Assembly (NCBI GenBank): GCA_937949545.1
Contig: CALEDR010000030.1
Location: 62,001 to 126,000 of the forward strand
From: an uncultured Phycisphaerae bacterium
Lineage (GTDB): Bacteria; Planctomycetota; Phycisphaerae; Sedimentisphaerales; Anaerohalosphaeraceae
Direction: 5' to 3'
Length of the DNA: 64,000 bases
Positions 1 through 64,000 of this stretch are shown here, in pieces; positions within the stretch are counted from its first letter, which is position 1, and each line of letters opens with the position of its first letter. The position numbers were made by a program, and so were the translations under genes. The notes below the pieces were generated by a model. That model worked only from the letters and a program-made list of their open reading frames with translations. It was not told the origin of the DNA and made no database searches.

Positions 1-1130
1 ATCATCTCCAGTCTGGCCTGCAGAGCGCCGGCCCGATTCAGCGCATCGAAAATGGAAATCAAATCCCGCGGGGATGCCCCGATGGCATTCAGCGCCCGGG
101 CCAGCTCCTCGACCGTTACCGTTCGCGGAACGGGAATCAGATACCCCTGACGCTCCTCCACCGAAAGCGCCGAATCATCAATAATCGCTGTCGTGGCCGA
201 ATCCGTAAACGGCGTGGTCGGCTGCGAAACATACTGCTGCTCCTTGATTTTCACCACCAGGTCTCCCTGAGCGACGGCCGTTTCAGAAATGCTCACCGTC
301 CCCCCGACCACAATCGTTCCCGTGCGCTCATTGATTACCACAATGCCCGGCAAATCCACCTCCACCTCCAGCTGCAGCAGCGAATCCACAAATTTCAGAA
401 TGTCCGGATCCGGCACCGTATCCGGAATCCGCACCCGAATTGTGCCCGGGTCCTCTGCAAAGGCACAGTCCAGGTACAGCCGGTCTATGGCCGCCCGAAT
501 CCGCTGGGCCGTCGTGAAGTTGTGGTGCCGAAGCGACAGGGTAATATACCGCTGATTGCCGATCAGCTGGACAAATCGGGATGTTTCCGCCCGCTCCACA
601 TACGCCCCGTTCGGAATCCGTCCGACCGTCGGATGATTCTTGGCCACCTTGCTGCCGGTTTTGCCCTCCACCGTCCACGAACTGGTCGAAACCGCCGCCA
701 CGCGGGCCACGGCATACACCTCTCCGTCCAGACCTTTGAGTTCCGTTGCCAGCAGCGTGCCGCCCTGCAGACTCTTGGCCGGCCCCAGCGCCGAAATATG
801 GATGTCAATCAGCGACCCTTCCCGGTCCCACGGCCCCAGCTCCGCCGTGACCATCACCAGCGCAATATTCTCCGACTGCAGCATCTCCGGCGACAGACTC
901 ACCTGCCCTTCCCGCTGCAGCAGACTCGTAAGCATCTGTGCGCTGGGCATCGAGCCGTCGCCCGTTCCGTTCAGCCCGACCACCAGTCCCGTGCCGAACA
1001 GCGGGTTGCCCCGAATTCCATGCACCTGCACAATGTCCGCCACGCGGGCCGCCAAAGCCGCCGCTGTCCATCCCGCCAGACAAACCGCCGCTGCCAGCTT
1101 CTGCATTCCGCTCTGTGCCTTCATCCTCAT
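1..1130 (-). CDS. flgI: Flagellar P-ring protein FlgI, C-terminus cut by window edge
   Basis: FlgI builds the P ring around the flagellar rod in the peptidoglycan layer. The reading frame stays open to the window edge, so only about 376 N-terminal residues are visible. The N-terminus is hydrophobic (secretion signal), followed by the family pattern ARVADIVQVHGIRGNPLFGTG and GLVVGLNGTGD, and later GTIVVGGTVSISE. Two in-frame ATGs lie at 1130 and 1124. The gene follows flgH after 8 bases and is the last visible gene of the minus-strand flg operon. Presence of P- and L-ring genes implies a Gram-negative type envelope. Confidence 0.95.
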   Translation of the reverse strand, partial: MRMKAQSGMQKLAAAVCLAGWTAAALAARVADIVQVHGIRGNPLFGTGLVVGLNGTGDGSMPSAQMLTSLLQREGQVSLSPEMLQSENIALVMVTAELGPWDREGSLIDIHISALGPAKSLQGGTLLATELKGLDGEVYAVARVAAVSTSSWTVEGKTGSKVAKNHPTVGRIPNGAYVERAETSRFVQLIGNQRYITLSLRHHNFTTAQRIRAAIDRLYLDCAFAEDPGTIRVRIPDTVPDPDILKFVDSLLQLEVEVDLPGIVVINERTGTIVVGGTVSISETAVAQGDLVVKIKEQQYVSQPTTPFTDSATTAIIDDSALSVEERQGYLIPVPRTVTVEELARALNAIGASPRDLISIFDALNRAGALQARLEM

Positions 1131-1138
1131 TCTCCCGA

Positions 1139-1777
1139 TCAGAACGGCCAGATTTTATCCAGAAACTTGCCCAGCCAGCCGGGCTTGGTAAAATCTTTTG
1201 TAACGCCTTCGTTCACGGCCACCATCTGAAAATTCGCCACCTGCTCACTGCGAACGGTATTGTCAAACCGAATATCCCGCGGACGGACAATTCCGCTGAC
1301 CTGAATCGTCTGCATATCCCCGTTGACCTCGCGCGTCCGCGTTCCCATCACCACCAGATTGCCGTTCGGGTGGATGTCCATCACCACCACCGTAACCCGG
1401 TCTTCAATCTTCCGTTCGTCCTTGTAGTCCGACTTGCCGCTCAGACTTTTCTTGGAATCCAAATCCGCTTTCACCTTGCTGACGCTCGGAAGCACATGTC
1501 CGATGGAGATGTCATCGCCGCCGACTTCGAAACTCCGCTCGCTGCTGCGGCTTAAATCCTGCTTGACCTTGTTGTCCACCTTATGGCTTTCGCTGATGAC
1601 AATCGTCAGCACATCGCCGATTTGATTGGCCTTGTCATCCGCATACAGCGGCTTGGCGTTTGACGCCCGCTTGGCCCAGATTGACCCTGCTTGAACCGGC
1701 ATACAAAACAGACAGACAAGTGCCGCCGCCAAAAAACTCCGTTCCCATCCATACCGTTGCTGCCGGCCTGTCTTCAT
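1139..1777 (-). CDS. flgH: Flagellar L-ring protein FlgH
   Basis: FlgH forms the outer-membrane L ring of the flagellar basal body. About 212 residues with an N-terminal hydrophobic signal ending near VQAGSIW; unlike many FlgH proteins no clear lipobox cysteine is seen. Family features include the QIGDVLTIVI stretch and the C-terminal NGNLVVMGTR and VSGIVRPRDI segments. I place the start at the ATG at 1777, which overlaps the flgA stop as ATGA and has GGGAG six bases upstream; a longer start at 1795 lacks this. Translation is probably coupled to flgA. Confidence 0.93.
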   Translation of the reverse strand: MKTGRQQRYGWERSFLAAALVCLFCMPVQAGSIWAKRASNAKPLYADDKANQIGDVLTIVISESHKVDNKVKQDLSRSSERSFEVGGDDISIGHVLPSVSKVKADLDSKKSLSGKSDYKDERKIEDRVTVVVMDIHPNGNLVVMGTRTREVNGDMQTIQVSGIVRPRDIRFDNTVRSEQVANFQMVAVNEGVTKDFTKPGWLGKFLDKIWPF

Positions 1778-2745
1778 TTGTTCTCCCTTTCCCAAATGGG
1801 CTGAACGGTTCCGTCTGCCATCACCCGCCCCAGCACAATCCGTTCATCCGGCCGCTGCCCGCGCCGGACACGAATAATTTGCCCTTCCGCACCGTCATCG
1901 AGCGCCTCGCCGGCGGCGGTAATCTGCATCAGGCCTGTGTCAATTTTCAATACCACTTTCTGACGCCGCTGAACCAGAATCGGCGGCGCCGGCTTCTGAA
2001 GCCACGACGGCTGAATCGCCGTGCCGGCCGAAATCGCCCGACGGGCCGTCATCCCCACAACCTCCGACAGCTCGATTGTCTGGGATTCCGGCGTTTCAGA
2101 AACCTCCGCCCGAACCGCCTGGGCGGAAATCACCTGGCCGGCGGCGATGTCCGAGACCGCAATCACCCGGCGGCTGCGAAACCGAACTTCGAAAGGAATC
2201 AGAATCCGGCTGATTTCCTGCCCGTCCCGCCGAAACGACAGAATCACGGTCCGCCGGCCCGGTGTTCGGTCGCTTCCGAGCATCGGAACAACCTGGCAGG
2301 ACATCTCTGATTCGAGCACACGTCCGGACGGCGTTGTAAGGGCCTGCCCAATAACCCCATCCTGTCCGGCCAGCTGGGACTGAAGAAACGCCCGAGCCGT
2401 CTCCACCAGCTCGGAACCGCTCAGCGTCTGTCCTTTGCGGGTAATGACAACCCGCTCGGCACCCATCAGACGAATTCTCTCGGAGGGAATCTTCCCGTCC
2501 GCCAGACAGCTGCGAATGGTTGCCTGGTCCAGCGTAATCTGCTGGCCCGGCATCGAAAAACGCCCCAGCGGAACCCTCCGAACCGCCTCCGCCAGCTCCG
2601 CAGAACCCTGCAGCAGACCAATCTGCCCTAGTTCGATCACCTCTGTCTCAACCTGAGCGGTCCGCGGCAGATAAATCTCCAGTCCGGCATCTTTCGACAC
2701 CGTCCCCAGCCAAACAGCACTGCACAAAAGCACCCAGAGTCTCAT
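1774..2745 (-). CDS. flgA: Flagellar P-ring assembly chaperone FlgA
   Basis: FlgA is a periplasmic chaperone needed for P-ring (FlgI) assembly. The 323-residue protein starts with a short hydrophobic signal (MRLWVLLCSAVWLG) and carries the C-terminal SAF-type domain, visible as VIAVSDIAAGQVISAQAVR and VGMTARRAISAGTAIQPSWL at about residues 194-248, then the VLKIDTGLMQITAAGEALDDG segment typical of the FlgA C-terminus. It is longer than the roughly 220-residue enteric FlgA because of an extra N-terminal region. It lies between flgG and flgH in a contiguous operon. Confidence 0.9.
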   Translation of the reverse strand: MRLWVLLCSAVWLGTVSKDAGLEIYLPRTAQVETEVIELGQIGLLQGSAELAEAVRRVPLGRFSMPGQQITLDQATIRSCLADGKIPSERIRLMGAERVVITRKGQTLSGSELVETARAFLQSQLAGQDGVIGQALTTPSGRVLESEMSCQVVPMLGSDRTPGRRTVILSFRRDGQEISRILIPFEVRFRSRRVIAVSDIAAGQVISAQAVRAEVSETPESQTIELSEVVGMTARRAISAGTAIQPSWLQKPAPPILVQRRQKVVLKIDTGLMQITAAGEALDDGAEGQIIRVRRGQRPDERIVLGRVMADGTVQPIWERENK

Positions 2746-2762
2746 TATCTCACCTGTTCCGA

Positions 2763-3545
2763 TTACCGAATCAGCTGACTGAGCTGCTGGAGCATATTGT
2801 CTCCTGTGCGGATGCAGCGGGAATTGATTTCATAGCTCCGCTGCGCCGTAATCAGATTCACCAGCTCCTGCACCATCTCCACATTCGATTTTTCCAGATA
2901 CATAGACAGAATTGTCCCGTAGCCGTTCTGGCCGGCCTGGCCGGCCACCGCCGCTCCGCTGGCCTCCGTTTCCCGGTACAGATTGTCTCCTTCCGCACTC
3001 AGCCCGGCCGGGTTCGGAAAGCGGTACAGTTCAATCATCCCGACCACCTGCACCCCCGAGGGAGTCTGGACCGTCACTGTGCCGTCCGTCCCGATATCCA
3101 CCGCCATCGCATCCGACGGAATGGTAATGCCCGGACTGAGCTGATAACCGTTGGCCGTCACCAGATAGCCGTTTGCGTCCTTCTGAAAGGCGCCGTCCCG
3201 GGTGTACCGCAGCTCCCCGTTCGGCAGCGTCACCTGGAAAAACCCTTCTCCCTGGATTGCCATATCCAGCTCGTTGCCGGTGTTTTCCAGCGTTCCCGGC
3301 GTAAACACCCGGCTGGTGGAGGCAATTTTGACGCCGCTGCCGACCTCCAGCCCGCTGGGGGCCGTCACTCCGGACGTGACCTCCCGGTCGGCCTGCCGAA
3401 GCTTCAGATACAGCAAATCCTGAAAATTCACACAGGACCGCTTAAATCCGTTTGTATTGACGTTGGCCAGATTGTGGGCAATGATGTCCACCATCGTCTG
3501 CTGAGCATCCATCCCCGTGGCCGCCGTGGAAAAAGCACGTAGCAT
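2763..3545 (-). CDS. flgG: Flagellar distal rod protein FlgG
   Basis: FlgG makes the distal rod of the flagellum. The 260-residue length is typical. The N-terminal rod/hook motif is MLRAFSTAATGMDAQQTMVD followed by NLANVNTNGFKR, and the C-terminal part has SNVEMVQELVNLITAQRSYE ending in a coiled-coil-forming tail LQQLSQLIR. The start ATG at 3545 has AAGGAG eight bases upstream. It sits 14 bases after flgF, consistent with one transcript. Confidence 0.96.
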   Translation of the reverse strand: MLRAFSTAATGMDAQQTMVDIIAHNLANVNTNGFKRSCVNFQDLLYLKLRQADREVTSGVTAPSGLEVGSGVKIASTSRVFTPGTLENTGNELDMAIQGEGFFQVTLPNGELRYTRDGAFQKDANGYLVTANGYQLSPGITIPSDAMAVDIGTDGTVTVQTPSGVQVVGMIELYRFPNPAGLSAEGDNLYRETEASGAAVAGQAGQNGYGTILSMYLEKSNVEMVQELVNLITAQRSYEINSRCIRTGDNMLQQLSQLIR

Positions 3546-3559
3546 ATTTGATTCTCCTT

Positions 3560-4300
3560 TCAGGTATTGACTGCTGACAAAACGGCCTGTGAGTTCTCCC
3601 GCTGCCGGCGGAGCACATTCATATTCGCCTCATACAGCCGCGAGAGGGTCATCATATTCACCATTTCCTGAACCAGCTGAACATTGGACCCTTCCTGATA
3701 GCCCTGGCGAACCTTCACACCGGCCGCCGGAGTCGGAACCAGGCCCTCCGGAGCCGCAAAGACCCCGAATCCGGAAGGAATCAGCTGCTGTTCCTTGTCT
3801 CCGAAATCCGCCAGACGAAGCCGGCCCGCCTCCACCCCGCCGACGCGAACAACCCCGTCCAGGGAAATCTGAATATCCGCTCCGAAGGCATCCGCAGGGA
3901 CATTAATCGGCCCGTTCTGTCCGGCTACAATCCGTCCCTGGCTGTCCGTCAGCTGCCCGAGGGCGTTGAGCTGCAGACAGCCGTTGCGGGTGTACATCGG
4001 ACCGTCCGGCGTCTGCAGCGTCAGGAAACCCCGCCCTTCCAGCGCCACATCCAGCGGATTGCCTGTCTGAATCAGCCGTCCCTGGGAAAAATCAATCTCC
4101 TGGCAAGTCTGAACGGGATTGCTCCGCAACGAACGCTCGCCCGAAAGGGTTTCCAGCGTCTTTTGGTATTCCTGCTCAAAGGTCAGCACACGGCGCTTAA
4201 AGCCGGCCGTCTGCGCATTGGCGGCGTTGTGCGCCGTCACCTCCAGCTGCCGAGCCAGACTGTTCAAGCCCGATGCAATGCGTTCCGCTCCGTCTATCAT
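3560..4300 (-). CDS. flgF: Flagellar proximal rod protein FlgF
   Basis: FlgF is a proximal rod component. The 246-residue protein has the basal-body rod N-terminus (LNSLARQLEVTAHNAANAQT, GFKRR) and the C-terminal SNVQLVQEMVNMMTLSRLYE helix. It resembles FlgG but is more divergent, and it lies directly before flgG, the usual flgF-flgG order. Its ATG overlaps the stop of the upstream PilZ gene (ATGA at 4297-4300), pointing to coupled translation. Assignment as FlgF and not a second FlgG rests on position and divergence. Confidence 0.85.
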   Translation of the reverse strand: MIDGAERIASGLNSLARQLEVTAHNAANAQTAGFKRRVLTFEQEYQKTLETLSGERSLRSNPVQTCQEIDFSQGRLIQTGNPLDVALEGRGFLTLQTPDGPMYTRNGCLQLNALGQLTDSQGRIVAGQNGPINVPADAFGADIQISLDGVVRVGGVEAGRLRLADFGDKEQQLIPSGFGVFAAPEGLVPTPAAGVKVRQGYQEGSNVQLVQEMVNMMTLSRLYEANMNVLRRQRENSQAVLSAVNT

Positions 4301-5502
4301 CCGACAGAAACCTCCGTCTGAGTTTCCGCTTTCTCTTCGTCCAAAACGTCCTCCTCACCGACTCCCTCCAGCCCCTGTTCAATCGCCGCCTGATTGGTCA
4401 GACGAATCATCTCATCCTCGCTGCGGGCATCCAGTCCAATCAGCTCCGCCACGCAGAACGGCCCTGTCCCGCTGCGTCCGACCCGCTGAATTTCGGCAAT
4501 ATCCTGCACCACACGCCCCGGCTCCACCTCAAAAATCACCAGAACCCGTTCCCGGCGGTTGACATTCAGTCCACCGCGAATCCGAAGCGTCGGTCCGGAA
4601 AACTCCGCCACCTCCGCCTGCTGAAAGACCGGCATGGCGGGCTTGTCCGCCTGAACAAACACCGGAAACTTAGCCACCCAAATCGGCTGATGCAGCGGTA
4701 CCCGTACAAACCGCCGGCGGTTGATATACCGCGCATGGTCCACATGACAGACCTTCAGACGGGTCCCCTCACTGCTGACAACCACCACATCAAATCCCCA
4801 CAGAACCGACCCGAGCATATACTGAAGCGTGCAGGCGTCTCCCGCCTTCAGCGGAAACGGACTCATTCCTTCCAACACAAGCCCCGTCACCTCGTTGGAA
4901 ACCACTTTGGCCTTATACTCCCGATTCTCCAGAGACAGAGGGGAAACCACGCCGATTTCCGCCTCCGTCGGAATCTGCCGGCTGGTCAAATACTGACTGC
5001 GCCGGGTTCGACTTCGGAACGTGCCGCCCGTCTTGACAAACCCGATTTTGTGCTTGATCGACTCAATCACGGCCACTTGTCGTTTCCGCTGCTCCTCATC
5101 CGAAGCCGCCGCCAGCGTCCGCCGCAGCAGCCGCGCCATCCCCGCCTCAAACTCCTGCGGACGAAAATAAATATTCACCAGCTGCCGGACATGGGCCTGA
5201 CGGGCAATCAGCAGCAGCACTTCCCGCTCGTCCGGCGTCAGCCCGAACAGGACGGCTTTTTCTTCAAACAGACGAAGCTGTTTTTGCCGCTCCCGCTCCC
5301 GCTGCTGCAGACGAATCGCCGCCAGAATCAGCAGCAGAACCGCAATCATCGACCAGCCCAGGATAATAAACCACTTGTTGGTCAGCAGAGCCGTCAGACC
5401 CGACTGGCCGCCGCGCTCCATCTGGCGCATCGCCTCAAACCGCTCATACGGCGACAGCCCCGCCAGAAACAGCACCATCGGTTGAAGACAGCCCCAAACC
5501 AT
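4297..5502 (-). CDS. Membrane-anchored PilZ-like protein inside the flagellar operon
   Basis: A 401-residue protein with one membrane segment (about residues 43-62), a charged helical linker rich in Arg and Gln, then a YcgR-like N-domain and a PilZ-like barrel from about 260. The first c-di-GMP motif is visible as RRRFVRVPL (262-270). The second motif, normally D/NxSxxG, appears only as AEFSGPTLRI (299-308), so ligand binding is uncertain. It lies between flgE and flgF and overlaps flgF by four bases. A role as a c-di-GMP dependent flagellar brake or assembly factor is inferred from domain and position. GAGG precedes the ATG. Confidence 0.7.
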   Translation of the reverse strand: MVWGCLQPMVLFLAGLSPYERFEAMRQMERGGQSGLTALLTNKWFIILGWSMIAVLLLILAAIRLQQRERERQKQLRLFEEKAVLFGLTPDEREVLLLIARQAHVRQLVNIYFRPQEFEAGMARLLRRTLAAASDEEQRKRQVAVIESIKHKIGFVKTGGTFRSRTRRSQYLTSRQIPTEAEIGVVSPLSLENREYKAKVVSNEVTGLVLEGMSPFPLKAGDACTLQYMLGSVLWGFDVVVVSSEGTRLKVCHVDHARYINRRRFVRVPLHQPIWVAKFPVFVQADKPAMPVFQQAEVAEFSGPTLRIRGGLNVNRRERVLVIFEVEPGRVVQDIAEIQRVGRSGTGPFCVAELIGLDARSEDEMIRLTNQAAIEQGLEGVGEEDVLDEEKAETQTEVSVG

Positions 5503-5520
5503 TTGGCCTCTTTCCCTTTT

Positions 5521-7248
5521 TTACCGAATCAGATTGGTCAGTTCACGCAGCACATCGTTGGCCACCCGAATCGTTCGGGCACTCGCCTGATAGCCGTTCT
5601 GGGCCTGCATCAGCGTGACAAACTCCGTGGCAATATCCACATTCGACTGCTCCAGACTCTGGCCGGTTATCTTCCCCGCCCCGCCCGTAGCCGCCATCGT
5701 GGGAATCGGCTCCCCGGAGTTGGCCGTCGGCATAAAATAGCCGTTTCCAATCGCTTCCAGACCCCCCGGGTTCTGGAAAATCCCGATCTGAAGCGCCGCG
5801 ATGTTGACCCGCACGCCATTAGTAAACGTCCCGACAATCATTCCCGTCTGGTCAATCGTAATGTTCGAAAGCGCTCCGGCCGCATAGCCGTCCTGCGTCA
5901 GGGCCGCCGCACTCGACTGCTGCGAGGCAAACTGCGTCAGACCTGTAAACTCCCCCGGAGTCCCCAGAATCAAACGGATCGTCTGAATCGAAGACGGATT
6001 GCTGGTAAACTGCACCCCGATAACCGCTTCCTCGCCGGGAACAGAGATTCCTTTGAACGAACCATCCGGATTGAACTCGATCCCGGAGATTCGGCGATTC
6101 AAAGCACTTGAATTGTGAATGTCATAATTGTCCCAAGAACCCGTCAGCTCCCCCGTAATGGAATCTATCACCAAATCCCATGTATTGGTCGTATCCGTCT
6201 TAACAAAGGTGCCGCTAAGCACGTGCTGTTCACCCATGTTGTCATAAACAGTAATCTTAAAATTCTTGGTATCGTTGCCGCCGATCGTCACATAATCAAA
6301 AAACGTCGGCACAGTCATTTCATCCGATCCGGCCGGCAAATAGCTCATATTGGTAATCATCGCCCGGTTATAGCCGGCCTGGTTGGCCGTAACAACAATC
6401 TTGCCGTCCGAATTCAGCGTCGCCGTCGAATCTGTAAACAAAGCCGTAATCTGATCCAGCAAATTCTGAACGGTCGGTCCCGAACCGGAAGCCGCTCCCT
6501 GCCAGGTAATCGGCTGATTCGTAAAGGCCGTCCCATCTTCCAGGTATCCGGACACCAGAATGGTCCCCGTCTCTCCTACTCCAAGGGGCGTTACCCACTG
6601 GTCCAAATCAGACAAGTACGTATTGGCCGTCGCCACCCGTTCGCCGCCGCCGGTAGTAAAAGCCACATTGGCCATAATCTTATTTACTGTTGCCGCGGTG
6701 CTTTCGGCCGAGGCACGCAGGTTGCCGTTGAGCGTAATTTCCGTCGTCGCCCGGGCAGGCATCGAAGCATCCCATGGGATGCGGATGTTCGAGTCGCCTA
6801 CCGTCTGAAAGCCCTCCGCCTCTCCATAGTTGCCGACCCGCTGCACCCGATATCCCGTCGCCGGGTCCACCAGCATATTCCTTGCATCCACCGCAAAGGA
6901 CCCGATGCGGGTATAGACATTCTGCAGTCCGTTGTTCAGAACAAAATAGCCCGAGCCATCGATTGCCACATCCAAATCCTGACCGGTCGCGACAATATTC
7001 CCCTGGGTCGTGTTCACCCGAATCGAGGCAATCCCCACGCCGCTGCCCATCTGCTGCGGATTAACCCCGCCCAGATTGCTCGAGGGACCGCTGGCGCGCT
7101 TGAGGGTCTGACTGAGCAGCTCTGCAAACGTCACCGAGCTGCTCTTAAACCCGATTGTGTTCACATTTGCCAGGTTATTGCCCGCCACATCCAGCATCGC
7201 CTGATGGGCCTTCAACCCCGATACCCCTGCAGATAGTGCTGAACCCAT
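5521..7248 (-). CDS. flgE: Flagellar hook protein FlgE
   Basis: FlgE polymerises into the flagellar hook. The 575 residues exceed the roughly 400 of enteric FlgE, due to an enlarged central variable region (about residues 170-420), which is common outside the Proteobacteria. The N-terminus (MGSALSAGVSGLKAHQAMLD, NNLANVNTIGFK) and C-terminus (SNVDIATEFVTLMQAQNGYQ, VLRELTNLIR) are diagnostic. The ATG at 7248 has AAGGAG eight bases upstream. It follows flgD by 18 bases. Confidence 0.96.
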   Translation of the reverse strand: MGSALSAGVSGLKAHQAMLDVAGNNLANVNTIGFKSSSVTFAELLSQTLKRASGPSSNLGGVNPQQMGSGVGIASIRVNTTQGNIVATGQDLDVAIDGSGYFVLNNGLQNVYTRIGSFAVDARNMLVDPATGYRVQRVGNYGEAEGFQTVGDSNIRIPWDASMPARATTEITLNGNLRASAESTAATVNKIMANVAFTTGGGERVATANTYLSDLDQWVTPLGVGETGTILVSGYLEDGTAFTNQPITWQGAASGSGPTVQNLLDQITALFTDSTATLNSDGKIVVTANQAGYNRAMITNMSYLPAGSDEMTVPTFFDYVTIGGNDTKNFKITVYDNMGEQHVLSGTFVKTDTTNTWDLVIDSITGELTGSWDNYDIHNSSALNRRISGIEFNPDGSFKGISVPGEEAVIGVQFTSNPSSIQTIRLILGTPGEFTGLTQFASQQSSAAALTQDGYAAGALSNITIDQTGMIVGTFTNGVRVNIAALQIGIFQNPGGLEAIGNGYFMPTANSGEPIPTMAATGGAGKITGQSLEQSNVDIATEFVTLMQAQNGYQASARTIRVANDVLRELTNLIR

Positions 7249-7266
7249 ATGAGTACTCCTTTTGGA

Positions 7267-7701
7267 TTATTGAATGCTGTTAATCTGATCCAGAGTCACG
7301 TTTACAGTCTCCAGAGCCGAACCGTTCAGAGGATTTCTTGCCTCCACCTGCAAAATCGGCTCACCGTTGACAAACCGAATCCCCTTCACACTTCCCTCCA
7401 GAGACTGCTGATAGGTATCGCTGAAAAAAGAAATGGTATGTCCCAGCAGCGAACGGGCGTACTCAATCTCCGCCATCACCATCGCCCCCGCAAAACCGAG
7501 ATTCATCTTGCTGATGGTCTGATTGATGGTTTCCAGATTGCTGTTCATCTTTTCCGTCAGTTCCAACTGGGTAAACTGGGCAAGCTGTGCCGCCATCTGA
7601 TGGTTGTCCATCGGTTCCAGCGGATTCTGATACCGAAGTTCCGTCACCAGCAGCTTCATAAAATCCAGTTTTTGTTCTGCCGCAGACTGAATCGAGGGCA
7701 T
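7267..7701 (-). CDS. flgD: Flagellar hook cap protein FlgD (short form)
   Basis: FlgD caps the growing hook and guides FlgE assembly. The diagnostic segment LDFMKLLVTELRYQNPLEPMD is followed by QMAAQLAQFTQLELTEKMN. I favour the ATG at 7701 (144 residues), because AAGGA lies seven bases upstream; a longer frame reaches an ATG at 7782 (171 residues) but with no clear ribosome site and AT-rich third positions. Either way it is short, closer to the compact FlgD of Bacillus than to the 230-residue enteric form. It is the first gene of the minus-strand flg operon. Confidence 0.88.
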   Translation of the reverse strand: MPSIQSAAEQKLDFMKLLVTELRYQNPLEPMDNHQMAAQLAQFTQLELTEKMNSNLETINQTISKMNLGFAGAMVMAEIEYARSLLGHTISFFSDTYQQSLEGSVKGIRFVNGEPILQVEARNPLNGSALETVNVTLDQINSIQ

Positions 7702-7782
7702 CTGTTTTCCTTCCCAAAGAAAATCCGTCAACAGGTCTTCACGTTCCAAAGAAGATTTCCCTGCAACATCTATGCCAGACAT

Positions 7783-8134
7783 CCGATTGCTTAATCCGTA
7801 AAAGTCCTAACCTTCTCAAAAAAAGAAACTTAAATATTTTCTTCACAAAACGCCGCCGGTCCCTCCACCCGCTTGAGCAAGGCAAAAATTTTCGCACCTG
7901 TCGGAAAATTATTCCTCCCGCTCCCCCTCAATCCTCCACGTTCATCGGTCTCAGCCCGACGGCATAAGTCCGATAACCTGTCACCGAAAAACCCTTCTGA
8001 TGTCTTCTTCCCGTTTTGCCGATTTTGAATTATTGGACCGTCCCATAATTTATTAAAGTTTCCCATTTCCGCCTGCCGATGGTAGCAGTACGCTGATTTG
8101 AACGAACACTGAGGATGAACTGTTCCGTGAGTAA
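7783..8134. promoter_or_regulatory. Divergent intergenic region between flgD and the sigma-54 activator
   Basis: About 350 bases separate the divergently transcribed flgD operon and the activator gene, so promoters for both should lie here. I looked for sigma-54 boxes (GG-N10-GC) on the minus strand and found none convincing. The only promoter-like element seen is the sigma-28-like pair at 8054-8082 on the plus strand, described separately. Confidence 0.5.
8054..8082 (+). promoter_or_regulatory. Sigma-28 (FliA)-like promoter elements with long spacer
   Basis: TAAAGTTT at 8054-8061 matches the FliA -35 consensus exactly and GCCGATGG at 8075-8082 matches six of eight bases of the -10 consensus GCCGATAA. 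The spacer is 13 bases, two more than the usual 11, which is a real weakness. It points toward the sigma-54 activator gene starting 60 bases downstream. A fliA gene is present at 18.3 kb. Confidence 0.35.
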
Positions 8135-9535
8135 GTGCATATGACTTTGGAAAAGATTCTGGTCGTCGGCAGACAGCCGAACACACAGCAGGCAGCCAGA
8201 CCTTTTGCAAAGAAACTTTATGCCGCCGATGAAACAGACGACGTGTGGGAACTTCTGGAGGCCGTCGAACCCAACCTCATCATCTTCGGCGAAGATATTG
8301 AACGAACCGAGATTCTGCGGACCCTCCGGGCCTTCCAACAGAGCAGCCTCCAACGGCCCGTTCTGATCGCCGGCTCCCTCAATTGCCCTCCGCTGGAAAC
8401 CTATCTGGACGAATACAAATACGCCGAGTGCGTTCTTAATATTGAAAACGCTGATGACTTCAGCCGGGCCGTCCAGCGGCTCCTTCTCCATCAGCAGGAA
8501 TCCGCCTCCGACGCCCGTTTCTTTATGGAAGACTGCCCTTCCTCCGTTTCGATTGTCGGGAAAAGCCGGGCCATGATGCAGACCCTGCGGATGATTCGGC
8601 TGGTGGCCCAGAGCAGCTGCAATCCGGTGCTGATTATCGGCGAAACCGGTACCGGAAAAGAGCTGGCCGCCCGCGCTGTCCATATCCTCCGCAACGGCAG
8701 CCAGCAGAAATTTGTCGCCATCAACTGTGCCGCCCTGACCGCCAATCTGCTCGAAAGCGAACTCTTCGGGCATACCAAGGGGTCCTTTACCAGCGCAGAC
8801 CGCGACAAAACCGGCCTGCTCGAGCTGGCCGGGACCGGAACCGTCTTTCTCGATGAAATCAGCGAAATGCCTCTGGACCTTCAGGCCAAACTTCTGCGCG
8901 TCCTTCAGGAGCGGAAATTCCGCAAAGTCGGCGGTCTGGAGGAAATCGACTGCCGGGCAACCATCATCGCCTCCAGCAACCGAAACCTGCTTCAGGAAGT
9001 GGAGGCCGGGCGATTCCGAAAAGACCTCTATTACCGGTTATGCGTCTGCCCGATTCCTCTGGCGCCCCTTCGAGCCGAATCGCGAAAGGATGACATTCTG
9101 CTTCTGGCCGAATATTTCATCCAGACCTCGACTATCTGCCCTGAAAAGAAGGGAAAAATCAAAGGCCTGACCTCCATGGCCGCGGAAATGCTCACTCGAT
9201 ACCACTGGCCCGGCAATGTGCGGGAGCTGAAAAACGTCATCGAACGAGCCATTCTCCTCGAATCCGCAGACCGAATCGGAACCAGCAGCCTCTGGCTGAA
9301 TCCGGCTTTCTCTTTCGACTCTGAACAGACGCAGGAAACAGCACCCGCCGTCCCCATCAAGGATTTTTCCCTCGAAAAAGCCGAACGGGAACTGGTCAAA
9401 AAGGCTCTCGAAGAAGCGGGCTGGCAGAAAAGCCGGGCGGCCTCCCTGCTCGGAATCACTCGGGCTACCCTTTATGCAAAGGTCAAGCAGTACAATCTCC
9501 AGGAACCGGAGAAAAAACCGCAGCCCGTCTCCTGA
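8135..9535 (+). CDS. Sigma-54-dependent activator, FleQ/NtrC type, likely flagellar regulator
   Basis: A 466-residue enhancer-binding protein. An N-terminal receiver-like domain (about 5-125) lacks the normal phospho-acceptor pattern, as in FleQ. The AAA+ domain has Walker A GETGTGKE (169-176), Walker B GTVFLDEI (235-242) and an Arg-rich sensor region; a Fis-type helix-turn-helix ends the protein (QKSRAASLLGITRATLYAKV). The sigma-54 contact loop reads GSFTSA (216-221) where GAFTGA is usual. A GTG at 8135 or an ATG at 8141 could start it. Divergence from flgD suggests it controls flagellar genes; this is inference. Confidence 0.8.
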   Translation: MHMTLEKILVVGRQPNTQQAARPFAKKLYAADETDDVWELLEAVEPNLIIFGEDIERTEILRTLRAFQQSSLQRPVLIAGSLNCPPLETYLDEYKYAECVLNIENADDFSRAVQRLLLHQQESASDARFFMEDCPSSVSIVGKSRAMMQTLRMIRLVAQSSCNPVLIIGETGTGKELAARAVHILRNGSQQKFVAINCAALTANLLESELFGHTKGSFTSADRDKTGLLELAGTGTVFLDEISEMPLDLQAKLLRVLQERKFRKVGGLEEIDCRATIIASSNRNLLQEVEAGRFRKDLYYRLCVCPIPLAPLRAESRKDDILLLAEYFIQTSTICPEKKGKIKGLTSMAAEMLTRYHWPGNVRELKNVIERAILLESADRIGTSSLWLNPAFSFDSEQTQETAPAVPIKDFSLEKAERELVKKALEEAGWQKSRAASLLGITRATLYAKVKQYNLQEPEKKPQPVS

Positions 9536-9573
9536 ATGTTCCGGTCCGGCCGCCCCTTTGCCCCGTCAAAAAA

Positions 9574-10029
9574 TCACTCTTCTTTCATCACCGACCACTG
9601 GATATCTGTGGCCGTGCTGCGGGCAATCCCCTCCAGGGCATACCGGGCCGTCCCGAAAGGAATCTGCCGGTCACATCGAAGCCGAACAATCTTTCGACTA
9701 TCCGCCTTCTGAGCCGCATGCCGGTCAATCATCTCCGCTATCACGGACGGCATCCCCCGAAGTTCCGCGGCCTCGGCAGGCACCCCATCGACCTGAAAAA
9801 ACACCTTTCCCTCTTTGTCCCGCCCCACAGTAACGGTTGCCAGCACCTCCTCCGCCGCCGGTTGAGCCGAACGAATGGATTCCGGCACCTGAACATCCGT
9901 CCTTTCAATACTGATAAACTGAAAAACCAGCAGAAAAAAGATAATCAGCAGAAACACCACATCAATAATCGGCGTCAAATCCGGAACACTCGCCGGCTCG
10001 ACTGTATCTCTTTGCCAAAGACAGCTCAT
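9574..10029 (-). CDS. ExbD/TolR-family proton-channel subunit
   Basis: A 151-residue ExbD/TolR-like protein. The single membrane segment begins VPDLTPIIDVVFLLIIFFLL (about 15-40) and contains the conserved aspartate (PIID) that carries the proton path in TolR/ExbD. The rest is a small periplasmic domain. It overlaps the ExbB/TolQ-like gene upstream by four bases and forms the last gene of the minus-strand cluster. It should work with that partner to energise an envelope process; whether TonB-, Tol- or another type cannot be told from sequence. Confidence 0.88.
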   Translation of the reverse strand: MSCLWQRDTVEPASVPDLTPIIDVVFLLIIFFLLVFQFISIERTDVQVPESIRSAQPAAEEVLATVTVGRDKEGKVFFQVDGVPAEAAELRGMPSVIAEMIDRHAAQKADSRKIVRLRCDRQIPFGTARYALEGIARSTATDIQWSVMKEE

Positions 10030-10808
10030 TCCTCCGCCTCAAACTCCAGTTCTACAGGCGATTCTTCCTCTTCCTCCGCACGGGAGCTGTCCTGGGGAAC
10101 GGACGGCGCCGCCGGATTTTCCCGGCGAATCCCGTTCGTGATATCGCGAAAACAGCCCATCTCCGCCAGCCGATCCAGCAGACCTTCCATTTCCACACAG
10201 GCCTGGCTGACCAGGGTTTCGATCCGGTTCCGGAAAAAGCCATGCAGGAACAGCGCCGGAATTGCCGTCAAAAGCCCCCAGAATGTTGTCACCAGCGCCA
10301 CCGAGATGGATTCCGCCAGCTGGTCCGGACGCGGCTGTCCTCCCGACGAGCCCAATATTGTAAACGCCTGAATCATTCCGAAAACCGTCCCGAAAAGCCC
10401 AACCATCGGGGCCGCTGTGCCGATCAGATGGCATCCCTCCGCACGCCGAAGCAGCGACAGCCCCTGCTGACGCAGACTGTCCGACACCGCCTCGCGCATC
10501 AGACTCATCTCAAATCCCTTCCGGCGCCCGGCGGACAGAGCCCGAACCATGGCACAACTGAGAAAATCCGAAGCATTTTTCAGCCGGTTCTCCAGCACAG
10601 ACAGCCCATACCGCCCTGCCAGGGCGGCAATCTGAGCGGCACGACCGGCCGGCAGCAGACTTTTTCGGCGGACACGGACCCCCAAATCCAGCCCGAGGGC
10701 CGCCATCGCCGCCGACATTGGCAGAAGGACAAACCACACAATCGGCCCGCCGGCCAGAAAAAAACGCTCAAACCATGAACTCCCTGTCATCCCGATTTCC
10801 GCTGTCAT
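10026..10808 (-). CDS. MotA/TolQ/ExbB-family proton-channel protein
   Basis: A 260-residue protein with the TolQ/ExbB layout: a first membrane segment near residues 20-42, a cytoplasmic helical region, then the conserved block EGCHLIGTAAPMVGLFGTVFGMI and a third segment ISVALVTTFWGLLTAIPALFLHGFF (about 125-200). The C-terminus is a long acidic tail (EEEEESPVELEFEAEE). It overlaps the ExbD-like gene (10026-10029). Forms a proton-driven motor with ExbD and probably acts with the TonB-like von Willebrand protein encoded nine bases upstream. Confidence 0.87.
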   Translation of the reverse strand: MTAEIGMTGSSWFERFFLAGGPIVWFVLLPMSAAMAALGLDLGVRVRRKSLLPAGRAAQIAALAGRYGLSVLENRLKNASDFLSCAMVRALSAGRRKGFEMSLMREAVSDSLRQQGLSLLRRAEGCHLIGTAAPMVGLFGTVFGMIQAFTILGSSGGQPRPDQLAESISVALVTTFWGLLTAIPALFLHGFFRNRIETLVSQACVEMEGLLDRLAEMGCFRDITNGIRRENPAAPSVPQDSSRAEEEEESPVELEFEAEE

Positions 10809-10817
10809 CCTGATTTC

Positions 10818-11741
10818 CTAATCCGTCCCTTCCGGTTCATAGTCCACACACGTAAAACAGCCCCCGCTTTGCTCCGCTATTGTCCGAAGAACCTCCCGGT
10901 CCGCGGCGGAAGCCCAGAATGCAATCGTATGAATCACCGACTGCGGGGCCAGTTTTTTCCGCAGTCCTTCCGCACGGTCCGCCAGACGGGCCGTTCCTTC
11001 CGGGGTCAAATCAAACCCGTCTGTCAAGAAATAAATCAAATCCGGACCCCGCCCCTCCGCCGTTTTCAGCATCATCGCACGGGCCAGGGCGGGCAAGGCA
11101 TCCGCCCGCCCCTCCGGACGAATCGAATCCACCAGCCGAAACGCCTCCTGCTTGAAGGCCGGAACAGCCCGACGAAGCTCCCCCGCACCGGTTTCCCAAA
11201 TCCGACCGCCGCCCCCGAAAAAAAGCACCGAAAAAAACTGGTCCGGCGTCAATCGGGACACGGCCTCCGTCAGCTGCCGACGCACCAGCCCCATTCGCCC
11301 GAACATACTGCCGGAGCAGTCCACAACAAAACAGATACGCTCCGCCGAACAGCAGGCTCCGAAAAAACTCACCGAAGGCCCCGTCAAATCCTCTGAAAGA
11401 CGGAAGGGAATACTCGCAGGAGACGGTTCCAGCCCCGACGAATGAACCGATGGGACCTTCATCCGTTCCAAGGACGGCAGTACCCGTTCTGTCTTCAGCG
11501 GCCTGATTTGGGGTTTGGGAAAAGTCGGCTCCGGCATCCGCAGCCGGGCGGCCGATTCCGAAACGGAAAAACTCCCGCTCGCGGAGTCCGCCGTCCCGCC
11601 GCCGGAGGGAAAATGAACAAAGGCCAGGGCCCCCAGACAGACCGCATGAAGCGCCGCCGAAACAAGCCAGCATCCCAGTCCCCCCAACCGACGACCGGCC
11701 CCAACGCTCTTTCCGGTTTTCTCACCCACCGTACCGCTCAA
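10818..11741 (-). CDS. Membrane-anchored von Willebrand factor A protein, TonB-like architecture
   Basis: A 307-residue protein. A single N-terminal membrane segment (about residues 25-46) is followed by a Pro-rich stretch (MPEPTFPKPQIRPLK), as in TonB, and then a von Willebrand A domain with an intact MIDAS start VVDCSGSMFG near residue 138 and LTDGFDLTPEG later. The gene directly precedes the ExbB/ExbD pair and overlaps the L,D-transpeptidase gene by four bases. An envelope role driven by the ExbBD motor is an inference from this context. The exact partner or ligand is unknown. Confidence 0.75.
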   Translation of the reverse strand: MSGTVGEKTGKSVGAGRRLGGLGCWLVSAALHAVCLGALAFVHFPSGGGTADSASGSFSVSESAARLRMPEPTFPKPQIRPLKTERVLPSLERMKVPSVHSSGLEPSPASIPFRLSEDLTGPSVSFFGACCSAERICFVVDCSGSMFGRMGLVRRQLTEAVSRLTPDQFFSVLFFGGGGRIWETGAGELRRAVPAFKQEAFRLVDSIRPEGRADALPALARAMMLKTAEGRGPDLIYFLTDGFDLTPEGTARLADRAEGLRKKLAPQSVIHTIAFWASAADREVLRTIAEQSGGCFTCVDYEPEGTD

Positions 11742-12829
11742 TCCTCCACACGCACCAGCGACTGGCCGGCAAAGAGAAGATTATAGACCTCGATCACATC
11801 CCCATTGTGCAGACGAATGCACCCTCGAGACGACTGAGTCCCTATCGTTTCCGGCTCTTTGGTCCCGTGAATCGCAAAACCGGTTCGCCCCTTCGCCTCG
11901 CCTTCCAGGCCCTCCAGACCAATCCACCGGGAGCCCAGCGGATAATCCGGATCCGTCGCCACATACCGACGGCCCGTATCCGGATCCGTCCAGGGCGGCT
12001 GAATCATCTTGTCATTCGGTTTGACCCGCCAAAGCCCCCGCGGGGTCTCATGACCAGGCGTCCCCAGCCCAACCCGATAGGTTTTGATGTACTGATTCTG
12101 AAGAAACAAATCCATCGTGTACCGTTTGCGGCTGATGACCGCGTGAAACGGACCCCGAATCACCTTAATCCGCTGACCCGCCTGAAGACTTTCCGCCTTG
12201 CGAATCCCGTTTATCTCCATCAGAATCTCATACGGCACTTTATAGGCATTGGCTATCTTGGTCAGCAAATCACCCGGCTGGACCTGGTACCACTCTGTCA
12301 GCGTATCCCCCTCCAGGACCTCCCGGCTGAACAGCCACCGACCGGCCAGCAGAGACAGCTGACGCTTAATCTCATCCCGAAGCACCTCGCTCATCGGCTT
12401 CTGGAGGGCCTCATTCAGAAAATCCCGAGCCGCTATAATCTTCCCGGATTTTCTGGCCTCCACAGCCTTCTCAATCAGGGCTTGAATTTCCGGACTGGCG
12501 GTCTGCGCTTCCGTAGCAGCCCCGACAGAACCGCCCGTCTCTGCCTGTTCAGGCTGCGTCTGCGGTTTTTCCGCCGGCATCGAAGACGGAGAAGATGGAA
12601 TCTGCACCGCCGGCGGCTCCGGACGCGACGGTGCCGCAGGGGCAATATCCGATAAGGAAACCTTCGGGATTTCTCCCTCCGAAACCGGAGATGCCGAGAC
12701 CTTCTTCTTCCGCAGCTGAATCAGAACGACCAGCCCGGCAATCAAAAGCATCAGAACAATCGCGAACAGACGATTTCGGCGGGCAGCCTCGCTGCCTGTT
12801 CCATACGGTCGATATTTTCCCTTAGCCAA
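11738..12829 (-). CDS. LysM and YkuD L,D-transpeptidase, membrane-anchored
   Basis: An L,D-transpeptidase that would crosslink peptidoglycan or attach proteins to it. Order: a membrane segment (LFAIVLMLLIAGLVVLIQL), a Pro/Glu-rich linker, a helical region, LysM (YQVQPGDLLTKIANAYKVPY), and a YkuD catalytic domain with HGTKEPETIGTQSSRGCIRL, which holds the catalytic Cys and the His/Ser/Arg set. I choose a TTG start at 12829 because GGGAGG lies eight bases upstream and it falls just after the preceding stop; an ATG at 12868 would overlap that gene by 38 bases. It belongs to the rarA-to-exbD cluster. Confidence 0.88.
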   Translation of the reverse strand: MAKGKYRPYGTGSEAARRNRLFAIVLMLLIAGLVVLIQLRKKKVSASPVSEGEIPKVSLSDIAPAAPSRPEPPAVQIPSSPSSMPAEKPQTQPEQAETGGSVGAATEAQTASPEIQALIEKAVEARKSGKIIAARDFLNEALQKPMSEVLRDEIKRQLSLLAGRWLFSREVLEGDTLTEWYQVQPGDLLTKIANAYKVPYEILMEINGIRKAESLQAGQRIKVIRGPFHAVISRKRYTMDLFLQNQYIKTYRVGLGTPGHETPRGLWRVKPNDKMIQPPWTDPDTGRRYVATDPDYPLGSRWIGLEGLEGEAKGRTGFAIHGTKEPETIGTQSSRGCIRLHNGDVIEVYNLLFAGQSLVRVED

Positions 12830-12830
12830 A

Positions 12831-13421
12831 TTATTGTCCTCCCGATTGGGTTCGTTCTCTGCACACAAGAATTCCTGTTTCTGTTACAACGGCATCCACC
12901 GACTCATCCTCCGGGCCCGTCGGAACCGCCTCGACAACCTGAAAAGAAAAAGCCAGCGCCCATCGCTGCGCCGTCAAACCCGGGCTCTTGAAAAACCGGT
13001 CATAATACGCCCCGCCCCGTCCCAGCCGATTCCCCTGCGCGTCAAACGCCAGCCCCGGCGTCAACACCAAATCAATCTCCTCATACGGCACCGGCATCCC
13101 GCCCGTCGGATTTCGAAGACCTTTCTGCCCCGTCTCCAACCCGCTCTCCAGCGACTGAATCTCCACCGGAATCATACGCCGCTGAGCCCAGGAGATTTTC
13201 GGCACAGCCACCGATTTGCCCTGACGCCAGGCCCCGAGAATAATCGGCGTCGTATCCACCTCATGCGGCATCGACAAAAACGCCATCACAACAGATGCCT
13301 GCCGAAACACATCCGACTCCATTACCCATCGGCAGATGAGGCGGCTTTTCTCCATCCGTTCCTCGTCCGACAAGACTGCCAGACGCCGACAAATCTGCTC
13401 CCGAAGTTCTGATTTAGTCAT
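12831..13421 (-). CDS. 5-formyltetrahydrofolate cyclo-ligase
   Basis: Converts 5-formyl-THF to 5,10-methenyl-THF with ATP in the cytosol. The 196-residue protein shows the family signatures KSELREQICRRLAVLSDEER at the start, VAVPKI, and the C-terminal DLVLTPGLAFDAQGNRLGRGGAYYDRF, which is the ATP/Mg-binding motif. The ATG at 13421 overlaps the end of rarA by eight bases with GGAAAG upstream; a longer frame to 13481 would overlap rarA by 68 bases and is not needed. Confidence 0.92.
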   Translation of the reverse strand: MTKSELREQICRRLAVLSDEERMEKSRLICRWVMESDVFRQASVVMAFLSMPHEVDTTPIILGAWRQGKSVAVPKISWAQRRMIPVEIQSLESGLETGQKGLRNPTGGMPVPYEEIDLVLTPGLAFDAQGNRLGRGGAYYDRFFKSPGLTAQRWALAFSFQVVEAVPTGPEDESVDAVVTETGILVCRERTQSGGQ

Positions 13422-14817
13422 GAGCTTTCCGCTCGGCTTTCCCCGGATCCCCTTTTTTACCGTTCTTTTCCATATGGGCAACTGATTTTTTCAGCTTTTC
13501 CAGATACTCTTTGATGCTTTTTTCCCGCCCAATCTCTTTAGGAACATAATAAGGTTTTTCCAGCGGTCGGCCCAAATAATCCTGCTCGACATACCCCGAC
13601 GGACTGTCGTGCGGATATCGATACCCAATCCCAAAGCCGAGTTTTTTGGCCCCTTCATAGTGCGAATCCCGCAAATGCAGCGGAACCGGAATCGTCTGTC
13701 CCGACTGGACGTCCGAAACCGCCGACCAAATCGCCTTCGCACAGGCATTGGATTTCGGGGCGCAGGCGATATAAATCGCCGCCTGAGCCAGGGCCAGCTG
13801 GGCCTCCGGCATCCCCACGAACTCCGCTATCTGCAGCACCGAAGCCGCCAGAACCGTCGCCAGGGGGTCCGCATTTCCGACATCCTCCGCCGCACAAACC
13901 GCAATCCGACGAGCAATAAACCGCGGGTCTTCTCCGCCCGCTATCATCCGAGCCAGCCAGTACACCGTCGCATCCGGATCCGACCCCCGCATCGACTTCT
14001 GCAGGGCACTGGCCAAATCATAGTGCGTATCCCCGGTCCCGTCATAAACAATCGACTTGCCCGGCATCGATTCCCGAACGGTTTGTAAATCTATACGAAT
14101 TCGTCCCTGAGCGTTCCGCTTTTTTTGCGACAAAACCGCCACTTCAAGTGCCGTCAGGGCCTTTCGGGCATCTCCATCGCTCATCACAGCCAAAAACTCC
14201 AATGCCGCCGGCTCCGCCTCCAGCGGCAGTGCTCCATACCCTCTCTGCTTATCAGTCAAAGCCCGCGTTAAAATAGACAAAATATCTTCCTTCTTCAGCG
14301 GCTCAAAGGTAAAAATTGTACTGCGGCTGATTAACGGAGAATTCACAGAAAAAAACGGATTTTCCGTCGTGGCCCCTATCAGCGTCAATACCCCGTTTTC
14401 AACATCATCCAGAAGGACATCCTGCTGAGCACGGTTAAAACGGTGAATTTCATCGATAAACAGAAGGGTTTTCTGCCGCTTTTCAATCAGCCGGTCTTTG
14501 GCTTTTTCGATAATCTCGCGAACATCCTTCACAGAAGCCGCCGGCGCACTAAGATAATGAAAGGCCGCTTCAATCCGTCCGGCGATAATCTGGGCCAGCG
14601 TCGTCTTGCCGCAGCCGGGAGGCCCGTAAAAAATCAAACTCGAAATTGTCCCGCCCTCGAGCATCCGGCGAAGCAATTTTCCGGGTCCCACAAAATGCTC
14701 CTGACCGGCAAACTCCTCTAAGGTTGTCGGCCGCATCCGGACTGCAAGCGGCGCATGAGCCCTCAAAGCTTCCTTCTCTGAACTGGAAAATAAGGATTCC
14801 GCCTGTCCCTTTCTCAT
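13414..14817 (-). CDS. rarA: Replication-associated recombination protein RarA (MgsA)
   Basis: A clamp-loader-like AAA+ ATPase that acts at stalled replication forks. The 467 residues include LEEFAGQEHFVGPGKLLRRML, Walker A GPPGCGKTT (about 65-73), Walker [17 protein letters not shown], sensor 1 IGATTENPFF, and the C-terminal tetramerisation region with RDSHYEGAKKLGFGIGYRYPHD. The C-terminus has a Lys-rich tail beyond the family core. It leads the minus-strand cluster that ends with exbD. Confidence 0.95.
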   Translation of the reverse strand: MRKGQAESLFSSSEKEALRAHAPLAVRMRPTTLEEFAGQEHFVGPGKLLRRMLEGGTISSLIFYGPPGCGKTTLAQIIAGRIEAAFHYLSAPAASVKDVREIIEKAKDRLIEKRQKTLLFIDEIHRFNRAQQDVLLDDVENGVLTLIGATTENPFFSVNSPLISRSTIFTFEPLKKEDILSILTRALTDKQRGYGALPLEAEPAALEFLAVMSDGDARKALTALEVAVLSQKKRNAQGRIRIDLQTVRESMPGKSIVYDGTGDTHYDLASALQKSMRGSDPDATVYWLARMIAGGEDPRFIARRIAVCAAEDVGNADPLATVLAASVLQIAEFVGMPEAQLALAQAAIYIACAPKSNACAKAIWSAVSDVQSGQTIPVPLHLRDSHYEGAKKLGFGIGYRYPHDSPSGYVEQDYLGRPLEKPYYVPKEIGREKSIKEYLEKLKKSVAHMEKNGKKGDPGKAERKAHD

Positions 14818-14913
14818 AGCTTCCGATTATACCGGAAACAGAGAAAAAGTCTATTTTCTTTCGTCTGCAGGGATAAGGAGAACCCAAAAGAAAAAATGGA
14901 GAAAATGGGCTAT

Positions 14914-15987
14914 TTAGGAAGTTGCGGCGGAAGCAAAAACTTTCACGCGCCCCTTCCCAGCCTGCTTGGCGGCATACAGCGCCTGGTCAGTCGCTTTGGT
15001 CACATCGCTCATGCAGCTGTCCGGAGAATACTGCCCGACCCCGACGCTGATAGAAAGACTGATTCGATATCCTTCCCAGACCATCGGAGTGCTCTTGACC
15101 ATTTCCACCATTCGTTCCGCCACAACCACCGCATCATCCAGCGATGTATTCGGCAAAATCACCGCAAACTCATCGCCCCCATATCGAGCCGCAATATCGA
15201 TTTGACGGATGCAGGCACTGATTCGCCGGGCAATCTGCTTGATGGCCATATCCCCCGCCTTATGACCGTAATTGTCATTAATCGGCTTCAGATTGTCCAC
15301 ATCCGCCATGATGATAGACAGATTGGTGCTGTACCGCTGGGCCCGGCGGAGTTCTATTTCCAGCTGTTCATAAAACGTCCGGTGATTCAGCATCCCGGTC
15401 AGACCGTCCGTTTTGGCCTGCCGCTGCGTCTTCTCAAACAAATGAATATTCCCAATTGAGGCACCAATCAAATGACGAAACAGCTCCACAATCGCAATAT
15501 CATCCGAAGTAAAACTGCCGCCTCCGATTTTTTCACTGAAATTCAAAACCCCCACCACTCGGCCGTGGCAGACTAGCGGGGCTATGATGCAGCTTCGCCC
15601 TTTGTAATTGCCGGAAAACTGACGAATCGTACCGCTGATTTGAGGCCCCCGAAGCGATTCGTCCCCGTCCACCACCAGCAATTCCCGGCTCCGAATCGCC
15701 GCCACCATCGGCGAAGGCGGATTTTGATTCAGCGAAACTATATTATTAATCAGAAACGGATGATTATTCTTTTCCAGATGGAGAATATCGCTGCTTTCAT
15801 CCAGTATATACAAAGAAGCCAGTTTGGCCCCGATCAGACGGGGAATCTCCGTCACACACAAATCGGCGATTCGTTTGACATCCAGACAGTTAATCTGTCT
15901 GGCAAGGGGGGTAATCGTCACCAAACGGCATTCGCCGGCTGAACACAAACGCTCCGAGGGCTTGGGTTGTTCCTGCTGTTTTGTCAT
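14914..15987 (-). CDS. GAF-GGDEF diguanylate cyclase
   Basis: Makes cyclic di-GMP from two GTP. After a short Gln/Glu-rich start, a GAF domain covers about residues 35-180 and a GGDEF domain the remainder, with TDGLTGMLNHRTF, DVDNLKPINDNYGHKAGD and the catalytic YGGDEFAVIL. No RxxD inhibitory site is obvious just before GGDEF. I use the ATG at 15987 with AAGGA five bases upstream; a frame to 16047 would include a tandem 15-bp repeat. PilZ proteins encoded at 4.3 and 58.3 kb are potential downstream receptors. Confidence 0.92.
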   Translation of the reverse strand: MTKQQEQPKPSERLCSAGECRLVTITPLARQINCLDVKRIADLCVTEIPRLIGAKLASLYILDESSDILHLEKNNHPFLINNIVSLNQNPPSPMVAAIRSRELLVVDGDESLRGPQISGTIRQFSGNYKGRSCIIAPLVCHGRVVGVLNFSEKIGGGSFTSDDIAIVELFRHLIGASIGNIHLFEKTQRQAKTDGLTGMLNHRTFYEQLEIELRRAQRYSTNLSIIMADVDNLKPINDNYGHKAGDMAIKQIARRISACIRQIDIAARYGGDEFAVILPNTSLDDAVVVAERMVEMVKSTPMVWEGYRISLSISVGVGQYSPDSCMSDVTKATDQALYAAKQAGKGRVKVFASAATS

Positions 15988-16020
15988 ATGTCCTTTTCTA
16001 ACCTTCTCCGAAAAACCCGC

Positions 16021-16050
16021 TTCCTGTTGCAAAAGTTCCTGTTGCAAAAG
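16021..16050. repeat. Perfect tandem duplication of 15 bp
   Basis: The 15-mer TTCCTGTTGCAAAAG occurs twice in direct succession, at 16021-16035 and 16036-16050, in the upstream region of the GGDEF gene. It may be a replication-slippage product. If the longer reading frame were used it would encode the repeated MQQELLQQE. Confidence 0.9.
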
Positions 16051-16331
16051 TTGTCGTTTCTATATCGGTACTCCCGGACAGCAGGTTAACCACAGAGAAA
16101 AAAGAAAATTCGGGGTATGTCCGCAGAGCCTATTTCCAAAACCGCAAATATTATCGGCACTTCCCAAAAAGGCCTAACCTTTCTTTAGCGGGCAAACAAA
16201 ACCAGAAAGAATCTCCTCCATTCCTCAAAATTGCTGAAATTTTTCCGTTCACAAATCCATTGCGAAAACGCAGTTATCATTCCCGCAAAAAAAATTAAAA
16301 AAATTTTCATTTTTTTCTCGACAATAAAAGA

Positions 16332-16371
16332 AAAATGTATTTTACATTTTGTAAAACGTAAAATACATTTT
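16332..16371. promoter_or_regulatory. Perfect 14-bp inverted repeat, candidate operator of the MerR-type gene
   Basis: AAAATGTATTTTAC (16332-16345) and its exact reverse complement (16358-16371) flank a 12-base spacer that itself contains ATTTTGTAAAAC. The element thus has nested TGTATTTTACA-like half-sites. It lies 75 bases before the MerR-type start codon. Operators of MerR proteins are palindromes in the promoter spacer, so autoregulation is plausible but not shown. Confidence 0.65.
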
Positions 16372-16446
16372 GCCGCCTGGCCCGCCGGCGACGGGGCAGG
16401 AAAAAACAGAAACCGGAATCTTAAGCATACATTGATACAGCTCGTT

Positions 16447-16722
16447 ATGAACGAACAGCACCGACGAACCTTTAAAGTGCCAGCCAAACTGTTCCGAATC
16501 GGCGAAATTGTTCGCTACACCCCCTTCACTCGACAAACCATTCACAACTACACCATTATGGGACTGATCCGGGAGTCCGGATGGACGGAGGGAGGGCATC
16601 GACTCTATGACGAATCGGTATTTGAACGCCTGCAAAGAATCGCAGAATTGCGGAAAACAAAAACCTTAACGGAAATCCGAAAACTGCTCAACGAGGAATC
16701 GGCTGTTTCGGTGCATAACTGA
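16447..16722 (+). CDS. MerR-family DNA-binding protein, short
   Basis: A 91-residue protein made almost only of a MerR-type winged helix: FRIGEIVRYTPFTRQTIHNYTIMGLIRESGWTEGGHRLYDES followed by FERLQRIAELRKTKTLTEIRKLL. No effector-binding domain follows. The ATG at 16447 is chosen because the fold starts just after; no strong ribosome site is visible. It lies upstream of the unknown gene, flhG and fliA, so a role in flagellar or cell-cycle control is possible but unproven. Confidence 0.8.
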   Translation: MNEQHRRTFKVPAKLFRIGEIVRYTPFTRQTIHNYTIMGLIRESGWTEGGHRLYDESVFERLQRIAELRKTKTLTEIRKLLNEESAVSVHN

Positions 16723-16759
16723 CCGGCAACCCAAAAGGCACCGCAAGCAAGGGACGGAT

Positions 16760-17176
16760 ATGGATATCCCAGCCGTAAAAACCGATAACATCACCGAACT
16801 GCTGACGCAAATCCTCGACTTTACAGAACAGCGGAAAGAAATCCTCTTTCGGAATATTCTGGACCGCAGCAACCCTGGTTTCGTGCCCCGGGATTTGCCG
16901 GCCGCTGAATTCGCGCAATGTCTTACGCAGGCGCTCTGCGAACATCTCTGCAGAAACCGTCTGCTGTTTTGCGACAGCAGACATATACGATTTGAGCCCA
17001 ACGGTAATCTGAAGATTGAGCCTTTGACGGACCCGGAAGCGCACCGTCTGCTGACCTCCAATCCGTCGCTCTATCTTCAGTCGCAGATTCAGAAACTGTC
17101 GGAGAACCTGCTAAATAACCGTATCGCGGCGGAACTGCTTGCGCATATCAAAAGCAAGTCCGCCGCCGCCAGATAA
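16760..17176 (+). CDS. Conserved-looking protein of unknown function upstream of flhG
   Basis: I do not recognise this 138-residue protein. It is predicted soluble, with helical segments (ITELLTQILDFTEQRKEILFRN, QLQKLSENLL-like C-terminal helix) and a strand-rich middle (IRFEPNGNLKIEPLTDPEA). A good ribosome site AAGGGACGGAT precedes the ATG. Codon use resembles neighbours. Its position before flhG and fliA hints at a flagellum-associated role; that is context only. Confidence 0.6.
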   Translation: MDIPAVKTDNITELLTQILDFTEQRKEILFRNILDRSNPGFVPRDLPAAEFAQCLTQALCEHLCRNRLLFCDSRHIRFEPNGNLKIEPLTDPEAHRLLTSNPSLYLQSQIQKLSENLLNNRIAAELLAHIKSKSAAAR

Positions 17177-17185
17177 GACCGCCCC

Positions 17186-17236
17186 TCGAGCCGCCGGCTC
17201 GATGAAAATGAAGGGGACCCGCCTTTTCGGTCCCCT
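17186..17236 (+). promoter_or_regulatory. Two strong hairpins in the flhG leader
   Basis: TCGAGCC-gcc-GGCTCGA (17186-17202) and AGGGGACC-N9-GGTCCCCT (17212-17236) are perfect 7- and 8-bp stems in the 157-base gap before flhG. Neither is followed by a T-run, so they are not standard terminators. They may protect the mRNA 3' end of the upstream gene or act in the flhG leader. Confidence 0.5.
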
Positions 17237-17333
17237 AAAACCGACGGGAGCGGAGCGGCCCGGTTTGTTTTTTTCGGAAAACCGTGCCCCGCTGCGACAA
17301 CCGGATGGATGACAACATCGAAAGCAGGGCAGA

Positions 17334-18158
17334 ATGATGCAGATTAGGAACGAGGAGAAAAGCCGAGCCGCTGTGATGGCTGTGGCCAGCGGCAAAGGCG
17401 GAGTGGGAAAAACGAATATCTCATTAAACCTGGCGATTTGCCTGGCAGAGGCCGGTCAGAGGATCGTCCTGATTGATGCCGACCTCGGATTGGGAAATTT
17501 GGACGTCATGATGAATCTCAGCAGCCGCTACAACTTGTCGCATGTCATCGACGGCCGAAAGACCCTCGACCAGATTACGCACATCGGTCCGGCGGGGATT
17601 GAGGTCATCTGCGGCGGCTCCGGTCTGGACAATATCGCCAATCTGACCCCCTTTCAGCATCATCGGCTTATCAGCCAGTTTAACCGCCTTCAGGACAGAG
17701 CGGATATGATTGTCATCGATACCGGAGCGGGCATCGGTCAAAATGTCATCGGCTTCTGTCTGGCCGCCGACCATACGCTGGTCGTGACAACGCCCGAACC
17801 CACGGCGATAACCGATGCCTATGCCGTAATCAAGGTTCTGACGGCTCAAAAATACGCCGGACGAATCAGTCTTTTGGTTAACATGGCCTCATCTATCGAA
17901 GAGGGCAAAAAAATATGCCGGCAGATTGCCAATGTAGCAGCCCGGTTCCTCGGAACTGCTATCTATGAAGCCGGCATTCTCTGTCGGGATGAATGGCTTC
18001 AAACGGCTGTCTGCATGCAGAAGCCCGTGGTGCAGGCGTTCCCAAAGTCTCCCTTTTCGAGGGGAATCCGAACCCTCAGCCACCGGCTTACCAATACTAT
18101 CCCCATGCAGATCGAATCAGAAGGGTTCTTTCGAAAAGTGGTCAATTGGTTTTTCTAA
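17334..18158 (+). CDS. flhG: Flagellar number/placement ATPase FlhG (MinD-like)
   Basis: A MinD/ParA-type ATPase that limits flagellar number and position, usually with FlhF. The 274 residues show the deviant Walker A ASGKGGVGKTNISLNLA (about 17-33), IDADLGLGNLDVMM, and VIDTGAGIG (switch II), as in FlhG/YlxH. The C-terminal tail GFFRKVVNWFF is amphipathic and could be a membrane-targeting helix, as in MinD. Its place before fliA supports FlhG over a generic ParA. flhF is not in the window. Confidence 0.88.
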   Translation: MMQIRNEEKSRAAVMAVASGKGGVGKTNISLNLAICLAEAGQRIVLIDADLGLGNLDVMMNLSSRYNLSHVIDGRKTLDQITHIGPAGIEVICGGSGLDNIANLTPFQHHRLISQFNRLQDRADMIVIDTGAGIGQNVIGFCLAADHTLVVTTPEPTAITDAYAVIKVLTAQKYAGRISLLVNMASSIEEGKKICRQIANVAARFLGTAIYEAGILCRDEWLQTAVCMQKPVVQAFPKSPFSRGIRTLSHRLTNTIPMQIESEGFFRKVVNWFF

Positions 18159-18304
18159 AGATGCACGGTCTTTTTGCCGATACCTTATCGCTCGGGTCAA
18201 GCAACTGCGCCCAGCGCATACAGAGAAAAAAGGATTGAACGGAAAGGTTATCGGACGCGGCTGTGAAAAATGCGGAAATGTGTGTCAGACATGGAGGTTG
18301 AAGC

Positions 18305-19090
18305 ATGAAAACCGCCCGTATCCAAAATGTCGAGCAGGTTTGGGAAGAATTCTTTAAAACGCGCTCCAACGAAGCCCGAAACCAGTTGCTCGAACATTAC
18401 CTGCCTTTGGCTAGATACACCGCCGAGCGAATCTGGACAAAACTCCCCGACAAAGTGGAAATTGATGACCTGATCAGTGCCGGTATTTTTGGGCTTAAAG
18501 ACGCCATCGATGCCTTTGACCCGTCGCGAGGGGTCAAATTTGAAACCTACTGCACCCCCCGGATACGCGGCAGCATCCTGGATGAACTTCGCAGCATGGA
18601 CTGGGTCCCCCGGCTGGTCCGCGCAAGGGCCCATCAGCTCGACAGGGCCATGCAGACCCTCGAAGCCCACCTCGGACGCCTTCCCACCGAAGAAGAGCTG
18701 GCGGAGGAACTCGAGCTGGAAAAACACGAGTTTTACCGCCTTCAGCGGGATGCCAATGCCGTCGGCGTCGTCTCTCTCAATACCAAATTCAATGAATCAG
18801 ACAGCGACAAAGACATCCGGGAAATCGATGTTATCGAAGACCAGCGCAGCAAAAACCCCGTCATCGAAGCCCAGAAAAGAGACCTCAAAAACCTCCTGAC
18901 CAAAGGACTTACTCGGGCGGAAAAGCTCATCATCATCCTCTATTACTACGAAGAAATGACAATGAAGGAAATCGGGGCCACCCTCGACCTGTCCGAATCC
19001 CGCGTCTCCCAGATGCATTCTTCTATCATCGCCCGTCTGAAGGCCCAGCTCAACAGCCGAAAAAAGGAATTTGCCGTAGCGGCGGACTGA
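18305..19090 (+). CDS. fliA: RNA polymerase sigma factor for flagellar genes FliA (sigma-28)
   Basis: A 261-residue sigma-70-family factor of the FliA/WhiG type. Region 2 reads YLPLARYTAERIWTKLPDKVEIDDLISAGIFGLKDAID; region 3 is LGRLPTEEELAEEL; region 4 contains LIIILYYYEEMTMKEIGATLDLSESRVSQMHSSII. Region 1.1 is absent as expected. GGAGG lies about seven bases before the ATG. It would direct transcription of late flagellar genes. Confidence 0.93.
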   Translation: MKTARIQNVEQVWEEFFKTRSNEARNQLLEHYLPLARYTAERIWTKLPDKVEIDDLISAGIFGLKDAIDAFDPSRGVKFETYCTPRIRGSILDELRSMDWVPRLVRARAHQLDRAMQTLEAHLGRLPTEEELAEELELEKHEFYRLQRDANAVGVVSLNTKFNESDSDKDIREIDVIEDQRSKNPVIEAQKRDLKNLLTKGLTRAEKLIIILYYYEEMTMKEIGATLDLSESRVSQMHSSIIARLKAQLNSRKKEFAVAAD

Positions 19091-19116
19091 CGGATCGCCC
19101 TTTTCAAGCATCCCCG

Positions 19117-19143
19117 GCGTGCTGTTCGGCACGCTTTTTTTTG
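19117..19143 (+). terminator. Intrinsic terminator after fliA
   Basis: GCGTGC-TGTTCG-GCACGC (19117-19134) forms a 6-bp stem extended by a U-G pair, followed by eight or more T. It ends the flhG-fliA transcript before the convergent lipoprotein gene. Confidence 0.85.
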
Positions 19144-19167
19144 CGCAACTCCTGAGCCGAAGCCCTC

Positions 19168-20289
19168 TTACCGCTCCAGAAGACTGTCATCATACCGGGC
19201 CCGGTTGACCTTCCACCACTGAACCGCCTGGTTGTAGCCGGCAAATTCCTGGTCCAGCAGCAGCCGCAGAACCTCCCTGACCTGGTCGCGAAATTCCGGA
19301 CTGGGGTCTTTGAGACCCTCCAGCATCACCTCCACCGCCGCTTTATCCCCCCGCAGCTCCAGCAGCGAAAGAACCTCCGATTTCACATCATCTGACGACA
19401 GCCCCATCGCCCGTTTCAGAGAAAGAATCTGAATATCGGGCGGCTGACTGCGAATCACATCAAACGCCCGTCCGCGAACCGCATCCGACGGGTCGCTGAG
19501 TGCCAGCACCAACAGGGCGGCACATTGAGGGTCGGCAACCTTCTCCAGCGGCTCCAGCGCACTTAACCGAACCTGCTCATCCCGCGAGTGAAGGGCCTTT
19601 TCCAGCAGCGGCAGGACCGACGAAGTCTGATACAGCTCCAGCATCTGGGCGGCGGTGCGAACCACCTCCGGATCCGGGTCCTCCAGTGCCTTTTCCAGCA
19701 GACCCAGCAGCTCCGGCTTTTGCTCCATCGCCATCTCCGCCGTCGATTCGAGAGCCGCCAGCCGTTCTGAAGACGCCCTCTCCTCCGAAAACGCCGCATA
19801 GGCCTCCCGGAGTTTTTGATTCTCCGAAGGCCCTACCGTATAAACTTCTACCGCAACCTGTCGGGACTGGTGCTGCGCCGGAGGGGAACCAGCGGATTGA
19901 GAAGCCTGCATCGACACAAGACGTCTGTTTTGTTCTCGGAGCCGCTCGACGGCTTCCGTCAATTCCTGTATCTTCTTCAAAAGCGGCTCTTGTTCATTCT
20001 CCTCTCCTGCGGCGGCAGGAAATGCTCCGCCGGAGACAACTTGTGCCTGCCCGCCCCCTTCCCGACAGCGCCGCAGCAGCTCCGCCAGTTCCAGAGAGAG
20101 CTTTCGTTCGTCCGCCAATTCATTTCGAACCGACTCCAGTTCAGCCCGAAGCGTCTGAATTTGCTCTTCCAGAGACTGGGCGGTTTTTTTCTCCGGTGAA
20201 TCCGCTTTTCCCTTGCGGGCACATCCGGCCAGCAAAAGAATTACCAACACCCCCCAGCCGACGGATTGAATCGCTCGTTTCACCATCAA
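19168..20289 (-). CDS. Coiled-coil and HEAT-repeat lipoprotein
   Basis: A 373-residue lipoprotein: signal segment with lipobox LLLAGC (Cys near residue 23), a coiled coil (about 38-72, EEQIQTLRAELESVRNELADE), a second short coil near 105-125, a low-complexity linker, then HEAT/PBS-like helical repeats from about 190 to 345 (PDPEVVRTAAQMLEL, RDEQVRLSALEPLEKVADP, SDAVRGRAFDVIRS). It should sit on the periplasmic face or outer membrane and act as a binding scaffold. I know no named family. It converges on fliA. Confidence 0.75.
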   Translation of the reverse strand: MMVKRAIQSVGWGVLVILLLAGCARKGKADSPEKKTAQSLEEQIQTLRAELESVRNELADERKLSLELAELLRRCREGGGQAQVVSGGAFPAAAGEENEQEPLLKKIQELTEAVERLREQNRRLVSMQASQSAGSPPAQHQSRQVAVEVYTVGPSENQKLREAYAAFSEERASSERLAALESTAEMAMEQKPELLGLLEKALEDPDPEVVRTAAQMLELYQTSSVLPLLEKALHSRDEQVRLSALEPLEKVADPQCAALLVLALSDPSDAVRGRAFDVIRSQPPDIQILSLKRAMGLSSDDVKSEVLSLLELRGDKAAVEVMLEGLKDPSPEFRDQVREVLRLLLDQEFAGYNQAVQWWKVNRARYDDSLLER

Positions 20290-20428
20290 ACAATCCTGTC
20301 AATCAGAAATACTATACCCGCATTCTTTCTTCGTCAATAAACCGCGCATCCTTCAGTAATTATGGCAAATGAGCACCAGAAAATCCCCAAAAACCAACAA
20401 GAACCATATCAAGACACATTAGACACAA

Positions 20429-20449
20429 TTCGTCTTGTTATTAGACGAA
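20429..20449. other. Perfect 7-bp inverted repeat in an intergenic gap
   Basis: TTCGTCT-N7-AGACGAA lies between the lipoprotein gene and the FmdB-type gene. It has no T-run on either strand and could be an operator or an mRNA hairpin. Confidence 0.35.
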
Positions 20450-20492
20450 AACCGCGGGATGAAGGAAATACAACTGTCGTCCAAAAAATAAG

Positions 20493-20714
20493 TTACATCA
20501 ACCCGGAATGAGGGCAGGATTGATTCGGACAAGACATGCAGCCTGGTTTAGCGGGCGAAACGGACTCTTTCACTTGGGCGGAAAACGTGGAAAACTGCTT
20601 TTGGGTCTTTTTCGACCCGCAATATTCACATACCGGCTTTTTGCCCTCCGATGAACGAACCAAGACCTCTGTAACCTTCCCGCAATCCAAACACTTATAT
20701 TCGAAGATAGGCAT
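20493..20714 (-). CDS. FmdB-type zinc ribbon protein
   Basis: A 73-residue protein with the FmdB/putative regulatory signature MPIFEYKCLDCGKVTEVLV and CEYCGS, giving a CxxC-CxxC zinc ribbon. A second Cys cluster, CMSCPNQSCP, lies near the C-terminus and is characteristic of many members in anaerobes. Function of the family is not established; DNA or metal binding is presumed. A promoter lies just upstream. Confidence 0.85.
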   Translation of the reverse strand: MPIFEYKCLDCGKVTEVLVRSSEGKKPVCEYCGSKKTQKQFSTFSAQVKESVSPAKPGCMSCPNQSCPHSGLM

Positions 20715-20743
20715 TCACGTTCCTTTCCAAATATCGGAGGGTC

Positions 20744-20772
20744 ATCCTATCCTGCTCTGAAAAGACCGTCAA
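20744..20772 (-). promoter_or_regulatory. Sigma-70-type promoter for the FmdB-type gene
   Basis: On the minus strand TTGACG (20772-20767) and TAGGAT (20749-20744) are separated by 17 bases. The predicted start is about 20737, some 23 bases before the start codon. Confidence 0.6.
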
Positions 20773-20897
20773 GACATTCCCGTTTGTACTTTCTATTTCC
20801 GTATTTTCCCTGTTTAAATCGGGGCTTTTTGTGAAGCAGGACAGATTATTTCCTGCACTTATTGTGAAAAAACTTTTGATTTATTGATACAAAGTGA

Positions 20898-20926
20898 TTG
20901 ACGAATTGTTCTTTTTACGCTATGTT
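20898..20926 (+). promoter_or_regulatory. Sigma-70-type promoter of rex
   Basis: TTGACG (20898-20903) and TATGTT (20921-20926) with a 17-base spacer give a good housekeeping promoter. The start site would be near 20933, directly before the Rex-like operator. Confidence 0.7.
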
Positions 20927-20937
20927 GAGGCGGTCGT

Positions 20938-20955
20938 TTGTGAATGTGAGCACAA
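20938..20955. promoter_or_regulatory. Rex operator (autoregulatory)
   Basis: TTGTGAATGTGAGCACAA matches 12 of 14 defined positions of the Rex consensus TTGTGAAnnnnTTCACAA. It lies at about +6 to +23 relative to the predicted rex start site, where bound repressor would block transcription. This fits Rex control of its own gene and the hydrogenase genes behind it. Confidence 0.75.
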
Positions 20956-20974
20956 ATAAAATGCTGCAGGAAAA

Positions 20975-21589
20975 ATGAAGTACCGCAGGATTCCAGACGA
21001 AACCATTCAGCGGCTGCCCATGTATCTGCGGGCTTTCTCTCTGCTGGAGGGAGAAAAAGAGCTCACCGTCTGCAGCCGGCAATTGGCTGTGCGGCTCGGA
21101 CTGAACCCCCATCAGATTCGCAAAGACCTGTCTTATTTCGGAAACTTCGGAAGACCCGGTGTCGGCTATCCCGTTCAGACCACCGCCCGGCGCATTCGGC
21201 ACATTCTCAAACTGGACAAAACTCAAAAAACGGCCCTCGTAGGCGCCGGACGGCTCGGTACCGCCCTGGTGGCCTACCCGGGCTTTTCATCCTTCAATCT
21301 CGAAATCGCCGCCGTCTTTGACAGCGACCCCAAAAAAATCGGAAAGAAAATCGGTCATCTGACTATTGAAAGCGCCGCCCGCCTGGCCGGACTGAAAAAA
21401 CGAAACATCCATCTGGCCATCCTGGCCGTGCCGGCCGATGCCGCTCAGTCCGTCACAGACAAACTCATCAAGGCCGGCGTCAGAGGACTGCTCAATTTTT
21501 CGCCCGGGCGTCTGAAAGTCCCGGCCTCCGTCAAAAAGATCGACATCGACCTGGCTTCCCAGCTGAGTATATTGCCTTATTACTTGTGA
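20975..21589 (+). CDS. rex: Redox-sensing repressor Rex
   Basis: Rex binds DNA when NADH is low and releases it when NADH rises. The 204 residues comprise an N-terminal winged helix (RRIPDETIQRLPMYLRAF, VCSRQLAVRLGLNPHQIRKDLSYFG) and a Rossmann domain with ALVGAGRLGTALVAYPGF. Length and motifs are typical. It is 34 bases before the first hydrogenase gene, so the sensor and the hydrogenase it likely regulates are co-transcribed. Confidence 0.95.
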   Translation: MKYRRIPDETIQRLPMYLRAFSLLEGEKELTVCSRQLAVRLGLNPHQIRKDLSYFGNFGRPGVGYPVQTTARRIRHILKLDKTQKTALVGAGRLGTALVAYPGFSSFNLEIAAVFDSDPKKIGKKIGHLTIESAARLAGLKKRNIHLAILAVPADAAQSVTDKLIKAGVRGLLNFSPGRLKVPASVKKIDIDLASQLSILPYYL

Positions 21590-21623
21590 ACAGGAACATG
21601 CAGAACAACAGGAACCCAAAACC

Positions 21624-22667
21624 ATGAGCGTACTCAAATTCACCCCAAAGCAGTTCGATGACTTCGTTTTGGCCATGCTGAAAACCGGTCGGCCTGTCAT
21701 GGCTCCTCAGGCCAAAAACGGCCGCTTTGCCTTCGAACCTCTTGCATCGCCTGCTGACCTGCGGCTCGATTATGACGTGACCATTCTCCCCCCGAAAAAA
21801 TACGTCCTCCCTCAGGTCGAAAAACTCCTCGAATTCGAAGTCCGCGGCCCCTGCCGGTCTGTTCAGGAAGCCCAGCCGATGATTCTGCTCGGTGTTCACC
21901 CCTACGACTTAGTCGCCATCCTCCAGATGGATGAATTGTTCCGCCAGGGTCAATATGACAAACACTATATGGACCGCCGCTGCCAGATTACCCTTATTGC
22001 CCTCGATGTTGTCACTCCCAGCGCCAACGTCTTTGCCTCTTCCATGGGAACCGCCGCCGTCAGCAGCGGCTACGATATCCTTCTGACCATCCTCAAAGAC
22101 GGCTCGATTCTGGCCGATGCCGCCACCGCCAAAGGGCAGGAACTTATCCGGCTGGCCGGTTCAGCCGCTCCCGCTTCCGAGGCGGATTTAAAAGCCCGCA
22201 AAGCCGTCTGGGAACACAACAATGCCGTGCTGAACAAACATATTCTGCTGTGCAAGCCCTCCTTGTTGCCCAAAATCCTTGAACAAAGCTACAACCATCC
22301 CGTCTGGGAGGAAAAAGCACGGCTGTGTTATTCCTGCGGCTCCTGCAATCAGGTCTGCCCGACGTGCTACTGCTTTGATGTGCAGGACCGCGTCAACTGG
22401 GACCTGAAAACCGGATACCGATTCCGCTGCTGGGACGGCTGCCTGCTGGAAAACTTCGCCACCGTCGCAGGCAATCACAATTTCCGCAAAGACCGGGCCG
22501 CCCGCTACCGCCATCGGCTCTATCGAAAAGGCAAATACGTGCCCGAAAAAATCGGCGGGCAAATCGCCTGTGTCGGCTGCGGACGATGCATCTCCGCCTG
22601 CACGGCCAAAATCGCCAACCCCGTCGAAGTGTACAATCGTCTTCTTCAGGATACAAAACTCGGCTGA
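21624..22667 (+). CDS. hydB: Group 3b [NiFe] hydrogenase beta subunit, iron-sulfur protein
   Basis: Electron-transfer subunit of a cytosolic NAD(P)-linked sulfhydrogenase. Of 347 residues the N-terminal two thirds form the HydB-type domain; the C-terminal third carries two cluster motifs, CYSCGSCNQVCPTCYCFDV (about 231-249) and CVGCGRCISAC (about 318-328). It links the small subunit to the flavin subunit encoded next. The order beta-gamma-delta-alpha after rex is the standard one for this enzyme group. The symbol follows Pyrococcus naming. Confidence 0.87.
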   Translation: MSVLKFTPKQFDDFVLAMLKTGRPVMAPQAKNGRFAFEPLASPADLRLDYDVTILPPKKYVLPQVEKLLEFEVRGPCRSVQEAQPMILLGVHPYDLVAILQMDELFRQGQYDKHYMDRRCQITLIALDVVTPSANVFASSMGTAAVSSGYDILLTILKDGSILADAATAKGQELIRLAGSAAPASEADLKARKAVWEHNNAVLNKHILLCKPSLLPKILEQSYNHPVWEEKARLCYSCGSCNQVCPTCYCFDVQDRVNWDLKTGYRFRCWDGCLLENFATVAGNHNFRKDRAARYRHRLYRKGKYVPEKIGGQIACVGCGRCISACTAKIANPVEVYNRLLQDTKLG

Positions 22668-22703
22668 CCGAGCCGAACGGTCAATCGTTAAGGAGAATCA
22701 GAT

Positions 22704-23540
22704 ATGTGTGAATGCTGCAGCGGCCACGCGGACATCTATCTGCCCCAGATGGCCACCATTACCAAACGCCGGATGCTCAACGGAACCGAACTGTTCCTGC
22801 ATCTGGAAATGGATTCCGGACAGGACCTTTCGTACAAACCCGGCCAATTCGTCGAAGTCTCCCTGGCCGGCATCGGAGAGGCCCCCATCTCCATCTCCTC
22901 GTCCCCGACTCAAAGAGGGCTCGAACTGGTCGTCCGAAACGTCGGCAGTCTCACCAAAGCCATCCACAAACTTCAGGTCGGCGATAAACTGGGCATCCGG
23001 GGCCCCTACGGAACCACCTATCCCATTGAAGAAGCCAAAGGCAAAGACCTGGTCTTTATCTGCGGCGGCATCGGACTGGTCCCCCAGCGCTCGTTCATCC
23101 GCTATGCTCTCGATCACCGAAGCGACTACGGGAAAATCATCGTCCTGATCGGCACCAAGTGCTATTCCATGCGGCTCTTCCGGGAGGAAATCGCCCTCTG
23201 GCAGGAACGCAAGGACATGACCGTGCTGGAAACCATCGATGAGGCCCACGACTGCTGGGACGGCAACGTCGGCGTCGTCACCACCCTGATCCCCAAGATT
23301 GAAAACGAACTGCCCGGCAGTCTGGTGCTGATCTGCGGACCGCCGATTATGTACAAATTTGTCCTGATTTCCCTGGCCGAAGCGCAAGTCCCCGAGGAAA
23401 ACATCTACGTCAACCTCGAACGCCGGATGAAATGCGGTGTCGGAAAGTGCGGTCATTGTCAAATTAACGATAAATACGTCTGTCAGGATGGGCCGGTGTT
23501 CCGCTACAGCGACCTGGCCCTCGTACCGGAGGCCATCTAA
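22704..23540 (+). CDS. hydG: Group 3b [NiFe] hydrogenase gamma subunit, FAD/NAD(P)-binding
   Basis: A 278-residue ferredoxin-NADP reductase-like flavoprotein. FAD site: YKPGQFVEVSLAG and APISISSSP; nucleotide site: LVFICGGIGLVPQRSFIRYAL; and a C-terminal [2Fe-2S]-type motif RMKCGVGKCGHCQIN. It passes electrons between the iron-sulfur subunits and NAD(P)(H). The stop overlaps the next gene's ATG (TAATG at 23538-23542). The symbol follows Pyrococcus sulfhydrogenase naming and should not be confused with the FeFe-hydrogenase maturase HydG. Confidence 0.87.
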   Translation: MCECCSGHADIYLPQMATITKRRMLNGTELFLHLEMDSGQDLSYKPGQFVEVSLAGIGEAPISISSSPTQRGLELVVRNVGSLTKAIHKLQVGDKLGIRGPYGTTYPIEEAKGKDLVFICGGIGLVPQRSFIRYALDHRSDYGKIIVLIGTKCYSMRLFREEIALWQERKDMTVLETIDEAHDCWDGNVGVVTTLIPKIENELPGSLVLICGPPIMYKFVLISLAEAQVPEENIYVNLERRMKCGVGKCGHCQINDKYVCQDGPVFRYSDLALVPEAI

Positions 23541-24286
23541 TGAGCAAACCGCGCGTAGCTATTTTCGATTTTGCCTGCTGTGAAGGCTGCCAATTGCAGA
23601 TTGTCAACCTCGAAGAAGAAATCCTGGACCTGATTCAGGTCGTCGATGTCGTCGAATGGCGGGAAGCCATGAGCGAGCAAAGCCATGACTACGATATCGC
23701 TATCGTCGAGGGCTCCATCACCCGCCATGAAGACGAACTCCGCCTGGAGGTCATCCGAAGCCGCTGCAAGATTCTCATCGCCCTCGGTGCCTGCGCCACA
23801 ATCGGCGGCGTCAATAAAATGAAAAACAATTTCGACCTCAACGATGTCAAAGAGTGCGTGTACGGTAAAGACGCCAAAATGCCCCACCTGAACACTGACA
23901 TGACCAAAGCCGTCGATGAGGTCGTCCCCGTCGATGCCTACATCCACGGCTGCCCCATCGACCGCAAAGAGTTCGGCACCGTCATCCGCGCTCTTCTGCT
24001 GGGCAAGCGCCCGCCCATTCCGGATTATCCCGTCTGCGTCGAATGCAAGGCCAAAGAAAACATCTGCCGATACGAGTACAACGAAATCTGCCTGGGACCG
24101 ATTATCCGGGCCGGCTGCGGCGCCCGCTGCCCGTCCAGCAATTTCCGCTGCTTCGGCTGCCGCGGCTATGTGGACCACCCCAATGTCGAAGCCGCCAAAG
24201 AAGTCATGGACAAATACGGTCTGACCGTGGAAGACCTCAAACAAAAAATGATTCTTTTCGGAAGCAAACAAGGACATACACTATGA
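23540..24286 (+). CDS. hydD: Group 3b [NiFe] hydrogenase small (delta) subunit
   Basis: The 248-residue small subunit carries iron-sulfur clusters leading to the active site. The proximal-cluster signature FDFACCEGCQLQIVNLEEE is at about residues 9-27, GACATIGGVNK near 94-104 and HGCPIDRKEF near 135-144. Further Cys motifs (CVECKAKENIC, CGARCPSSNFRCFGC) suggest two more clusters. No Tat signal, so the enzyme is cytosolic. It overlaps the large-subunit gene by four bases. Confidence 0.93.
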   Translation: MSKPRVAIFDFACCEGCQLQIVNLEEEILDLIQVVDVVEWREAMSEQSHDYDIAIVEGSITRHEDELRLEVIRSRCKILIALGACATIGGVNKMKNNFDLNDVKECVYGKDAKMPHLNTDMTKAVDEVVPVDAYIHGCPIDRKEFGTVIRALLLGKRPPIPDYPVCVECKAKENICRYEYNEICLGPIIRAGCGARCPSSNFRCFGCRGYVDHPNVEAAKEVMDKYGLTVEDLKQKMILFGSKQGHTL

Positions 24287-25590
24287 GCGCCAATATTCAG
24301 ATTAACGTTCATCACGTCACCCGCCTCGAAGGGCACGGCAATATCGTCGTCAACATCCGAAACGGCACGATTGAAAAATGCCAGTGGCAGGTCCCGGAAG
24401 CCCCGCGCTTCTTCGAAGCCATGGTCCGCGGGCGCCGCTGGGATGATATTCAGACCATCGTCAGCCGAATCTGCGGCATCTGCTCGATCACCCACTCCCT
24501 GGCCTCCACCAAGGCCGTCGAAGATGCTCTCGGCCTGCAGGTCTCCGAACAGACCGACATGCTCCGCATCCTGATGCACTACTCCGAACAGCTCCAGAGC
24601 CATACGCTTCACGTCGGCTATCTGGTCGCCCCGGACCTGTTCGGCGAAAAATCCGTTGTGCCGCTGGTCGGTAAGGCCCCCGATGCCGTCAAAAAAATCA
24701 TCAAGGCCCACCGCATCGCCAATCAGTGGTCCGACCTGCTGGCCGGCCGGACCACACACCCGGTCACGCTTACCCCCGGGGGGATGACCAAAATCCCGAC
24801 CGCTCAGGAGCTCAAAGACCTCCAGAAAACCCTCAAAGAGGCCGTTCCGGATTTGGTCGCCATCTGTGAAGTGGTTCACAGCGTCGCCAACCGCATGCCC
24901 GCCTTCGAGCGGCCTACGGAATACATCTCGCTCCGGCAGGACAACCCGCCGACTTATACCTTCTATCACGGCGATATCGTCTCCAGCGACGGCTACGGCC
25001 CCGTTCACATTCGCGACTGGGAAAGCGTGGCCAACGAATATGTCAGCCCGCAGTCCACGGCCAAATGGTGCCGCTGGCACCGCGATTCCTACGCCGTGGG
25101 CGCCCTGGCACGCTTCAACAACAACGGTCATCTGCTCAGCCCCCTCGGCAAAAAGGTTGCCGACATGTTCGGCCTCAAAAAGGGCTGCTGCAATCCGTTT
25201 ATGAACAATGTCGCCCAGCTGGCCGAGGCCGCCCACGTCGTTGAGACAAGCATTGAGCTGATTGATAAGCTCCTGACCAAGGGCCTCAAAGACGAAAAAG
25301 TCAAGGTCACGCCGCGAGCCGGACGCGGCAGCGGATGTGTTGAAGCCCCCCGCGGCATTCTCTTCCACACCTATGAGTTCAACAAAAAAGGGGAATGCAT
25401 TGCGGCCAACATCTGCATTCCGACCAACCAGAACCACGCGAACATCCAGAAGGATTTTGAAAAATTCGTGCCTGAATATATGCATCTGGGCGAAGAGGGC
25501 CTTCGGCACGGGATGGAAATGCTGGTCCGCTCCTATGACCCCTGCATCTCCTGTTCAACTCACATGCTCAACGTCACCTTCGTCAAATAA
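24283..25590 (+). CDS. hydA: Group 3b [NiFe] hydrogenase large (alpha) catalytic subunit
   Basis: The catalytic NiFe subunit, 435 residues. The L1 motif RICGICSITH (62-71) and L2 motif DPCISCSTH (419-427) supply the four Cys ligands. After His427 only MLNVTFVK remains, the short tail removed by a maturation protease on nickel insertion; a protease gene lies 160 bases downstream. The ATG at 24283 (ATGA overlap with hydD) is chosen; upstream in-frame sequence belongs to hydD. The enzyme would exchange electrons between H2 and NAD(P)H. Confidence 0.95.
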   Translation: MSANIQINVHHVTRLEGHGNIVVNIRNGTIEKCQWQVPEAPRFFEAMVRGRRWDDIQTIVSRICGICSITHSLASTKAVEDALGLQVSEQTDMLRILMHYSEQLQSHTLHVGYLVAPDLFGEKSVVPLVGKAPDAVKKIIKAHRIANQWSDLLAGRTTHPVTLTPGGMTKIPTAQELKDLQKTLKEAVPDLVAICEVVHSVANRMPAFERPTEYISLRQDNPPTYTFYHGDIVSSDGYGPVHIRDWESVANEYVSPQSTAKWCRWHRDSYAVGALARFNNNGHLLSPLGKKVADMFGLKKGCCNPFMNNVAQLAEAAHVVETSIELIDKLLTKGLKDEKVKVTPRAGRGSGCVEAPRGILFHTYEFNKKGECIAANICIPTNQNHANIQKDFEKFVPEYMHLGEEGLRHGMEMLVRSYDPCISCSTHMLNVTFVK

Positions 25591-25610
25591 TCTTTTCGGA
25601 CAATCCGCAA

Positions 25611-25640
25611 AAAAGAGCCCCGTCCGCCGGGGCTTTTTTA
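25611..25640 (+). terminator. Intrinsic terminator after the hydrogenase operon
   Basis: AGCCCCG-TCCGC-CGGGGCT (25616-25634) is a perfect 7-bp GC-rich stem followed by six T and preceded by an A-run. It separates the hydrogenase operon from the protease gene, which would then need its own promoter or read-through. Confidence 0.85.
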
Positions 25641-25667
25641 TTGCGCATCTCCCTTTTTAACGTCTAT

Positions 25668-25750
25668 AATCTGTGAAATCCGTATAATCTGTGGTGAAAT
25701 GATTGGCTGTTTATCTATTTTTCTGAAATCCGTGTGAATCCGTGGTGAAA
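25668..25750 (+). repeat. Two copies of a dispersed AATCYGTG repeat family
   Basis: Copy one (25668-25699) reads AATCTGTGA AATCCGTAT AATCTGTGG TGAAA, nine-base periodic; copy two (25727-25750) reads AATCCGTGTG AATCCGTGG TGAAA. The second ends three bases before the hydrogenase protease start codon, so the repeat forms its 5' leader. A reverse-oriented copy lies at 61765-61793. Confidence 0.8.
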
Positions 25751-25752
25751 CA

Positions 25753-26244
25753 ATGGAAAAAGAAACCATCGTCATCGGGCTGGGCAATCCGCTGATGGCC
25801 GACGAGGGCATCGGGGTTGTCCTGATTGAGCAGATGGAAACCCTCGCCCGCGAAGGCAAAATCCCCGGCGCCGACCGCATTCAGCTTTATGACGGCGGCA
25901 CCGGCGGGATCAATCTGCTTCATGTTCTGGCGGGCCGCCGAAAAGCCGTCCTTATCGACTGTGCCCGGATGGGAACCGAACCCGGCACTATCCGACGCTT
26001 CACACCCGACCAGGTCCAAACCGTAAAACAGCTGGCGCACCTGTCCCTCCACGAAGTCGATATTCTCAAAGTCCTCGACATCTCCCGTCAATTAGGCGAA
26101 TGCCCTGAGGAAGTCGTCTTCTTCGGGATTGAACCGCTGGAAATCCGCCAGCAAATGTCCCTGTCCGCCCTGCTGGAAACGCAAATCCCCTGCTTCCTTC
26201 AAACCATCCTTCGCGAAATCTCTTTGCCCGCCGACTCTTCGTAA
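25753..26244 (+). CDS. Hydrogenase maturation protease (HycI/HyaD family)
   Basis: A 163-residue endopeptidase that trims the large-subunit C-terminus after nickel insertion. The N-terminal signature VIGLGNPLMADEGIGVVLIEQM holds the metal-binding Asp (DEGIG); YDGGTGGINLL and HEVDILKVL match further conserved positions. The likely substrate is the large subunit encoded just upstream. No classic ribosome site is visible, because a dispersed repeat occupies the leader. Confidence 0.92.
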   Translation: MEKETIVIGLGNPLMADEGIGVVLIEQMETLAREGKIPGADRIQLYDGGTGGINLLHVLAGRRKAVLIDCARMGTEPGTIRRFTPDQVQTVKQLAHLSLHEVDILKVLDISRQLGECPEEVVFFGIEPLEIRQQMSLSALLETQIPCFLQTILREISLPADSS

Positions 26245-26424
26245 AACCTGTCGAACAAATCCGAACGCAAACCTCTTTCCCCAGCCTGCTGTTTCCTGAT
26301 AACTGATCCCTGGAGACTGGAAACCGGATATTCCTGTTTTCCCTTCCCAAAAAAAGAAAAATCAATACAATATTCGAACAATGTACAAACATAAAAACCC
26401 GGTAATCTAACAGGAGATAACCCC

Positions 26425-27213
26425 ATGCGAACATTCTGGACAATCTCATCCGTTTTGTCTGTCCTTTGGCTCGGCAGCATAGCCACCCAAACGGCAAACC
26501 CCACCATAAACTTTGAAAATCCGGACGCCAACTACGCCTGGTCGGTGCACGACCCACAGCGTCCGCTTCCGCCGGTCGTCAAACCCGGAGCCGAAGCTTA
26601 CCTGCCTCCTTCCGATGCCGTTATTCTCTTTGACGGAAAAGACTTATCGGCCTGGAAGAGCGCCAAAAATCCTGACAAACCCGCTCCCTGGAAGGTGGAA
26701 AACGGTTATTTCGAAGTTGTACCGGGCTCCGGCGACATCGTTACCAAAGACCGTTTCGGTTCCTGCCAGCTCCATATCGAATGGGCCAGCCCGGAAGTTG
26801 TCAAAGGCGACAGCCAGGGCCGCGGCAACAGCGGCGTCTTTCTGATGGGGCTCTACGAAATCCAGGTCCTCGATTCCTATGAAAACCTCACTTACGCCGA
26901 CGGGATGGCCGCCGCTGTGTACAGCCAGAATCCGCCGCTGGTTAATGCCTGCCGAGCCCCCGGTCAGTGGCAGACCTACGACATCATCTTCCATGCCCCC
27001 AAGTTCGAGGACGGCAAACTCGTCCGCCCCGCGGATGTTACGGTCTTTCACAACGGCGTCCTTGTCCAGGACCGCTGGATTCTGACCGGCCCGACCGCCT
27101 GGAAGCAGCGGCCCCCGTATTCACCCCATCCGGACAAACTCCCGCTGTCCCTGCAGGACCACGGCAACCCCGTCCGCTTCCGCAACATCTGGATTCGCCC
27201 GCTTGAAAACTAA
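26425..27213 (+). CDS. Secreted DUF1080 (3-keto-disaccharide hydrolase family) protein
   Basis: A 262-residue exported protein with an N-terminal signal (about 1-24) and the DUF1080 fold: VILFDGKDLSAWKSA, WKVENGYFEVVPGSGDIVTKDRFGSCQLHIEW, GNSGVFLMGLYEIQVLDSYEN and a C-terminal PVRFRNIWIRPLE. Some family members hydrolyse 3-keto-glycosides; substrate here is unknown. AGGAG lies eight bases before the ATG. A large number of such proteins is typical of planctomycetes. Confidence 0.9.
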   Translation: MRTFWTISSVLSVLWLGSIATQTANPTINFENPDANYAWSVHDPQRPLPPVVKPGAEAYLPPSDAVILFDGKDLSAWKSAKNPDKPAPWKVENGYFEVVPGSGDIVTKDRFGSCQLHIEWASPEVVKGDSQGRGNSGVFLMGLYEIQVLDSYENLTYADGMAAAVYSQNPPLVNACRAPGQWQTYDIIFHAPKFEDGKLVRPADVTVFHNGVLVQDRWILTGPTAWKQRPPYSPHPDKLPLSLQDHGNPVRFRNIWIRPLEN

Positions 27214-27253
27214 TTCGGACAAACCTGGATCGGAAAAAAGGAATTGATGAACT

Positions 27254-28489
27254 ATGAAATGCAGCGAACTGAATCTGCAGCCGGCAATCATCAAAGGCCT
27301 TCAGAAAGTCGGATACGAAGAACTTACGCCCATTCAGCAGCAGACGCTCGAGCCGATTCTGGCCGGACGCGACCTGATCGCCAAGGCCGAGACCGGCTCC
27401 GGCAAGACCGCCGCCTGCGCCATTCCCATTCTCGAAAAAATCGACCCTCATCTGAAGGAAGTCCAGGCCCTCATTCTCGTGCCCACCCGGGAGCTGGCCC
27501 TCCAGTACGTTGAGGAAATCAGCAAAATTGCCCAGTTTACCTCCATCCAGGCCTTTGCCGTTTACGGCGGTTTTTCGATGGACATCCAAAAAGGCAAGAT
27601 CGCCCACGGCGTCCACGTCCTTGTGGCCACACCCGGGCGGCTCATCGACTTGCTCTATAACAGCCCGCTGACTCTCTCGCAGGTCCGCACCCTCGTGCTT
27701 GACGAAGCCGACGAGATGCTCGACATGGGCTTCCTGCCGGACGTAGAGTTTGTCTTTTCCTGTCTGGTTCACGAACACCAGACGCTCCTGTTCAGCGCCA
27801 CAATGCCGCCGGAAATCAAAACGCTTGCCCAGCGGTATCTGAAAAACCCGGTCATCATTGAACTGAATGTCGAAAAGGTTGCTCCGGAATCGCTCACCCA
27901 TACCTTCTGCCAGGTTCGTCCGCATCATCGGCTTCAGGCCCTGCTGGACTATCTGAAAACCGAAAACCCCCGCCAGGCCATCCTTTTCTGCAACAGCCGC
28001 CGCAGCAGCGAACAGCTGTACAATCATCTCAAAAAAGAGCTGGACTCTGTCGAAATCATCCACGGCGGCCTTGAACAGGCACGCCGGACCAGTCTGTTTC
28101 GCCGATTCAAGCGGCTGGACATCCGGTATATGATTGCCACGGACATTGCCAGCCGTGGTCTGGATTTTAGCCATACCACCCACGTGATTAACTATGATTT
28201 TCCGACTCATCCGGAATCCTACACGCACCGAACCGGCCGCACCGCCCGAATGGGACGGCAGGGAGTGGCCCTGACGTTTTACACCCCGCAGGACCTTCGA
28301 AAACTGCGAACCCTGATTCGGGTCAACCGCATCCAGCCCGTCTGGATCGGCCCGGAACCAGACCTGAATCTCAAATCGTCCAAATCCAAATCTTCGCCCC
28401 AGACACGCTCCGAGGCCCAAAAACAGCAACCGAACCGCCGCCGGAGGCGTTCCCGCCCCAGGGGGACCGGACGCTCTGAGGAAAAGTGA
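27254..28489 (+). CDS. DEAD-box RNA helicase
   Basis: A 411-residue ATP-dependent RNA helicase. Motifs in order: Q motif LTPIQQQTL, I AETGSGKT (about 43-50), Ia PTRELALQ, Ib TPGRL, II DEAD, III SAT, IV ILFCNSRR, V ATDIASRGLD, VI HRTGRTARMG. After the core comes a Lys/Arg/Ser-rich tail (from about 375) that should bind RNA nonspecifically. Likely role in ribosome assembly or mRNA decay; RhlE- or CshA-like, not resolved. Confidence 0.93.
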   Translation: MKCSELNLQPAIIKGLQKVGYEELTPIQQQTLEPILAGRDLIAKAETGSGKTAACAIPILEKIDPHLKEVQALILVPTRELALQYVEEISKIAQFTSIQAFAVYGGFSMDIQKGKIAHGVHVLVATPGRLIDLLYNSPLTLSQVRTLVLDEADEMLDMGFLPDVEFVFSCLVHEHQTLLFSATMPPEIKTLAQRYLKNPVIIELNVEKVAPESLTHTFCQVRPHHRLQALLDYLKTENPRQAILFCNSRRSSEQLYNHLKKELDSVEIIHGGLEQARRTSLFRRFKRLDIRYMIATDIASRGLDFSHTTHVINYDFPTHPESYTHRTGRTARMGRQGVALTFYTPQDLRKLRTLIRVNRIQPVWIGPEPDLNLKSSKSKSSPQTRSEAQKQQPNRRRRRSRPRGTGRSEEK

Positions 28490-28527
28490 TTGCTCTCGGG
28501 CACCGGAATCGATAGGATTTGGAAACT

Positions 28528-29127
28528 ATGGGGCAGTCATCTAAGAAAAATGAATTTTGCCGTGTGTTTGCGGAAGCCGCCGCCGTTCACAAACAATTGC
28601 TGACGGCTTTCGAAAAGGAATGCGCCGGCCCGCTCGAAAAGGCCGGACAAATGCTGATTGACTGTCTGGAAGCAGGCGGCTGCATTTTCACATGCGGCAA
28701 CGGAGGGTCGGCCGCCGATGCCCAGCATGTTGCCGCCGAGCTGGTTGGACGCTTCCGGCGCAACCGCGAGGGCCTGTCCGCCGTCGCCCTGACCACCGAT
28801 ACCTCCATCCTTACCTCCGTCGGCAACGACTACGGATTCGAGGACGTCTTCAGCCGACAAGCGGAAGCCCTCGTCCGCAAAGGCGATGTCCTCTGGGCCT
28901 TTTCCACCAGCGGCACATCCCCCAATATCCTCAAGGCCGCGCAAACCGCCAAAGCCAAAGGAGCTCTCGTTTTAAGCTTTACCGGTCGTAAAAACTCCCC
29001 CCTCGAAACCCTTTCCGATGCGTGCCTGTGCCTCGAAGGCCCCACCGCCTCCGTGCAGGAAATCCACCAATTGGCCTATCATATCCTCTGCGACTGGGTG
29101 GAAACCCATTTCGCAGAACGGTCATAG
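28528..29127 (+). CDS. gmhA: Phosphoheptose isomerase GmhA
   Basis: Isomerises sedoheptulose 7-phosphate to glycero-manno-heptose 7-phosphate, the first step of LPS heptose or related nucleotide-heptose synthesis. About 199 residues with the SIS-domain signatures FTCGNGGSAADAQHVAAELVGRF, LTTDTSILTSVGNDYGFEDVF and FSTSGTSPNILKAA; C-terminal EIHQLAYHILCDWVE carries the zinc-site His. I use the ATG at 28528; a TTG at 28519 is too close to AGGA. It is convergent with the DUF1080 gene, seven bases away. Confidence 0.93.
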   Translation: MGQSSKKNEFCRVFAEAAAVHKQLLTAFEKECAGPLEKAGQMLIDCLEAGGCIFTCGNGGSAADAQHVAAELVGRFRRNREGLSAVALTTDTSILTSVGNDYGFEDVFSRQAEALVRKGDVLWAFSTSGTSPNILKAAQTAKAKGALVLSFTGRKNSPLETLSDACLCLEGPTASVQEIHQLAYHILCDWVETHFAERS

Positions 29128-29134
29128 CACCGGC

Positions 29135-29938
29135 TTACTCATTTAGAACAAGCAGCTCAATGTTGCGAAACTCCACCGGGTGACTTTCCGCCTGCAGACT
29201 GATATAACCGCCTGCCACTCGGCGAGAAACCCCGGCTTCAATCAGTTTTCGGGCATCCGCATCGCCTTCATCCAGTTCCGGACGCGAATATTCCAAAACA
29301 GCCTGCCCGTTAATCAAATGCCGAATCAGCCGGTCGCCGTGCACCTCCACCTCCGCCGTCACCCACTGGTCGCCGTGGAAGGTCGGCGAGGAGGAAGGAA
29401 TACAGTGCTCCGTCCGCCGGCGGTCCTGGATAACCACATGCGTCCCCGGTGTACACAGATTGCCGGTCGTCCGCTCATTTTGCCCGTCGCCTCCCAGCAG
29501 CTGCACTTCCAGGCAGACCGGAAAGTTCTGCTCCAGCCCTATGGTCTCCGGTTTTTGACAGTGAATCATAATCCCGCTGTTCCGGAAAGCCCAGGACGGT
29601 CCGCCCTTCACCTGTTCCCCGACAAACCGATATTCCAGACGAATCCGATAGTGCGAAAACGGTACCGCATAAAAGAGATGCCCGAACCGCCCCTCAAACT
29701 GTTCATACTGGTCATACGAAACCTTCAAAATGCCGTTTTGCGCACGAAAGGTGTTTTTGTAGTTCTCCCCGAGGGGACGGCCGGCAAACTTCGGCGTCCA
29801 TCCCTCCAGATTCTGTCCGTTAAACAGGGAAATCCACCGCTCCTGAACAACAGGTTCCGTTTGATGACGGCGGCATCCTCCGAAAATCACCCCAGCGGCC
29901 AATACACCCAGAACGATTCTCTGCATTCCTTGTGTCAT
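29135..29938 (-). CDS. DUF1080-family lipoprotein
   Basis: A 267-residue lipoprotein of the 3-keto-disaccharide hydrolase family. The signal peptide ends in a lipobox VIFGGC (Cys near 22); the domain shows ISLFNGQNLEGWTPKF, FRNSGIMIHCQKPE, CLEVQLLGGDG and a C-terminal VEFRNIELLVLNE. The ATG at 29938 overlaps the cupin stop as ATGA; sequence further upstream in frame belongs to the cupin region. A carbohydrate-related function is inferred from the family. Confidence 0.88.
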   Translation of the reverse strand: MTQGMQRIVLGVLAAGVIFGGCRRHQTEPVVQERWISLFNGQNLEGWTPKFAGRPLGENYKNTFRAQNGILKVSYDQYEQFEGRFGHLFYAVPFSHYRIRLEYRFVGEQVKGGPSWAFRNSGIMIHCQKPETIGLEQNFPVCLEVQLLGGDGQNERTTGNLCTPGTHVVIQDRRRTEHCIPSSSPTFHGDQWVTAEVEVHGDRLIRHLINGQAVLEYSRPELDEGDADARKLIEAGVSRRVAGGYISLQAESHPVEFRNIELLVLNE

Positions 29939-30276
29939 TTTCCGTCTCCTTTCCTGACCGGGTGAACGGGGGCCACACAAAAGACATATACCAGCGGCTC
30001 CCGACCGGTATTGATGATATTGTGTTCCGTATGAGGCGGGATATAGCAAACCCTGCCCTCGCCGACAGGATAGTCCTTTCCCGCGATATGGGCTGTGCCC
30101 CGCCCGGACAGAAACACCAGCGTCTCCTCATGGCCTTCCGTCGAATGAACCCCGCAGTCAGCCCCGGGTTCCAGCCAAACCCTTCCGGCCTTCATCCCGC
30201 AGGTATAAGCCGGATCGACTACACGCTGATAGTTCCGCTGGTTATTCAGCTCCGTTACAAATGCCTGACTCGCCAT
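29935..30276 (-). CDS. Small cupin-domain protein
   Basis: A 113-residue single-domain cupin. Cupin motif 1 appears as GADCGVHSTEGHEETLVFLSG (metal-binding His, His and Glu) and motif 2 as PPHTEHNIINTG. These small cupins act as sugar-phosphate isomerases, epimerases or sensors; the specific function cannot be told. GGAG precedes the ATG at 30276; a frame reaching 30345 has no better start. It is translationally coupled to the DUF1080 lipoprotein, pointing to sugar metabolism. Confidence 0.85.
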   Translation of the reverse strand: MASQAFVTELNNQRNYQRVVDPAYTCGMKAGRVWLEPGADCGVHSTEGHEETLVFLSGRGTAHIAGKDYPVGEGRVCYIPPHTEHNIINTGREPLVYVFCVAPVHPVRKGDGK

Positions 30277-30373
30277 AACGCACTCCAAATCAGAATCGCA
30301 GAAGATACTATTAAAAAACTTGCCGAATCGCAATTCTAAATCCACGAATAAAAACGAAACTTCCGGTTTTGCA

Positions 30374-30419
30374 GACAGCCGGATATTCTCTTGCCGTAAA
30401 CGGCCATAACCCGGCTGTC
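30374..30419. other. Nested inverted repeat in the cupin / membrane-protein divergent gap
   Basis: GACAGCCGG (30374-30382) and CCGGCTGTC (30411-30419) form a perfect 9-bp stem enclosing a second stem GCCGT-aa-ACGGC (30393-30404). It lies about 160 bases before the 853-residue gene and 100 bases before the cupin start on the other strand. It could be a regulatory RNA element or operator; no T-run follows. Confidence 0.45.
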
Positions 30420-30576
30420 GAGGAAGAATTAGCCCGAGGCAATAATTATAAATAATATAACACGTCCTTCGGATAAAATTTTCTGTCTTGACCCGAAATT
30501 TTCCGATATAGTAAGTCGATAGTTTAGATATGGCGAACGGAGCGTTTCAAAAATCCAAAATAAAAATACAAGGACT

Positions 30577-33138
30577 ATGGCACCAGAGTATTCTGCCGAG
30601 ATAATCCATCGACTGGAGGAGGCCTTTCGTCAGCTGGGCCTGCATCGCCCAATGAAGGTCAGCCGATATGAACCAGGAACAGAGCTGCACTATCCAATCA
30701 CTCCCCTTCCAGCTCGCAACACAGCCCAGGTTCGGCTCCAGATTGAGCGATTTGTTGGGGGCGGCTTTGCCGGACAGGTCTATCGAATCCGGCTTCTGGA
30801 AATCGCCGAAAACGGACAGCTGGTTCAAGAGTTTGGAGGACTCAAGCCCAACCACGTCTATGCGATGAAGATTCTGATTCCCCCATCTGGAGCAGGCCGA
30901 CTGTTCCGGGATTTTCTCTATGCCGTCGGGTTTCAAGGCCCTTTTCAACCACAAGTCAATCCGGCAGCAGCCCGCGCCGGGGCCTTATGGCAGAAATTCA
31001 TTCGACAGGCGGCTGCATGGCAGTTTGGGGATGCCGAATGCGTCAATGAGATTTACGCAACCTTTGTGGACCCCGTGCTGGGCAGCTGCGGGGAAATCAG
31101 CCGCTGGATAGACGGGCGGACCTGGCGTCTGGAGGTGGATGACCGGCTGGACCTGCTGCGGATGTGGCGTAAAGGCCGACCAATACCGACTGAACAGGTC
31201 GGCTCGCCGGAATATCGCGCCAAATATGTCTTTATGCATGAATTTGTGCGTCTGCTCTACGAAATGGGAGCTTACGAATTTGCACGACAGTACGAGTGGA
31301 GCACCTGCAAGAGCCAGCCGAACTGCCTCAAACGGCTGGAAACAAACGCCGACCCCCAAGCCGGCCTTGTGGCCGTAGATTTCCGAGCGGGGCTGACCCT
31401 GCTGCCTTTCCTGCCCATGAGCCCAGGGGATTTTAAGTTGATCGCAAAAGGTATCGCACGCGGTTCACTGGTGCAGTTCGACCGCGGAGATTTGGCCCAA
31501 TTGGAACGGTATATCCAAGAGCATCCGGAAGCATTCGTTTCGATGCCGTACAAGGAACAGATGCTCCGGGAACTGAAGGAATGCGAAGAGATTTACCGCG
31601 ATTCGATTCCTGACATTACACACCATCACATTCGACTCCTGACAGACGGCCATCTATGGGCCTCAATTTTGTCCAGCGCTGTGACCAGCTGGCGGGTGCG
31701 AAACCAAATTGACACCGAGCATGAAAAAACACTGCGCGGCTGTGCAGGCAGGACCCTTCTGGTTTGGCTGCTCGGCCTCCTGCCGCTGCTGGGCCGCGTT
31801 TTGAGAAAGGCCTGGGGACAGCCGGACTGGCGATTCCATTATCTCCAATTGATAAGCTGCCCATCCTATCTGGGACGAGCCGTGATCGGAAAAATTTACG
31901 AGACACTGATTGAATGGCATCGCAAAGGGCGGCTGGGAAAAAAGCAAGTCCAGGCAATTTTTCAGGGCCTGTGGCGGTTTTGGCTGCATCTGCCGCTGGC
32001 CATTTTGCCGGCGGGACTCCATCGATTCCTGACGGATTGGGAATTCTTCTGCAGCCGGATGCATTGGATATTTCTGCGTCCCTTTCGGTTGTACTTTAAT
32101 CCTGCTCTCCGCGAGCAGTGGCTGCGGGATATGGTGCAGGAGGGGCAAAAAAAACAGATTCTCAGCGATGAGGATGCCGCCACCATTCTTTCACAAATCA
32201 AAGAGCCATTCATTCAGCGATATCTGGTATGTTTGGTGCTGCACTTGCTCACCTTGCCGGTTACACAACTTGTTGGACTGCTGATTGCGGCCGTTTACTG
32301 GATTTACCATCCGGAATTGTCTTTTTTGGAAGCGACCGCATTTGCAGGAATTGTCTTAGGAATTCTGGCCTTTGTCCCCATATCACCGGGCTCCTTTACG
32401 CGAGGTTTAATTACATCCATAATGGCTGTTCGGGACCGAAGTATAAAAGATTACAACATCGCACTGTTTCTCAGTTATTTTAAATATGTGGGATATCTGG
32501 CCTTTCCGATTCAGATGACCTACCGATATCCGGCCCTGGCAAGGTTTATGGCAGCTCACTGGGCCACAGATGCGGTCCATATTGTGCCGGTATTCGGAGA
32601 GCAAGGAGCCCTGCTGGAGCACGCGGTCTTTCGTCTCTTCTACAATTGGCCGCTGACCATTCGACGGCGGATGGGCCAAATCAGCAGGATAAGAATTGGT
32701 CTGAAGATTCGACTTTGGCCTGTAGCGGCGGCTTTCGCCGGAACAGCCGTTTTGATGACAGTTTCTCATCTTTTGTATTATACCCTGACAGACAATTCGC
32801 CGGCCAAAGAGAATTTATGGTACCTAAAACCGCTTTTGTGCTTCGCAACTTTGCTCCCGGCCGCCGCAGGATGGATTTCATCCAGATTTGCCGGCGGACT
32901 GGCACGGAGCAAACGAATAACCCTTGCTGGAATCGGAGCACTGGCTGCGGCCGGACTCTATACCCTCGGCTCTTTCTGGCTCGAAATGGGATGGGAAACA
33001 ACAGAAAAATCCGCTTTGATGATTCCACTTCTCTGGCGGGGTTTTGTATTCACACTAGCGGCTGTATTGGGGGCCGTTACAGCGGAAATTACCGAGCCGT
33101 CCCCCGATTTGCCGTTCCTCCTGCAACCCAAAAAATAA
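30577..33138 (+). CDS. Large protein with kinase-like N-lobe and many membrane segments, unknown
   Basis: I do not recognise this 853-residue protein as a named family. The N-terminus resembles a protein-kinase ATP site: RFVGGGFAGQVYRIRLL (58-74), then VYAMKIL with Lys98. A possible catalytic-loop relic is WSTCKSQPN (241-249) and VAVDFRAG (265-272) sits where DFG would be, but the HRD aspartate is missing, so it may be a pseudokinase. From about 390 follow about eight hydrophobic segments (393-410, 470-490, 550-577, 585-603, 713-735, 750-767, 783-800, 815-838). AAGGA precedes the ATG. It stands alone downstream of the divergent cupin. Confidence 0.6.
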   Translation: MAPEYSAEIIHRLEEAFRQLGLHRPMKVSRYEPGTELHYPITPLPARNTAQVRLQIERFVGGGFAGQVYRIRLLEIAENGQLVQEFGGLKPNHVYAMKILIPPSGAGRLFRDFLYAVGFQGPFQPQVNPAAARAGALWQKFIRQAAAWQFGDAECVNEIYATFVDPVLGSCGEISRWIDGRTWRLEVDDRLDLLRMWRKGRPIPTEQVGSPEYRAKYVFMHEFVRLLYEMGAYEFARQYEWSTCKSQPNCLKRLETNADPQAGLVAVDFRAGLTLLPFLPMSPGDFKLIAKGIARGSLVQFDRGDLAQLERYIQEHPEAFVSMPYKEQMLRELKECEEIYRDSIPDITHHHIRLLTDGHLWASILSSAVTSWRVRNQIDTEHEKTLRGCAGRTLLVWLLGLLPLLGRVLRKAWGQPDWRFHYLQLISCPSYLGRAVIGKIYETLIEWHRKGRLGKKQVQAIFQGLWRFWLHLPLAILPAGLHRFLTDWEFFCSRMHWIFLRPFRLYFNPALREQWLRDMVQEGQKKQILSDEDAATILSQIKEPFIQRYLVCLVLHLLTLPVTQLVGLLIAAVYWIYHPELSFLEATAFAGIVLGILAFVPISPGSFTRGLITSIMAVRDRSIKDYNIALFLSYFKYVGYLAFPIQMTYRYPALARFMAAHWATDAVHIVPVFGEQGALLEHAVFRLFYNWPLTIRRRMGQISRIRIGLKIRLWPVAAAFAGTAVLMTVSHLLYYTLTDNSPAKENLWYLKPLLCFATLLPAAAGWISSRFAGGLARSKRITLAGIGALAAAGLYTLGSFWLEMGWETTEKSALMIPLLWRGFVFTLAAVLGAVTAEITEPSPDLPFLLQPKK

Positions 33139-33279
33139 AAAACCAAAAACGCTCATTTTTGTCGGGTTTGCGCCTATTTTTCATCTGGATTTATGAGACG
33201 AGCACTTGTAAAATACCTGCGTTTATGTAAAAATCTCTTTGGGTTGAAAGACCATTTGTAATTTGGGAGTTGAAAGAGA

Positions 33280-34029
33280 ATGAAGAATCCTTTTGGGTCG
33301 TTTTGCGACGGCCTGTTTTTGGACATGTGCGTGAGCACGCAGATGAAATTGCCCCGCCAGCGGGAAACCGTGCTGGCGTTTTTTGAGCGGATTCAGAAGC
33401 GATTCCCCACGTTGCATCAGTTTTCCCGTCGGGAACAGGGGGAACTGATTCTCGAAGAAGAGATCGAAGGACGCCGCCTCCGGTGGGTCGCTCTGGAAAG
33501 CCAGCGGCTCTCCGCCGGCTGCGCAGACCCGGACGATTTCGAGCAGGCCTACGAACTCCAGCGGGAAGTCATCGAGATTATGCCCTATATGCTGGGCGTC
33601 AGTCCCTTGGACATTGAATCCATCGATGTCACGTTTACAATGGATTTTGACTATCAGGGCAACCACGATGAAGTCATCGCCGAGGCCCTGCTGGGCAGCT
33701 CGAGTTTGAGCAGCTTTTTTGAAATCCCCGGTGCCAAGGTAGTCAGCTGCTGCCCAAATCTAATCGCCGCTTTGACACCAGACGGCTCGCTGCAGGCCCG
33801 GATCGCAATGGAATCCCGCAGCGGACTTTTCGAGCGAAATGACAAAGGAAAAATGGAAGAGCCGATTAGTCTGTATTTTACCGTTCGCCGTTATCCGGCC
33901 GGACAGGCCGAATGGACAACCGCAGATGCCTTTACGCAGCAATGCCGAATCACGGAACATCTAATGTTCGAGCGGATTATTCCCCACTTTGCCAGACCGC
34001 TGAGCAATGCCATATCCCAGAGACGATAA
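33280..34029 (+). CDS. Uncharacterised soluble protein
   Basis: A 249-residue, predicted cytosolic protein without signal or membrane segments that I cannot assign. Notable segments are FLDMCVSTQMKLPRQRETVLAFF, LQREVIEIMPYMLGVSPLDIESIDV, FTMDFDYQGNHDEVIAEALL and YFTVRRYPAG. The text looks like a compact alpha/beta fold, and in my recollection similar proteins recur in planctomycetes without a function. It starts 141 bases after the membrane protein and 32 bases before the next gene, so it may share an operon with the latter. Confidence 0.65.
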   Translation: MKNPFGSFCDGLFLDMCVSTQMKLPRQRETVLAFFERIQKRFPTLHQFSRREQGELILEEEIEGRRLRWVALESQRLSAGCADPDDFEQAYELQREVIEIMPYMLGVSPLDIESIDVTFTMDFDYQGNHDEVIAEALLGSSSLSSFFEIPGAKVVSCCPNLIAALTPDGSLQARIAMESRSGLFERNDKGKMEEPISLYFTVRRYPAGQAEWTTADAFTQQCRITEHLMFERIIPHFARPLSNAISQRR

Positions 34030-34061
34030 CGTTCCCTTCATCCGAAAGAGAGGTGTCAGCT

Positions 34062-34544
34062 ATGGCGGTGATTGAGGCCCCCTTCAGCCGGTATAAACTG
34101 AAAAATCATCTGATTGTGATGTGGATTTTGCTCGGGGCGGCAGCGATGTTTGCCTACGACGGATATCTAAGCCGCTACGAATGGTCGGGCCGCTATTCCT
34201 TTTACAAGAAGCATGTGGTGGACAACGGCGGCGTGCCGGATTCGGATATGAAGTTCAATATGTACAGCCCTCCGTTTCTTCTGGCGGGCGCCGCTGCGGC
34301 TGCCTTCTTCTATGTCCGTTCCAAAAATAAAAAACTGACGGCGGATGAAACCGCCCTCCGGACGGAAACGGCCGCCATCCCTTATGAAGCCATCGAAAGC
34401 ATCGACAAAACCCATTTCGATAAAAAAGGATTTTTCACTCTCACCTATCAGGAAAACGGTCAGATGCAGCAGCTCACACTGTCAGACCGAAACTATGACA
34501 ATCTGGGAGCCTTGCTGGACCTTTTGGTCAGCAAGCTCAGCTGA
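34062..34544 (+). CDS. Two-helix membrane protein with PH-like cytoplasmic part, unknown
   Basis: A 160-residue protein with two membrane segments (about 15-33 and 69-87) followed by a small domain rich in strands (TAAIPYEAIESIDKTHFDKKGFFTLTYQENGQMQQLTL) and a C-terminal helix, similar to bacterial PH-like membrane proteins. The ATG at 34062 is preceded by AGAGG. Function unknown. It lies 32 bases before purA. Confidence 0.65.
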   Translation: MAVIEAPFSRYKLKNHLIVMWILLGAAAMFAYDGYLSRYEWSGRYSFYKKHVVDNGGVPDSDMKFNMYSPPFLLAGAAAAAFFYVRSKNKKLTADETALRTETAAIPYEAIESIDKTHFDKKGFFTLTYQENGQMQQLTLSDRNYDNLGALLDLLVSKLS

Positions 34545-34576
34545 ATGAGAATCAGCAGGAAAGGAAAACAGGGCGG

Positions 34577-35860
34577 ATGAATTGCTGTATTGCAGGACTG
34601 CAATGGGGCGACGAGGGCAAAGGAAAGGTTGTCGATATTCTCGCCGAGCAGTGCGGGTGGGTCGTACGCTACAACGGAGGTGCCAATGCGGGCCACACGG
34701 TGATGATCGGCGACCAGCGGTTCGCTCTGCATCTGCTGCCCAGCGGTGCGGTTCGTCAGGGCTGCCGCTGTGTGATTGCCAACGGCGTCGTGGTGGACCC
34801 GGCGGTATTGATGGAGGAAATTCGCGGACTGGAAGAACGAGGAATTTCTTTGCAGGGCCGGCTGTTTATCAGTGAAAATGCCCATGTCGTTTTGGACTAT
34901 CACAAACTCGAAGACCGACTCCGGGAGGAAGCCCTGGGCAAAAACAAAATCGGCACAACCGCCCGCGGCATCGGCCCCTGCTATGCCGATAAAGTCGGAC
35001 GCAGTTATGCCGTACGAATGGCCGACTTCCGCAGACCGGAGGAGCTGAAGGAAAAACTGCGGAAAATCATCTCCTACAAAAACAAACTGTTCAGCACACT
35101 GTACAATGCCCCGCCGCTGGACGTAGACGCCGTTTTTGAAAAATGCATGAGCTGGCGGACCGCCGTTCTGCCCTGCATTACCAACACCACCCAGCTGCTC
35201 TTTGAAGCCATTGACAAACAGCAGTCCATTTTGTTCGAAGGGGCGCAGGGAGCCCTGCTGGATTTGGACCACGGAACGTTTCCCTATGTCACCAGTTCCA
35301 ACGCCAGTCCGCTGGGGCTGGGACCCGGCTGCGGCATACCGGCCCGCTATGTGGACCGATTTATCGGAGTCGCCAAGGCCTATTCCACTCGCGTAGGCGG
35401 CGGGCCGTTTCCAACCGAACAAGACAACGAAATCGGTCAATACATCCGGGAAAAAGGACACGAATACGGCACAACGACCGGTCGTCCGCGCCGATGCGGC
35501 TGGTTTGATGCCGTGGCGGTCTCCTACACAGTCCGGCTGGGAGGCATTACTGAAGCGGCCATGATGCATCTGGACACGCTGGCGGGTCTGGAGGAGCTGA
35601 AAATCTGCCGGGCTTATCGAATCGGCGGTCAGGAAACCACGTTCTTCCCCGGCGACAGTCGAGACCTCGAAGCCGCCGAATGCGTTTACGAAACTCTCGA
35701 GGGTTGGAAGGAGGATTTATCCGGAATTGAGCACTACTCAGACCTGCCGGCTTCGGCACGCCGATACGTTCAGACCGTCGAAAAATATATTGGGATTCCG
35801 ATTACGATGCTCGGTGTCGGACCCCAGCGAAGCCAGGTCATTTACCGCAAACCTCTATGA
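34577..35860 (+). CDS. purA: Adenylosuccinate synthetase
   Basis: Joins IMP and aspartate with GTP in AMP synthesis. The 427-residue length is standard. GTP-binding loop GLQWGDEGKGKVVD (7-20), NGGANAGHTV, GTTARGIGPCYADKVGRSY, EGAQGALLDLDHGTFPYVTSSN and TTTGRPRRCGWFD are all intact. It begins a contiguous plus-strand series; its stop overlaps the uppS start (ATGA). Confidence 0.97.
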   Translation: MNCCIAGLQWGDEGKGKVVDILAEQCGWVVRYNGGANAGHTVMIGDQRFALHLLPSGAVRQGCRCVIANGVVVDPAVLMEEIRGLEERGISLQGRLFISENAHVVLDYHKLEDRLREEALGKNKIGTTARGIGPCYADKVGRSYAVRMADFRRPEELKEKLRKIISYKNKLFSTLYNAPPLDVDAVFEKCMSWRTAVLPCITNTTQLLFEAIDKQQSILFEGAQGALLDLDHGTFPYVTSSNASPLGLGPGCGIPARYVDRFIGVAKAYSTRVGGGPFPTEQDNEIGQYIREKGHEYGTTTGRPRRCGWFDAVAVSYTVRLGGITEAAMMHLDTLAGLEELKICRAYRIGGQETTFFPGDSRDLEAAECVYETLEGWKEDLSGIEHYSDLPASARRYVQTVEKYIGIPITMLGVGPQRSQVIYRKPL

Positions 35861-36630
35861 CGACGGATTTTGAAAACAAACGCCGTCAAACGGCCCTTCG
35901 GCTGGGTCTGAAGCCGGAGTTTTTGCCCCGACACATCGCCATTATTATGGACGGAAACGGACGATGGGCAACACAGCGGGGCCTGCCCCGTTTTCGCGGA
36001 CATGAACAAGGCGGCAAAACGGTAGAAACCATCGCCAAATACTGCGTCGATATCGGTCTGGAAGTTCTGACGATTTACTCCTTCAGCATGCAGAACTGGA
36101 AACGGCCGAAAGAGGAAATCGACTTTTTAATGTACCTGTACGCCGCCTACCTGGAGGGAATCCGGCCGATGCTGATGGAAAACAACGTACGGCTGGTTCA
36201 TCTGGGCACCCTTTGCCAGCTGCCGCAGAAGGTTGTGGACGCCCTGGAGGAAACCAAACGACTGACCGCCCAAAATACAGGGATGGTCCTGTGTCTGGCC
36301 CTCAATTACGGTGGACGGGAGGAAATCGTCCAGGCCGTCCAGCGCATTGCCGAAAAATGCCGCCAAAATCTTTTGGAACCTGATAAGATTGACGAAGCAT
36401 GCATCTCCACTCACCTATACACGGCGGGCTGCACGGACCCAGACTTGGTTATCCGCACCTCCGGGGAACTTCGCATCAGCAATTTTCTGCTCTGGCAGAT
36501 TTCTTATGCAGAATTTTACGTAACGGCGACCTTCTGGCCAGATTTCACCCCGGCGGATTTGGACAAAGCCCTGATGGCCTTTGCAGGACGTTCCAGACGA
36601 TTCGGAGATATTCGCCCATCAATATCCTGA
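35857..36630 (+). CDS. uppS: Isoprenyl (undecaprenyl) diphosphate synthase
   Basis: Makes the polyprenyl carrier for cell wall and LPS synthesis by cis-condensation of IPP. The 257 residues show HIAIIMDGNGRWATQRGLPRFRGHEQG, LTIYSFSMQNWKRPKEE, and DLVIRTSGELRISNFLLWQISYAEFYVT. Catalytic Asp in MDGN is present. Coupled to purA upstream and followed after 15 bases by cdsA, the usual uppS-cdsA pair. Confidence 0.96.
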   Translation: MTTDFENKRRQTALRLGLKPEFLPRHIAIIMDGNGRWATQRGLPRFRGHEQGGKTVETIAKYCVDIGLEVLTIYSFSMQNWKRPKEEIDFLMYLYAAYLEGIRPMLMENNVRLVHLGTLCQLPQKVVDALEETKRLTAQNTGMVLCLALNYGGREEIVQAVQRIAEKCRQNLLEPDKIDEACISTHLYTAGCTDPDLVIRTSGELRISNFLLWQISYAEFYVTATFWPDFTPADLDKALMAFAGRSRRFGDIRPSIS

Positions 36631-36645
36631 TTCGGGATACGAAGG

Positions 36646-37506
36646 ATGCTCAAGCAACGATTGATTTTTGGAACGCTGATGACGGCGGCTTTCGTCGGGC
36701 TAATTCTGCTGGACGGCCGGCTGGATGGGTCTTTATCCGGCTCCCCTTCCTCCGGCAAACCGCAAGGTACACTTTTTCTGATTCTGCTGTGCATCCTCGC
36801 CGTCCCCGCCCAAATGGAACTGGCTGCTTTAGCCCGCAACGGCGGTCAAAAAATATTCCTCCCGGAAGCAATCCTCGGCTCGTTTTTATTAGCCGGGAGC
36901 TTTTTCTGGGCGAATCTTTCAGAGATTCCGGAGCGATTTTTGCTCTATTATTCCCTTTTTTCCCTGTTTTTCATTTTTGCCGGTCTTTTTCTGGCTCAGC
37001 TTCTGCGGGAAGGGGTTGTCGGCACTCTGAAAAACTGTTCTGCCACGCTCTTTTCGATTCTTTATCTGGGTTTCTTGTCCAGTTTTGTCGTCGGGATACG
37101 GGTCATCAGCGGGCCTTGGGCCCTTCTGACATATATTTTCACGATAAAGTCTTCTGATACAGGAGCTTACGCTCTGGGGAAAATGTTTGGAACCCACAAA
37201 TTAGCCCCGGTCGTCAGCCCTAAGAAAACCTGGGAGGGACTCGCGGGTGCCGTTTTCGGCGGGGCGTTATGCGCCTATCTTTTTTCCATGCTTTCAGGTA
37301 TAATGTCCCCGCTTCAGTCGGTACTCTTTGGAGCCTTATCGGCCGTACTTGGACAAATGAGCGATTTGTGCGAATCGATGCTCAAGCGGGATGCCAGTCA
37401 AAAAGATGCCTCCGCCTCCATTCCAGGGTTCGGGGGGATTCTCGATGTGATTGACTCGCTGCTGCTGCCGGCACCGCTTGCCTATTTGTTCTTTCTGTGG
37501 AAATAA
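36646..37506 (+). CDS. cdsA: Phosphatidate cytidylyltransferase
   Basis: Makes CDP-diacylglycerol for phospholipid synthesis. A 286-residue multi-pass membrane protein with about seven hydrophobic segments. The family signature is visible as SPKKTWEGLAGAVFGG and SMLKRDASQKDASASIPGFGGILDVIDS; compared with the textbook pattern (HGGxxDRxD) a His is replaced by Phe and the Arg by Val, while the metal-binding Asp residues remain. Start ATG at 36646 follows GGGATACGAAGG. Confidence 0.92.
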   Translation: MLKQRLIFGTLMTAAFVGLILLDGRLDGSLSGSPSSGKPQGTLFLILLCILAVPAQMELAALARNGGQKIFLPEAILGSFLLAGSFFWANLSEIPERFLLYYSLFSLFFIFAGLFLAQLLREGVVGTLKNCSATLFSILYLGFLSSFVVGIRVISGPWALLTYIFTIKSSDTGAYALGKMFGTHKLAPVVSPKKTWEGLAGAVFGGALCAYLFSMLSGIMSPLQSVLFGALSAVLGQMSDLCESMLKRDASQKDASASIPGFGGILDVIDSLLLPAPLAYLFFLWK

Positions 37507-37529
37507 AAGGTCTGACGAAGGAAAAAACG

Positions 37530-38507
37530 TTGGAACTGAAATTAATCATTCAATCCGACCAGCAGCGTCTGGAATTATTCGGCCCGACCGACGGGCATCT
37601 GCGGATGCTTCAGAATGAACTGCACGTGCGGATCACGGCCCGCGGAGAAATGGTTATCATCAGCGGCGGGGAACCGGAGGTGCGCCGCACAGCGGATGTG
37701 CTGGACCGAATGCAGAAACGGCTGCTCAAACGGGGAACACTCAACCCCAAAGATGTGCTGGAGATTCTCGATCAGTCCAAAAATCAGATTCGTCCGGAAC
37801 GGGACGAGGTCATTGAAGTCTTTTCCAGCAAGGGAATTATCGAGCCGTTTACCAAGGGACAGCTCGAATACATCAAGACGATGCACCGCAACGACCTGAT
37901 CTTCTGCACCGGGCCGGCAGGCACAGGCAAAACTTACCTGGCCGTGGCGGTGGCTGTCTCGATGCTGCGGAAAAAGCAAATTCGCAAAATTGTCCTGGCT
38001 CGGCCCGCTGTAGAGGCCGGAGAACGACTCGGCTTCCTCCCCGGAGATCTTCAGGCCAAGGTCAATCCGTACCTGCGTCCCCTGCTGGACAGCCTGGAAG
38101 ATATGATGGAATTCGGCCAGATGCGAAAACTGATGGAGATGGATGTAATCGAGATTATTCCGCTGGCCTTCATGCGGGGCCGGACCCTCAATGAAGCCGT
38201 GATTATCTGCGATGAGGCACAGAATACCTCCCCTTCGCAGATGCTGATGTTTCTGACGCGGCTGGGACGCGGCTCCAAAATGATTATCACCGGCGACATC
38301 ACCCAGATTGACCTCGAACGCGGACAAACCAGCGGGATGGTGGACGCCATTCGCACCCTCTCCAACATCGAAAACATCGGGTTTGTGGAACTGACCGAAG
38401 CGGATATCGTCCGCCACAGTCTGGTTCAGCGAATCGTCCAGGCCTACGACCAGAAACGCCAGGGAATTCGGCCGAATCGAGACGGAACAAATGGGATGGT
38501 TTCGTAA
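37530..38507 (+). CDS. PhoH-like ATPase
   Basis: A PhoH/YbeZ-family ATPase, often encoded with ybeY and linked to ribosome and RNA metabolism. KH-like N-terminal part, then Walker A CTGPAGTGKTYLAVAVAV, RPAVEAGERLGFLPGD, DEAQNTSPSQMLMFLTRLG (Walker B) and MIITGDITQIDL. I favour the TTG at 37530 with AAGGA seven bases upstream (325 residues); a GTG at 37497 overlapping cdsA gives 336. ybeY follows one gene later, the normal grouping. Confidence 0.92.
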   Translation: MELKLIIQSDQQRLELFGPTDGHLRMLQNELHVRITARGEMVIISGGEPEVRRTADVLDRMQKRLLKRGTLNPKDVLEILDQSKNQIRPERDEVIEVFSSKGIIEPFTKGQLEYIKTMHRNDLIFCTGPAGTGKTYLAVAVAVSMLRKKQIRKIVLARPAVEAGERLGFLPGDLQAKVNPYLRPLLDSLEDMMEFGQMRKLMEMDVIEIIPLAFMRGRTLNEAVIICDEAQNTSPSQMLMFLTRLGRGSKMIITGDITQIDLERGQTSGMVDAIRTLSNIENIGFVELTEADIVRHSLVQRIVQAYDQKRQGIRPNRDGTNGMVS

Positions 38508-40062
38508 AAAAATCAGCGTACGCCGTCCGGCGGGGCGGACCGCCCTGCCCGCAGAGCGAGGCCGCCGATGGCCGGAATCCTTTCGGGGCTCTCGCGTGCT
38601 GCTCTTCGGCCTGTTTTTTATCTATCTGGCAGCCATCGTCTTTCTGCTGTCGCTGGATACCGAACACCCGGAGTTTCTGACCGGCGGGATGCGGCACTTC
38701 AAGCCCTGGCCTCAAATCGCCGCCCTGACCGTCGTGACCGCGCTGGTGCTGCTGGGAACCGTCTTTTATATTCATCACTGTCGGCCCCAGTTTTTCAACC
38801 GGGCCAATCGCGCGTTCACCATGGCACTTCTGTTCTGGCTGCTGCTGGCGGTCAACCGGTTCTTTTCAATCTGGCAGGGAGGCGTGATTTATCTGGCGAC
38901 CGGAACAACCATCACCGCCGCTGTTATCCTCACAATGGTGTTTGATCAGCGTTTTGCCATCGGAATGACTGTGTTTTACTCTGTGCTGGCCTGCTTTTCC
39001 GTCAGTCGGCTGGCCACGCTGGAGCTGTTTTTGACTATGATGGCCGGCGGACTGACCTGTTGCGGCTTCCTGAAGGAAATCCGCACCCGGATGAAACTCA
39101 TTGAAGTGTGCGCCTATGCCTCCGTCGCCGTCTTTCTGATGGCCTTCTGCTTCGGAATGCTCCAGGGAAAAACGCACGACCAGACGCTTCTGAACGCCGG
39201 GTTTGCCGCCGGAGCGGCTTTTTTGGTAGGGGTCTTTCTGCAGGCCTTTCTGCCCTTTATTGAAAAATTGTTCGGAATCGCCACCAGCATGACGCTGATG
39301 GACTACAGCGACGCCAATCAGCCCCTGCTGAAACGGCTGGCGATGGAAGCGCCGGGCACATTCAGCCACAGTCTGCTGATCGGCTCGATTGCGGAAACCG
39401 CAGCGGACACCATCGGAGCCAACGGCCTTTTGTGCCGAGTCGGTGCTTATTACCACGATATCGGAAAAATCAACAAGCCCTCCTACTTCGTTGAAAATCA
39501 GATGGGTTCGGCCAATCGGCATGAGCAGCTGTCACCGGCCATGAGCAAACTCGTGATTGCCGGCCATGTCAACGACGGGATGGAAATTGCGAAGGAATAC
39601 GGGCTTCCGTCGGTCCTGCGGCAGTTTATTGAAACCCATCACGGCACAACGCTGATGGAATACTTCTACAACGAGGCACGCAAGAAGAAAGGGGAACACG
39701 AGAATGAGGTCCCCGAAACCGAGTTCCGGTATCCGGGACCGAAGCCTCGCACGCGGGAGGCGGCCATTGTGATGCTTGCGGATGCCGTGGAAAGTGCGGC
39801 TCGTTCGCTGACGGACCCCAGCCCGACCAAAATCGAAACGCTGGTCCATACGATTGCAATGAAGCGGCTTCAGGACGGACAGTTTGATGACTGCGATTTG
39901 ACGCTGCGGGAGCTGAGCCAGATTGAAGCGAGCATGTCCAAATTTCTGGCGGCACATTATCACGGCCGGATTGCCTACCCGAAACTGGAGGACAAGAGTT
40001 CCGGAGAAGACAAACCGGAATCCGCTGCAGCGGAAAAACCCCAGAACGGTTCGAATGTATGA
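38491..40062 (+). CDS. HD-domain membrane phosphodiesterase, PgpH/YqfF-like without extracytoplasmic domain
   Basis: A 523-residue protein with about seven to eight membrane segments between 36 and 258 and a cytoplasmic HD domain with GTFSHSLLIGSIAE (H293) and YYHDIGKIN (HD at 322-323), then VIAGHVNDG and ETHHGTTLMEYF. In PgpH the HD domain cleaves c-di-AMP. The large extracytoplasmic 7TMR-HDED domain that normally precedes the membrane region is lacking here. It overlaps phoH by 17 bases and ybeY by four, the common phoH-pgpH-ybeY order. Confidence 0.88.
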   Translation: MGWFRKKISVRRPAGRTALPAERGRRWPESFRGSRVLLFGLFFIYLAAIVFLLSLDTEHPEFLTGGMRHFKPWPQIAALTVVTALVLLGTVFYIHHCRPQFFNRANRAFTMALLFWLLLAVNRFFSIWQGGVIYLATGTTITAAVILTMVFDQRFAIGMTVFYSVLACFSVSRLATLELFLTMMAGGLTCCGFLKEIRTRMKLIEVCAYASVAVFLMAFCFGMLQGKTHDQTLLNAGFAAGAAFLVGVFLQAFLPFIEKLFGIATSMTLMDYSDANQPLLKRLAMEAPGTFSHSLLIGSIAETAADTIGANGLLCRVGAYYHDIGKINKPSYFVENQMGSANRHEQLSPAMSKLVIAGHVNDGMEIAKEYGLPSVLRQFIETHHGTTLMEYFYNEARKKKGEHENEVPETEFRYPGPKPRTREAAIVMLADAVESAARSLTDPSPTKIETLVHTIAMKRLQDGQFDDCDLTLRELSQIEASMSKFLAAHYHGRIAYPKLEDKSSGEDKPESAAAEKPQNGSNV

Positions 40063-40565
40063 AAGCAGCCCGCAAACAGCCGCTCCGGAGCGTTCACATC
40101 CGGCTCGAAGCTGAACCTTTCCCTGTTGAGCAGGCAAAAATCCGCTCCTTAGTAAAAGGGGTTCTGAAACGCTTCGGCGTTTCAGAAGCTGAGATTGACA
40201 TTAGAATTGTCAATGATGTTGAAATGCAGGAAATGCACCGACAGTATTTTCAGGATTGCCGGACAACCGATGTTATCAGTTTTGACCTGACGGAACCGAA
40301 TGAACCGCGGAGGTGTTTTCAGATTCTGGTGAATGCGGCGCTGGCCCTGCGGGAGGCAGCCCGGCGAGGCCACAGCCCTCAGGCCGAATTGAGTTTGTAT
40401 ATTGTGCACGGACTGCTGCACAATCTGGGCTTTGACGACCGAAATCCCCGGGAGGCCGAACGGATGCACCAGGCCGAAGAGGACGTGCTGACGTCCTTCG
40501 GGTATCCGCCTGTTTACTATTCGTCTCCGCGAAAAAAGACTGGAAGGAGATGCCGCCGTGAGTGA
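40059..40565 (+). CDS. ybeY: Endoribonuclease YbeY with altered zinc ligand
   Basis: YbeY matures rRNA ends and takes part in ribosome quality control. The 168-residue protein has TTDVISFDL and the C-terminal zinc motif, here HGLLHNLGFDD (H117, H121, D127), where the third ligand is normally His (HxxxHLxGYDH). Aspartate can bind zinc, so activity may persist. Placement behind phoH and the HD phosphodiesterase, with ATGA overlap, supports the call. Confidence 0.88.
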   Translation: MKAARKQPLRSVHIRLEAEPFPVEQAKIRSLVKGVLKRFGVSEAEIDIRIVNDVEMQEMHRQYFQDCRTTDVISFDLTEPNEPRRCFQILVNAALALREAARRGHSPQAELSLYIVHGLLHNLGFDDRNPREAERMHQAEEDVLTSFGYPPVYYSSPRKKTGRRCRRE

Positions 40566-41811
40566 CACCGCCGCCCTGCTTCTGATGCTCGGATGTCTGA
40601 CCGGGCTGTCTTTGTTCCTTTCTCTGAATGCTCTGGCTCTCCAGAACTTCTCCGTATTGAAACTTCAGGACCGATTCAAAGCCGCCGGACGGGAAGAGCG
40701 GTTTGACGAGTTTCTGAAAATCGCCGACCGACTCACGCTTACTTGTTCTTTCCTGCGGATGCTCACAAATACCTCCATCCTGCTGACGCTGGTCCATCTG
40801 ATGAGGGGGCATCATTATCTGCTGACCTTTCTGGCGGCGCTGGTCATTCTGGAAATTTTCGCGGTGATCATCCCTCACTCGTGGGCCAAACATGCCGGAG
40901 AAATGATTCTGCCGAGGACCTTTGTCCTGCTTAAGGCCCTGATGTATTTAATCCGTCCTTTCCTGGCGGTGGCAGACCTGCATGACCGGCTGGTACGGCG
41001 GCTGACGGGCAGTTCGCCTGAACCCACTGAAGAAGCCGAAGAAGAAATCCTCGGAGCCGTAGAACAAGGCAAAATTGAAGGTGTCGTCGATGAAGAAGAA
41101 ATGGAAATGATTGAAAACGTCCTCGAACTGGACGAAACCACAGCGGCAGAAATTATGACACCGCGGACCGCTCTGGTTGCCGTGCCGGTCGGAGCGGACC
41201 TGCAGATGGTCCTTAAAGCCCTCGAACAGGGACATTCGAGAATCCCAGTCTATGACGGCACAATCGACAATATTGTCGGGCTGCTGTATGCCAAAGATTT
41301 GCTTTGCCTGGTAGGAAAAGAACCAAAGGATTTCAGCTTGAGGGCCAAGATGCGCCCGCCGTATTTTGTGCCGGAAAGCAAAACCCTGCGAGATTTGCTG
41401 CACGAGTTTCAAACCCAGAAACTGCATATCGCCATTATCCTCGACGAATACGGAGGCACAGCAGGACTGATTACCATTGAGGACATTCTGGAGGAACTGG
41501 TCGGAGAGATTGCCGATGAATATGAAGATACCCCGTCTGAGCGTCTCCGCAAGATTGATGAAAACACCTATGAAATTGATGCAAGAATGAATATCGGCGA
41601 CGTCAACAGTGAATTGGAAATCCATCTGCCGGAAGAGGAAGACTATGACACACTGGGAGGGTTTGTCTTTTCGCATCTGGGGTATATTCCCAAAGCGGGA
41701 GAATCGTTCGAGTATCAGGATTTAAAACTGACCATTGTACAGGCGGAGCCGCGGCGTGTCCGCCGGGTGCGGATTCAAAAAACCGCAAAAACAGCCCGCA
41801 GCGGCCAGTAA
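40558..41811 (+). CDS. CNNM/CorC-type transporter-associated protein with CBS pair
   Basis: A 417-residue hemolysin-family (HlyC/CorC) protein: an N-terminal DUF21/CNNM membrane domain (about 5-130, with four hydrophobic stretches), a linker EIMTPRTALVAVPV, two CBS motifs (about 200-325, HSRIPVYDGTIDNIVGLLYAKDLL, LHIAIILDEYGGTAGLITIEDILEELVGEI) and a CorC/HlyC domain to the end. Members influence magnesium or cobalt homeostasis. GTG start at 40558 with AAGGAG eight bases upstream, overlapping ybeY. Confidence 0.9.
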   Translation: MSDTAALLLMLGCLTGLSLFLSLNALALQNFSVLKLQDRFKAAGREERFDEFLKIADRLTLTCSFLRMLTNTSILLTLVHLMRGHHYLLTFLAALVILEIFAVIIPHSWAKHAGEMILPRTFVLLKALMYLIRPFLAVADLHDRLVRRLTGSSPEPTEEAEEEILGAVEQGKIEGVVDEEEMEMIENVLELDETTAAEIMTPRTALVAVPVGADLQMVLKALEQGHSRIPVYDGTIDNIVGLLYAKDLLCLVGKEPKDFSLRAKMRPPYFVPESKTLRDLLHEFQTQKLHIAIILDEYGGTAGLITIEDILEELVGEIADEYEDTPSERLRKIDENTYEIDARMNIGDVNSELEIHLPEEEDYDTLGGFVFSHLGYIPKAGESFEYQDLKLTIVQAEPRRVRRVRIQKTAKTARSGQ

Positions 41812-41813
41812 TC

Positions 41814-42539
41814 ATGCAAAAGAAGGACCAAGCCATTTGCCTGCGAACAGTCGCGTATTCAGATACCTCGCAGATAGCCGTGTTTTTGACGGAAAGCGCG
41901 GGGAAGATTTCGGCCCTTGCCAAAGGTTCCCGCCGCCCCAAGAATCCGTTTGACGGGCCGATTGAGGTGTTTTCCTACGGAACAATTGTGTATGCCCCCG
42001 GCCGCCAGGAAGGGCTGGCGGTTCTGGCGGAATTTGCTCAGCAGCCGCTGTTTATAGGACTGCGTCGGCGGCTGGAAACGCTGAATGCCGCCCTGCCGGC
42101 AGCGGAACTGACTGACAAACTCACACAGCCCCAAGACCCGCATCCGCAGCTTTTTGAGGGCCTGCGGCAGTTCCTGCTGGATGTGCAGGAAGCCGCAGAT
42201 ACCCGGCAGATTCGGATTCGGCTGATTTTGTATCAGATGCTGCTGCTGGCGGAAATCGGGCTGGCGCCGGTGCTGGACCGGTGTGTGAACGGGCCGCATC
42301 CCTTTGGACGGCACTGGAAATGGATTTATTTTTCCAGTCATCAGAACGGCCTGCTTTGCCCGGATTGCGAAGGAGCCTTTGTCGAAAAGAAACGAATCAG
42401 TCCTGCAGCGGCCGCTGCATTGGCCGATTTGAAACGGCTGAAAAATACAGACGAAAAAACCATTCAGGAAATCGAGAGCCTTCTGGTTTACCACTTCACA
42501 GAACTGACAGGCCGCCCGCTGAAATCCAAACCGGACTAA
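41814..42539 (+). CDS. recO: DNA repair protein RecO
   Basis: RecO helps RecF/RecR load RecA on gapped DNA. The 241-residue protein begins with the OB fold ([37 protein letters not shown]) and has a C-terminal zinc-region [10 protein letters not shown], with only part of the usual Cys set. The C-terminus overlaps ruvB tail-to-tail by four bases. It is the last gene of the plus-strand series. Confidence 0.9.
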
Positions 42540-43585
42540 ACATCCTCTTCAAACAGGTCCTTCTGAGGAAGCGAACCTTTCGGGGAGGAGATTTTCAGCC
42601 CCAGATGCCTGCACGCTTCCAGAGTAATTTCCCGTCCGCGTTTGGTGCGGCGGACAAAACCGATTTGAAGCAGGTAGGGCTCCACGACATCCTCGAGCGT
42701 ATCCCGCTCTTCGCCGAGTGTGGCGGCCAGGGCCTCAATGCCGGCCGGCCCCCCTCCATAGACAGTCGCCAGCGCCCGCAGAAAGGCACGATCCAGCTCA
42801 TCCAGCCCTAATTCGTCGATTTGTTCCATCCGCAGGGCATCCGAAACAATTTTGGCAGTCAGCCGCCCGGCGCTCTTGACCTGTGCATAATCGCGCACGC
42901 GTTTGAGAAGCCGGTTGGCGATGCGGGGGGTGCCGCGGCTGCGCTGGGCAATCAATTCGAGAGTGCCGTCATCGGCCTGAAGATTCAAAAGCACCGCCGA
43001 ACGCCGGAGAATCTGCGTCAGCTCCTGCGGACTGTAAAATTCGAGATGATGCAGAATCCCGAAGCGTCCGCGCAGCGGGGCACTTAAAAGCCCGGCCCGT
43101 GTCGTAGCCCCAATGAGCGTAAAGCGTTTCAGGGGAAAATTGATGGTCTTGGCATGCAGGCCGCTGTCCACAGTAAAATCAACCTTAAAATCCTCCATAG
43201 CCGGATACAGAAACTCCTCAACCGGCGTGCTGAGCCGATGAATTTCATCAATAAAAAGGATGTCGCCAGTGCCGATGTTGGACAGAAGACCCATCACATC
43301 GCCCTGCTTGGTTAAAGCCGGGCCCGAAGTAACGCGAATGGCCGCCCCCATTTCATTGGCAATCACATGGGCCAGTGTCGTTTTACCCAGACCCGGCGGG
43401 CCGTAAAAAAGGATATGTTCGAGGGGCTCGGCCCGCTCTCGAGCAGCCTGGATGGCGATGGCCAGCTTTTGGCGGATATTCTCCTGCCCGATGCACTCCG
43501 CCAGCCGCTTCGGCCGCAGGGCATAGTTGAACTGCTCCTCCCCTTCGCCCCGTGAATCTCCGCTTAAGACTCGGTCAATCACCAT
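42536..43585 (-). CDS. ruvB: Holliday junction branch migration ATPase RuvB
   Basis: A 349-residue hexameric motor for branch migration. Motifs: [25 protein letters not shown], Walker [21 protein letters not shown], Walker [31 protein letters not shown], Arg finger, and a C-terminal winged helix. The gene order on the minus strand is ruvC-ruvA-ruvB, with 22 bases between ruvA and ruvB. Confidence 0.97.
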
Positions 43586-43607
43586 AAAAACCCGTCAAAA
43601 CAGCTGT

Positions 43608-44237
43608 TTATACTTCCGTGCCCTGCTTGATTCGATACACCAGCGGGACCAGTTCCTCGGCTGTCTGGATTTCCGGATGTTTTCGGCAGGCCAGCTCAAT
43701 CAGCTCCATTGCCTCGGCGCGTTTCTCCCCCCAGGCAATCAGAATCTCGAGGGCTTCCGTCTGGAATACCTTGAAAGACGGCTGCGGTTTTTCTTCTCCG
43801 CCGGCGGATACGGCAAACCGCCCGAGCTTGCCCTTCAGCTCCGCAATAATCACCTGTGCCATCCGTTTGCCGATACCCGGCAACGTCGCCAGAAACTTTT
43901 CATCGCCGTTCTCGACGGCATCGGCAATCCGCCCGACCGGCATGGCCAGCGATTTGAGCCCCTTCTTTATCCCCATCCCCTTCACACTCGTATAGCGTTC
44001 AAAAAACGCCTTCTCGGCATCTGATAAAAACCCGACCAGACGGGGAATGAGATTGCCGCCGCCCGGAGACCCTTCGAAATACTCGAGGGTGGAAAGCATC
44101 ACCGTGCTCCCGATGGAGCCGCTGAGAGCATTGACGGCATAACCGGCCAGAAGGACTTCATAGCAGACCGCCCCGACCTGCACCAGTCCCTTGTCTTCTT
44201 CGAGAGCAACCAGTTTTCCTTCGATTCTGGCTATCAT
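43608..44237 (-). CDS. ruvA: Holliday junction protein RuvA
   Basis: Binds four-way junctions and recruits RuvB. About 209 residues, starting MIARIEGKLVALEE, with two helix-hairpin-helix segments (FFERYTSVKGMGIKKGLKSL, KFLATLPGIGKRMAQVIIAELKGKL) and a C-terminal RuvB-binding domain. The ATG at 44237 fits the family start; a frame to 44267 adds ten residues without support. Confidence 0.93.
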   Translation of the reverse strand: MIARIEGKLVALEEDKGLVQVGAVCYEVLLAGYAVNALSGSIGSTVMLSTLEYFEGSPGGGNLIPRLVGFLSDAEKAFFERYTSVKGMGIKKGLKSLAMPVGRIADAVENGDEKFLATLPGIGKRMAQVIIAELKGKLGRFAVSAGGEEKPQPSFKVFQTEALEILIAWGEKRAEAMELIELACRKHPEIQTAEELVPLVYRIKQGTEV

Positions 44238-44292
44238 CGTCTCAACAGAAAAACACAAAAAATTCAAAAAAACAAACAGACCGCCGCCTATC

Positions 44293-44802
44293 TTACCTTT
44301 TTTTCGCCGTTATGCACTTCATTTCCGCCTGATGATTTTCCGAAGCACAGCAAAGGGCCGCTGCAACGGCGTCGGCCACATCCGGCGGCTCCGGAATTTG
44401 GGCCAAATCGAGGAGCGAACGAACGGCCCGCTGCATCTGCGATTTGCCCGCCCGGCCGCTGCCGGTCAGCGATTTTTTAATTCGCGTCGCCGAATAACTT
44501 TTCACGGCGGCGCCGGCGGCGGCCGCCTGCTGAAGAATCACTCCCCGGGCATGTCCCATCAAAATAGCCGTTCGAGGATGCTGATAATGGGCGTACAGCT
44601 CCTCCACTGCAACAAAATCCGGCTCAAAGCGTTCCAGCAAAGACGAAAAATCGGCGGCAATCTGCACCAGCCGTTCCGCAAGAGGTCGGCGGGCCTCCGT
44701 GCGTATCACCCCGGCCTCCAGCAGACGCTCCCGGCCCCCCTCTGTCTGAATCACTGCATACCCGCACAGGTTCAATCCCGGATCTATGCCGAGGATTCTC
44801 AT
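44293..44802 (-). CDS. ruvC: Holliday junction resolvase RuvC
   Basis: A 169-residue endonuclease. Catalytic acids are visible in MRILGIDPGLNLCGYAV (Asp7), VAVEELYAHYQHPRTAILMGHARGVILQQA (Glu near 66) and the C-terminal ADAVAAALC. The ATG at 44802 overlaps the cysS stop as ATGA with GGAG upstream; four further upstream codons to 44814 are not needed. Confidence 0.95.
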   Translation of the reverse strand: MRILGIDPGLNLCGYAVIQTEGGRERLLEAGVIRTEARRPLAERLVQIAADFSSLLERFEPDFVAVEELYAHYQHPRTAILMGHARGVILQQAAAAGAAVKSYSATRIKKSLTGSGRAGKSQMQRAVRSLLDLAQIPEPPDVADAVAAALCCASENHQAEMKCITAKKR

Positions 44803-46280
44803 TGCCGTCTCCACGTCGTGATGCCGCCCGGCTTGTCTTCCAAAATAATGCCGAAACGGGCCAGCTGGCCGCGGATGCGGTCGCTCTCGGCGAAATCCTT
44901 GCGGGCACGCGCCTGCGCCCGCTGCGCAATCAGCTCACCAATCAGAAAATCGAGCAGCTCCTCATCCGCCCCGCCGCCGGAAACAGACTCCTCAAACCGA
45001 AGTCCGAGAATCTGTTCACCCAGCCGGACGAAAGCATCTTGAAGGGCCTGCCAGCTTGCCGCGGACACCTCCGCCCTGTCCGCCAGTCCGTTGACCGATC
45101 GGATCAGTTCAAACAAAACCGACAAGGCAATGGAGGTATTCAGGTCATCATCCATCGCCTCAAAAAACTTCTTCTCCAGCCGGCGGATTTGCTCGAGCAG
45201 GTCCGCATCGGCAGGTCCGGCCGGCGCCTTGGCCGAATGCTTTCGAACCGTCGAGACCGCATCGGTAATCTTTTCATACCCGCTCAGGGCCGCCGAAAGA
45301 GCCGCATCCGAAAAATCAATCGGGCTGCGGTAGTGGCTTTGGAGAATCAAAAGACGAACCGCCATCGGCGGATAGGTTCGGCTCAGCCGCGGATGCCCTT
45401 CTTTGAAAATCTGTTTGAGCGTGATGAAGTTGTTCAGACTTTTGCCCATCTTCTGGCCGTCCACCGTGACCATATTATGGTGGAGCCAGTAGCGGACAAA
45501 CGGCTGACCGTTGGCGGCTTCAGACTGGGCGATTTCGCATTCATGATGCGGAAACTGATTCTCAATGCCCCCGCCGTGAATGTCGATCGTCGGCCCCAGA
45601 TACTTCATACTCATTACCGAGCATTCGAGGTGCCAGCCGGGATAGCCGCGGCCCCAGGGACTGTTCCACTGCATAATGTGGCCCGGCTCGGCCTTTTTCC
45701 AGAGCGCAAAATCCGCCGGATGCCGTTTTTCCGGATTGACCTCCACCCGGGCTCCGGCCTGCATCTCTTCCACATTTCGCCCGGACAGCCGGCCGTAGGA
45801 CGGCCAGCGGCTCACATCAAAATACACCGAGCCGTTGACCTCGTAGGCATATCCTTTTTCCAGCAGCGTCTGGACCAGCTCAATCTGCTCCGGGATATGT
45901 CCGGTGGCTCGCGGGCTGATGTCGGGCCGCAGGCAGTTGAGGGCGTCCATATCCTCAAAGAAACTGCGGGTGTAGAACTCGGCTATCGCCATCGGATGTT
46001 TCCGCTCGCGCTGGGCCTGTCTGCCGATTTTGTCCTCGCCGGCGTCTGCATCATCCGTCAGATGGCCGACATCAGTAATATTCTGGACATGGGTTACCGC
46101 ATACCCCAAAAAACGCAGATACCGGATAAGCACATCGAAGCTCACATAGCTTTTCGCATGGCCCAGGTGAGCATGTCCATAAACAGTCGGTCCGCAGACA
46201 TAAATCCCAACCCGCCCTTCGCAAAGGGGCTTGAACTCTTCGATTCTCCGACCGAGTGTATTATACAGTCTTAATGCCAT
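44799..46280 (-). CDS. cysS: Cysteinyl-tRNA synthetase
   Basis: Charges tRNA-Cys. 493 residues starting MALRLYNTLGRR. Zinc-site Cys in YVCGPTVYGHAHLGHAKSYV, with the HIGH-type HLGH; the KMSKS loop is KMGKSLNNF; GGIENQFPHHECEIAQSE holds the other zinc ligands. GAGGAA lies before the ATG at 46280; longer upstream frame is unsupported. It sits between ispF and ruvC. Confidence 0.95.
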   Translation of the reverse strand: MALRLYNTLGRRIEEFKPLCEGRVGIYVCGPTVYGHAHLGHAKSYVSFDVLIRYLRFLGYAVTHVQNITDVGHLTDDADAGEDKIGRQAQRERKHPMAIAEFYTRSFFEDMDALNCLRPDISPRATGHIPEQIELVQTLLEKGYAYEVNGSVYFDVSRWPSYGRLSGRNVEEMQAGARVEVNPEKRHPADFALWKKAEPGHIMQWNSPWGRGYPGWHLECSVMSMKYLGPTIDIHGGGIENQFPHHECEIAQSEAANGQPFVRYWLHHNMVTVDGQKMGKSLNNFITLKQIFKEGHPRLSRTYPPMAVRLLILQSHYRSPIDFSDAALSAALSGYEKITDAVSTVRKHSAKAPAGPADADLLEQIRRLEKKFFEAMDDDLNTSIALSVLFELIRSVNGLADRAEVSAASWQALQDAFVRLGEQILGLRFEESVSGGGADEELLDFLIGELIAQRAQARARKDFAESDRIRGQLARFGIILEDKPGGITTWRRQ

Positions 46281-46302
46281 AAAGATTCCTCTGCCGTACG
46301 GC

Positions 46303-46806
46303 TCAAAGACTCTTGATGCGGCGGCGGAGCAGGACGGCAGCCGTGGCGGCAATCGCTTCTCCCCGCCCGATTTCACCGAGCCCTTCATTGGTCTTGGCCT
46401 TGACATTCACACAGGCAAAATCAATGTCCAGAAGACCCGCGATGCACCGTCTCATCTGCCCTTTGAAGGGGCCGAGTTTGGGTTCTTCCGCATGGACAAT
46501 CAAATCAATATTCACCGGCTCCCAGCGGTCTTTTTCAAGCCGTTCCTTGACTCCCAGCAGAAGGGCGCGGCTGTCGGCATCCTTCCATTGCGGGGCGGTA
46601 TCCGGATACATCATTCCGATATCGCCTAAACCGGCAGCCCCCAAAAGAGCATCCATCAGCGCATGGAGGGCGGCATCGCCGTCGCTGTGTCCCAAAAGCC
46701 CGCGGTCAAACGGTATTTCAATCCCGCCCAGCTTCAGCGGACGATCCGGCACGAGCCGATGAAGATCCGTTCCGATTCCCGTTCGATATTCGTACTGCAA
46801 ATCCAT
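46303..46806 (-). CDS. ispF: 2-C-methyl-D-erythritol 2,4-cyclodiphosphate synthase
   Basis: Fifth step of the MEP isoprenoid pathway. 167 residues with GIGTDLHRLVPDRPLKLGGIEIPFDRGLLGHSDGDAALHALMDALLGA (metal-binding Asp and His) and GDIGMMYPDTAP, and C-terminal VNVKAKTNEGLGEIGRGEAIAA. The ATG at 46806 overlaps the hisB stop (TGATG); a TTG at 46809 is an alternative. ispD is encoded at 56.9 kb and not here. Confidence 0.95.
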   Translation of the reverse strand: MDLQYEYRTGIGTDLHRLVPDRPLKLGGIEIPFDRGLLGHSDGDAALHALMDALLGAAGLGDIGMMYPDTAPQWKDADSRALLLGVKERLEKDRWEPVNIDLIVHAEEPKLGPFKGQMRRCIAGLLDIDFACVNVKAKTNEGLGEIGRGEAIAATAAVLLRRRIKSL

Positions 46807-47390
46807 CAAAGAGTCCCTTTGGTGCTGGGGATGCGGTTTCCGGTAATTCGGACGGCCTGGCCGAGAGCCTGACCGACCGCCTTAAAAACGGCCTCGGCAA
46901 TATGGTGGCTGTTAACACCGTAAGGCACCTCAATATGCAGATTCAGGCGGCCCGCCGCAGAAAACGCCCGCCAGAACTCCTCAACACACTGGACATCAAA
47001 CTCGCCGATTTTCTCAGAGGTATATTGAACCCGATAAACCAGATACGCTCGGCCCGACAGGTCCACGCTCACCTCGGCCTTGGCATCCTCCATCGGAACA
47101 ACCGCATGGCCGAACCGGGCAATGCCCCGCTTTTCACCGAGGGCTTCTCCGAGGGCCTCCCCCAGACAGATTCCGACGTCTTCCACGGTATGGTGAGCAT
47201 CCACCTGCAAATCCCCGCGTGCCTGAACCGTCAAATCAATCCCGCTGTGCTTGCTCAGATGGGTGAGCATATGGTCGAAAAACCCGACACCGGTACTGAT
47301 TTCATACCCGCCCTGTCCATCCAGATTCATCTGAACGGAAATGTCCGTTTCATTCGTCTTCCGTTGGACACTAGCCGTGCGTTTTTTCAT
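46806..47390 (-). CDS. hisB: Imidazoleglycerol-phosphate dehydratase
   Basis: Histidine biosynthesis, step seven. The 194-residue monofunctional enzyme lacks the phosphatase half found in enterics. Mn-binding His motifs: GVGFFDHMLTHLSKHSG, DAHHTVEDVGICLGEAL, and SHHIAEAVFKAVGQAL. It overlaps hisC by four bases and ispF by one, so histidine and isoprenoid genes are translationally coupled. Confidence 0.96.
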   Translation of the reverse strand: MKKRTASVQRKTNETDISVQMNLDGQGGYEISTGVGFFDHMLTHLSKHSGIDLTVQARGDLQVDAHHTVEDVGICLGEALGEALGEKRGIARFGHAVVPMEDAKAEVSVDLSGRAYLVYRVQYTSEKIGEFDVQCVEEFWRAFSAAGRLNLHIEVPYGVNSHHIAEAVFKAVGQALGQAVRITGNRIPSTKGTL

Positions 47391-48442
47391 ACGCGTTTTC
47401 CTTTTGGGGAAAAAATCTCCCGCAAAGCCGTTACGAGAATCTTGTTCTGCTCCGGAGTCCCGACGGTAATCCGCAGCTTGTCATAAAGTCCGGGCAGAGG
47501 AAAGTATCGGACATAAATGTTTTTTTCAGTCAGTGCCTTATAAATGCCTTCAGCGGAGTTTTCCGGACAGCGGGCCAGAACAAAATTGGTCTGGCTGTCC
47601 GGAACCTCAAAGCCCAACAGACGAAGCGACTCGGTCAATCGCGTTCGCTCCTGCACAATCCGCTCGACATTCGCCCGGAAATAGGTCTGGTCCGTGACGG
47701 CCGCCGCGGCCGCCGCCGCTGCAACCGCATCGACATTGTAGGAATCTTTGACCTTGTTAAGTCCCTGAATCATTGCCGGCTGGGCGACGCCGAAACCAAA
47801 ACGAAGTCCGGCCAGCGAATACCCCTTGCTGAAGGAACGAAGCACAATCACATTGTCATGTTTGGCAACGAGCCGCAGCGCATTATCGGGGGCAAAATCC
47901 GCATAGGCCTCGTCGATCAGCAGAACACCCGAAAGAGACGAAGCCAAACGCTCCAGCCGTTCGACGGGCACAAAGTCGCTGGTCGGGGCATTCGGGTTGC
48001 AGACAATCGTCAGCGGGGCATTGATGCGGGCCAGCTCGCCGAGCCAGTCCCCCTCGCGCGGAATTTCCACGGCCGGGCAGCCCTGAATTCGCGCCAAAAC
48101 CGGATAGAGCGAATAGGTCGGCTGAGGATACGCCATCGGCCGCCGGGCATCGCAGAAGGCACGGGTGCAGATGGCCAGCAGGTCATCGCCCCCATTCGTG
48201 CAAATTATCTGTTCAGGAGGAATGCCCAGAACAGAAGAGGCCGCCGCCCGAAACGTATCACCCAGCGGCTCCGGATAGCGGCGAAGACGCTCCGGCGGAA
48301 ACCGACGGAGCACTTCCAAAACCCTCGGGGAAGGCGGATACGGATTCTCATTGGTGTTCAGCTTGACCACATCGGCGGCCTTGGGCTGAAAGCCGGGCGT
48401 GTAGCCCTCCATTTGTTCAATACAATCCCGAAAATATCCCAT
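47387..48442 (-). CDS. hisC: Histidinol-phosphate aminotransferase
   Basis: A PLP-dependent aminotransferase for histidine synthesis, 351 residues. Features: KLNTNENPYPPSPRV at the start, TNGGDDLLAICTRAF, NPNAPTSDFVP, DEAYADFA and the PLP-lysine loop RSFSKGYSLAGLRFG. First gene of the minus-strand hisC-hisB-ispF-cysS-ruvCAB run. Confidence 0.95.
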   Translation of the reverse strand: MGYFRDCIEQMEGYTPGFQPKAADVVKLNTNENPYPPSPRVLEVLRRFPPERLRRYPEPLGDTFRAAASSVLGIPPEQIICTNGGDDLLAICTRAFCDARRPMAYPQPTYSLYPVLARIQGCPAVEIPREGDWLGELARINAPLTIVCNPNAPTSDFVPVERLERLASSLSGVLLIDEAYADFAPDNALRLVAKHDNVIVLRSFSKGYSLAGLRFGFGVAQPAMIQGLNKVKDSYNVDAVAAAAAAAAVTDQTYFRANVERIVQERTRLTESLRLLGFEVPDSQTNFVLARCPENSAEGIYKALTEKNIYVRYFPLPGLYDKLRITVGTPEQNKILVTALREIFSPKGKRV

Positions 48443-48630
48443 TGCAGCACCATACCTTTCCGGCCGAAATTATAAAATCCCCCGTCCTAAAAGAAAAGAC
48501 GGAAATTGAAAAAGCCCCCTTCTCGGCCGCCGCACAATCGTGAAAAGACAGAAAACCGCCCTGCCAGGTTCTCCCCCGTACCGGTGAACCGTTCCGGCAT
48601 AAAACCTGTTTCCGCCGCCTCCTGCTCAGG

Positions 48631-48672
48631 ACAGAAAAAAGCCCGCCGGGAGGCATCGGCGGGCTTGAAAAA
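48631..48672 (-). terminator. Intrinsic terminator of the secreted Arg/Pro-rich protein gene
   Basis: On the minus strand AAGCCCGCCG (48666-48657) pairs perfectly over 10 bases with CGGCGGGCTT (48648-48639), loop eight bases, followed by a T-run at 48638-48633. It ends the transcript of the gene at 48701 and lies 190 bases before hisC. Confidence 0.85.
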
Positions 48673-48700
48673 ACCAGAGGAGATGTCCGGTTTGAAATCG

Positions 48701-49273
48701 TTACTCAGTCCGAAAATCGGGGGCGGGTACCGGTCGGCGGAAACGCCGAGGCCCATTCCGCTGGTCCGGTTCAGGGGCCCAGCGGGGCCGCGCGGGTGCA
48801 GGAGCATCCGGCCGTCCCCATCGCGGATTGTCAAATTCGGCAGACGGGCGCCCGCGATAGGCCCATCGATCGGGGACATCCATCGGACGAAAAGACGGAC
48901 CCGCTTCGGGAAGGAAGCGGCCGCCCGGACGGCCGAACTGACTTCGTCCGGCCCAGCGGCGAGGGCCTGCCTGCGGCATCGAAAAACGGTTCTGCAGTCT
49001 CCGCAGGCTTTGTCCGAATGCCCTCCGTTCACCCCTTCGCTCCGGAGACATTCGGCTGAGGGCTTCCCGGCGAAGCAGCCGCTCCATTCGCTGAAAATCT
49101 TTGTCTTCATAGGCCTTTTGAAGGTTTTGAAACAACCGCTCCAATTGCTGCTGACGTTCTGGAGATATCTGTTTAGGCGGTTGGGGCTGCGGCACTGGTG
49201 CCAACGGTTCCTCCGCATACAGAGGACAGGCAGCCGACACAAGAAAGGCGACTAAAACGGCGGCGGTTTTCAT
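48701..49273 (-). CDS. Secreted Arg/Pro-rich small protein, unknown
   Basis: A 190-residue exported protein: signal peptide to about residue 20 (VAFLVSAACPLYAEE), a Gln/Glu-rich helical part (PERQQQLERLFQNLQKAYEDKDFQRMERLLR) and a C-terminal half very rich in Arg, Pro, Gly and Trp (GRPGGRFLPEAGPSFRPMDV, RWAPEPDQRNGPRRFRRPVP). I do not recognise a family. The high positive charge suggests binding to an anionic polymer. It has its own terminator. Confidence 0.65.
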   Translation of the reverse strand: MKTAAVLVAFLVSAACPLYAEEPLAPVPQPQPPKQISPERQQQLERLFQNLQKAYEDKDFQRMERLLRREALSRMSPERRGERRAFGQSLRRLQNRFSMPQAGPRRWAGRSQFGRPGGRFLPEAGPSFRPMDVPDRWAYRGRPSAEFDNPRWGRPDAPAPARPRWAPEPDQRNGPRRFRRPVPAPDFRTE

Positions 49274-49405
49274 ACTTATTTCCTTTCCAATCCAAAAGAA
49301 GTGTCTTTCTGCCTGTACAGACGCCGCTTGAAGCGCTCGTATTGCAGGAAAACACCGTCGGCGGGAAAGGAGCCAAAAAAGGAGAAACCGCAGATAAAAA
49401 ATCCT

Positions 49406-50263
49406 TTACTTTTCGCAGTAGTCGATCAGTCGGCTGATTTCACGGCGGAGGTCTTTTCGATGAACAATCATATCGATAAAACCGTGTTCGAGGAGAAATT
49501 CCGAACGCTGGAACCCCTCAGGCAGTTCGATTTTGATGGTCTGCTGAATGACGCGGGGACCGGTAAATCCAATCAGGGCTCCCGGTTCGGCGATAATCAC
49601 ATCGCCGAGCATGGAAAAGCTGGCGGCCACTCCGCCGGTAGTTGGGTCGGTCAGAAGGGAAATATAGAGGCCGCCGGCTTCATCAAAGCGGGCCAGGGCT
49701 GCGCTGGTCTTGGCCATCTGCTGGAGGGCCACCACCCCTTCGTGCATTCGGGCGCCGCCGGAGCAGCTGACCACCACCAGCGGCAGCTTCTCTTCGATGG
49801 CTCGGTCCACAGCACGGCAGAATTTTTCTCCGACGACCATCCCCATCGAGCCGCCGAGAAAGCTGAAATTCATCGCCGCCAGCATCACAGGCCGGCCCTT
49901 GATAAAGGCCTTGCCCGCCAGCATCGCTTCATGAGCCCGGCTGTCCGTCGGGTCCACACGAAGACGGTCCTGGTATTTCTGCTGGCCCCAGGTAAACCTG
50001 AGCGGGTCGCTGCTGGAAAGGTCCGGCCCAAGTTCTTCAAAACTTCCCTCGTCCGCCAGCTGGGTAATCCGGGTCGGCCCGTCAATCCGAAAATGATAAT
50101 TGCACTCCGGACAGACATGGAGATTTTCCTCCATTGTCTTTCGAAACAGCATCTGGCTGCACCCAGGACAGGCCAGCCAGAGTCCTTCCGGCATTTCTTT
50201 TCGCGGGCGAAGGGAAAAACCGTTCCAACCCTTTTTTTTCTTGTCTTTCGCCATAGATTTCAT
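49406..50263 (-). CDS. accD: Acetyl-CoA carboxylase carboxyltransferase beta subunit
   Basis: Transfers carboxyl from biotin to acetyl-CoA for fatty acid synthesis. 285 residues with the N-terminal C4 zinc motif ACPGCSQMLFRKTMEEN...CPECNYHF and the crotonase-fold core (FLGGSMGMVVGEKFCRAVDRA, SCSGGARMHEGVVALQQMAKTSAAL, DPTTGGVAASFSMLGD, GFTGPRVIQQT). The ATG at 50263 overlaps the rpe stop (ATGA); longer frame upstream lies within rpe. accA is not in this window. Confidence 0.95.
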   Translation of the reverse strand: MKSMAKDKKKKGWNGFSLRPRKEMPEGLWLACPGCSQMLFRKTMEENLHVCPECNYHFRIDGPTRITQLADEGSFEELGPDLSSSDPLRFTWGQQKYQDRLRVDPTDSRAHEAMLAGKAFIKGRPVMLAAMNFSFLGGSMGMVVGEKFCRAVDRAIEEKLPLVVVSCSGGARMHEGVVALQQMAKTSAALARFDEAGGLYISLLTDPTTGGVAASFSMLGDVIIAEPGALIGFTGPRVIQQTIKIELPEGFQRSEFLLEHGFIDMIVHRKDLRREISRLIDYCEK

Positions 50264-50943
50264 CGTTTCCCGCGCTGTGCGGCCTGCAGAATGCTTCGGA
50301 CGGCCTCCGGACGGTTCGGCTCTCCGAAAACGGCCTGACCGGCCACCAAGGTATCGGCTCCATAACCAACCACAATGGGGGCGGTGTAAGGGTTGATGCC
50401 GCCGTCTACTTCCAGGCGGACACAGTCCCCAAATTTTTCCCGCAAAAGAACGCACTTTCGTGCCGCCTCATCGATAAACTCCTGACCGCCGAAACCCGGC
50501 TCCACCGTCATCACCAGCACCATATCACACAGAGGAACCACATCCAGAATCGTATCCACTGCCGTTCCCGGGTTCAGCGTCACCCCGACCGTCACACCCA
50601 TCCGGCGAAGGTCTTCAATCATCCGAACCGGCTCCCGGACCGTTTCAATATGAAACGTAATATGGTCGGCCCCCGCCTCCACAAAACGCGGAGCATATTG
50701 CTTCGGATCCGTGATCATCAGATGGACATCCAGCACGGCTTGTGTACAACGGCGAATCCATTTGACCACCGGAGGTCCAATGGTCAGATTCGGTACAAAA
50801 TGACCGTCCATCACGTCAACATGCACCATGCGGACGCCTGCATCGGTGACCTGGCGTATCTCGGAGGCAAGGTTGGCAAAATCCGCGCTGAGAATCGAAG
50901 GAGCCAATTCGATCGATCCGGGCTTAGGCAGTCGTCCTGGCAC
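50260..50943 (-). CDS. rpe: Ribulose-phosphate 3-epimerase
   Basis: Interconverts ribulose and xylulose 5-phosphate. I use a GTG at 50943 (227 residues): GGAGG lies six bases upstream and it precedes the conserved ELAPSILSADFANLASEI by only 11 residues. A longer frame to 51042 would overlap pgk by 28 bases. Family motifs: HVDVMDGHFVPNLTIGP, DVHLMI, MTVEPGFGGQEF, LEVDGGIN. Operon gap-pgk-rpe-accD. Confidence 0.94.
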   Translation of the reverse strand: MPGRLPKPGSIELAPSILSADFANLASEIRQVTDAGVRMVHVDVMDGHFVPNLTIGPPVVKWIRRCTQAVLDVHLMITDPKQYAPRFVEAGADHITFHIETVREPVRMIEDLRRMGVTVGVTLNPGTAVDTILDVVPLCDMVLVMTVEPGFGGQEFIDEAARKCVLLREKFGDCVRLEVDGGINPYTAPIVVGYGADTLVAGQAVFGEPNRPEAVRSILQAAQRGKR

Positions 50944-51014
50944 AGGAGTCCTCCAAACGAAACCGCCGGTTTCGCCGTTTGGCGACGAAACCGGTCGGTG
51001 AAGCACCCTCACGT

Positions 51015-52256
51015 TTACTTCTCGTCCAGAATTTCCAGGCATTTGAACTTCTTGCCCTCGAGAAACTCCAGACTGGCACCGCCGCCGGTGGAGATATGGC
51101 TGACCTGATTTTCCAGCCCCATATTGACAATAGCACTGGCGCTGTCGCCGCCGCCGATAATGCTGCGGGCTCCCTGCTGGGTAGCCTTGGCTACGGCTTC
51201 CGCCACCGCTTTGGTGCCGGCGTCAAACGGAGGCATTTCAAAGACCCCCATCGGCCCATTCCAGACAATCGTCTTGACTCCCTGAAGTTTGGAGGCAAAC
51301 AGCGTGCGGGTCTTGGGGCCGATATCCATCCCCTGCCAGCCGTCTTCAATATCCCCTTCAACAACCTTATGCTCGGCATCGGCCCTGAATTCTTTGGCCA
51401 CAACCGTATCAGCCGGCAGCACCAGTTCGCAGCCGATTTTCTTGGCTTCTTTCATCAGAGCGTCCGCTTTTTCCACAAAATCCGTCTCGCAAAGACTGGC
51501 ACCGACACGCTTGCCGAGGGCCTTGGCAAAGGTATAAGCCATCGCCCCGCCAATCAGAATCCGATCCACTTTTTTCATCAGATTTTCAATCACACCAATC
51601 TTGTCGGAGACCTTGGCACCGCCCAAAATCGCCGCAAAGGGCCGTTCTGGATTCTGAATGGTTTCCCCCAGATACTTCAGCTCTTTCTCAATCAAGAAGC
51701 CGATGACCCGCGGCTTGCCTTCCATCATCATCGGAACCGTGTACATTGAGGCGTTGTCCCGATGGGCCGTTCCGAACGCATCGTCCACGTACACATCGCC
51801 CAGTTCGGCCAATTGACGCGCAAAATCATCCTTGGCTTTGCGAAGCTGCGGGTCTTCTTTGGCGGCCTTGTCTTTGATAACTTCTTCTTTATGAAATCGG
51901 ACATTCTCCAGCAGCATCACATCACCGGGCTTCAGTTTGGCGGCTTTTTCTTGAACCTCAGGGCCGACGCAGTCTTTTGTGAAAATCACCTCTTTGCCGA
52001 GCAGCTCACCGAGCCGCTTGGCCACAGGAGCCAGCGAGTAAGCGGGGTCATATTCCCCTTCCGGACGCCCCAGATGGCTCATCAGAATCACACTGCCGCC
52101 GTTTTTGAGGACATGCTGAATCGTCGGAAGCGCCCCCTGAATCCGGGCATCGTTGGTAATCTTGCCTGTCTTTTTATCCAGCGGGACATTGAAATCCACC
52201 CGCATCAGGACTTTTTTGCCTCGTACATCAATATCCGCCACTGTTTTTTTTGCCAT
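51015..52256 (-). CDS. pgk: Phosphoglycerate kinase
   Basis: Glycolytic ATP-forming enzyme, 413 residues. Signatures: [26 protein letters not shown] at the start, [50 protein letters not shown] and the C-terminal [10 protein letters not shown]. Lies 112 bases after gap with a terminator-like hairpin between. Confidence 0.97.
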
Positions 52257-52309
52257 GGTTTTCCCCTTTCCTGAGGATGCTGTCCATCCTGCCTTGCCTT
52301 ATCAGACAG

Positions 52310-52334
52310 AAACCCGCGAACAGACCGCGGGCTT
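52310..52334 (-). terminator. Terminator-like hairpin between gap and pgk
   Basis: On the minus strand AAGCCCGCG pairs with CGCGGGTTT (one G-U pair) around a 7-base loop, followed by a short T-rich stretch TTTCTGTCT. It may partially terminate gap transcription and so set a gap:pgk expression ratio. Confidence 0.5.
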
Positions 52335-52367
52335 CCGTCCGGCTTTTCCGATGCTTACGCCAAGCCG

Positions 52368-53459
<1,092 letters not shown>

Positions 53460-53489
53460 TTAGCGCAGGGAACAACCGACAAAGCCGGT

Positions 53490-53518
53490 ACTGTAGGGCT
53501 TGACGGGCTATTTGTCAA
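53490..53518 (-). promoter_or_regulatory. Near-consensus sigma-70 promoter of gap with overlapping palindrome
   Basis: On the minus strand TTGACA (53518-53513) and TACAGT (53495-53490) are 17 bases apart. An inverted repeat CTTGAC-N9-GTCAAG (53499-53519) covers the -35 box and the spacer, a plausible repressor site. Predicted start about 53483. Confidence 0.75.
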
Positions 53519-53554
53519 GAAACAAATTCCCCCAAAACATATAATAGATATATC

Positions 53555-54982
53555 CTATTTGTAAACAGTTATTTTCAAGACTCGTGCCGTTTGCGGACCT
53601 ATTTTGGCCCCTTCGGAGATTCGGATTGGAACAACCCAGAGAATTTTTTGAGAGTCTTCCGCAATAAACGCCTTTTTTTTCAGGGTGAAATCGACCTTGG
53701 AGAGTGTCAGAAATTTGCCGACCTTTTTGGATTGACTCATCCCCAAGGGCACGAATCGGTCCCCCGGCTTGCGCATCCGAATCCGAATTGGTCCGTCAAT
53801 CTTGTCCGCGTCAAAATATTCAGTCCAGCTGCTTGGCCCCTTTGCGGCAGGCTGTTCTTTCATCCCTGTTTCCAAAAGCTCCGCCGTAACCCGCCAGGGT
53901 CCGAATTGACAACTCTGTCCGGGCTGAAGAATCACCGGTTCCCGGACATCCGCCTCGTCTGCTTGCGGCAGGCGTCGAAGAACAATCTCTGTTTCACTCG
54001 TGCGGCACTCAATCCCATCCGGCAGATGAAAACACCTCCGCCTCGGCTGATAGATACTCTCAACCAGCTGTCGATAATGTCGGCCGGTATAATCACGAAG
54101 CCCCGCATTCAAACGCTCCAGACAGTCCCGGAAAATCTCTCCCAAAACAACCGGACTGATGTCCTGCAGGGCCGTGCGGTTCAGCTTCAGCAAACCATCC
54201 GGCTCAACCGACACGGCGATGACAAAACCGCTTTGGACCTGCGGCTCAATTTTCTCAAATAGCCGCCGACAGCTTTCCGCCAGCCGCAGCAAGTCTGCCT
54301 CAAGATTTCCCCTGGCGGTTTGACGAAGTCGAGGCAGCAGGATATGGCGAATCCGGTTGCGGGCAAACCGAGGGTCGGCGTTGGTTGCATCCTCCCGCCA
54401 AACAACGTTTCTCTCCTGACAATACGCAAGAATCTGACGGCGGCTGACAGTCAGCATCGGACGGATAAAACGAACTCCCTCCAGGACAGACGAAGGCCAA
54501 ATGCCGCACAAGCCCCGAAAACCGGTTCCGCGAAGCAGACGAAAAAGAAGCGTTTCCAGCAGGTCATCCTGCTGATGAGCCCCTGCCGCCGCATCCGCTT
54601 TCCAGTCGCGGACCATTTGGGCCAGATGCCGAAGGCGAAGAACCCGTGCAGCCGTCTCAATCGAAAGGCGGTTCTGCCGGGCATACGAAGCGGCATCAAC
54701 AGAACAGGAAAAAAACGGCAGGCCCCTGGCAGACGCCTGTTCCCGAACAAATCGGCAGTCTGCCTCTGAATCCGCTCCGCGAAGCTTGTGATTGACATGG
54801 CCGACAGCGAATTCCGCTTCGACCGCACCGGCTTGTTTCAGACGCACAAGCGCCTCGAGCATCGCCATCGAATCCATCCCGCCGGAAACAGCCAGCAGCA
54901 GCCGGCTGCCGGGCAAAAGCAGCCCGCACCGGTTCATCCATTCGGCAACCGCATGTTCGAGGTGTACCGCCGAAGAGTCCAT
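53555..54982 (-). CDS. tilS: tRNA(Ile)-lysidine synthase
   Basis: Modifies C34 of the AUA-reading tRNA-Ile to lysidine. 475 residues with the PP-loop LLAVSGGMDSMAMLEALVRL (about 28-47), GHVNHKLRGADSEADCRFVR, AGAHQQDDLLETLLFRLLRGTGFRGLCGI, and C-terminal TilS domains ending SEGAKIGPQTARVLKITVYK. Four bases separate it from the upstream lipoprotein phosphatase gene. Confidence 0.94.
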   Translation of the reverse strand: MDSSAVHLEHAVAEWMNRCGLLLPGSRLLLAVSGGMDSMAMLEALVRLKQAGAVEAEFAVGHVNHKLRGADSEADCRFVREQASARGLPFFSCSVDAASYARQNRLSIETAARVLRLRHLAQMVRDWKADAAAGAHQQDDLLETLLFRLLRGTGFRGLCGIWPSSVLEGVRFIRPMLTVSRRQILAYCQERNVVWREDATNADPRFARNRIRHILLPRLRQTARGNLEADLLRLAESCRRLFEKIEPQVQSGFVIAVSVEPDGLLKLNRTALQDISPVVLGEIFRDCLERLNAGLRDYTGRHYRQLVESIYQPRRRCFHLPDGIECRTSETEIVLRRLPQADEADVREPVILQPGQSCQFGPWRVTAELLETGMKEQPAAKGPSSWTEYFDADKIDGPIRIRMRKPGDRFVPLGMSQSKKVGKFLTLSKVDFTLKKKAFIAEDSQKILWVVPIRISEGAKIGPQTARVLKITVYK

Positions 54983-54986
54983 AAAA

Positions 54987-55892
54987 TCAGTTCACTTGGA
55001 CAGTCTTGAGGGGCCATTGAATCACCGCCCAAACCGGGAAATGGTCGGACGGATAGCGCCCTTCGAACGTCCGCTGGTCAATTTCGACCTGAAGCACAGC
55101 AAGGCCCTGCGGTATGAGAATATGGTCAATTTTGGCCGTATTCAATCGCCGCCCGAAATCATGCCATGTGCCGACGGGCTGCCGGTCCGGATAAAGTGTC
55201 TGCCAGGCATCCCTCAGAGCCGGCCCTTTTTCAGACAAAAGCGGCTCCAGGGCCGGATTCGACAATTCCATATTAAAATCGCCCAGTACAATCACCGCCG
55301 AATCCGCCGGCAGCGATGCTGTCTTTTCCGCCAGCAGCCGAATGCTTTTTTCGCGGGAACTCTGGGATTGATGGTCCAGATGAACATTATAAACCCACAG
55401 CAGCCGGCGGCTCGCCCGCTCCTGCAGGCAAATCCAGGTGCAGATGCGGGGAATCTGATTGCCCCAGTGTTTGGACCCGGGGATGTCCGGAGTGTCCGAA
55501 AACCAAAAGGTGCCGGCATCCAGCCGTTCAAAACGGTCTTTGCGGTAAAAAATCGGACAGGATTCGCCCGCCCGGTTCCCATCATCCCGGCAGACAAATA
55601 CATACTCATAAACAGGCAGGGCTCGCCCGATTTGCTCAACCTGAAAATCCAGGGCCTCCTGCAGGGCCAGCACATCCGCCCCATATTCCGCCAGCAGAGA
55701 AAAAACTGACTCCCTGCGGCGGTCCCAGCGGTTGGGGCCGTCATCCGCCGTGCCGTAGCGAATATTAAACGTAACCGCCTTGAGCATATCGGGCTGAATC
55801 GAACTGGAAGCCGCCCTGTCCGTCTTTTCTGAACCTTTTTCGCAGCCCAGAAAGACCGCCGCAAGAATCCCGCTCCATATCAAAATCCGCAT
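54987..55892 (-). CDS. Endonuclease/exonuclease/phosphatase-family lipoprotein
   Basis: A 301-residue exported lipoprotein with lipobox AVFLGC (Cys near 17) and an EEP fold: TFNIRYGTADDGPNRWDRRR, DVLALQEALDFQ (Glu metal ligand), VIVLGDFNMELSNPAL, IDHILIP and YPSDHFPVWAVIQ. Members cleave phosphodiesters or sugar phosphates; substrate unknown. ATG at 55892 follows AAGGAG. Confidence 0.88.
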   Translation of the reverse strand: MRILIWSGILAAVFLGCEKGSEKTDRAASSSIQPDMLKAVTFNIRYGTADDGPNRWDRRRESVFSLLAEYGADVLALQEALDFQVEQIGRALPVYEYVFVCRDDGNRAGESCPIFYRKDRFERLDAGTFWFSDTPDIPGSKHWGNQIPRICTWICLQERASRRLLWVYNVHLDHQSQSSREKSIRLLAEKTASLPADSAVIVLGDFNMELSNPALEPLLSEKGPALRDAWQTLYPDRQPVGTWHDFGRRLNTAKIDHILIPQGLAVLQVEIDQRTFEGRYPSDHFPVWAVIQWPLKTVQVN

Positions 55893-55923
55893 CGTGTTCT
55901 CCTTCGCTATCTGCCGATTCAAT

Positions 55924-55955
55924 AAAAAAGGGCCTGCCCATCCCTGAACAGACCC
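55924..55955 (-). terminator. Intrinsic terminator of the TPR-like lipoprotein gene
   Basis: On the minus strand GGGTCTG pairs with CAGGCCC (one U-G pair) around a 12-base loop, followed by TTTTTT. It lies 30 bases after the lipoprotein gene. Confidence 0.7.
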
Positions 55956-55984
55956 GCAATTGTCATTCGGATTTCCCGACGATG

Positions 55985-56791
55985 TTAATCTCCCTGAATT
56001 CGGAAGTCCGGCGCCGACCTCGGATTGGGTGTGGACAGCTCCTTGATGCGTTCAACAGCATACTCTGTATTGTTTACGTACATAGACTCTTTTTCCACAG
56101 CCAGTCGGTAAAGCGCCAGGGCATCGGCCCGCATTCGAAGCCGCCGGTCCAGCACATAAGCCGCCCGGAACCGAGCCGGATAACGGGTCTCCGGATTCCA
56201 CTGGAACGTCCGCTGATAAAGCACGGCCGCCAGCTCATAATTCTTCAGATATTCATAAATTCGGGCGGCACGATAAGCGGCATCATCGATTTTGTCGCTG
56301 GTCGGATAATTGGTGATGACCTGGTTAAACAGCTGCAGAGCCTGCCGCAGAATCGCCTCATTGGCAACAATAATCAAACCGCCGGACTGGCGATACAAAC
56401 TCATTCCCTGTTCATACAGTTTATCCGCTTCAGGAATCGATTCAGAGGCCGACAGATTCACCGGCAGCCACTCCCCCGGCATCAGATAATTGTAGCGGAC
56501 CGCCTGGTCAAACGTCCTCAGCTCCGTGCGCGCCCAGCGCAGCTTGGTCGCATTGCCGGTGGATTCATAATAGGCAATCAAATCCAGCAGAGATTTTTTG
56601 TATCCCTCCCGCGCCGCCGCCAGCTGTTCCACATAATCCACCTCACGGGCATTCGGCATCAGGACCCCCTGCTGAATCCGAGCCAAGTCGCTGTCTGTCA
56701 AATGTACGTCCGTTACACGAGGGTTGCTGCAGCCGCTCAGGAATCCTACCGTGACAACAGCTGCAAGTGCCGCTGATACCATCGTTTTCAT
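55985..56791 (-). CDS. TPR-like lipoprotein, BamD-like helical repeats
   Basis: A 268-residue lipoprotein with lipobox GFLSGC (Cys near 21) and helical repeats similar to tetratricopeptide units (AILRQALQLFNQVITNYPTSDKIDDAAYRAARIYEYLKNYELAAVLYQRTFQWNP). BamD-like layout suggests an outer-membrane or periplasmic scaffold, but no specific BamD signature is seen. ATG at 56791 preceded by AAAGGA; the frame continues upstream to 56890 without support. Confidence 0.75.
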   Translation of the reverse strand: MKTMVSAALAAVVTVGFLSGCSNPRVTDVHLTDSDLARIQQGVLMPNAREVDYVEQLAAAREGYKKSLLDLIAYYESTGNATKLRWARTELRTFDQAVRYNYLMPGEWLPVNLSASESIPEADKLYEQGMSLYRQSGGLIIVANEAILRQALQLFNQVITNYPTSDKIDDAAYRAARIYEYLKNYELAAVLYQRTFQWNPETRYPARFRAAYVLDRRLRMRADALALYRLAVEKESMYVNNTEYAVERIKELSTPNPRSAPDFRIQGD

Positions 56792-56883
56792 ATTTGTTCC
56801 TTTCGAACCCATTTCGCCGTTTTTATTTTTTATTACCATACCACGTTCGAATCGATTGTCAAGAAAATCAGCCCCTTCGCCCT

Positions 56884-57645
56884 TTACCACTGGGCTTCAA
56901 TGTAAGGCCCGATCGGCCCTTCGGGCTTCGGCTTGGGTCTGGAGTTGACAATCGCCTCCGCAAGCGGCAAATCGCTTTTGCGGGTAATCTTCAAATTTGT
57001 AAAGTCCGTTTCGACGATGTGCACTTTCTGGCCGAGTGCTTCGACTAGTTGGGCATCGTCTGTAATCTTCATTTTGCCCAGCTTGCCTATTTTCACATAG
57101 GCCTCACGAAGCAACTTGGCATCAAAGACCTGCGGCGTTTGGGCCTCATAGAGATTCTCCCGGTCAATCGTCTCCGACACAGTCCCTTTTTGAACCCGTT
57201 TCAGGGTCCCATTGACCGGACAGGCAAGAATGGCCGCTCCCGTCTGGGCGGCCTTCTGGAAAACAGCATCCACCCAGTCTGCTGTCAAACAGCATCGGAC
57301 GGCATCATGTACGGCAATCAGGTCAATATCCGGACGAATTTTTTCCAAAGCCTTGGCCACCGTCTCAAAACGCTCCGCACCGCCAAAGCAAAGCTTCACC
57401 CCGTTAAAAGCCAGAGTAGAGCCCCATTTGACCGTCACCAGTTCCTCGTCTTCCTTCGAAATGGCCATAATAATCTGTTTGACTTCGTCCCGACTAGCGA
57501 AAAATTCGATGCTGCGCAGAAACGCCGCACGCCCCGCCACTTCGACAAAGGGCTTCTTCCGGTCGCCTCCAAAGCGGGCACTGGCCCCGGCCGCACAGAT
57601 AATCACTCCAACTGTTTTTCCCAAAGGTTTCTTCTCCGTATCCAT
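56884..57645 (-). CDS. ispD: 2-C-methyl-D-erythritol 4-phosphate cytidylyltransferase
   Basis: MEP-pathway step three. 253 residues with VGVIICAAGASARFGGDRKKPFVEVAGR, IAVHDAVRCCLTADWVDAV, TVSETIDRENLYEAQTPQVFD and ITDDAQLVEALGQKVHIVETD. Family starts LPAAGxGxRM; here ICAAGASARFGG. The C-terminus is extended by about 20 residues rich in Pro. Start at 57645 with GGAAG upstream. Confidence 0.93.
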   Translation of the reverse strand: MDTEKKPLGKTVGVIICAAGASARFGGDRKKPFVEVAGRAAFLRSIEFFASRDEVKQIIMAISKEDEELVTVKWGSTLAFNGVKLCFGGAERFETVAKALEKIRPDIDLIAVHDAVRCCLTADWVDAVFQKAAQTGAAILACPVNGTLKRVQKGTVSETIDRENLYEAQTPQVFDAKLLREAYVKIGKLGKMKITDDAQLVEALGQKVHIVETDFTNLKITRKSDLPLAEAIVNSRPKPKPEGPIGPYIEAQW

Positions 57646-57671
57646 CAGCCTGCTTCCTCTTGCGTATCCCC

Positions 57672-58211
57672 TTAATATTCGATTCCCCTTCGGGCGCAAA
57701 TCCCTTTCTCAAAAGGATGCTTGACGGATTTCATCTCCGTCACCAGGTCTGCCAGGTCCATCAGCTCCTGCGAGGCGCCTCGTCCGGTCAGCACCAGTTC
57801 CACACGAGGGTCCCGGGCGGCAAGCACCTGGCGGATATCGTCTATCGACACAAGCCCTTTGGACAAACAAAAAACAATCTCATCCAGAATAATCAAGTCA
57901 TAATACCGCTCATGGGCGGCCGTCTGAATCTTTTTCAGGGCTTTGACGACCGCCGTCCGGATTCGTTCGATGGACTCCCGGTCTCCCATCGATTCAAACA
58001 TATCCCAGGGTTCATCTAGAGATAAAAGCGTGATGTTCCCGATATTTTGAAGGCCGGCCCGTTCCCCGAGATTCAGGGAAGAGGGCTTGAGGAATTGGTA
58101 AATCAGAACTCGTCCACCGTGGCCCGCCGTCCGCAAAGCCAACCCGAGAGCAGCCGTCGTTTTGCCCTTCCCGTCACCGGTGTAAATCTGTACAAGCCCT
58201 TTTTCAAGCAT
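57672..58211 (-). CDS. cobO: Cob(I)alamin adenosyltransferase, CobA/CobO type
   Basis: Adenosylates corrinoids to make coenzyme B12. 179 residues with P-loop VQIYTGDGKGKTTAALGLALR, RVLIYQFLKPS, DLIILDEIVFCLSKGLV and VELVLTGRGASQELMDLADLVTEM. A short ribosome site is weak; ATG at 58211 or TTG at 58220 may start it. It lies 26 bases before ispD. Suggests B12-dependent enzymes elsewhere. Confidence 0.94.
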   Translation of the reverse strand: MLEKGLVQIYTGDGKGKTTAALGLALRTAGHGGRVLIYQFLKPSSLNLGERAGLQNIGNITLLSLDEPWDMFESMGDRESIERIRTAVVKALKKIQTAAHERYYDLIILDEIVFCLSKGLVSIDDIRQVLAARDPRVELVLTGRGASQELMDLADLVTEMKSVKHPFEKGICARRGIEY

Positions 58212-58249
58212 AGGGCTCAATCATAGGTCTGACGGCGTGAGAAGAAAAG

Positions 58250-58283
58250 AAAAAAACGCCTGTCAGCTGCTGACAGACGTTTG
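58250..58283 (-). terminator. Intrinsic terminator of the small PilZ gene
   Basis: On the minus strand the perfect stem CTGTCAG-CAG-CTGACAG, extended by ACG/CGT pairs, is followed by a T-run (58256-58251). It lies 21 bases after the PilZ gene. Confidence 0.8.
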
Positions 58284-58303
58284 GAATCTTCAGAAAAAAA
58301 TGT

Positions 58304-58669
58304 CTAAACAACCATAAATTGTTCAACGGGTTGGCTTTCGGCGGGCTTAAACGGAAGGGGCTCCGAAAACTGGACAGCCACTCTCCGCAAATAAGGTCCT
58401 AATTGATCCACACGGCAGATTCGGCCGTCTCGTATAAAATTCGCCAGCCCAAATGTTTCATCCTCCCCAAACTGGGGAATGCTGAAGCGGGCTGTGATGT
58501 GTTCACCCGGACTGGGGCAGCGGTCAGAATAACAGGAAAAGGCCGCCCCGCTGCTGGAAATGTCAATCATTTGGCCCTGGGTAAGAATGTCATCATAATC
58601 TTCTGCAAACCAAACCGGCCAGCTGTAGCGTAATCGTTTTTCAGCCCTTCGTTCGACCATCGATTCCAT
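58304..58669 (-). CDS. Single-domain PilZ protein
   Basis: A 121-residue PilZ protein that should bind c-di-GMP: RxxxR motif in ERRAEKRLRYSWPVWF (about 6-21) and DxSxxG in MIDISSSGAAFSCY (about 34-47), both canonical. ATG at 58669 has GGAGG five bases upstream; a start at 58681 is less likely. It stands alone between cobO and murD, with its own terminator and a 260-base upstream gap. Confidence 0.9.
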   Translation of the reverse strand: MESMVERRAEKRLRYSWPVWFAEDYDDILTQGQMIDISSSGAAFSCYSDRCPSPGEHITARFSIPQFGEDETFGLANFIRDGRICRVDQLGPYLRRVAVQFSEPLPFKPAESQPVEQFMVV

Positions 58670-58930
58670 AAAAACCTCCAATCATTCTGCCGTTTCTCGT
58701 TGTCGTTTCTGCTTAGACAGACTGTCGGAGAAAAAGAAAAGCCGGTTAATGGAAGAATTGTCCCTATAGAATTCGGGAAATATAGAAAAAGAAAAAAAAT
58801 TGCGGAGTTTTAGAAAGTTTTCGAGATTACGTGGGTGATTTCCACATTTTTATTCGGAACTAAACTTTCCGGAAGTGTTTTGTTCAGATTCCAAAAATTT
58901 TTCAAATCTCTTTTTGTGGTCTGATAACTG

Positions 58931-60295
58931 CTATTTTTGAAGGTTCAAGACCGCCTGACGGAAAACAGTTCCCCTCTCTTGATAGTTTTTGAACATATCA
59001 TAGCTGGCACAGGCAGGACTCATCAAAACAACATCCCCTTTTTGTGCCATTTTTGAACACAAAAGAACCGCTTCTTCCATAGATGCGGCTTTTCGAATAA
59101 CTGCCTTAGAAGGGCCTGCCGCCTTGACCGCATCGAGGATTTTGTCGGCGGTCTGGCCAATGAGAACAACGGCTTTGCAGCGGGCCGCAATGCATCGGCC
59201 GAGTTCTTCGAAACCGATATGTTTATCATAACCGCCCGCGATTAAAATCTTGGGTTCTTCGATGCCGTTCAAGGCGGCCATCGTGCTGATAGGTGTCGTC
59301 GCCTTCGAATCATTGTACCAGCGGACACCGTTGACTTCGGCCACAAACTGCATCCGGTGTTCAAGACCCTGAAAGCCCGCAATCGCTTCCAGCAGCATCT
59401 TTTTATCTGCATCGAAAACATCTGCAATTGTTAAAGCCGCTGCAAGGTTTTGAAGATTCACCCGCCCGGGCAGACGAAAAACATGGCGGTATTCATCACA
59501 AATATCTTCAACCTTAAACAAGAAGCAGCGGCGAAAATCCTGCTTCGAATACTCCGCAAACCATTCAAGACCGGTTTGATCTTCCGCATTAAAAACAGAA
59601 ACAGGCGAAAAGTCCGGATTAGGCCGCTGGTTTTCAAACAGGATTCTTTTGGCCGCTGCGTACGCCTCAAAAGTGACGTGACGGTCGAGGTGGTTAGGGC
59701 TTAAATTTGTCAAAAGAGCGATATCAGCCCCCCGTCTGCATTGGGACAATTGCTCAATTTGAAAACTGCTGATTTCCAGAACAACAATATCTTTTTCCGT
59801 CAGCTCTTTCAGAAGCCCCAAAAGCGGACGATTTCCGATATTGCCGCTTAAGTAAACATTTCCATAAGCCCATCTTTCAGATGCAGATGCGGCTTCGAGC
59901 AGGTGGGCCGTTAAGGCCGTGGTTGTGCTTTTGCCGTTCGAGCCGGTAATGGCGGCAATCCGGGCGGGACATCGCTCGAAAAACAACTCCACCTGCGAGG
60001 TGATGACAGCCCCGGCCCGGCGGGCAATTTGGAGAAAGGAATTGTCAGGCGGCACGGCTGGATTGACAACAACAACGTCGGCCGTGCGGAAATCCTCTTC
60101 GAGATGGCCGCCCAGGTGCCAGATAATCGGTAAAGAGCGCAGGGAATCAATGGTTTCGCGAAGTTTGGATTCGTCGGCCAAATCGGTCACGGTAACACGT
60201 CCGCCCTGCTCACAGACAAAACGGACGCTGTCCTGTCCGCCGCCGAACGAACCTAAGCCCATCACAACAATACGCTTATCTCTCAATTCAATCAC
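58931..60295 (-). CDS. murD: UDP-N-acetylmuramoylalanine-D-glutamate ligase
   Basis: Adds D-Glu in peptidoglycan precursor synthesis. 454 residues with an N-terminal Rossmann part (RIVVMGLGSFGGGQDSVRF), ATP loop AAITGSNGKSTTTALTAHLLEA, LTNLSPNHLDRH, EHRMQFVAEVNGVRWYNDSKATTP and the C-terminal GDVVLMSPACASYDMFKNYQERG. GTG start at 60295 with AAGGA eight bases upstream. It shows that this lineage builds peptidoglycan. Confidence 0.96.
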   Translation of the reverse strand: MIELRDKRIVVMGLGSFGGGQDSVRFVCEQGGRVTVTDLADESKLRETIDSLRSLPIIWHLGGHLEEDFRTADVVVVNPAVPPDNSFLQIARRAGAVITSQVELFFERCPARIAAITGSNGKSTTTALTAHLLEAASASERWAYGNVYLSGNIGNRPLLGLLKELTEKDIVVLEISSFQIEQLSQCRRGADIALLTNLSPNHLDRHVTFEAYAAAKRILFENQRPNPDFSPVSVFNAEDQTGLEWFAEYSKQDFRRCFLFKVEDICDEYRHVFRLPGRVNLQNLAAALTIADVFDADKKMLLEAIAGFQGLEHRMQFVAEVNGVRWYNDSKATTPISTMAALNGIEEPKILIAGGYDKHIGFEELGRCIAARCKAVVLIGQTADKILDAVKAAGPSKAVIRKAASMEEAVLLCSKMAQKGDVVLMSPACASYDMFKNYQERGTVFRQAVLNLQK

Positions 60296-60438
60296 AAAAG
60301 ATTCCTTTCTTTAAACGGCCTTAAAGATACCATCGGATTAAGAGGGTTGAAAATGAAAAAATGGGGCTTGAAGAAGAGTCGGATGAAAGAGACAATGCCG
60401 CATGATGTTTTGTCAGCAAGAGTAAGAGGAAAACAGGA

Positions 60439-60918
60439 ATGCGAGTAAAACCGAGAACGAACGAATATCCGGCACCGGAAGTGAAAAACTTTCCGGACTG
60501 CACCAAAATCCAAACCCATACCATCACCATCGTTCCGCGCTACAGCGAGACGGACCAGTCGGGGGTCATTCACCATACGGTCTATCCGGTCTGGTTTGAA
60601 ATGGGGCGGACGGAACTGCTGCGGGCAAACGGGCTGGCCTACAGCGACTTGGAGAAAAACGGGATTTACTTCGTCGTGGCGGAATTGAGCGTAAAGTACC
60701 GCAGGCCTGCATTTTATGATGAGAAACTGGATTTGATTACCACCTGCACGCGGATTACCAGCGCCCGGGTGGAGCACAGCTATCGGCTGATTCGGCAAAG
60801 CATGGGGGTCCTGCTGGCCGAAGGCAGCAGCATCCTGGCGTGTGTGGATCAGGATGGACGGCCGCGTCGGATGCCGGAATTTATGTACCCGGAAGAACAG
60901 ACAGAAGAAAATTCTTAA
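60439..60918 (+). CDS. Acyl-CoA thioesterase, YbgC/4-hydroxybenzoyl-CoA type hotdog fold
   Basis: A 159-residue hotdog-fold thioesterase with the catalytic segment IVPRYSETDQSGVIHHTVYPVWFEMGRTELLR (D39 and neighbours) and the ELSVKYRRPAFYDEKLDLITTCTRI strand region. An extra N-terminal 28 residues precede the fold. GAGG precedes the ATG. Likely role in releasing acyl-CoA; substrate unknown. Divergent from murD. Confidence 0.9.
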   Translation: MRVKPRTNEYPAPEVKNFPDCTKIQTHTITIVPRYSETDQSGVIHHTVYPVWFEMGRTELLRANGLAYSDLEKNGIYFVVAELSVKYRRPAFYDEKLDLITTCTRITSARVEHSYRLIRQSMGVLLAEGSSILACVDQDGRPRRMPEFMYPEEQTEENS

Positions 60919-61019
60919 AAAATTTTTAAAGAAACCAAACAAAACGTCTTATAATATCGACCCACTGAACAATATTTTTAAAAATAAGCCGTTTTTCTTA
61001 ACTTCTTCTTAAACTTTTC

Positions 61020-61048
61020 TTGAAAATCAACTCGCATTCTGCTATACT
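61020..61048 (+). promoter_or_regulatory. Near-consensus sigma-70 promoter in the 1.4-kb gap
   Basis: TTGAAA (61020-61025), 17-base spacer, TATACT (61043-61048). Predicted start near 61055, on a perfect inverted repeat ACTTGT-ATA-ACAAGT (61052-61066) that could be an operator or a 5' hairpin. Confidence 0.75.
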
Positions 61049-61054
61049 CACACT

Positions 61055-61630
61055 TGTATAACAAGTCAGGAACTGGGGGAAAACAGATGACCATATGCAC
61101 AAGAAAAGTTGAATTGATTTTGGCGGTCGAGGGCGGACGCGGGCCGCCGGAAGCACAACGGAAACGTCCGTTTAGGCTTAGGCGGCAGGATTTCTTAACC
61201 CTTTTTCCGATGATTCTTATGACAAAAACTTGCACTCATTCCGGACCGTTTCAGAGCACATCGCCTCTTCCGCTGCCTGCCCTTTCCGGCCGCGACCCGC
61301 CGCTTCCAGAAACAGCTCTGAGCACCGAGCAATCGATTTGGAAGCGGCGGATTTATTTTGTATGCTTTTCATAGACGAGGAAACGAGGTCAGGATCGATA
61401 ACTTAGAAAAGGATGGGATTATGCCGCTCAGAGCAGAAGACATCATTGACCCGTACCCGCACACGGGAGAATCGAAGGCGAAGGGACGAGGCCCGCCGGA
61501 AGAATAAGTGAGAAAAGGGATTTTAAGAAACGCCAAGAACTTTCCTAAAAAGCCCGCCGAAAATCCCACAAAAAAGTCGTGATAAAAAACAGAAAGCAGA
61601 CTTCAAAAGGTGTTCTGCTTTTTTTGTTTT
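61055..61630 (+). ncRNA. Candidate structured RNA or small-protein transcript, unidentified
   Basis: A roughly 575-nt unit between the promoter at 61020 and the terminator at 61593. No known ncRNA family (RNase P, tmRNA, SRP, 6S) fits. Structure: a perfect 12-bp inverted repeat at 61297-61308/61339-61350 around a 30-base loop, TCAGAGC at 61251 and 61428 both complementary to GCTCTGA at 61315, and several smaller hairpins. The plus frame 61087-61374 (95 codons) has GGGGGA before its ATG but an odd composition. The segment GGACGnGGnCCGCCGGAAG occurs at 61135 and 61484. Coding versus RNA cannot be settled here. Confidence 0.3.
61593..61625 (+). terminator. Intrinsic terminator closing the candidate RNA unit
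   Basis: AAAGCAGA (61593-61600) pairs with TCTGCTTT (61614-61621) around a 13-base loop and is followed by a T-run to 61625, then more T after one G. Confidence 0.75.
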
Positions 61631-61764
61631 TAAAGCACAAACCCTGGAACTGGTGCTCAGGGTATAAAGGGAGATTTTCAATTGGCAATTCCCGATTTCC
61701 GATTTTGGAAGCAAGCCGGCCGGAAATCACGGTTGAAAAAGGAGACGAAGTAATTATGAAAAAA

Positions 61765-61793
61765 CCACGGATTTACACAGATTGACACAGATT
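61765..61793 (-). repeat. Reverse copy of the dispersed AATCYGTG repeat
   Basis: On the minus strand it reads AATCTGTGTC AATCTGTGTA AATCCGTGG, the same unit as at 25668-25750. It lies in the decayed stretch before the McrC-like remnant. Confidence 0.75.
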
Positions 61794-61804
61794 TGCCTCC
61801 AAGC

Positions 61805-61832
61805 GGAACACATGATACGGAATACATGATAC
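61805..61832. repeat. Imperfect tandem repeat of 14 bp
   Basis: GGAACACATGATAC (61805-61818) is followed directly by GGAATACATGATAC (61819-61832), one mismatch. Probably a by-product of decay next to the repeat family member. Confidence 0.8.
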
Positions 61833-61877
61833 TTTAACAGTGTTGGACAGAACCATCTATAAATAATTGCAAGCCAT

Positions 61878-62156
61878 TTAATTCGCTCCGCCAATCTTTA
61901 TCAACTGTTTGCCTATGTGAAGAATCTGGAAAGCCGGGGCGGAGCGAATCGAACCTGCGAAGGGATGCTTCTGAATCCGACAGTCCGGCGGGAGCTGGAT
62001 GAGGAATGCACAATCGGGGGGCATCGGATCGCCTTCAAGACCATCAATCTGAATCAGGATTGGCGGCAGATTCACCGGGATTTGCTGACAATCATTCAAG
62101 AAAGTCCTCTGGCGGAATCCGGCAGCCGACAGGAAATCTTTTCTGCTTCAAAATAA
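61878..62156 (+). pseudogene. C-terminal remnant of an McrC-like restriction subunit
   Basis: The plus frame from about 61878 reads LIRSANLYQLFAYVKNLESR and then CEGMLLNPTVRRELDEE, GGHRIAFKTINLNQDWRQIH, ending at a stop at 62156. This is the C-terminal pattern of the McrC/LlaJI-type subunit of modification-dependent restriction systems (nLYQL.AY, eGmLLyPtv, hri..kTinLnqdW..I). An in-frame stop at 61860 and the absence of about 300 N-terminal residues show a truncated gene. An ORF beginning at a GTG at 61917 exists but lacks a proper start. Confidence 0.7.
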
Positions 62157-62311
62157 GACATACAGGGCCTATTAGCCCCAGAAATCCTTTTACAGTCTGT
62201 CGGGTCATAAATCAGCCCGACGGGAGAGCATATTCCTTGCAAAAAACCGGTATTTTTCTATAATGCAACGGCCGAAAAAAGAACCGAAAAGGTAGGGAAT
62301 TCGTAGGAAAA

Positions 62312-62395
62312 GGCCGAGTGGCGGAAAGGCAGACGCTGGGGACTTAAAATCCCCTGCCCGTTTTGGGCGTATGGGTTCGACTCCCATCTCGGCCA
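62312..62395 (+). tRNA. tRNA-Leu (anticodon TAA)
   Basis: An 84-nt cloverleaf: acceptor stem GGCCGAG (62312-62318) pairs with CTCGGCC (62388-62394), discriminator A at 62395. The anticodon stem GGGGA/TCCCC encloses loop CTTAAAA with anticodon TAA at 62345-62347. A long variable arm (CCCGTTTTGGGCG region) marks a class II tRNA, and the T arm ATGGG-TTCGACT-CCCAT is normal. CCA is not encoded. Confidence 0.97.
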
Positions 62396-62465
62396 CTCCG
62401 GTCGTCAAAAGTCTGCTAAAACGGCCTTGTAGCGGAAATAGGAACCCCTGAATCCATCGGGAGAA

Positions 62466-63803
62466 ATGAACATGGCGGAAATCAAGAAAACTCAATTGCA
62501 GGATGTAGAACGGCCGAATCTGTATCGGGAATTCTTCCCTTATACGGAGTTTCCGAAGCTGGAATTTGAAGAAGCCGCTGTCCCGATGGAGATTCCGAAG
62601 GATTTCTGGATTACCGACACGACTTTCCGGGACGGCCAGCAGGCTCGGGCCCCCTATTCGGCAGAGCAGGTAGCCCGGATTTATGAATATTTTCACCAAA
62701 TCAACGGGGAAACAGGGTTGATTCGCCAGTGTGAATTCTTCCTGTACTCGGATCGAGACCGTAAAGCGGTGCAGCTCTGTCAGGAAAAAGGCTATCGGTA
62801 TCCGGAAGTGACCGGCTGGATTCGGGCCACCGCGGCGGACTTTAAGTATGTCACCCAGCTGGGGCTCAAAGAGACCGGAATTTTAACCAGCGCCAGCGAT
62901 TATCACATCTTTCTGAAGCTGAAGATGACGCGTTCGCAGGCAATGCAGGCCTATCTGGATATTGTGAAAGCGGCCCTGGACAACGGGATTCTGCCCCGGT
63001 GCCATTTCGAGGACATTACCCGGGCGGATTATGACGGGTTTGTCCTGCCGTTTGCGGCGGAACTGCTGAAACTTTCGCAGCAGTACAACTGCCCGGTGAA
63101 GATTCGTTTGTGCGATACACTGGGGTTTGCGGTACCGTATCCGAATGCAAAGCTGCCGCGGTCCCTGCCGAAACTGGTGGCGGGGCTGCGCCGGCTGGGG
63201 GTACCGTCGGCCTGGCTGGAATGGCACGGACACAACGATTTTCACAAAGTGGAAATTAATGCAGCAACAGCCTGGCTGTACGGGTGCAGTGCGGCCAACT
63301 GTGCGATTTTCGGCGTAGGCGAGCGGACAGGCAATCCGCCGCTGGAGGCGCTGGTGATTGAGCATGCACAGCTGGCGGGCACAAATCCGAAAATCAACTA
63401 TGCCGCCATCACCGAACTGGCCCAGTACGCTCAAAAGGAGCTGGGATTCCACCTGCCGGCCAATTATCCGCTGGTGGGACGGGATTTCAACGTAACACGG
63501 GCTGGGATTCACGCGGACGGCCTCTTGAAGAACGAGGAAATTTACAACTGTTTTGACACGCTCAAACTGCTTAAGCGTCCGGTGGGCGTAGCCATTACCG
63601 ACAAGTCGGGGGTAGCGGGCATCAAGCACTGGATCGAGTCGCGCTACCAGATTGAGATTCCCAAACATGACCCGCGCATCACTGCGATTAAAAACAAAAT
63701 CGATGAAGAATACAGTGCAGATCGGATGTCTGCGATTTCGGACGAAGAGATGGAGGCGTGGGTTCGTCAGGTATTCGGCAATCAGCTGCCGCCGGAGAGG
63801 TGA
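62466..63803 (+). CDS. Re-type citrate synthase-like enzyme (homocitrate/isopropylmalate synthase family)
   Basis: A 445-residue DRE-TIM metallolyase. Catalytic segments: FWITDTTFRDGQQARAPYS (about 47-65), ETGILTSASDYHIFLKLKMTRSQAM, CHFEDITRAD, RLCDTLGFAVPYPN, WHGHNDFHKVEINA (metal-binding HxH) and GVGERTGNPPLEALVIEH. From my knowledge of the family, DTTFRDGQQAR plus the EFFLYS segment is typical of Re-citrate synthases of anaerobes (Clostridium kluyveri, Desulfovibrio). Substrate not proven; 2-isopropylmalate or homocitrate synthase remain alternatives. ATG at 62466 or 62472; GGGAG lies eight bases before the latter. Confidence 0.75.
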   Translation: MNMAEIKKTQLQDVERPNLYREFFPYTEFPKLEFEEAAVPMEIPKDFWITDTTFRDGQQARAPYSAEQVARIYEYFHQINGETGLIRQCEFFLYSDRDRKAVQLCQEKGYRYPEVTGWIRATAADFKYVTQLGLKETGILTSASDYHIFLKLKMTRSQAMQAYLDIVKAALDNGILPRCHFEDITRADYDGFVLPFAAELLKLSQQYNCPVKIRLCDTLGFAVPYPNAKLPRSLPKLVAGLRRLGVPSAWLEWHGHNDFHKVEINAATAWLYGCSAANCAIFGVGERTGNPPLEALVIEHAQLAGTNPKINYAAITELAQYAQKELGFHLPANYPLVGRDFNVTRAGIHADGLLKNEEIYNCFDTLKLLKRPVGVAITDKSGVAGIKHWIESRYQIEIPKHDPRITAIKNKIDEEYSADRMSAISDEEMEAWVRQVFGNQLPPER

Positions 63804-64000
63804 GGGGTTTGGCTGGGCGGGCGGTTCAGGCGGTTTTGTTTGATTTGGGCGAGACGCTGCTGCTGTTCGGACGCCTGAAGGCAGGCATACTTTTTAAGCA
63901 GGCAGCCCGCTTTTCATATGACTATCTGAAACAGATGGGCCAGCCGGTCGGCCGATTCGGAGTCTATCGGCTCTGGAATCTTTTGGGAATCCGGCTGCAT
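63800..64000 (+). CDS. HAD-superfamily hydrolase, N-terminal fragment
   Basis: The frame stays open to the window edge, 67 residues visible. AVLFDLGETLLLFGRLK shows HAD motif I in the DxGxT form (second Asp replaced by Gly), as in phosphatases and dehalogenase-like members. The GTG at 63800 overlaps the preceding stop; a TTG at 63809 with GAGAGG upstream is an alternative. The domain needed for substrate choice lies outside. Confidence 0.75.
   Translation, partial: MRGLAGRAVQAVLFDLGETLLLFGRLKAGILFKQAARFSYDYLKQMGQPVGRFGVYRLWNLLGIRLH

Follow-up and report, generated by a model that had tools for sequence, protein, structure and literature searches.

A kinase-like membrane protein of 853 aa, which we label TGT, is encoded at 30577..33138 (+) of the window (the whole stretch of 64,000 nucleotides analysed here) and takes turns with the Und-PP phosphatase BacA/UppP, which is essential for recycling the carrier lipid of the cell wall, in one operon slot of the class. 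Judged from sequence and gene context, TGT probably, though by no means certainly, fills the UppP/BacA role as an integral membrane enzyme turning undecaprenyl diphosphate (Und-PP) into undecaprenyl phosphate (Und-P), which would be a third route, unrelated to the others. This reading is based on the shared slot, the mutual exclusion of the two genes, their in-place swaps, the fusions with PgpA and the absence of a known phosphatase from the window's genome. Bacteria that build glycans on Und-P must all dephosphorylate Und-PP, and to our knowledge the only Und-PP phosphatases are BacA and the PAP2 enzymes.

TGT is a conserved protein of Planctomycetota

The position and strand of the open reading frame in the initial annotation were borne out: it is a real, conserved gene with more than 60 homologues, and nearly all relatives keep it intact. 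The window's genome has a single copy. Homologues were present in 37 of 59 relatives, in 59 of 248 genomes of the class and in 11 of 294 genomes of the phylum. So far they are limited to Planctomycetota, the named carriers being Planctomycetota/Phycisphaerales MAGs, and none was found in the plasmids and viral contigs searched. Searches of Pfam, NCBIfam and PDB sequences with single sequences and a profile gave chance matches only, none of them to a kinase. Recognised by no profile library tried and judged from the open-access literature, TGT appears to be a new, undescribed family. Both halves of the protein seem to be under purifying selection, and the strict conservation of the kinase-like marks and of the membrane half argues against a decaying relic.

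TGT and BacA alternate in one operon slot

Gene neighbourhoods were compared between the window and 43 further loci; in four of these, the ORF set contained no recognised target. Read in the window's direction, the common gene order was HIT-dgt-pgpA-TGT-c2-c7-purA-uppS-cdsA-dxr-rseP. In most loci with the window's order, the gene directly upstream of TGT was a co-directional pgpA (phosphatidylglycerophosphatase A), as a rule at a distance of no more than about 120 bp. Downstream of TGT, the window holds c2 (33280..34029, +), c7 with a hydrophobic segment (34062..34544, +) and uppS (35857..36630, +; PF01255, E 3.5e-80), encoding the undecaprenyl diphosphate synthase that makes the supposed substrate Und-PP. 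The first two had been listed earlier as unassigned flanking genes; they are indeed conserved neighbours, but since both also flank BacA in BacA genomes, we dropped them as specific partners of TGT. The pgpA of the window's own genome lies on another contig, which we counted against an UppP-like role. A 3-keto-disaccharide hydrolase gene (PF06439; 29135-30345, −) and a cupin gene occupy the place that pgpA has in the congener G001, and pgpA was therefore displaced locally.

The slot has two occupants. For instance, G035 has the order dgt-pgpA-BacA-c2-c7-purA-uppS-cdsA, whereas the congeneric G045 has dgt-pgpA-TGT-c2-c7-purA-uppS-cdsA. Among the 59 relatives, 36 carried TGT, 20 carried BacA, three carried neither and none had both intact (p=6e-13). 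The corresponding counts for 248 genomes of the class were 58 with TGT, 175 with BacA, 15 with neither and 0 with both (p=6e-43). These Fisher p values ignore shared ancestry, and switches were therefore counted on a PgpA tree. This tree held 12 partner switches, a number about equal to that with shuffled labels; all of them were in place and nine are forced by well-supported branches. The TGT and BacA states both occurred within each of the genera g13, g16, g17 and g38.

In genomes without TGT, PgpA was mostly found in ORFs of about 450-500 aa, which are PgpA-BacA fusions (PF04608 2.5e-37 and PF02673 5e-65); elsewhere bacA came directly after pgpA. Such fusions, joining two lipid-phosphate phosphatases, are common in TGT-less Phycisphaerae (L209:2319-3710:+, L211, L213-L215, L223 and L224). 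Two genomes of family f17 have PgpA fused to TGT instead; there it replaces the variable last 150 residues at the C-terminus (PF04608 3.9e-28 and, in the second case, L084, 1.7e-30). One genome (G027) carries a PgpA-BacA fusion beside a 258-aa TGT remnant in two pieces (L210:3290-4063:-), likely the footprint of a recent swap. The single nominal overlap of TGT and BacA, in G254, is a remote 596-aa paralogue (L234:1929-3716:-; hmmsearch E 5.5e-14). It has a different Gly-rich loop, GRGRSGVVFK, and shows GS..R and EH of the membrane motifs but no KSQPN, which hints at a wider superfamily beyond TGT.

Because swaps are frequent, the slot is single and co-residence within the class is zero, TGT and BacA most likely do one job. 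An envelope function unrelated to that of BacA, with the alternation coming from linked inheritance or sampling, seems very unlikely to us in view of the nine to 12 independent in-place swaps on the PgpA tree, the genera with both states and the overlap of 0 among 248 genomes. It does draw on the incompleteness of the MAGs, on the 15 class genomes with neither gene and on three deep-branching genomes where BacA and a TGT homologue (33-41% identity) occur together, namely G327 and G435 (both f71) and G441 (f43, a 1200-aa variant). These three genomes also count against the UppP-like role. The exclusion belongs to the main clade, and in the deepest TGT branches the function may be older or may overlap. 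No BacA row was found in five of the eight homologue genomes outside the class (G358, G405, G414, G493 and G542). The homologues of about 1200 aa (L064:1-3618:- and L065:1387-4965:+) have an extra membrane region and, at the C-terminus, a possible SGNH/GDSL-like domain (Lipase_GDSL_2, E 0.021, below the cut-off).

The window's genome lacks both known types of Und-PP phosphatase

A 2025 review names BacA and PAP2 as Und-PP phosphatases, both active outside the cytoplasm (PMC12826051). Neither was found in the window's genome, which is 99.7% complete and encodes UppS. Und-PP is expected to be made and used in this organism, since the window encodes both UppS and MurD (58934-60310, −). Of the 36 genomes with TGT, 19 lacked BacA as well as PAP2; the window's genome and its five congeners are among them. 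A PAP2-family protein was present in 17 of the 36, a count that speaks against an UppP-like role. A previous survey had not found BacA, PgpB and YbjG in many organisms, and ascribed this to poor conservation (PMC5814848).

The kinase-like domain keeps ATP-site residues and lacks the HRD Asp

The motifs were followed in an alignment of 63 TGT sequences, with counts for the kinase-like half mostly taken from 62 aligned rows. The Gly-rich loop GGGFAGQVY (residues 61-69; 30757..30783, +) was kept in 57-62 of 62 rows, Gly61-Gly63, Ala65, Gln67, Val68 and Tyr69 in 61-62 of them, and the β3 Lys98 of YAMKIL (30868..30870, +) in 61 of 61. The catalytic-loop equivalent RQYEWSTCKSQPN (residues 237-249; 31285..31323, +) has no HRD Asp: Lys245-Ser-Gln-Pro-Asn249 was kept in 62 of 62 rows, while residue 244, five before Asn249 and at the HRD-Asp position, was C, W, L, A or M and Asp in 0 of 62. 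D268 of the DFG-like Asp268-Phe-Arg (31378..31386, +) and D285 of the conserved MSPGD (residues 281-285; 31417..31431, +) were invariant (62/62 each). Asn249 and Asp268 were assigned as catalytic-loop Asn and DFG Asp by motif. The αC helix region (129-150) has no conserved acid in the alignment, so TGT apparently lacks the salt bridge that Lys and Glu usually form as well. The initial annotation had named the Gly-rich loop with Lys98, the Asp of VAVDFRAG and a TCKSQPN stretch without HRD Asp, and each of these features characterises the family as a whole: Lys98, D268 and the membrane block are all conserved, with no family-wide loss of the loop or the Lys.

The AlphaFold check proposed there was run on residues 20-351, as an AF2 model from a four-sequence alignment, and returned a kinase N-lobe (β1-Gly loop-β2-β3 with Lys98-αC-β4-β5) whose strands had pLDDT values of about 80-90, whereas the C-lobe stayed at 20-45. 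Full-length TGT modelled from four sequences reached a pLDDT of 43, too low for use. All Foldseek matches listed for the model were kinases, the best with E 0.010 and 0 below 0.001. In VIA, kinases made up 50 of the 50 rows listed (best Z 10.0 for GSK3b, rmsd 3.9, 87 aligned), with matches spanning model positions 14-165 only. An hhalign comparison with bacterial Ser/Thr kinases (STKs) that put the Gly loop and VAIK in register was marginal (P 0.016, reversed control 0.26); the control with ABC1 and STK, which are distantly but truly related, reached 96.5% / 7e-10. None of 31 TGT members had a Pfam kinase match. The models and matches indicate that TGT probably has a kinase-type N-lobe, as had been proposed, and may have a complete kinase fold, the structural likeness being solid over the N-lobe only.

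An ATP-dependent lipid kinase or transferase (e.g. an undecaprenol kinase), with Und-P made by another route and UppP unneeded, would fit the kinase N-lobe and the retention of the Gly loop, Lys98, Asn249 and Asp268. However, the HRD Asp and the αC Glu are missing, the product of the operon's UppS is Und-PP and not undecaprenol, and a kinase would leave the Und-PP from the polymerases unremoved, so that we hold this role to be quite improbable. The earlier wording, a membrane pseudokinase or new kinase type, is apt for the anatomy but misses the more telling fact, the alternation with uppP/bacA.

Among known kinase-like proteins, ActPs3/MviN of M. tuberculosis resembles TGT in that a kinase-type N-lobe without HRD Asp is part of a membrane protein acting in the lipid cycle of the cell wall. 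Its pseudokinase has lost ATP binding (VALT, no DFG; PMC12599244), whereas in TGT the Gly loop, the Lys, the Asn and the Asp of DFG are all invariant. The AMPylating pseudokinase SelO also lacks the HRD Asp and keeps other ATP-site residues (PMC8097203), but it has no membrane domain and gave no sequence match. ABC1/UbiB (PF03109) shares with TGT a kinase-like domain, a hydrophobic C-terminal part, lipid-linked roles and QV(H/Y) after the loop; in contrast to TGT, it keeps the catalytic D in HxDxHxGN. No PF03109 match was found, and hhalign of TGT with ABC1 aligned an unrelated stretch (P 0.004, not significant). Bacterial Ser/Thr kinases differ from TGT, which has no Pfam kinase match and a membrane part without known relative. 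The string 'Planctomyc-' is absent from a 2025 review of bacterial pseudokinases (PMC12599244).

The membrane domain carries invariant Ser, Arg and Glu residues

Hydropathy gave about eight hydrophobic segments, matching the number of membrane segments noted before. The membrane half was as conserved as the kinase-like half. In the motif PISPGSFTRG (residues 601-610; 32377..32406, +), P601, P604, G605, S606, R609 and G610 were kept in 63 of 63 sequences, as were G674, E675 and E681 of GEQGALLEH (residues 674-682; 32596..32622, +), H682 being present in 59. Q646 and N690 were likewise invariant (63/63). The C-terminal region of four segments (residues 705-853; 32689..33135, +) is variable; it is absent in L060/L061 and replaced by PgpA in L083/L084.

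The loops at 409-551 and 649-714 are rich in positive charge (25 vs 14 and 10 vs 4, respectively), and insertions, mostly in family f16, turn the 390-410 segment into a longer hydrophobic hairpin. The charge bias and the hairpin insertions suggest a cytoplasmic location for these conserved loops. Perhaps the active site faces the cytoplasm too, unlike those of BacA and PAP2.

With BacA/UppP (PF02673), TGT shares the operon slot, fusion to PgpA, an exclusive distribution in the class and conserved Ser, Arg and Glu residues with hydrophobic surroundings. It differs in its size (853 aa with a kinase-like domain, compared to about 270 aa), in its conserved loops, which likely face the cytoplasm, and in having no significant sequence or profile similarity. 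No PF02673 match was found by Pfam in 31 members, and hhalign of the membrane domain with BacA was not significant (P 0.07-0.095, reversed control 0.41), although that alignment places PISPGSFTRG in register with BacA's PGISRSG. PAP2 enzymes (PF01569; PgpB, YbjG, BcrC, LpxT) supply Und-P from Und-PP, as proposed for TGT. However, TGT does not show the signature KX6RP-PSGH-SRX5HX3D, its resemblance to K-x6-RP / R-x4-H-x3-D is not family-wide, and PF01569 gave no match beyond one of 31 members at E 0.076. A PAP2-like spacing of R656, H661 and D665 was rejected, as H661 and D665 are not conserved in the family. That neither BacA nor PAP2 is significantly similar to the membrane domain counts against the UppP-like role. 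By these comparisons, TGT does not show the features tested as defining for BacA, PAP2, ABC1 or canonical protein kinases; by its context it would work like UppP while standing outside the UppP family.

A proposed role for TGT in Und-PP recycling

In the role that we propose, TGT would turn into Und-P the Und-PP that UppS makes and that cell-wall polymerases release. The chemistry would be carried out by the membrane domain with Ser606, Arg609, Glu675 and Glu681 (63/63), the same kinds of residues as Ser27, Arg174 and Glu21, which are essential in BacA (PMC4641660). The kinase-like domain would be cytoplasmic and, with its Gly loop, Lys98, Asn249 and Asp268 kept, nucleotide-binding; placed beside the conserved loops, it could be a nucleotide sensor or regulator, or belong to the active site. 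The neighbouring reaction on a lipid phosphate would be left to PgpA. According to one account, E. coli PgpB alone covers both the PGP and the Und-PP reaction (PMC7413402), and the pgpA-TGT pair would likewise cover both. A phosphatase needs no domain resembling an ATP site, which weighs against this role. This domain would be used directly if TGT were a cytoplasmic-face enzyme of kinase fold that employs its own nucleotide site in making Und-P from Und-PP, for example with a nucleotide or a protein, and not water, taking over the terminal phosphate; we consider this rather unlikely.

TGT might also leave the dephosphorylation of Und-PP to PgpA or another phosphatase and make BacA dispensable by moving the lipid: as a flippase or a regulated carrier, it would take Und-PP or Und-P to the cytoplasmic face, with the kinase-like domain as a sensor. 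PgpA lies next to TGT or is fused to it, the strongly positive charge of the conserved loops that follow the hydrophobic segments points to a cytoplasmic face, BacA itself may take part in flipping (PMC12826051), and M. tuberculosis MviN is a peptidoglycan-synthesis membrane protein with a regulatory pseudokinase domain (PMC12599244). On the other hand, BacA genomes have PgpA too, fused to or beside BacA, so PgpA is no replacement for BacA, and the PgpA of TGT genomes is mostly an ordinary stand-alone protein of 165-180 aa. We regard a carrier as unlikely. A comparison of TGT with LPG_synthase_TM of the MprF flippase (PF03706) by hhalign was not significant (P 0.033 over 15 columns, reversed control 0.23).

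Implications

The existence of peptidoglycan in Planctomycetota was long denied. For this phylum, the TGT family provides a concrete candidate for the missing Und-PP phosphatase that can be put to the test. If TGT acts on the inner face, this would bear on the reason for confining the reaction to the outer leaflet, and a nucleotide-linked, cytoplasmic recycling of the carrier lipid would break the rule that Und-PP is dephosphorylated outside only. The role proposed here would, if true, also add to the known uses of the kinase fold.

Follow-up and report, generated by a model that had tools for sequence, protein, structure and literature searches.

Between positions 61020 and 61630 of the window, by which we mean the whole 64,000-nucleotide stretch of DNA analysed, lies a unit of about 576 nt, in an enclosing genome of 2.84 Mb. 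It follows a thioesterase gene (TIGR00051, 72.1 bits against a cut-off of 68.7) and had been described in the initial annotation as a promoter-to-terminator unit without a convincing protein. The elements that gave the unit this outline are in place: the promoter TTGAAA-17-TATACT at 61020-61048 (score 10 of 12), a terminator hairpin at about 61593-61626, and a perfect 12-bp inverted repeat exactly at 61297-61308/61339-61350. The features of the locus are:

60439..60918, + strand: upstream neighbour, gene of a YbgC/FadM-type acyl-CoA thioesterase (Pfam 4HBT_2, E 1e-13; TIGR00051)
60995..61025, + strand: candidate activator site, 11-bp direct repeats TTCTTAAnnTT (x2) and TTCTTGAAA, overlapping the -35 element
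61020..61048, + strand: promoter P_A, TTGAAA-17-TATACT (promoter scan; conserved in relatives)
61075..61079, + strand: Shine-Dalgarno GGGGG of ORF A (from the sequence)
61087..61374, + strand: ORF A (MTICTRKVELILAVEGGRGPPEAQ...), RGPP codons 61138-61149 (homologues; pN/pS)
61219..61374, + strand: ORF B (MTKTCTHSG..ALSGRDPPLP..), RDPP codons 61291-61302 (homologues)
61297..61350, + strand: terminator-like hairpin, its 5' arm starting at the Pro-Pro codons of ORF B, followed by ATTTATTTTGTATGCTTTT, T-rich
61338..61366, + strand: weak candidate for a second promoter, TTGGAA-17-TATGCT, within a conserved AT-rich element 5' of ORF C
61409..61413, + strand: Shine-Dalgarno AAGGA of ORF C (from the sequence)
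61421..61507, + strand: ORF C (MPLRAEDIIDPYPHTGESKAKGRGPPEE, 28 aa), RGPP codons 61487-61498 (profile match)
61593..61626, + strand: terminator of the unit (hairpin fold z -2.7)

Clear in-frame protein homologues were found, an outcome that the initial annotation had named as one that would refute its proposal. The frame 61087-61374, which had been named earlier, is real, and a second one at 61421-61507 with the same motif had been missed. Six-frame reading of the relatives revealed three short ORFs in a fixed order, and judged by its sequence the unit is an operon, conserved among relatives, in which every one of the very short ORFs has an RGPP or RDPP tetrapeptide. The consensus of A is M...(L)AVEG(G/A)RGPPxx, that of B is M...PP-x6-(R)(G/D)PP, its first PP being lost in the window and in the closest genus members and kept in other genera, and C reads MPPR...FYRPCWxAHERGPP in other genera and MPLRAEDIIDPYPHTGESKAKGRGPPEE in the window. 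R(G/D)PP is all that the three share in sequence. ORF C is recovered by its profile in its own genome with E 4.2e-8, the window copy being one of the profile's 18 rows, and a B-type profile built from other genomes misses the window's own ORF B at E<=0.01. The motif of ORF C ends two residues ahead of the stop codon, and in several relatives with A ORFs of 14-23 aa the motif is likewise close to the C-terminus. A 5-base Shine-Dalgarno-like match stands ahead of 18 of the 20 ybgC-linked A ORFs. In its own genome and in G004 the frame of ORF A reads into ORF B without a stop, so that one ORF holds two motifs, and since ORF B is without a Shine-Dalgarno sequence in its own genome, ribosomes may have access to it solely through ORF A. 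Several ORFs have no stop codon before their terminator.

The three motif sites (RGPP at 61138 in A, RDPP at 61291 in B, RGPP at 61487 in C) are the only R[GD]PP among ATG-started ORFs shorter than 130 aa on either strand of the 64-kb window. When the 611-nt unit was shuffled 20,000 times with its dinucleotides preserved, three motifs were never obtained, two motifs once and one motif 63 times. ORFs A and C are under frame-specific purifying selection across the family: pN/pS in frame was 0.18 for A (core, 19 family genomes) against 5.2 and 3.4 in the other frames, and 0.28 for C (core, 15 genomes) with at least 1.5 in the other frames. Within the genus (four members each) the in-frame values were 0.37 for A and 0.36 for B, and other-frame values reached at least 1.2 in both genus sets and in the core sets of A and C, except that frame 2 of B in the genus had no synonymous change and a ratio cannot be formed; ORF C within the genus gave no purifying signal (pN/pS 2.16, four sequences with few differences). 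The distance from the start codon to the motif is nearly fixed, the arginine being residue 17 in 14 of 20 A ORFs, residue 21-22 in 13 of 18 B ORFs and residue 20-22 in 19 of 20 C ORFs. In 60 curated motifs, which stem from related genomes so that the counts are not independent, the last proline codon was always CCG (60/60), the first was CCG in 51 and CCA in 9, and all six arginine and all four glycine codons were used; the background proline usage in long ORFs of the same loci was CCG 0.49, CCC 0.26, CCT 0.14 and CCA 0.11. On these comparisons the R(G/D)PP motif is well supported by conservation. In four B-type ORFs (G013, G020, G049, G050) L, H or T replaces R, and these may be incapable of arrest.

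Promoter matches with a score like that of P_A are not rare (6 in the 4.5 kb scanned, 3.8 expected), and despite this P_A is conserved in relatives. The repeats that overlap its -35 element may be an OmpR/PhoB-like site; TCTTAA-N5-TCTT[AG]A has two matches in the window, both strands included, and both lie at 60995..61025. The promoter repeat pattern TTCTTAAnnTTTTCTTAAnnTTTTCTTGAAA was found once in the unit's own genome and in 7 of 38 family genomes, with 0 control matches. All seven matches sit at RxPP units and three of them belong to the hypF-type copies of G002, G052 and G054 (see below), so that ybgC- and hypF-linked units share a promoter type. Assignment to a phosphate regulon was rejected, since no CTTAA box turned up around the genome's two PBP_like_2 (PstS-type) genes, whose flanks were read for 1.5 kb in either direction. 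A second promoter before ORF C was also discarded (sigma-70 score hardly above that of shuffles, mean 8.2 versus 7.6, 27 genomes). The AT-rich element (TTATAGTTTATACGG type) at 61351-61370 has the same place in many relatives, 50-90 nt 5' of ORF C, and is kept even where ORF C stands alone. At the end of the unit, the terminator hairpin and its T-run are retained in G003 and G004; a simple terminator scan did not list the hairpin 61593-61626. An anti-Shine-Dalgarno-like stretch (CCACCTCCTCCT and variants; CCTCCTCC) occurs after ORF C, 30-60 nt ahead of the final terminator, in the loci of G042, G119, G046, G044, G040, G017 and G047 and is absent in the window.

The inverted repeat at 61297-61350 folds into a hairpin of -30.3 kcal/mol (z -5.7; none of 200 shuffles as good). 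Covariation was examined in this hairpin: among six genus members 94.4% of cells pair and two pairs are changed on both sides, with a covariation score that 14 of 500 shuffles also attain. At the threshold set for terminator-like hairpins, one begins on the motif in 6 of the 18 B ORFs, where shuffles predict 0.7, and in 4 of 8 hypF-linked B' ORFs (0.2 expected), compared with 2 of 23 C ORFs (0.5 expected; one further, truncated C ORF is left out) and 1 of 32 A ORFs (0.4 expected). In the window and in several relatives ORF B extends past the hairpin to its stop codon, and an RNA that ends at the hairpin would therefore have none. A tmRNA scored over the cut-off in 27 of 38 family genomes, the unit's own included.

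The complete unit is present in two genus members (G003, G004), with DNA about 85% identical, and in diverged form in G001, G005 and G002. Farther downstream, positions 61881-62107, which include most of a 79-aa ORF, are 92% identical in G004 and lie about 1.0 kb farther from the unit there, which indicates an insertion or deletion between them. In the Phycisphaerae of the family labelled Anaerohalosphaeraceae, 24 of 30 loci of ybgC, the thioesterase gene, have RxPP-type ORFs in the 900 nt that follow the gene; one of the six loci without them has just 24 nt of downstream sequence, and five genomes without ybgC-linked ORFs (G007, G010, G012, G016, G019) carry RxPP ORFs elsewhere. Among named ybgC loci, 15 of the 20 close ones have downstream R[GD]PP ORFs (L181 shows just an unrelated RAPP), and A/B/C-like ORFs were found at none of 41 other ones (L220 and L230 end at a contig edge). 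Profile searches gave type C in 22 of 397 class genomes at E<=0.001 (21 of the own family, and G028), type A in 39 of 159 order genomes at E<=0.1, nearly all strong matches being in the own family, and type B in 21 of 159 order genomes at E<=0.01. One genome of another family (G119, L089) has a complete A-B-C set adjoining the thioesterase gene, and transfer and contamination cannot be told apart for it.

The ORFs are not tied to one neighbourhood. ORF C stands after the thioesterase gene without adjacent A and B in G006, G008, G009 and G021, and in G017 it lies on another contig. A paralogous unit, A'-B', is divergent from hypF in 10 genomes (loci L152, L153, L155-L159, L163, L167 and L168 in G020, G049, G050, G013, G016, G054, G052, G002, G045 and G009), with B' in 8 of these; hypF was confirmed by Pfam and NCBIfam in 5 of 5 tested and judged by sequence likeness in the remainder. 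The MRGPP codons form an arm of a GC-rich terminator in the hypF-type units of G002, G020, G049 and G050. More A-type ORFs occur near other genes in G018, G008, G019, G051 and G025. In G025, which belongs to another family of the order, an A-type ORF (LAVEGCRGPP; L164, about 1650-2260) lies upstream of a regulator-like ORF that we take to resemble an Rrf2-type regulator, and could be a true leader. No conserved gene was found downstream of the ybgC-linked units, where the next gene is often on the opposite strand (convergent) and otherwise varied, and nothing is conserved after B' in the hypF-type units.

The shared tetrapeptide belongs to a well-studied group. RGPP is described as the strongest known ribosome-arrest core: together with RAPP it caused arrest refractory to EF-P in several arrest-peptide contexts, most strongly of the two, and in 10 of 17 bacterial groups no other tetrapeptide was as infrequent, RDPP being under-represented and partly permissive for arrest (PMC12992588). 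The arrest mechanism of RAPP has been solved by cryo-EM and places the last proline codon of the motif in the A site (PMC10951233). A RAPP-like motif by itself is reported as insufficient, and the majority of tested RAPP-like sequences from E. coli and B. subtilis gave no arrest (PMC10987492; PMC12992588); arrest is therefore something that we infer here, strongly so in view of the selection on the motif. Because every ORF carries RGPP or RDPP, the ORFs probably encode arrest peptides and not small proteins of the ordinary kind. The small-protein operon that the initial annotation had offered as one possibility thus has the right architecture, in that short ORFs have ribosome-binding sites and the unit has a terminator and a conserved promoter, but probably the wrong kind of product. 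We consider it reasonably likely (probability about 0.6) that the unit gives rise to a free-standing RNA which encodes RAPP-like arrest peptides in tandem.

On this reading, a strong and probably regulated promoter would yield an RNA with two or three ribosome-loading sites, of which those of A and C look good here. Planctomycete ribosomes would translate about 17 codons (A) or 20-22 codons (B, C) until R-G-P-P or R-D-P-P is at the peptidyl-transferase centre, where the bond to the last proline would not be made and the ribosome would park, as in ApdA/ApdP and SecM. A ribosome parked on ORF B should cover the 5' arm of the hairpin and may thereby affect termination, as their overlap suggests, and one that passes the motif would, if the RNA has been terminated, reach an end without a stop codon and call for tmRNA rescue. 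A chain of about 20 residues is probably too short to be pulled on from outside the tunnel, which makes a SecM-like release by pulling unlikely and would leave long parking or rescue as the outcome. Since no conserved gene lies downstream, the RNA most likely serves as a dead end on which ribosomes are loaded and held, sensing or buffering the translation state instead of acting as the leader of one gene. This role is the least certain step of the scheme, and the benefit of such a ribosome trap to the cell is hypothetical.

A leader function for a downstream gene was rejected, as there is no conserved neighbour. The main rival to the dead-end reading is attenuation in cis, in which arrest in A or B would cover the 5' arm of the terminator and let the polymerase read into C or beyond, the longer RNA being the output. 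The principle is known from bmrCD, where ribosome-mediated transcriptional attenuation has been described (PMC4191407), and the position of the hairpin arm on the Pro-Pro codons of B, and on the MRGPP codons of B', well above expectation, supports this model. The missing conserved gene, the often convergent or different neighbours, the occurrence of ORF C without adjacent A and B and the lack of anything conserved behind B' speak against it, as does the separate terminator that closes the window unit about 90 nt past ORF C, and we regard attenuation as improbable, though still to be taken seriously.

The conservation beyond the motif (FYRPCWNAHERGPP in C, LAVEGARGPP in A) would also suit ordinary small proteins or peptides, acting as signals, antimicrobials or ribosome binders in trans, with GR(G/D)PP functional in the released peptide. 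It is hard to reconcile with this that the three peptide types have just R(G/D)PP in common, and that RGPP is the tetrapeptide which bacteria avoid most in 10 major groups (PMC12992588). Moreover, the peptides are nowhere hydrophobic enough for a signal or anchor (Kyte-Doolittle maximum over 15 residues 1.3) and match no Pfam or NCBIfam family, and several of the ORFs lack a stop codon before the terminator; released peptides are thus an unlikely explanation. A regulatory sRNA or dual-function RNA, on which parked ribosomes mainly shield the transcript from decay, would fit the free-standing site downstream of or divergent from unrelated genes, with a promoter and a terminator of its own, and the anti-Shine-Dalgarno-like CCTCCTCC ahead of the final terminator in several relatives, yet the conserved nucleotides are mostly codons, the whole RNA folds little better than chance, and CCTCCTCC is missing in the window, so that we find this slightly harder still to credit. 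The large structured RNA proposed in the initial annotation is very improbable and, the strong local hairpin 61297-61350 apart, unsupported, because the whole 576-nt RNA hardly beats its shuffles (z -1.1; 17 of 100 as good), the conservation is peptide-like and frame-specific, the only Rfam match at the gathering threshold anywhere in the window is a tRNA and the interval 60940-61700 yields none up to E = 1, and the mutually exclusive GCTCTGA/TCAGAGC pairings, which do exist in the window, are not conserved, their partners being changed in G004 and elsewhere. All three of these readings are less likely than a dead-end transcript or attenuation.

Returning to the dead-end transcript, we offer, as a tentative generalization to which we would give less than even odds, that some planctomycetes possess dedicated ribosome-parking transcripts. 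These would be free-standing minigenes under a common regulated promoter, with ribosomes that are held at RGPP after some 20 codons as their only product, present at two or more unlinked loci in some species; the arrest would work in trans, as a means of holding, counting or protecting ribosomes, and would require a CCG-reading proline tRNA in the A site. That the last proline codon is always CCG is a testable hint that RxPP arrest depends on which tRNA occupies the A site. The presence of RGPP, the tetrapeptide most strongly excluded from bacterial proteomes, in two or three copies on a very small conserved transcript, and also at a paralogous locus not linked to it, where neither has a gene to regulate, would take arrest peptides beyond their role as leader peptides and makes the unit a direct test case for the effects of ribosome arrest on its own. 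Gene callers usually apply a lower limit of 30 codons, and many such ORFs fall below it, so that similar units could be widespread and unseen. The published survey, as it is described, covered annotated ORFs together with their downstream genes and would on that account miss free-standing units (PMC12992588). No report of free-standing or tandem RGPP units was found in the open-access full-text literature of PMC; the arrest motif is already known, and tandem free-standing arrest units without a target gene appear to be unreported in the open literature.

The closest comparison group is formed by the known RAPP-like arrest peptides (ApdA, ApdP, ApcA, SecM; the RQH family; the S. lividans set; CruR). 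As in these, the ORFs are short, with R-x-P-P near the C-terminus, a variable N-terminal part and a motif that is conserved as amino acids, and all three have a core of the RAPP-like kind (RAPP, RGPP, RAGP; RDPP partly permissive). RAPP-like peptides precede a gene that they regulate, whereas the unit has no downstream gene to control; it differs further in its tandem arrangement of two or three arrest ORFs per transcript, in ORFs that are often only about 14-28 residues long, in a second proline codon that is always CCG, and in the overlap of the motif of ORF B with a terminator. The peptides also lack the N-terminal localization signal that is usual in members of the Sec/YidC type, though not in all RAPP-like peptides. 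With attenuators such as the bmrCD leader the unit shares the position of the stall codons of ORF B (61297-61308) on the 5' arm of a terminator hairpin, but no structural gene stands behind that terminator. In ArfA-type ORFs an internal terminator yields a nonstop mRNA, and ORF B resembles them, in the window and in several relatives, in having a hairpin inside the ORF and its stop codon past the hairpin; it differs from them in that it has no recognised rescue-factor domain and that an arrest motif precedes the hairpin.
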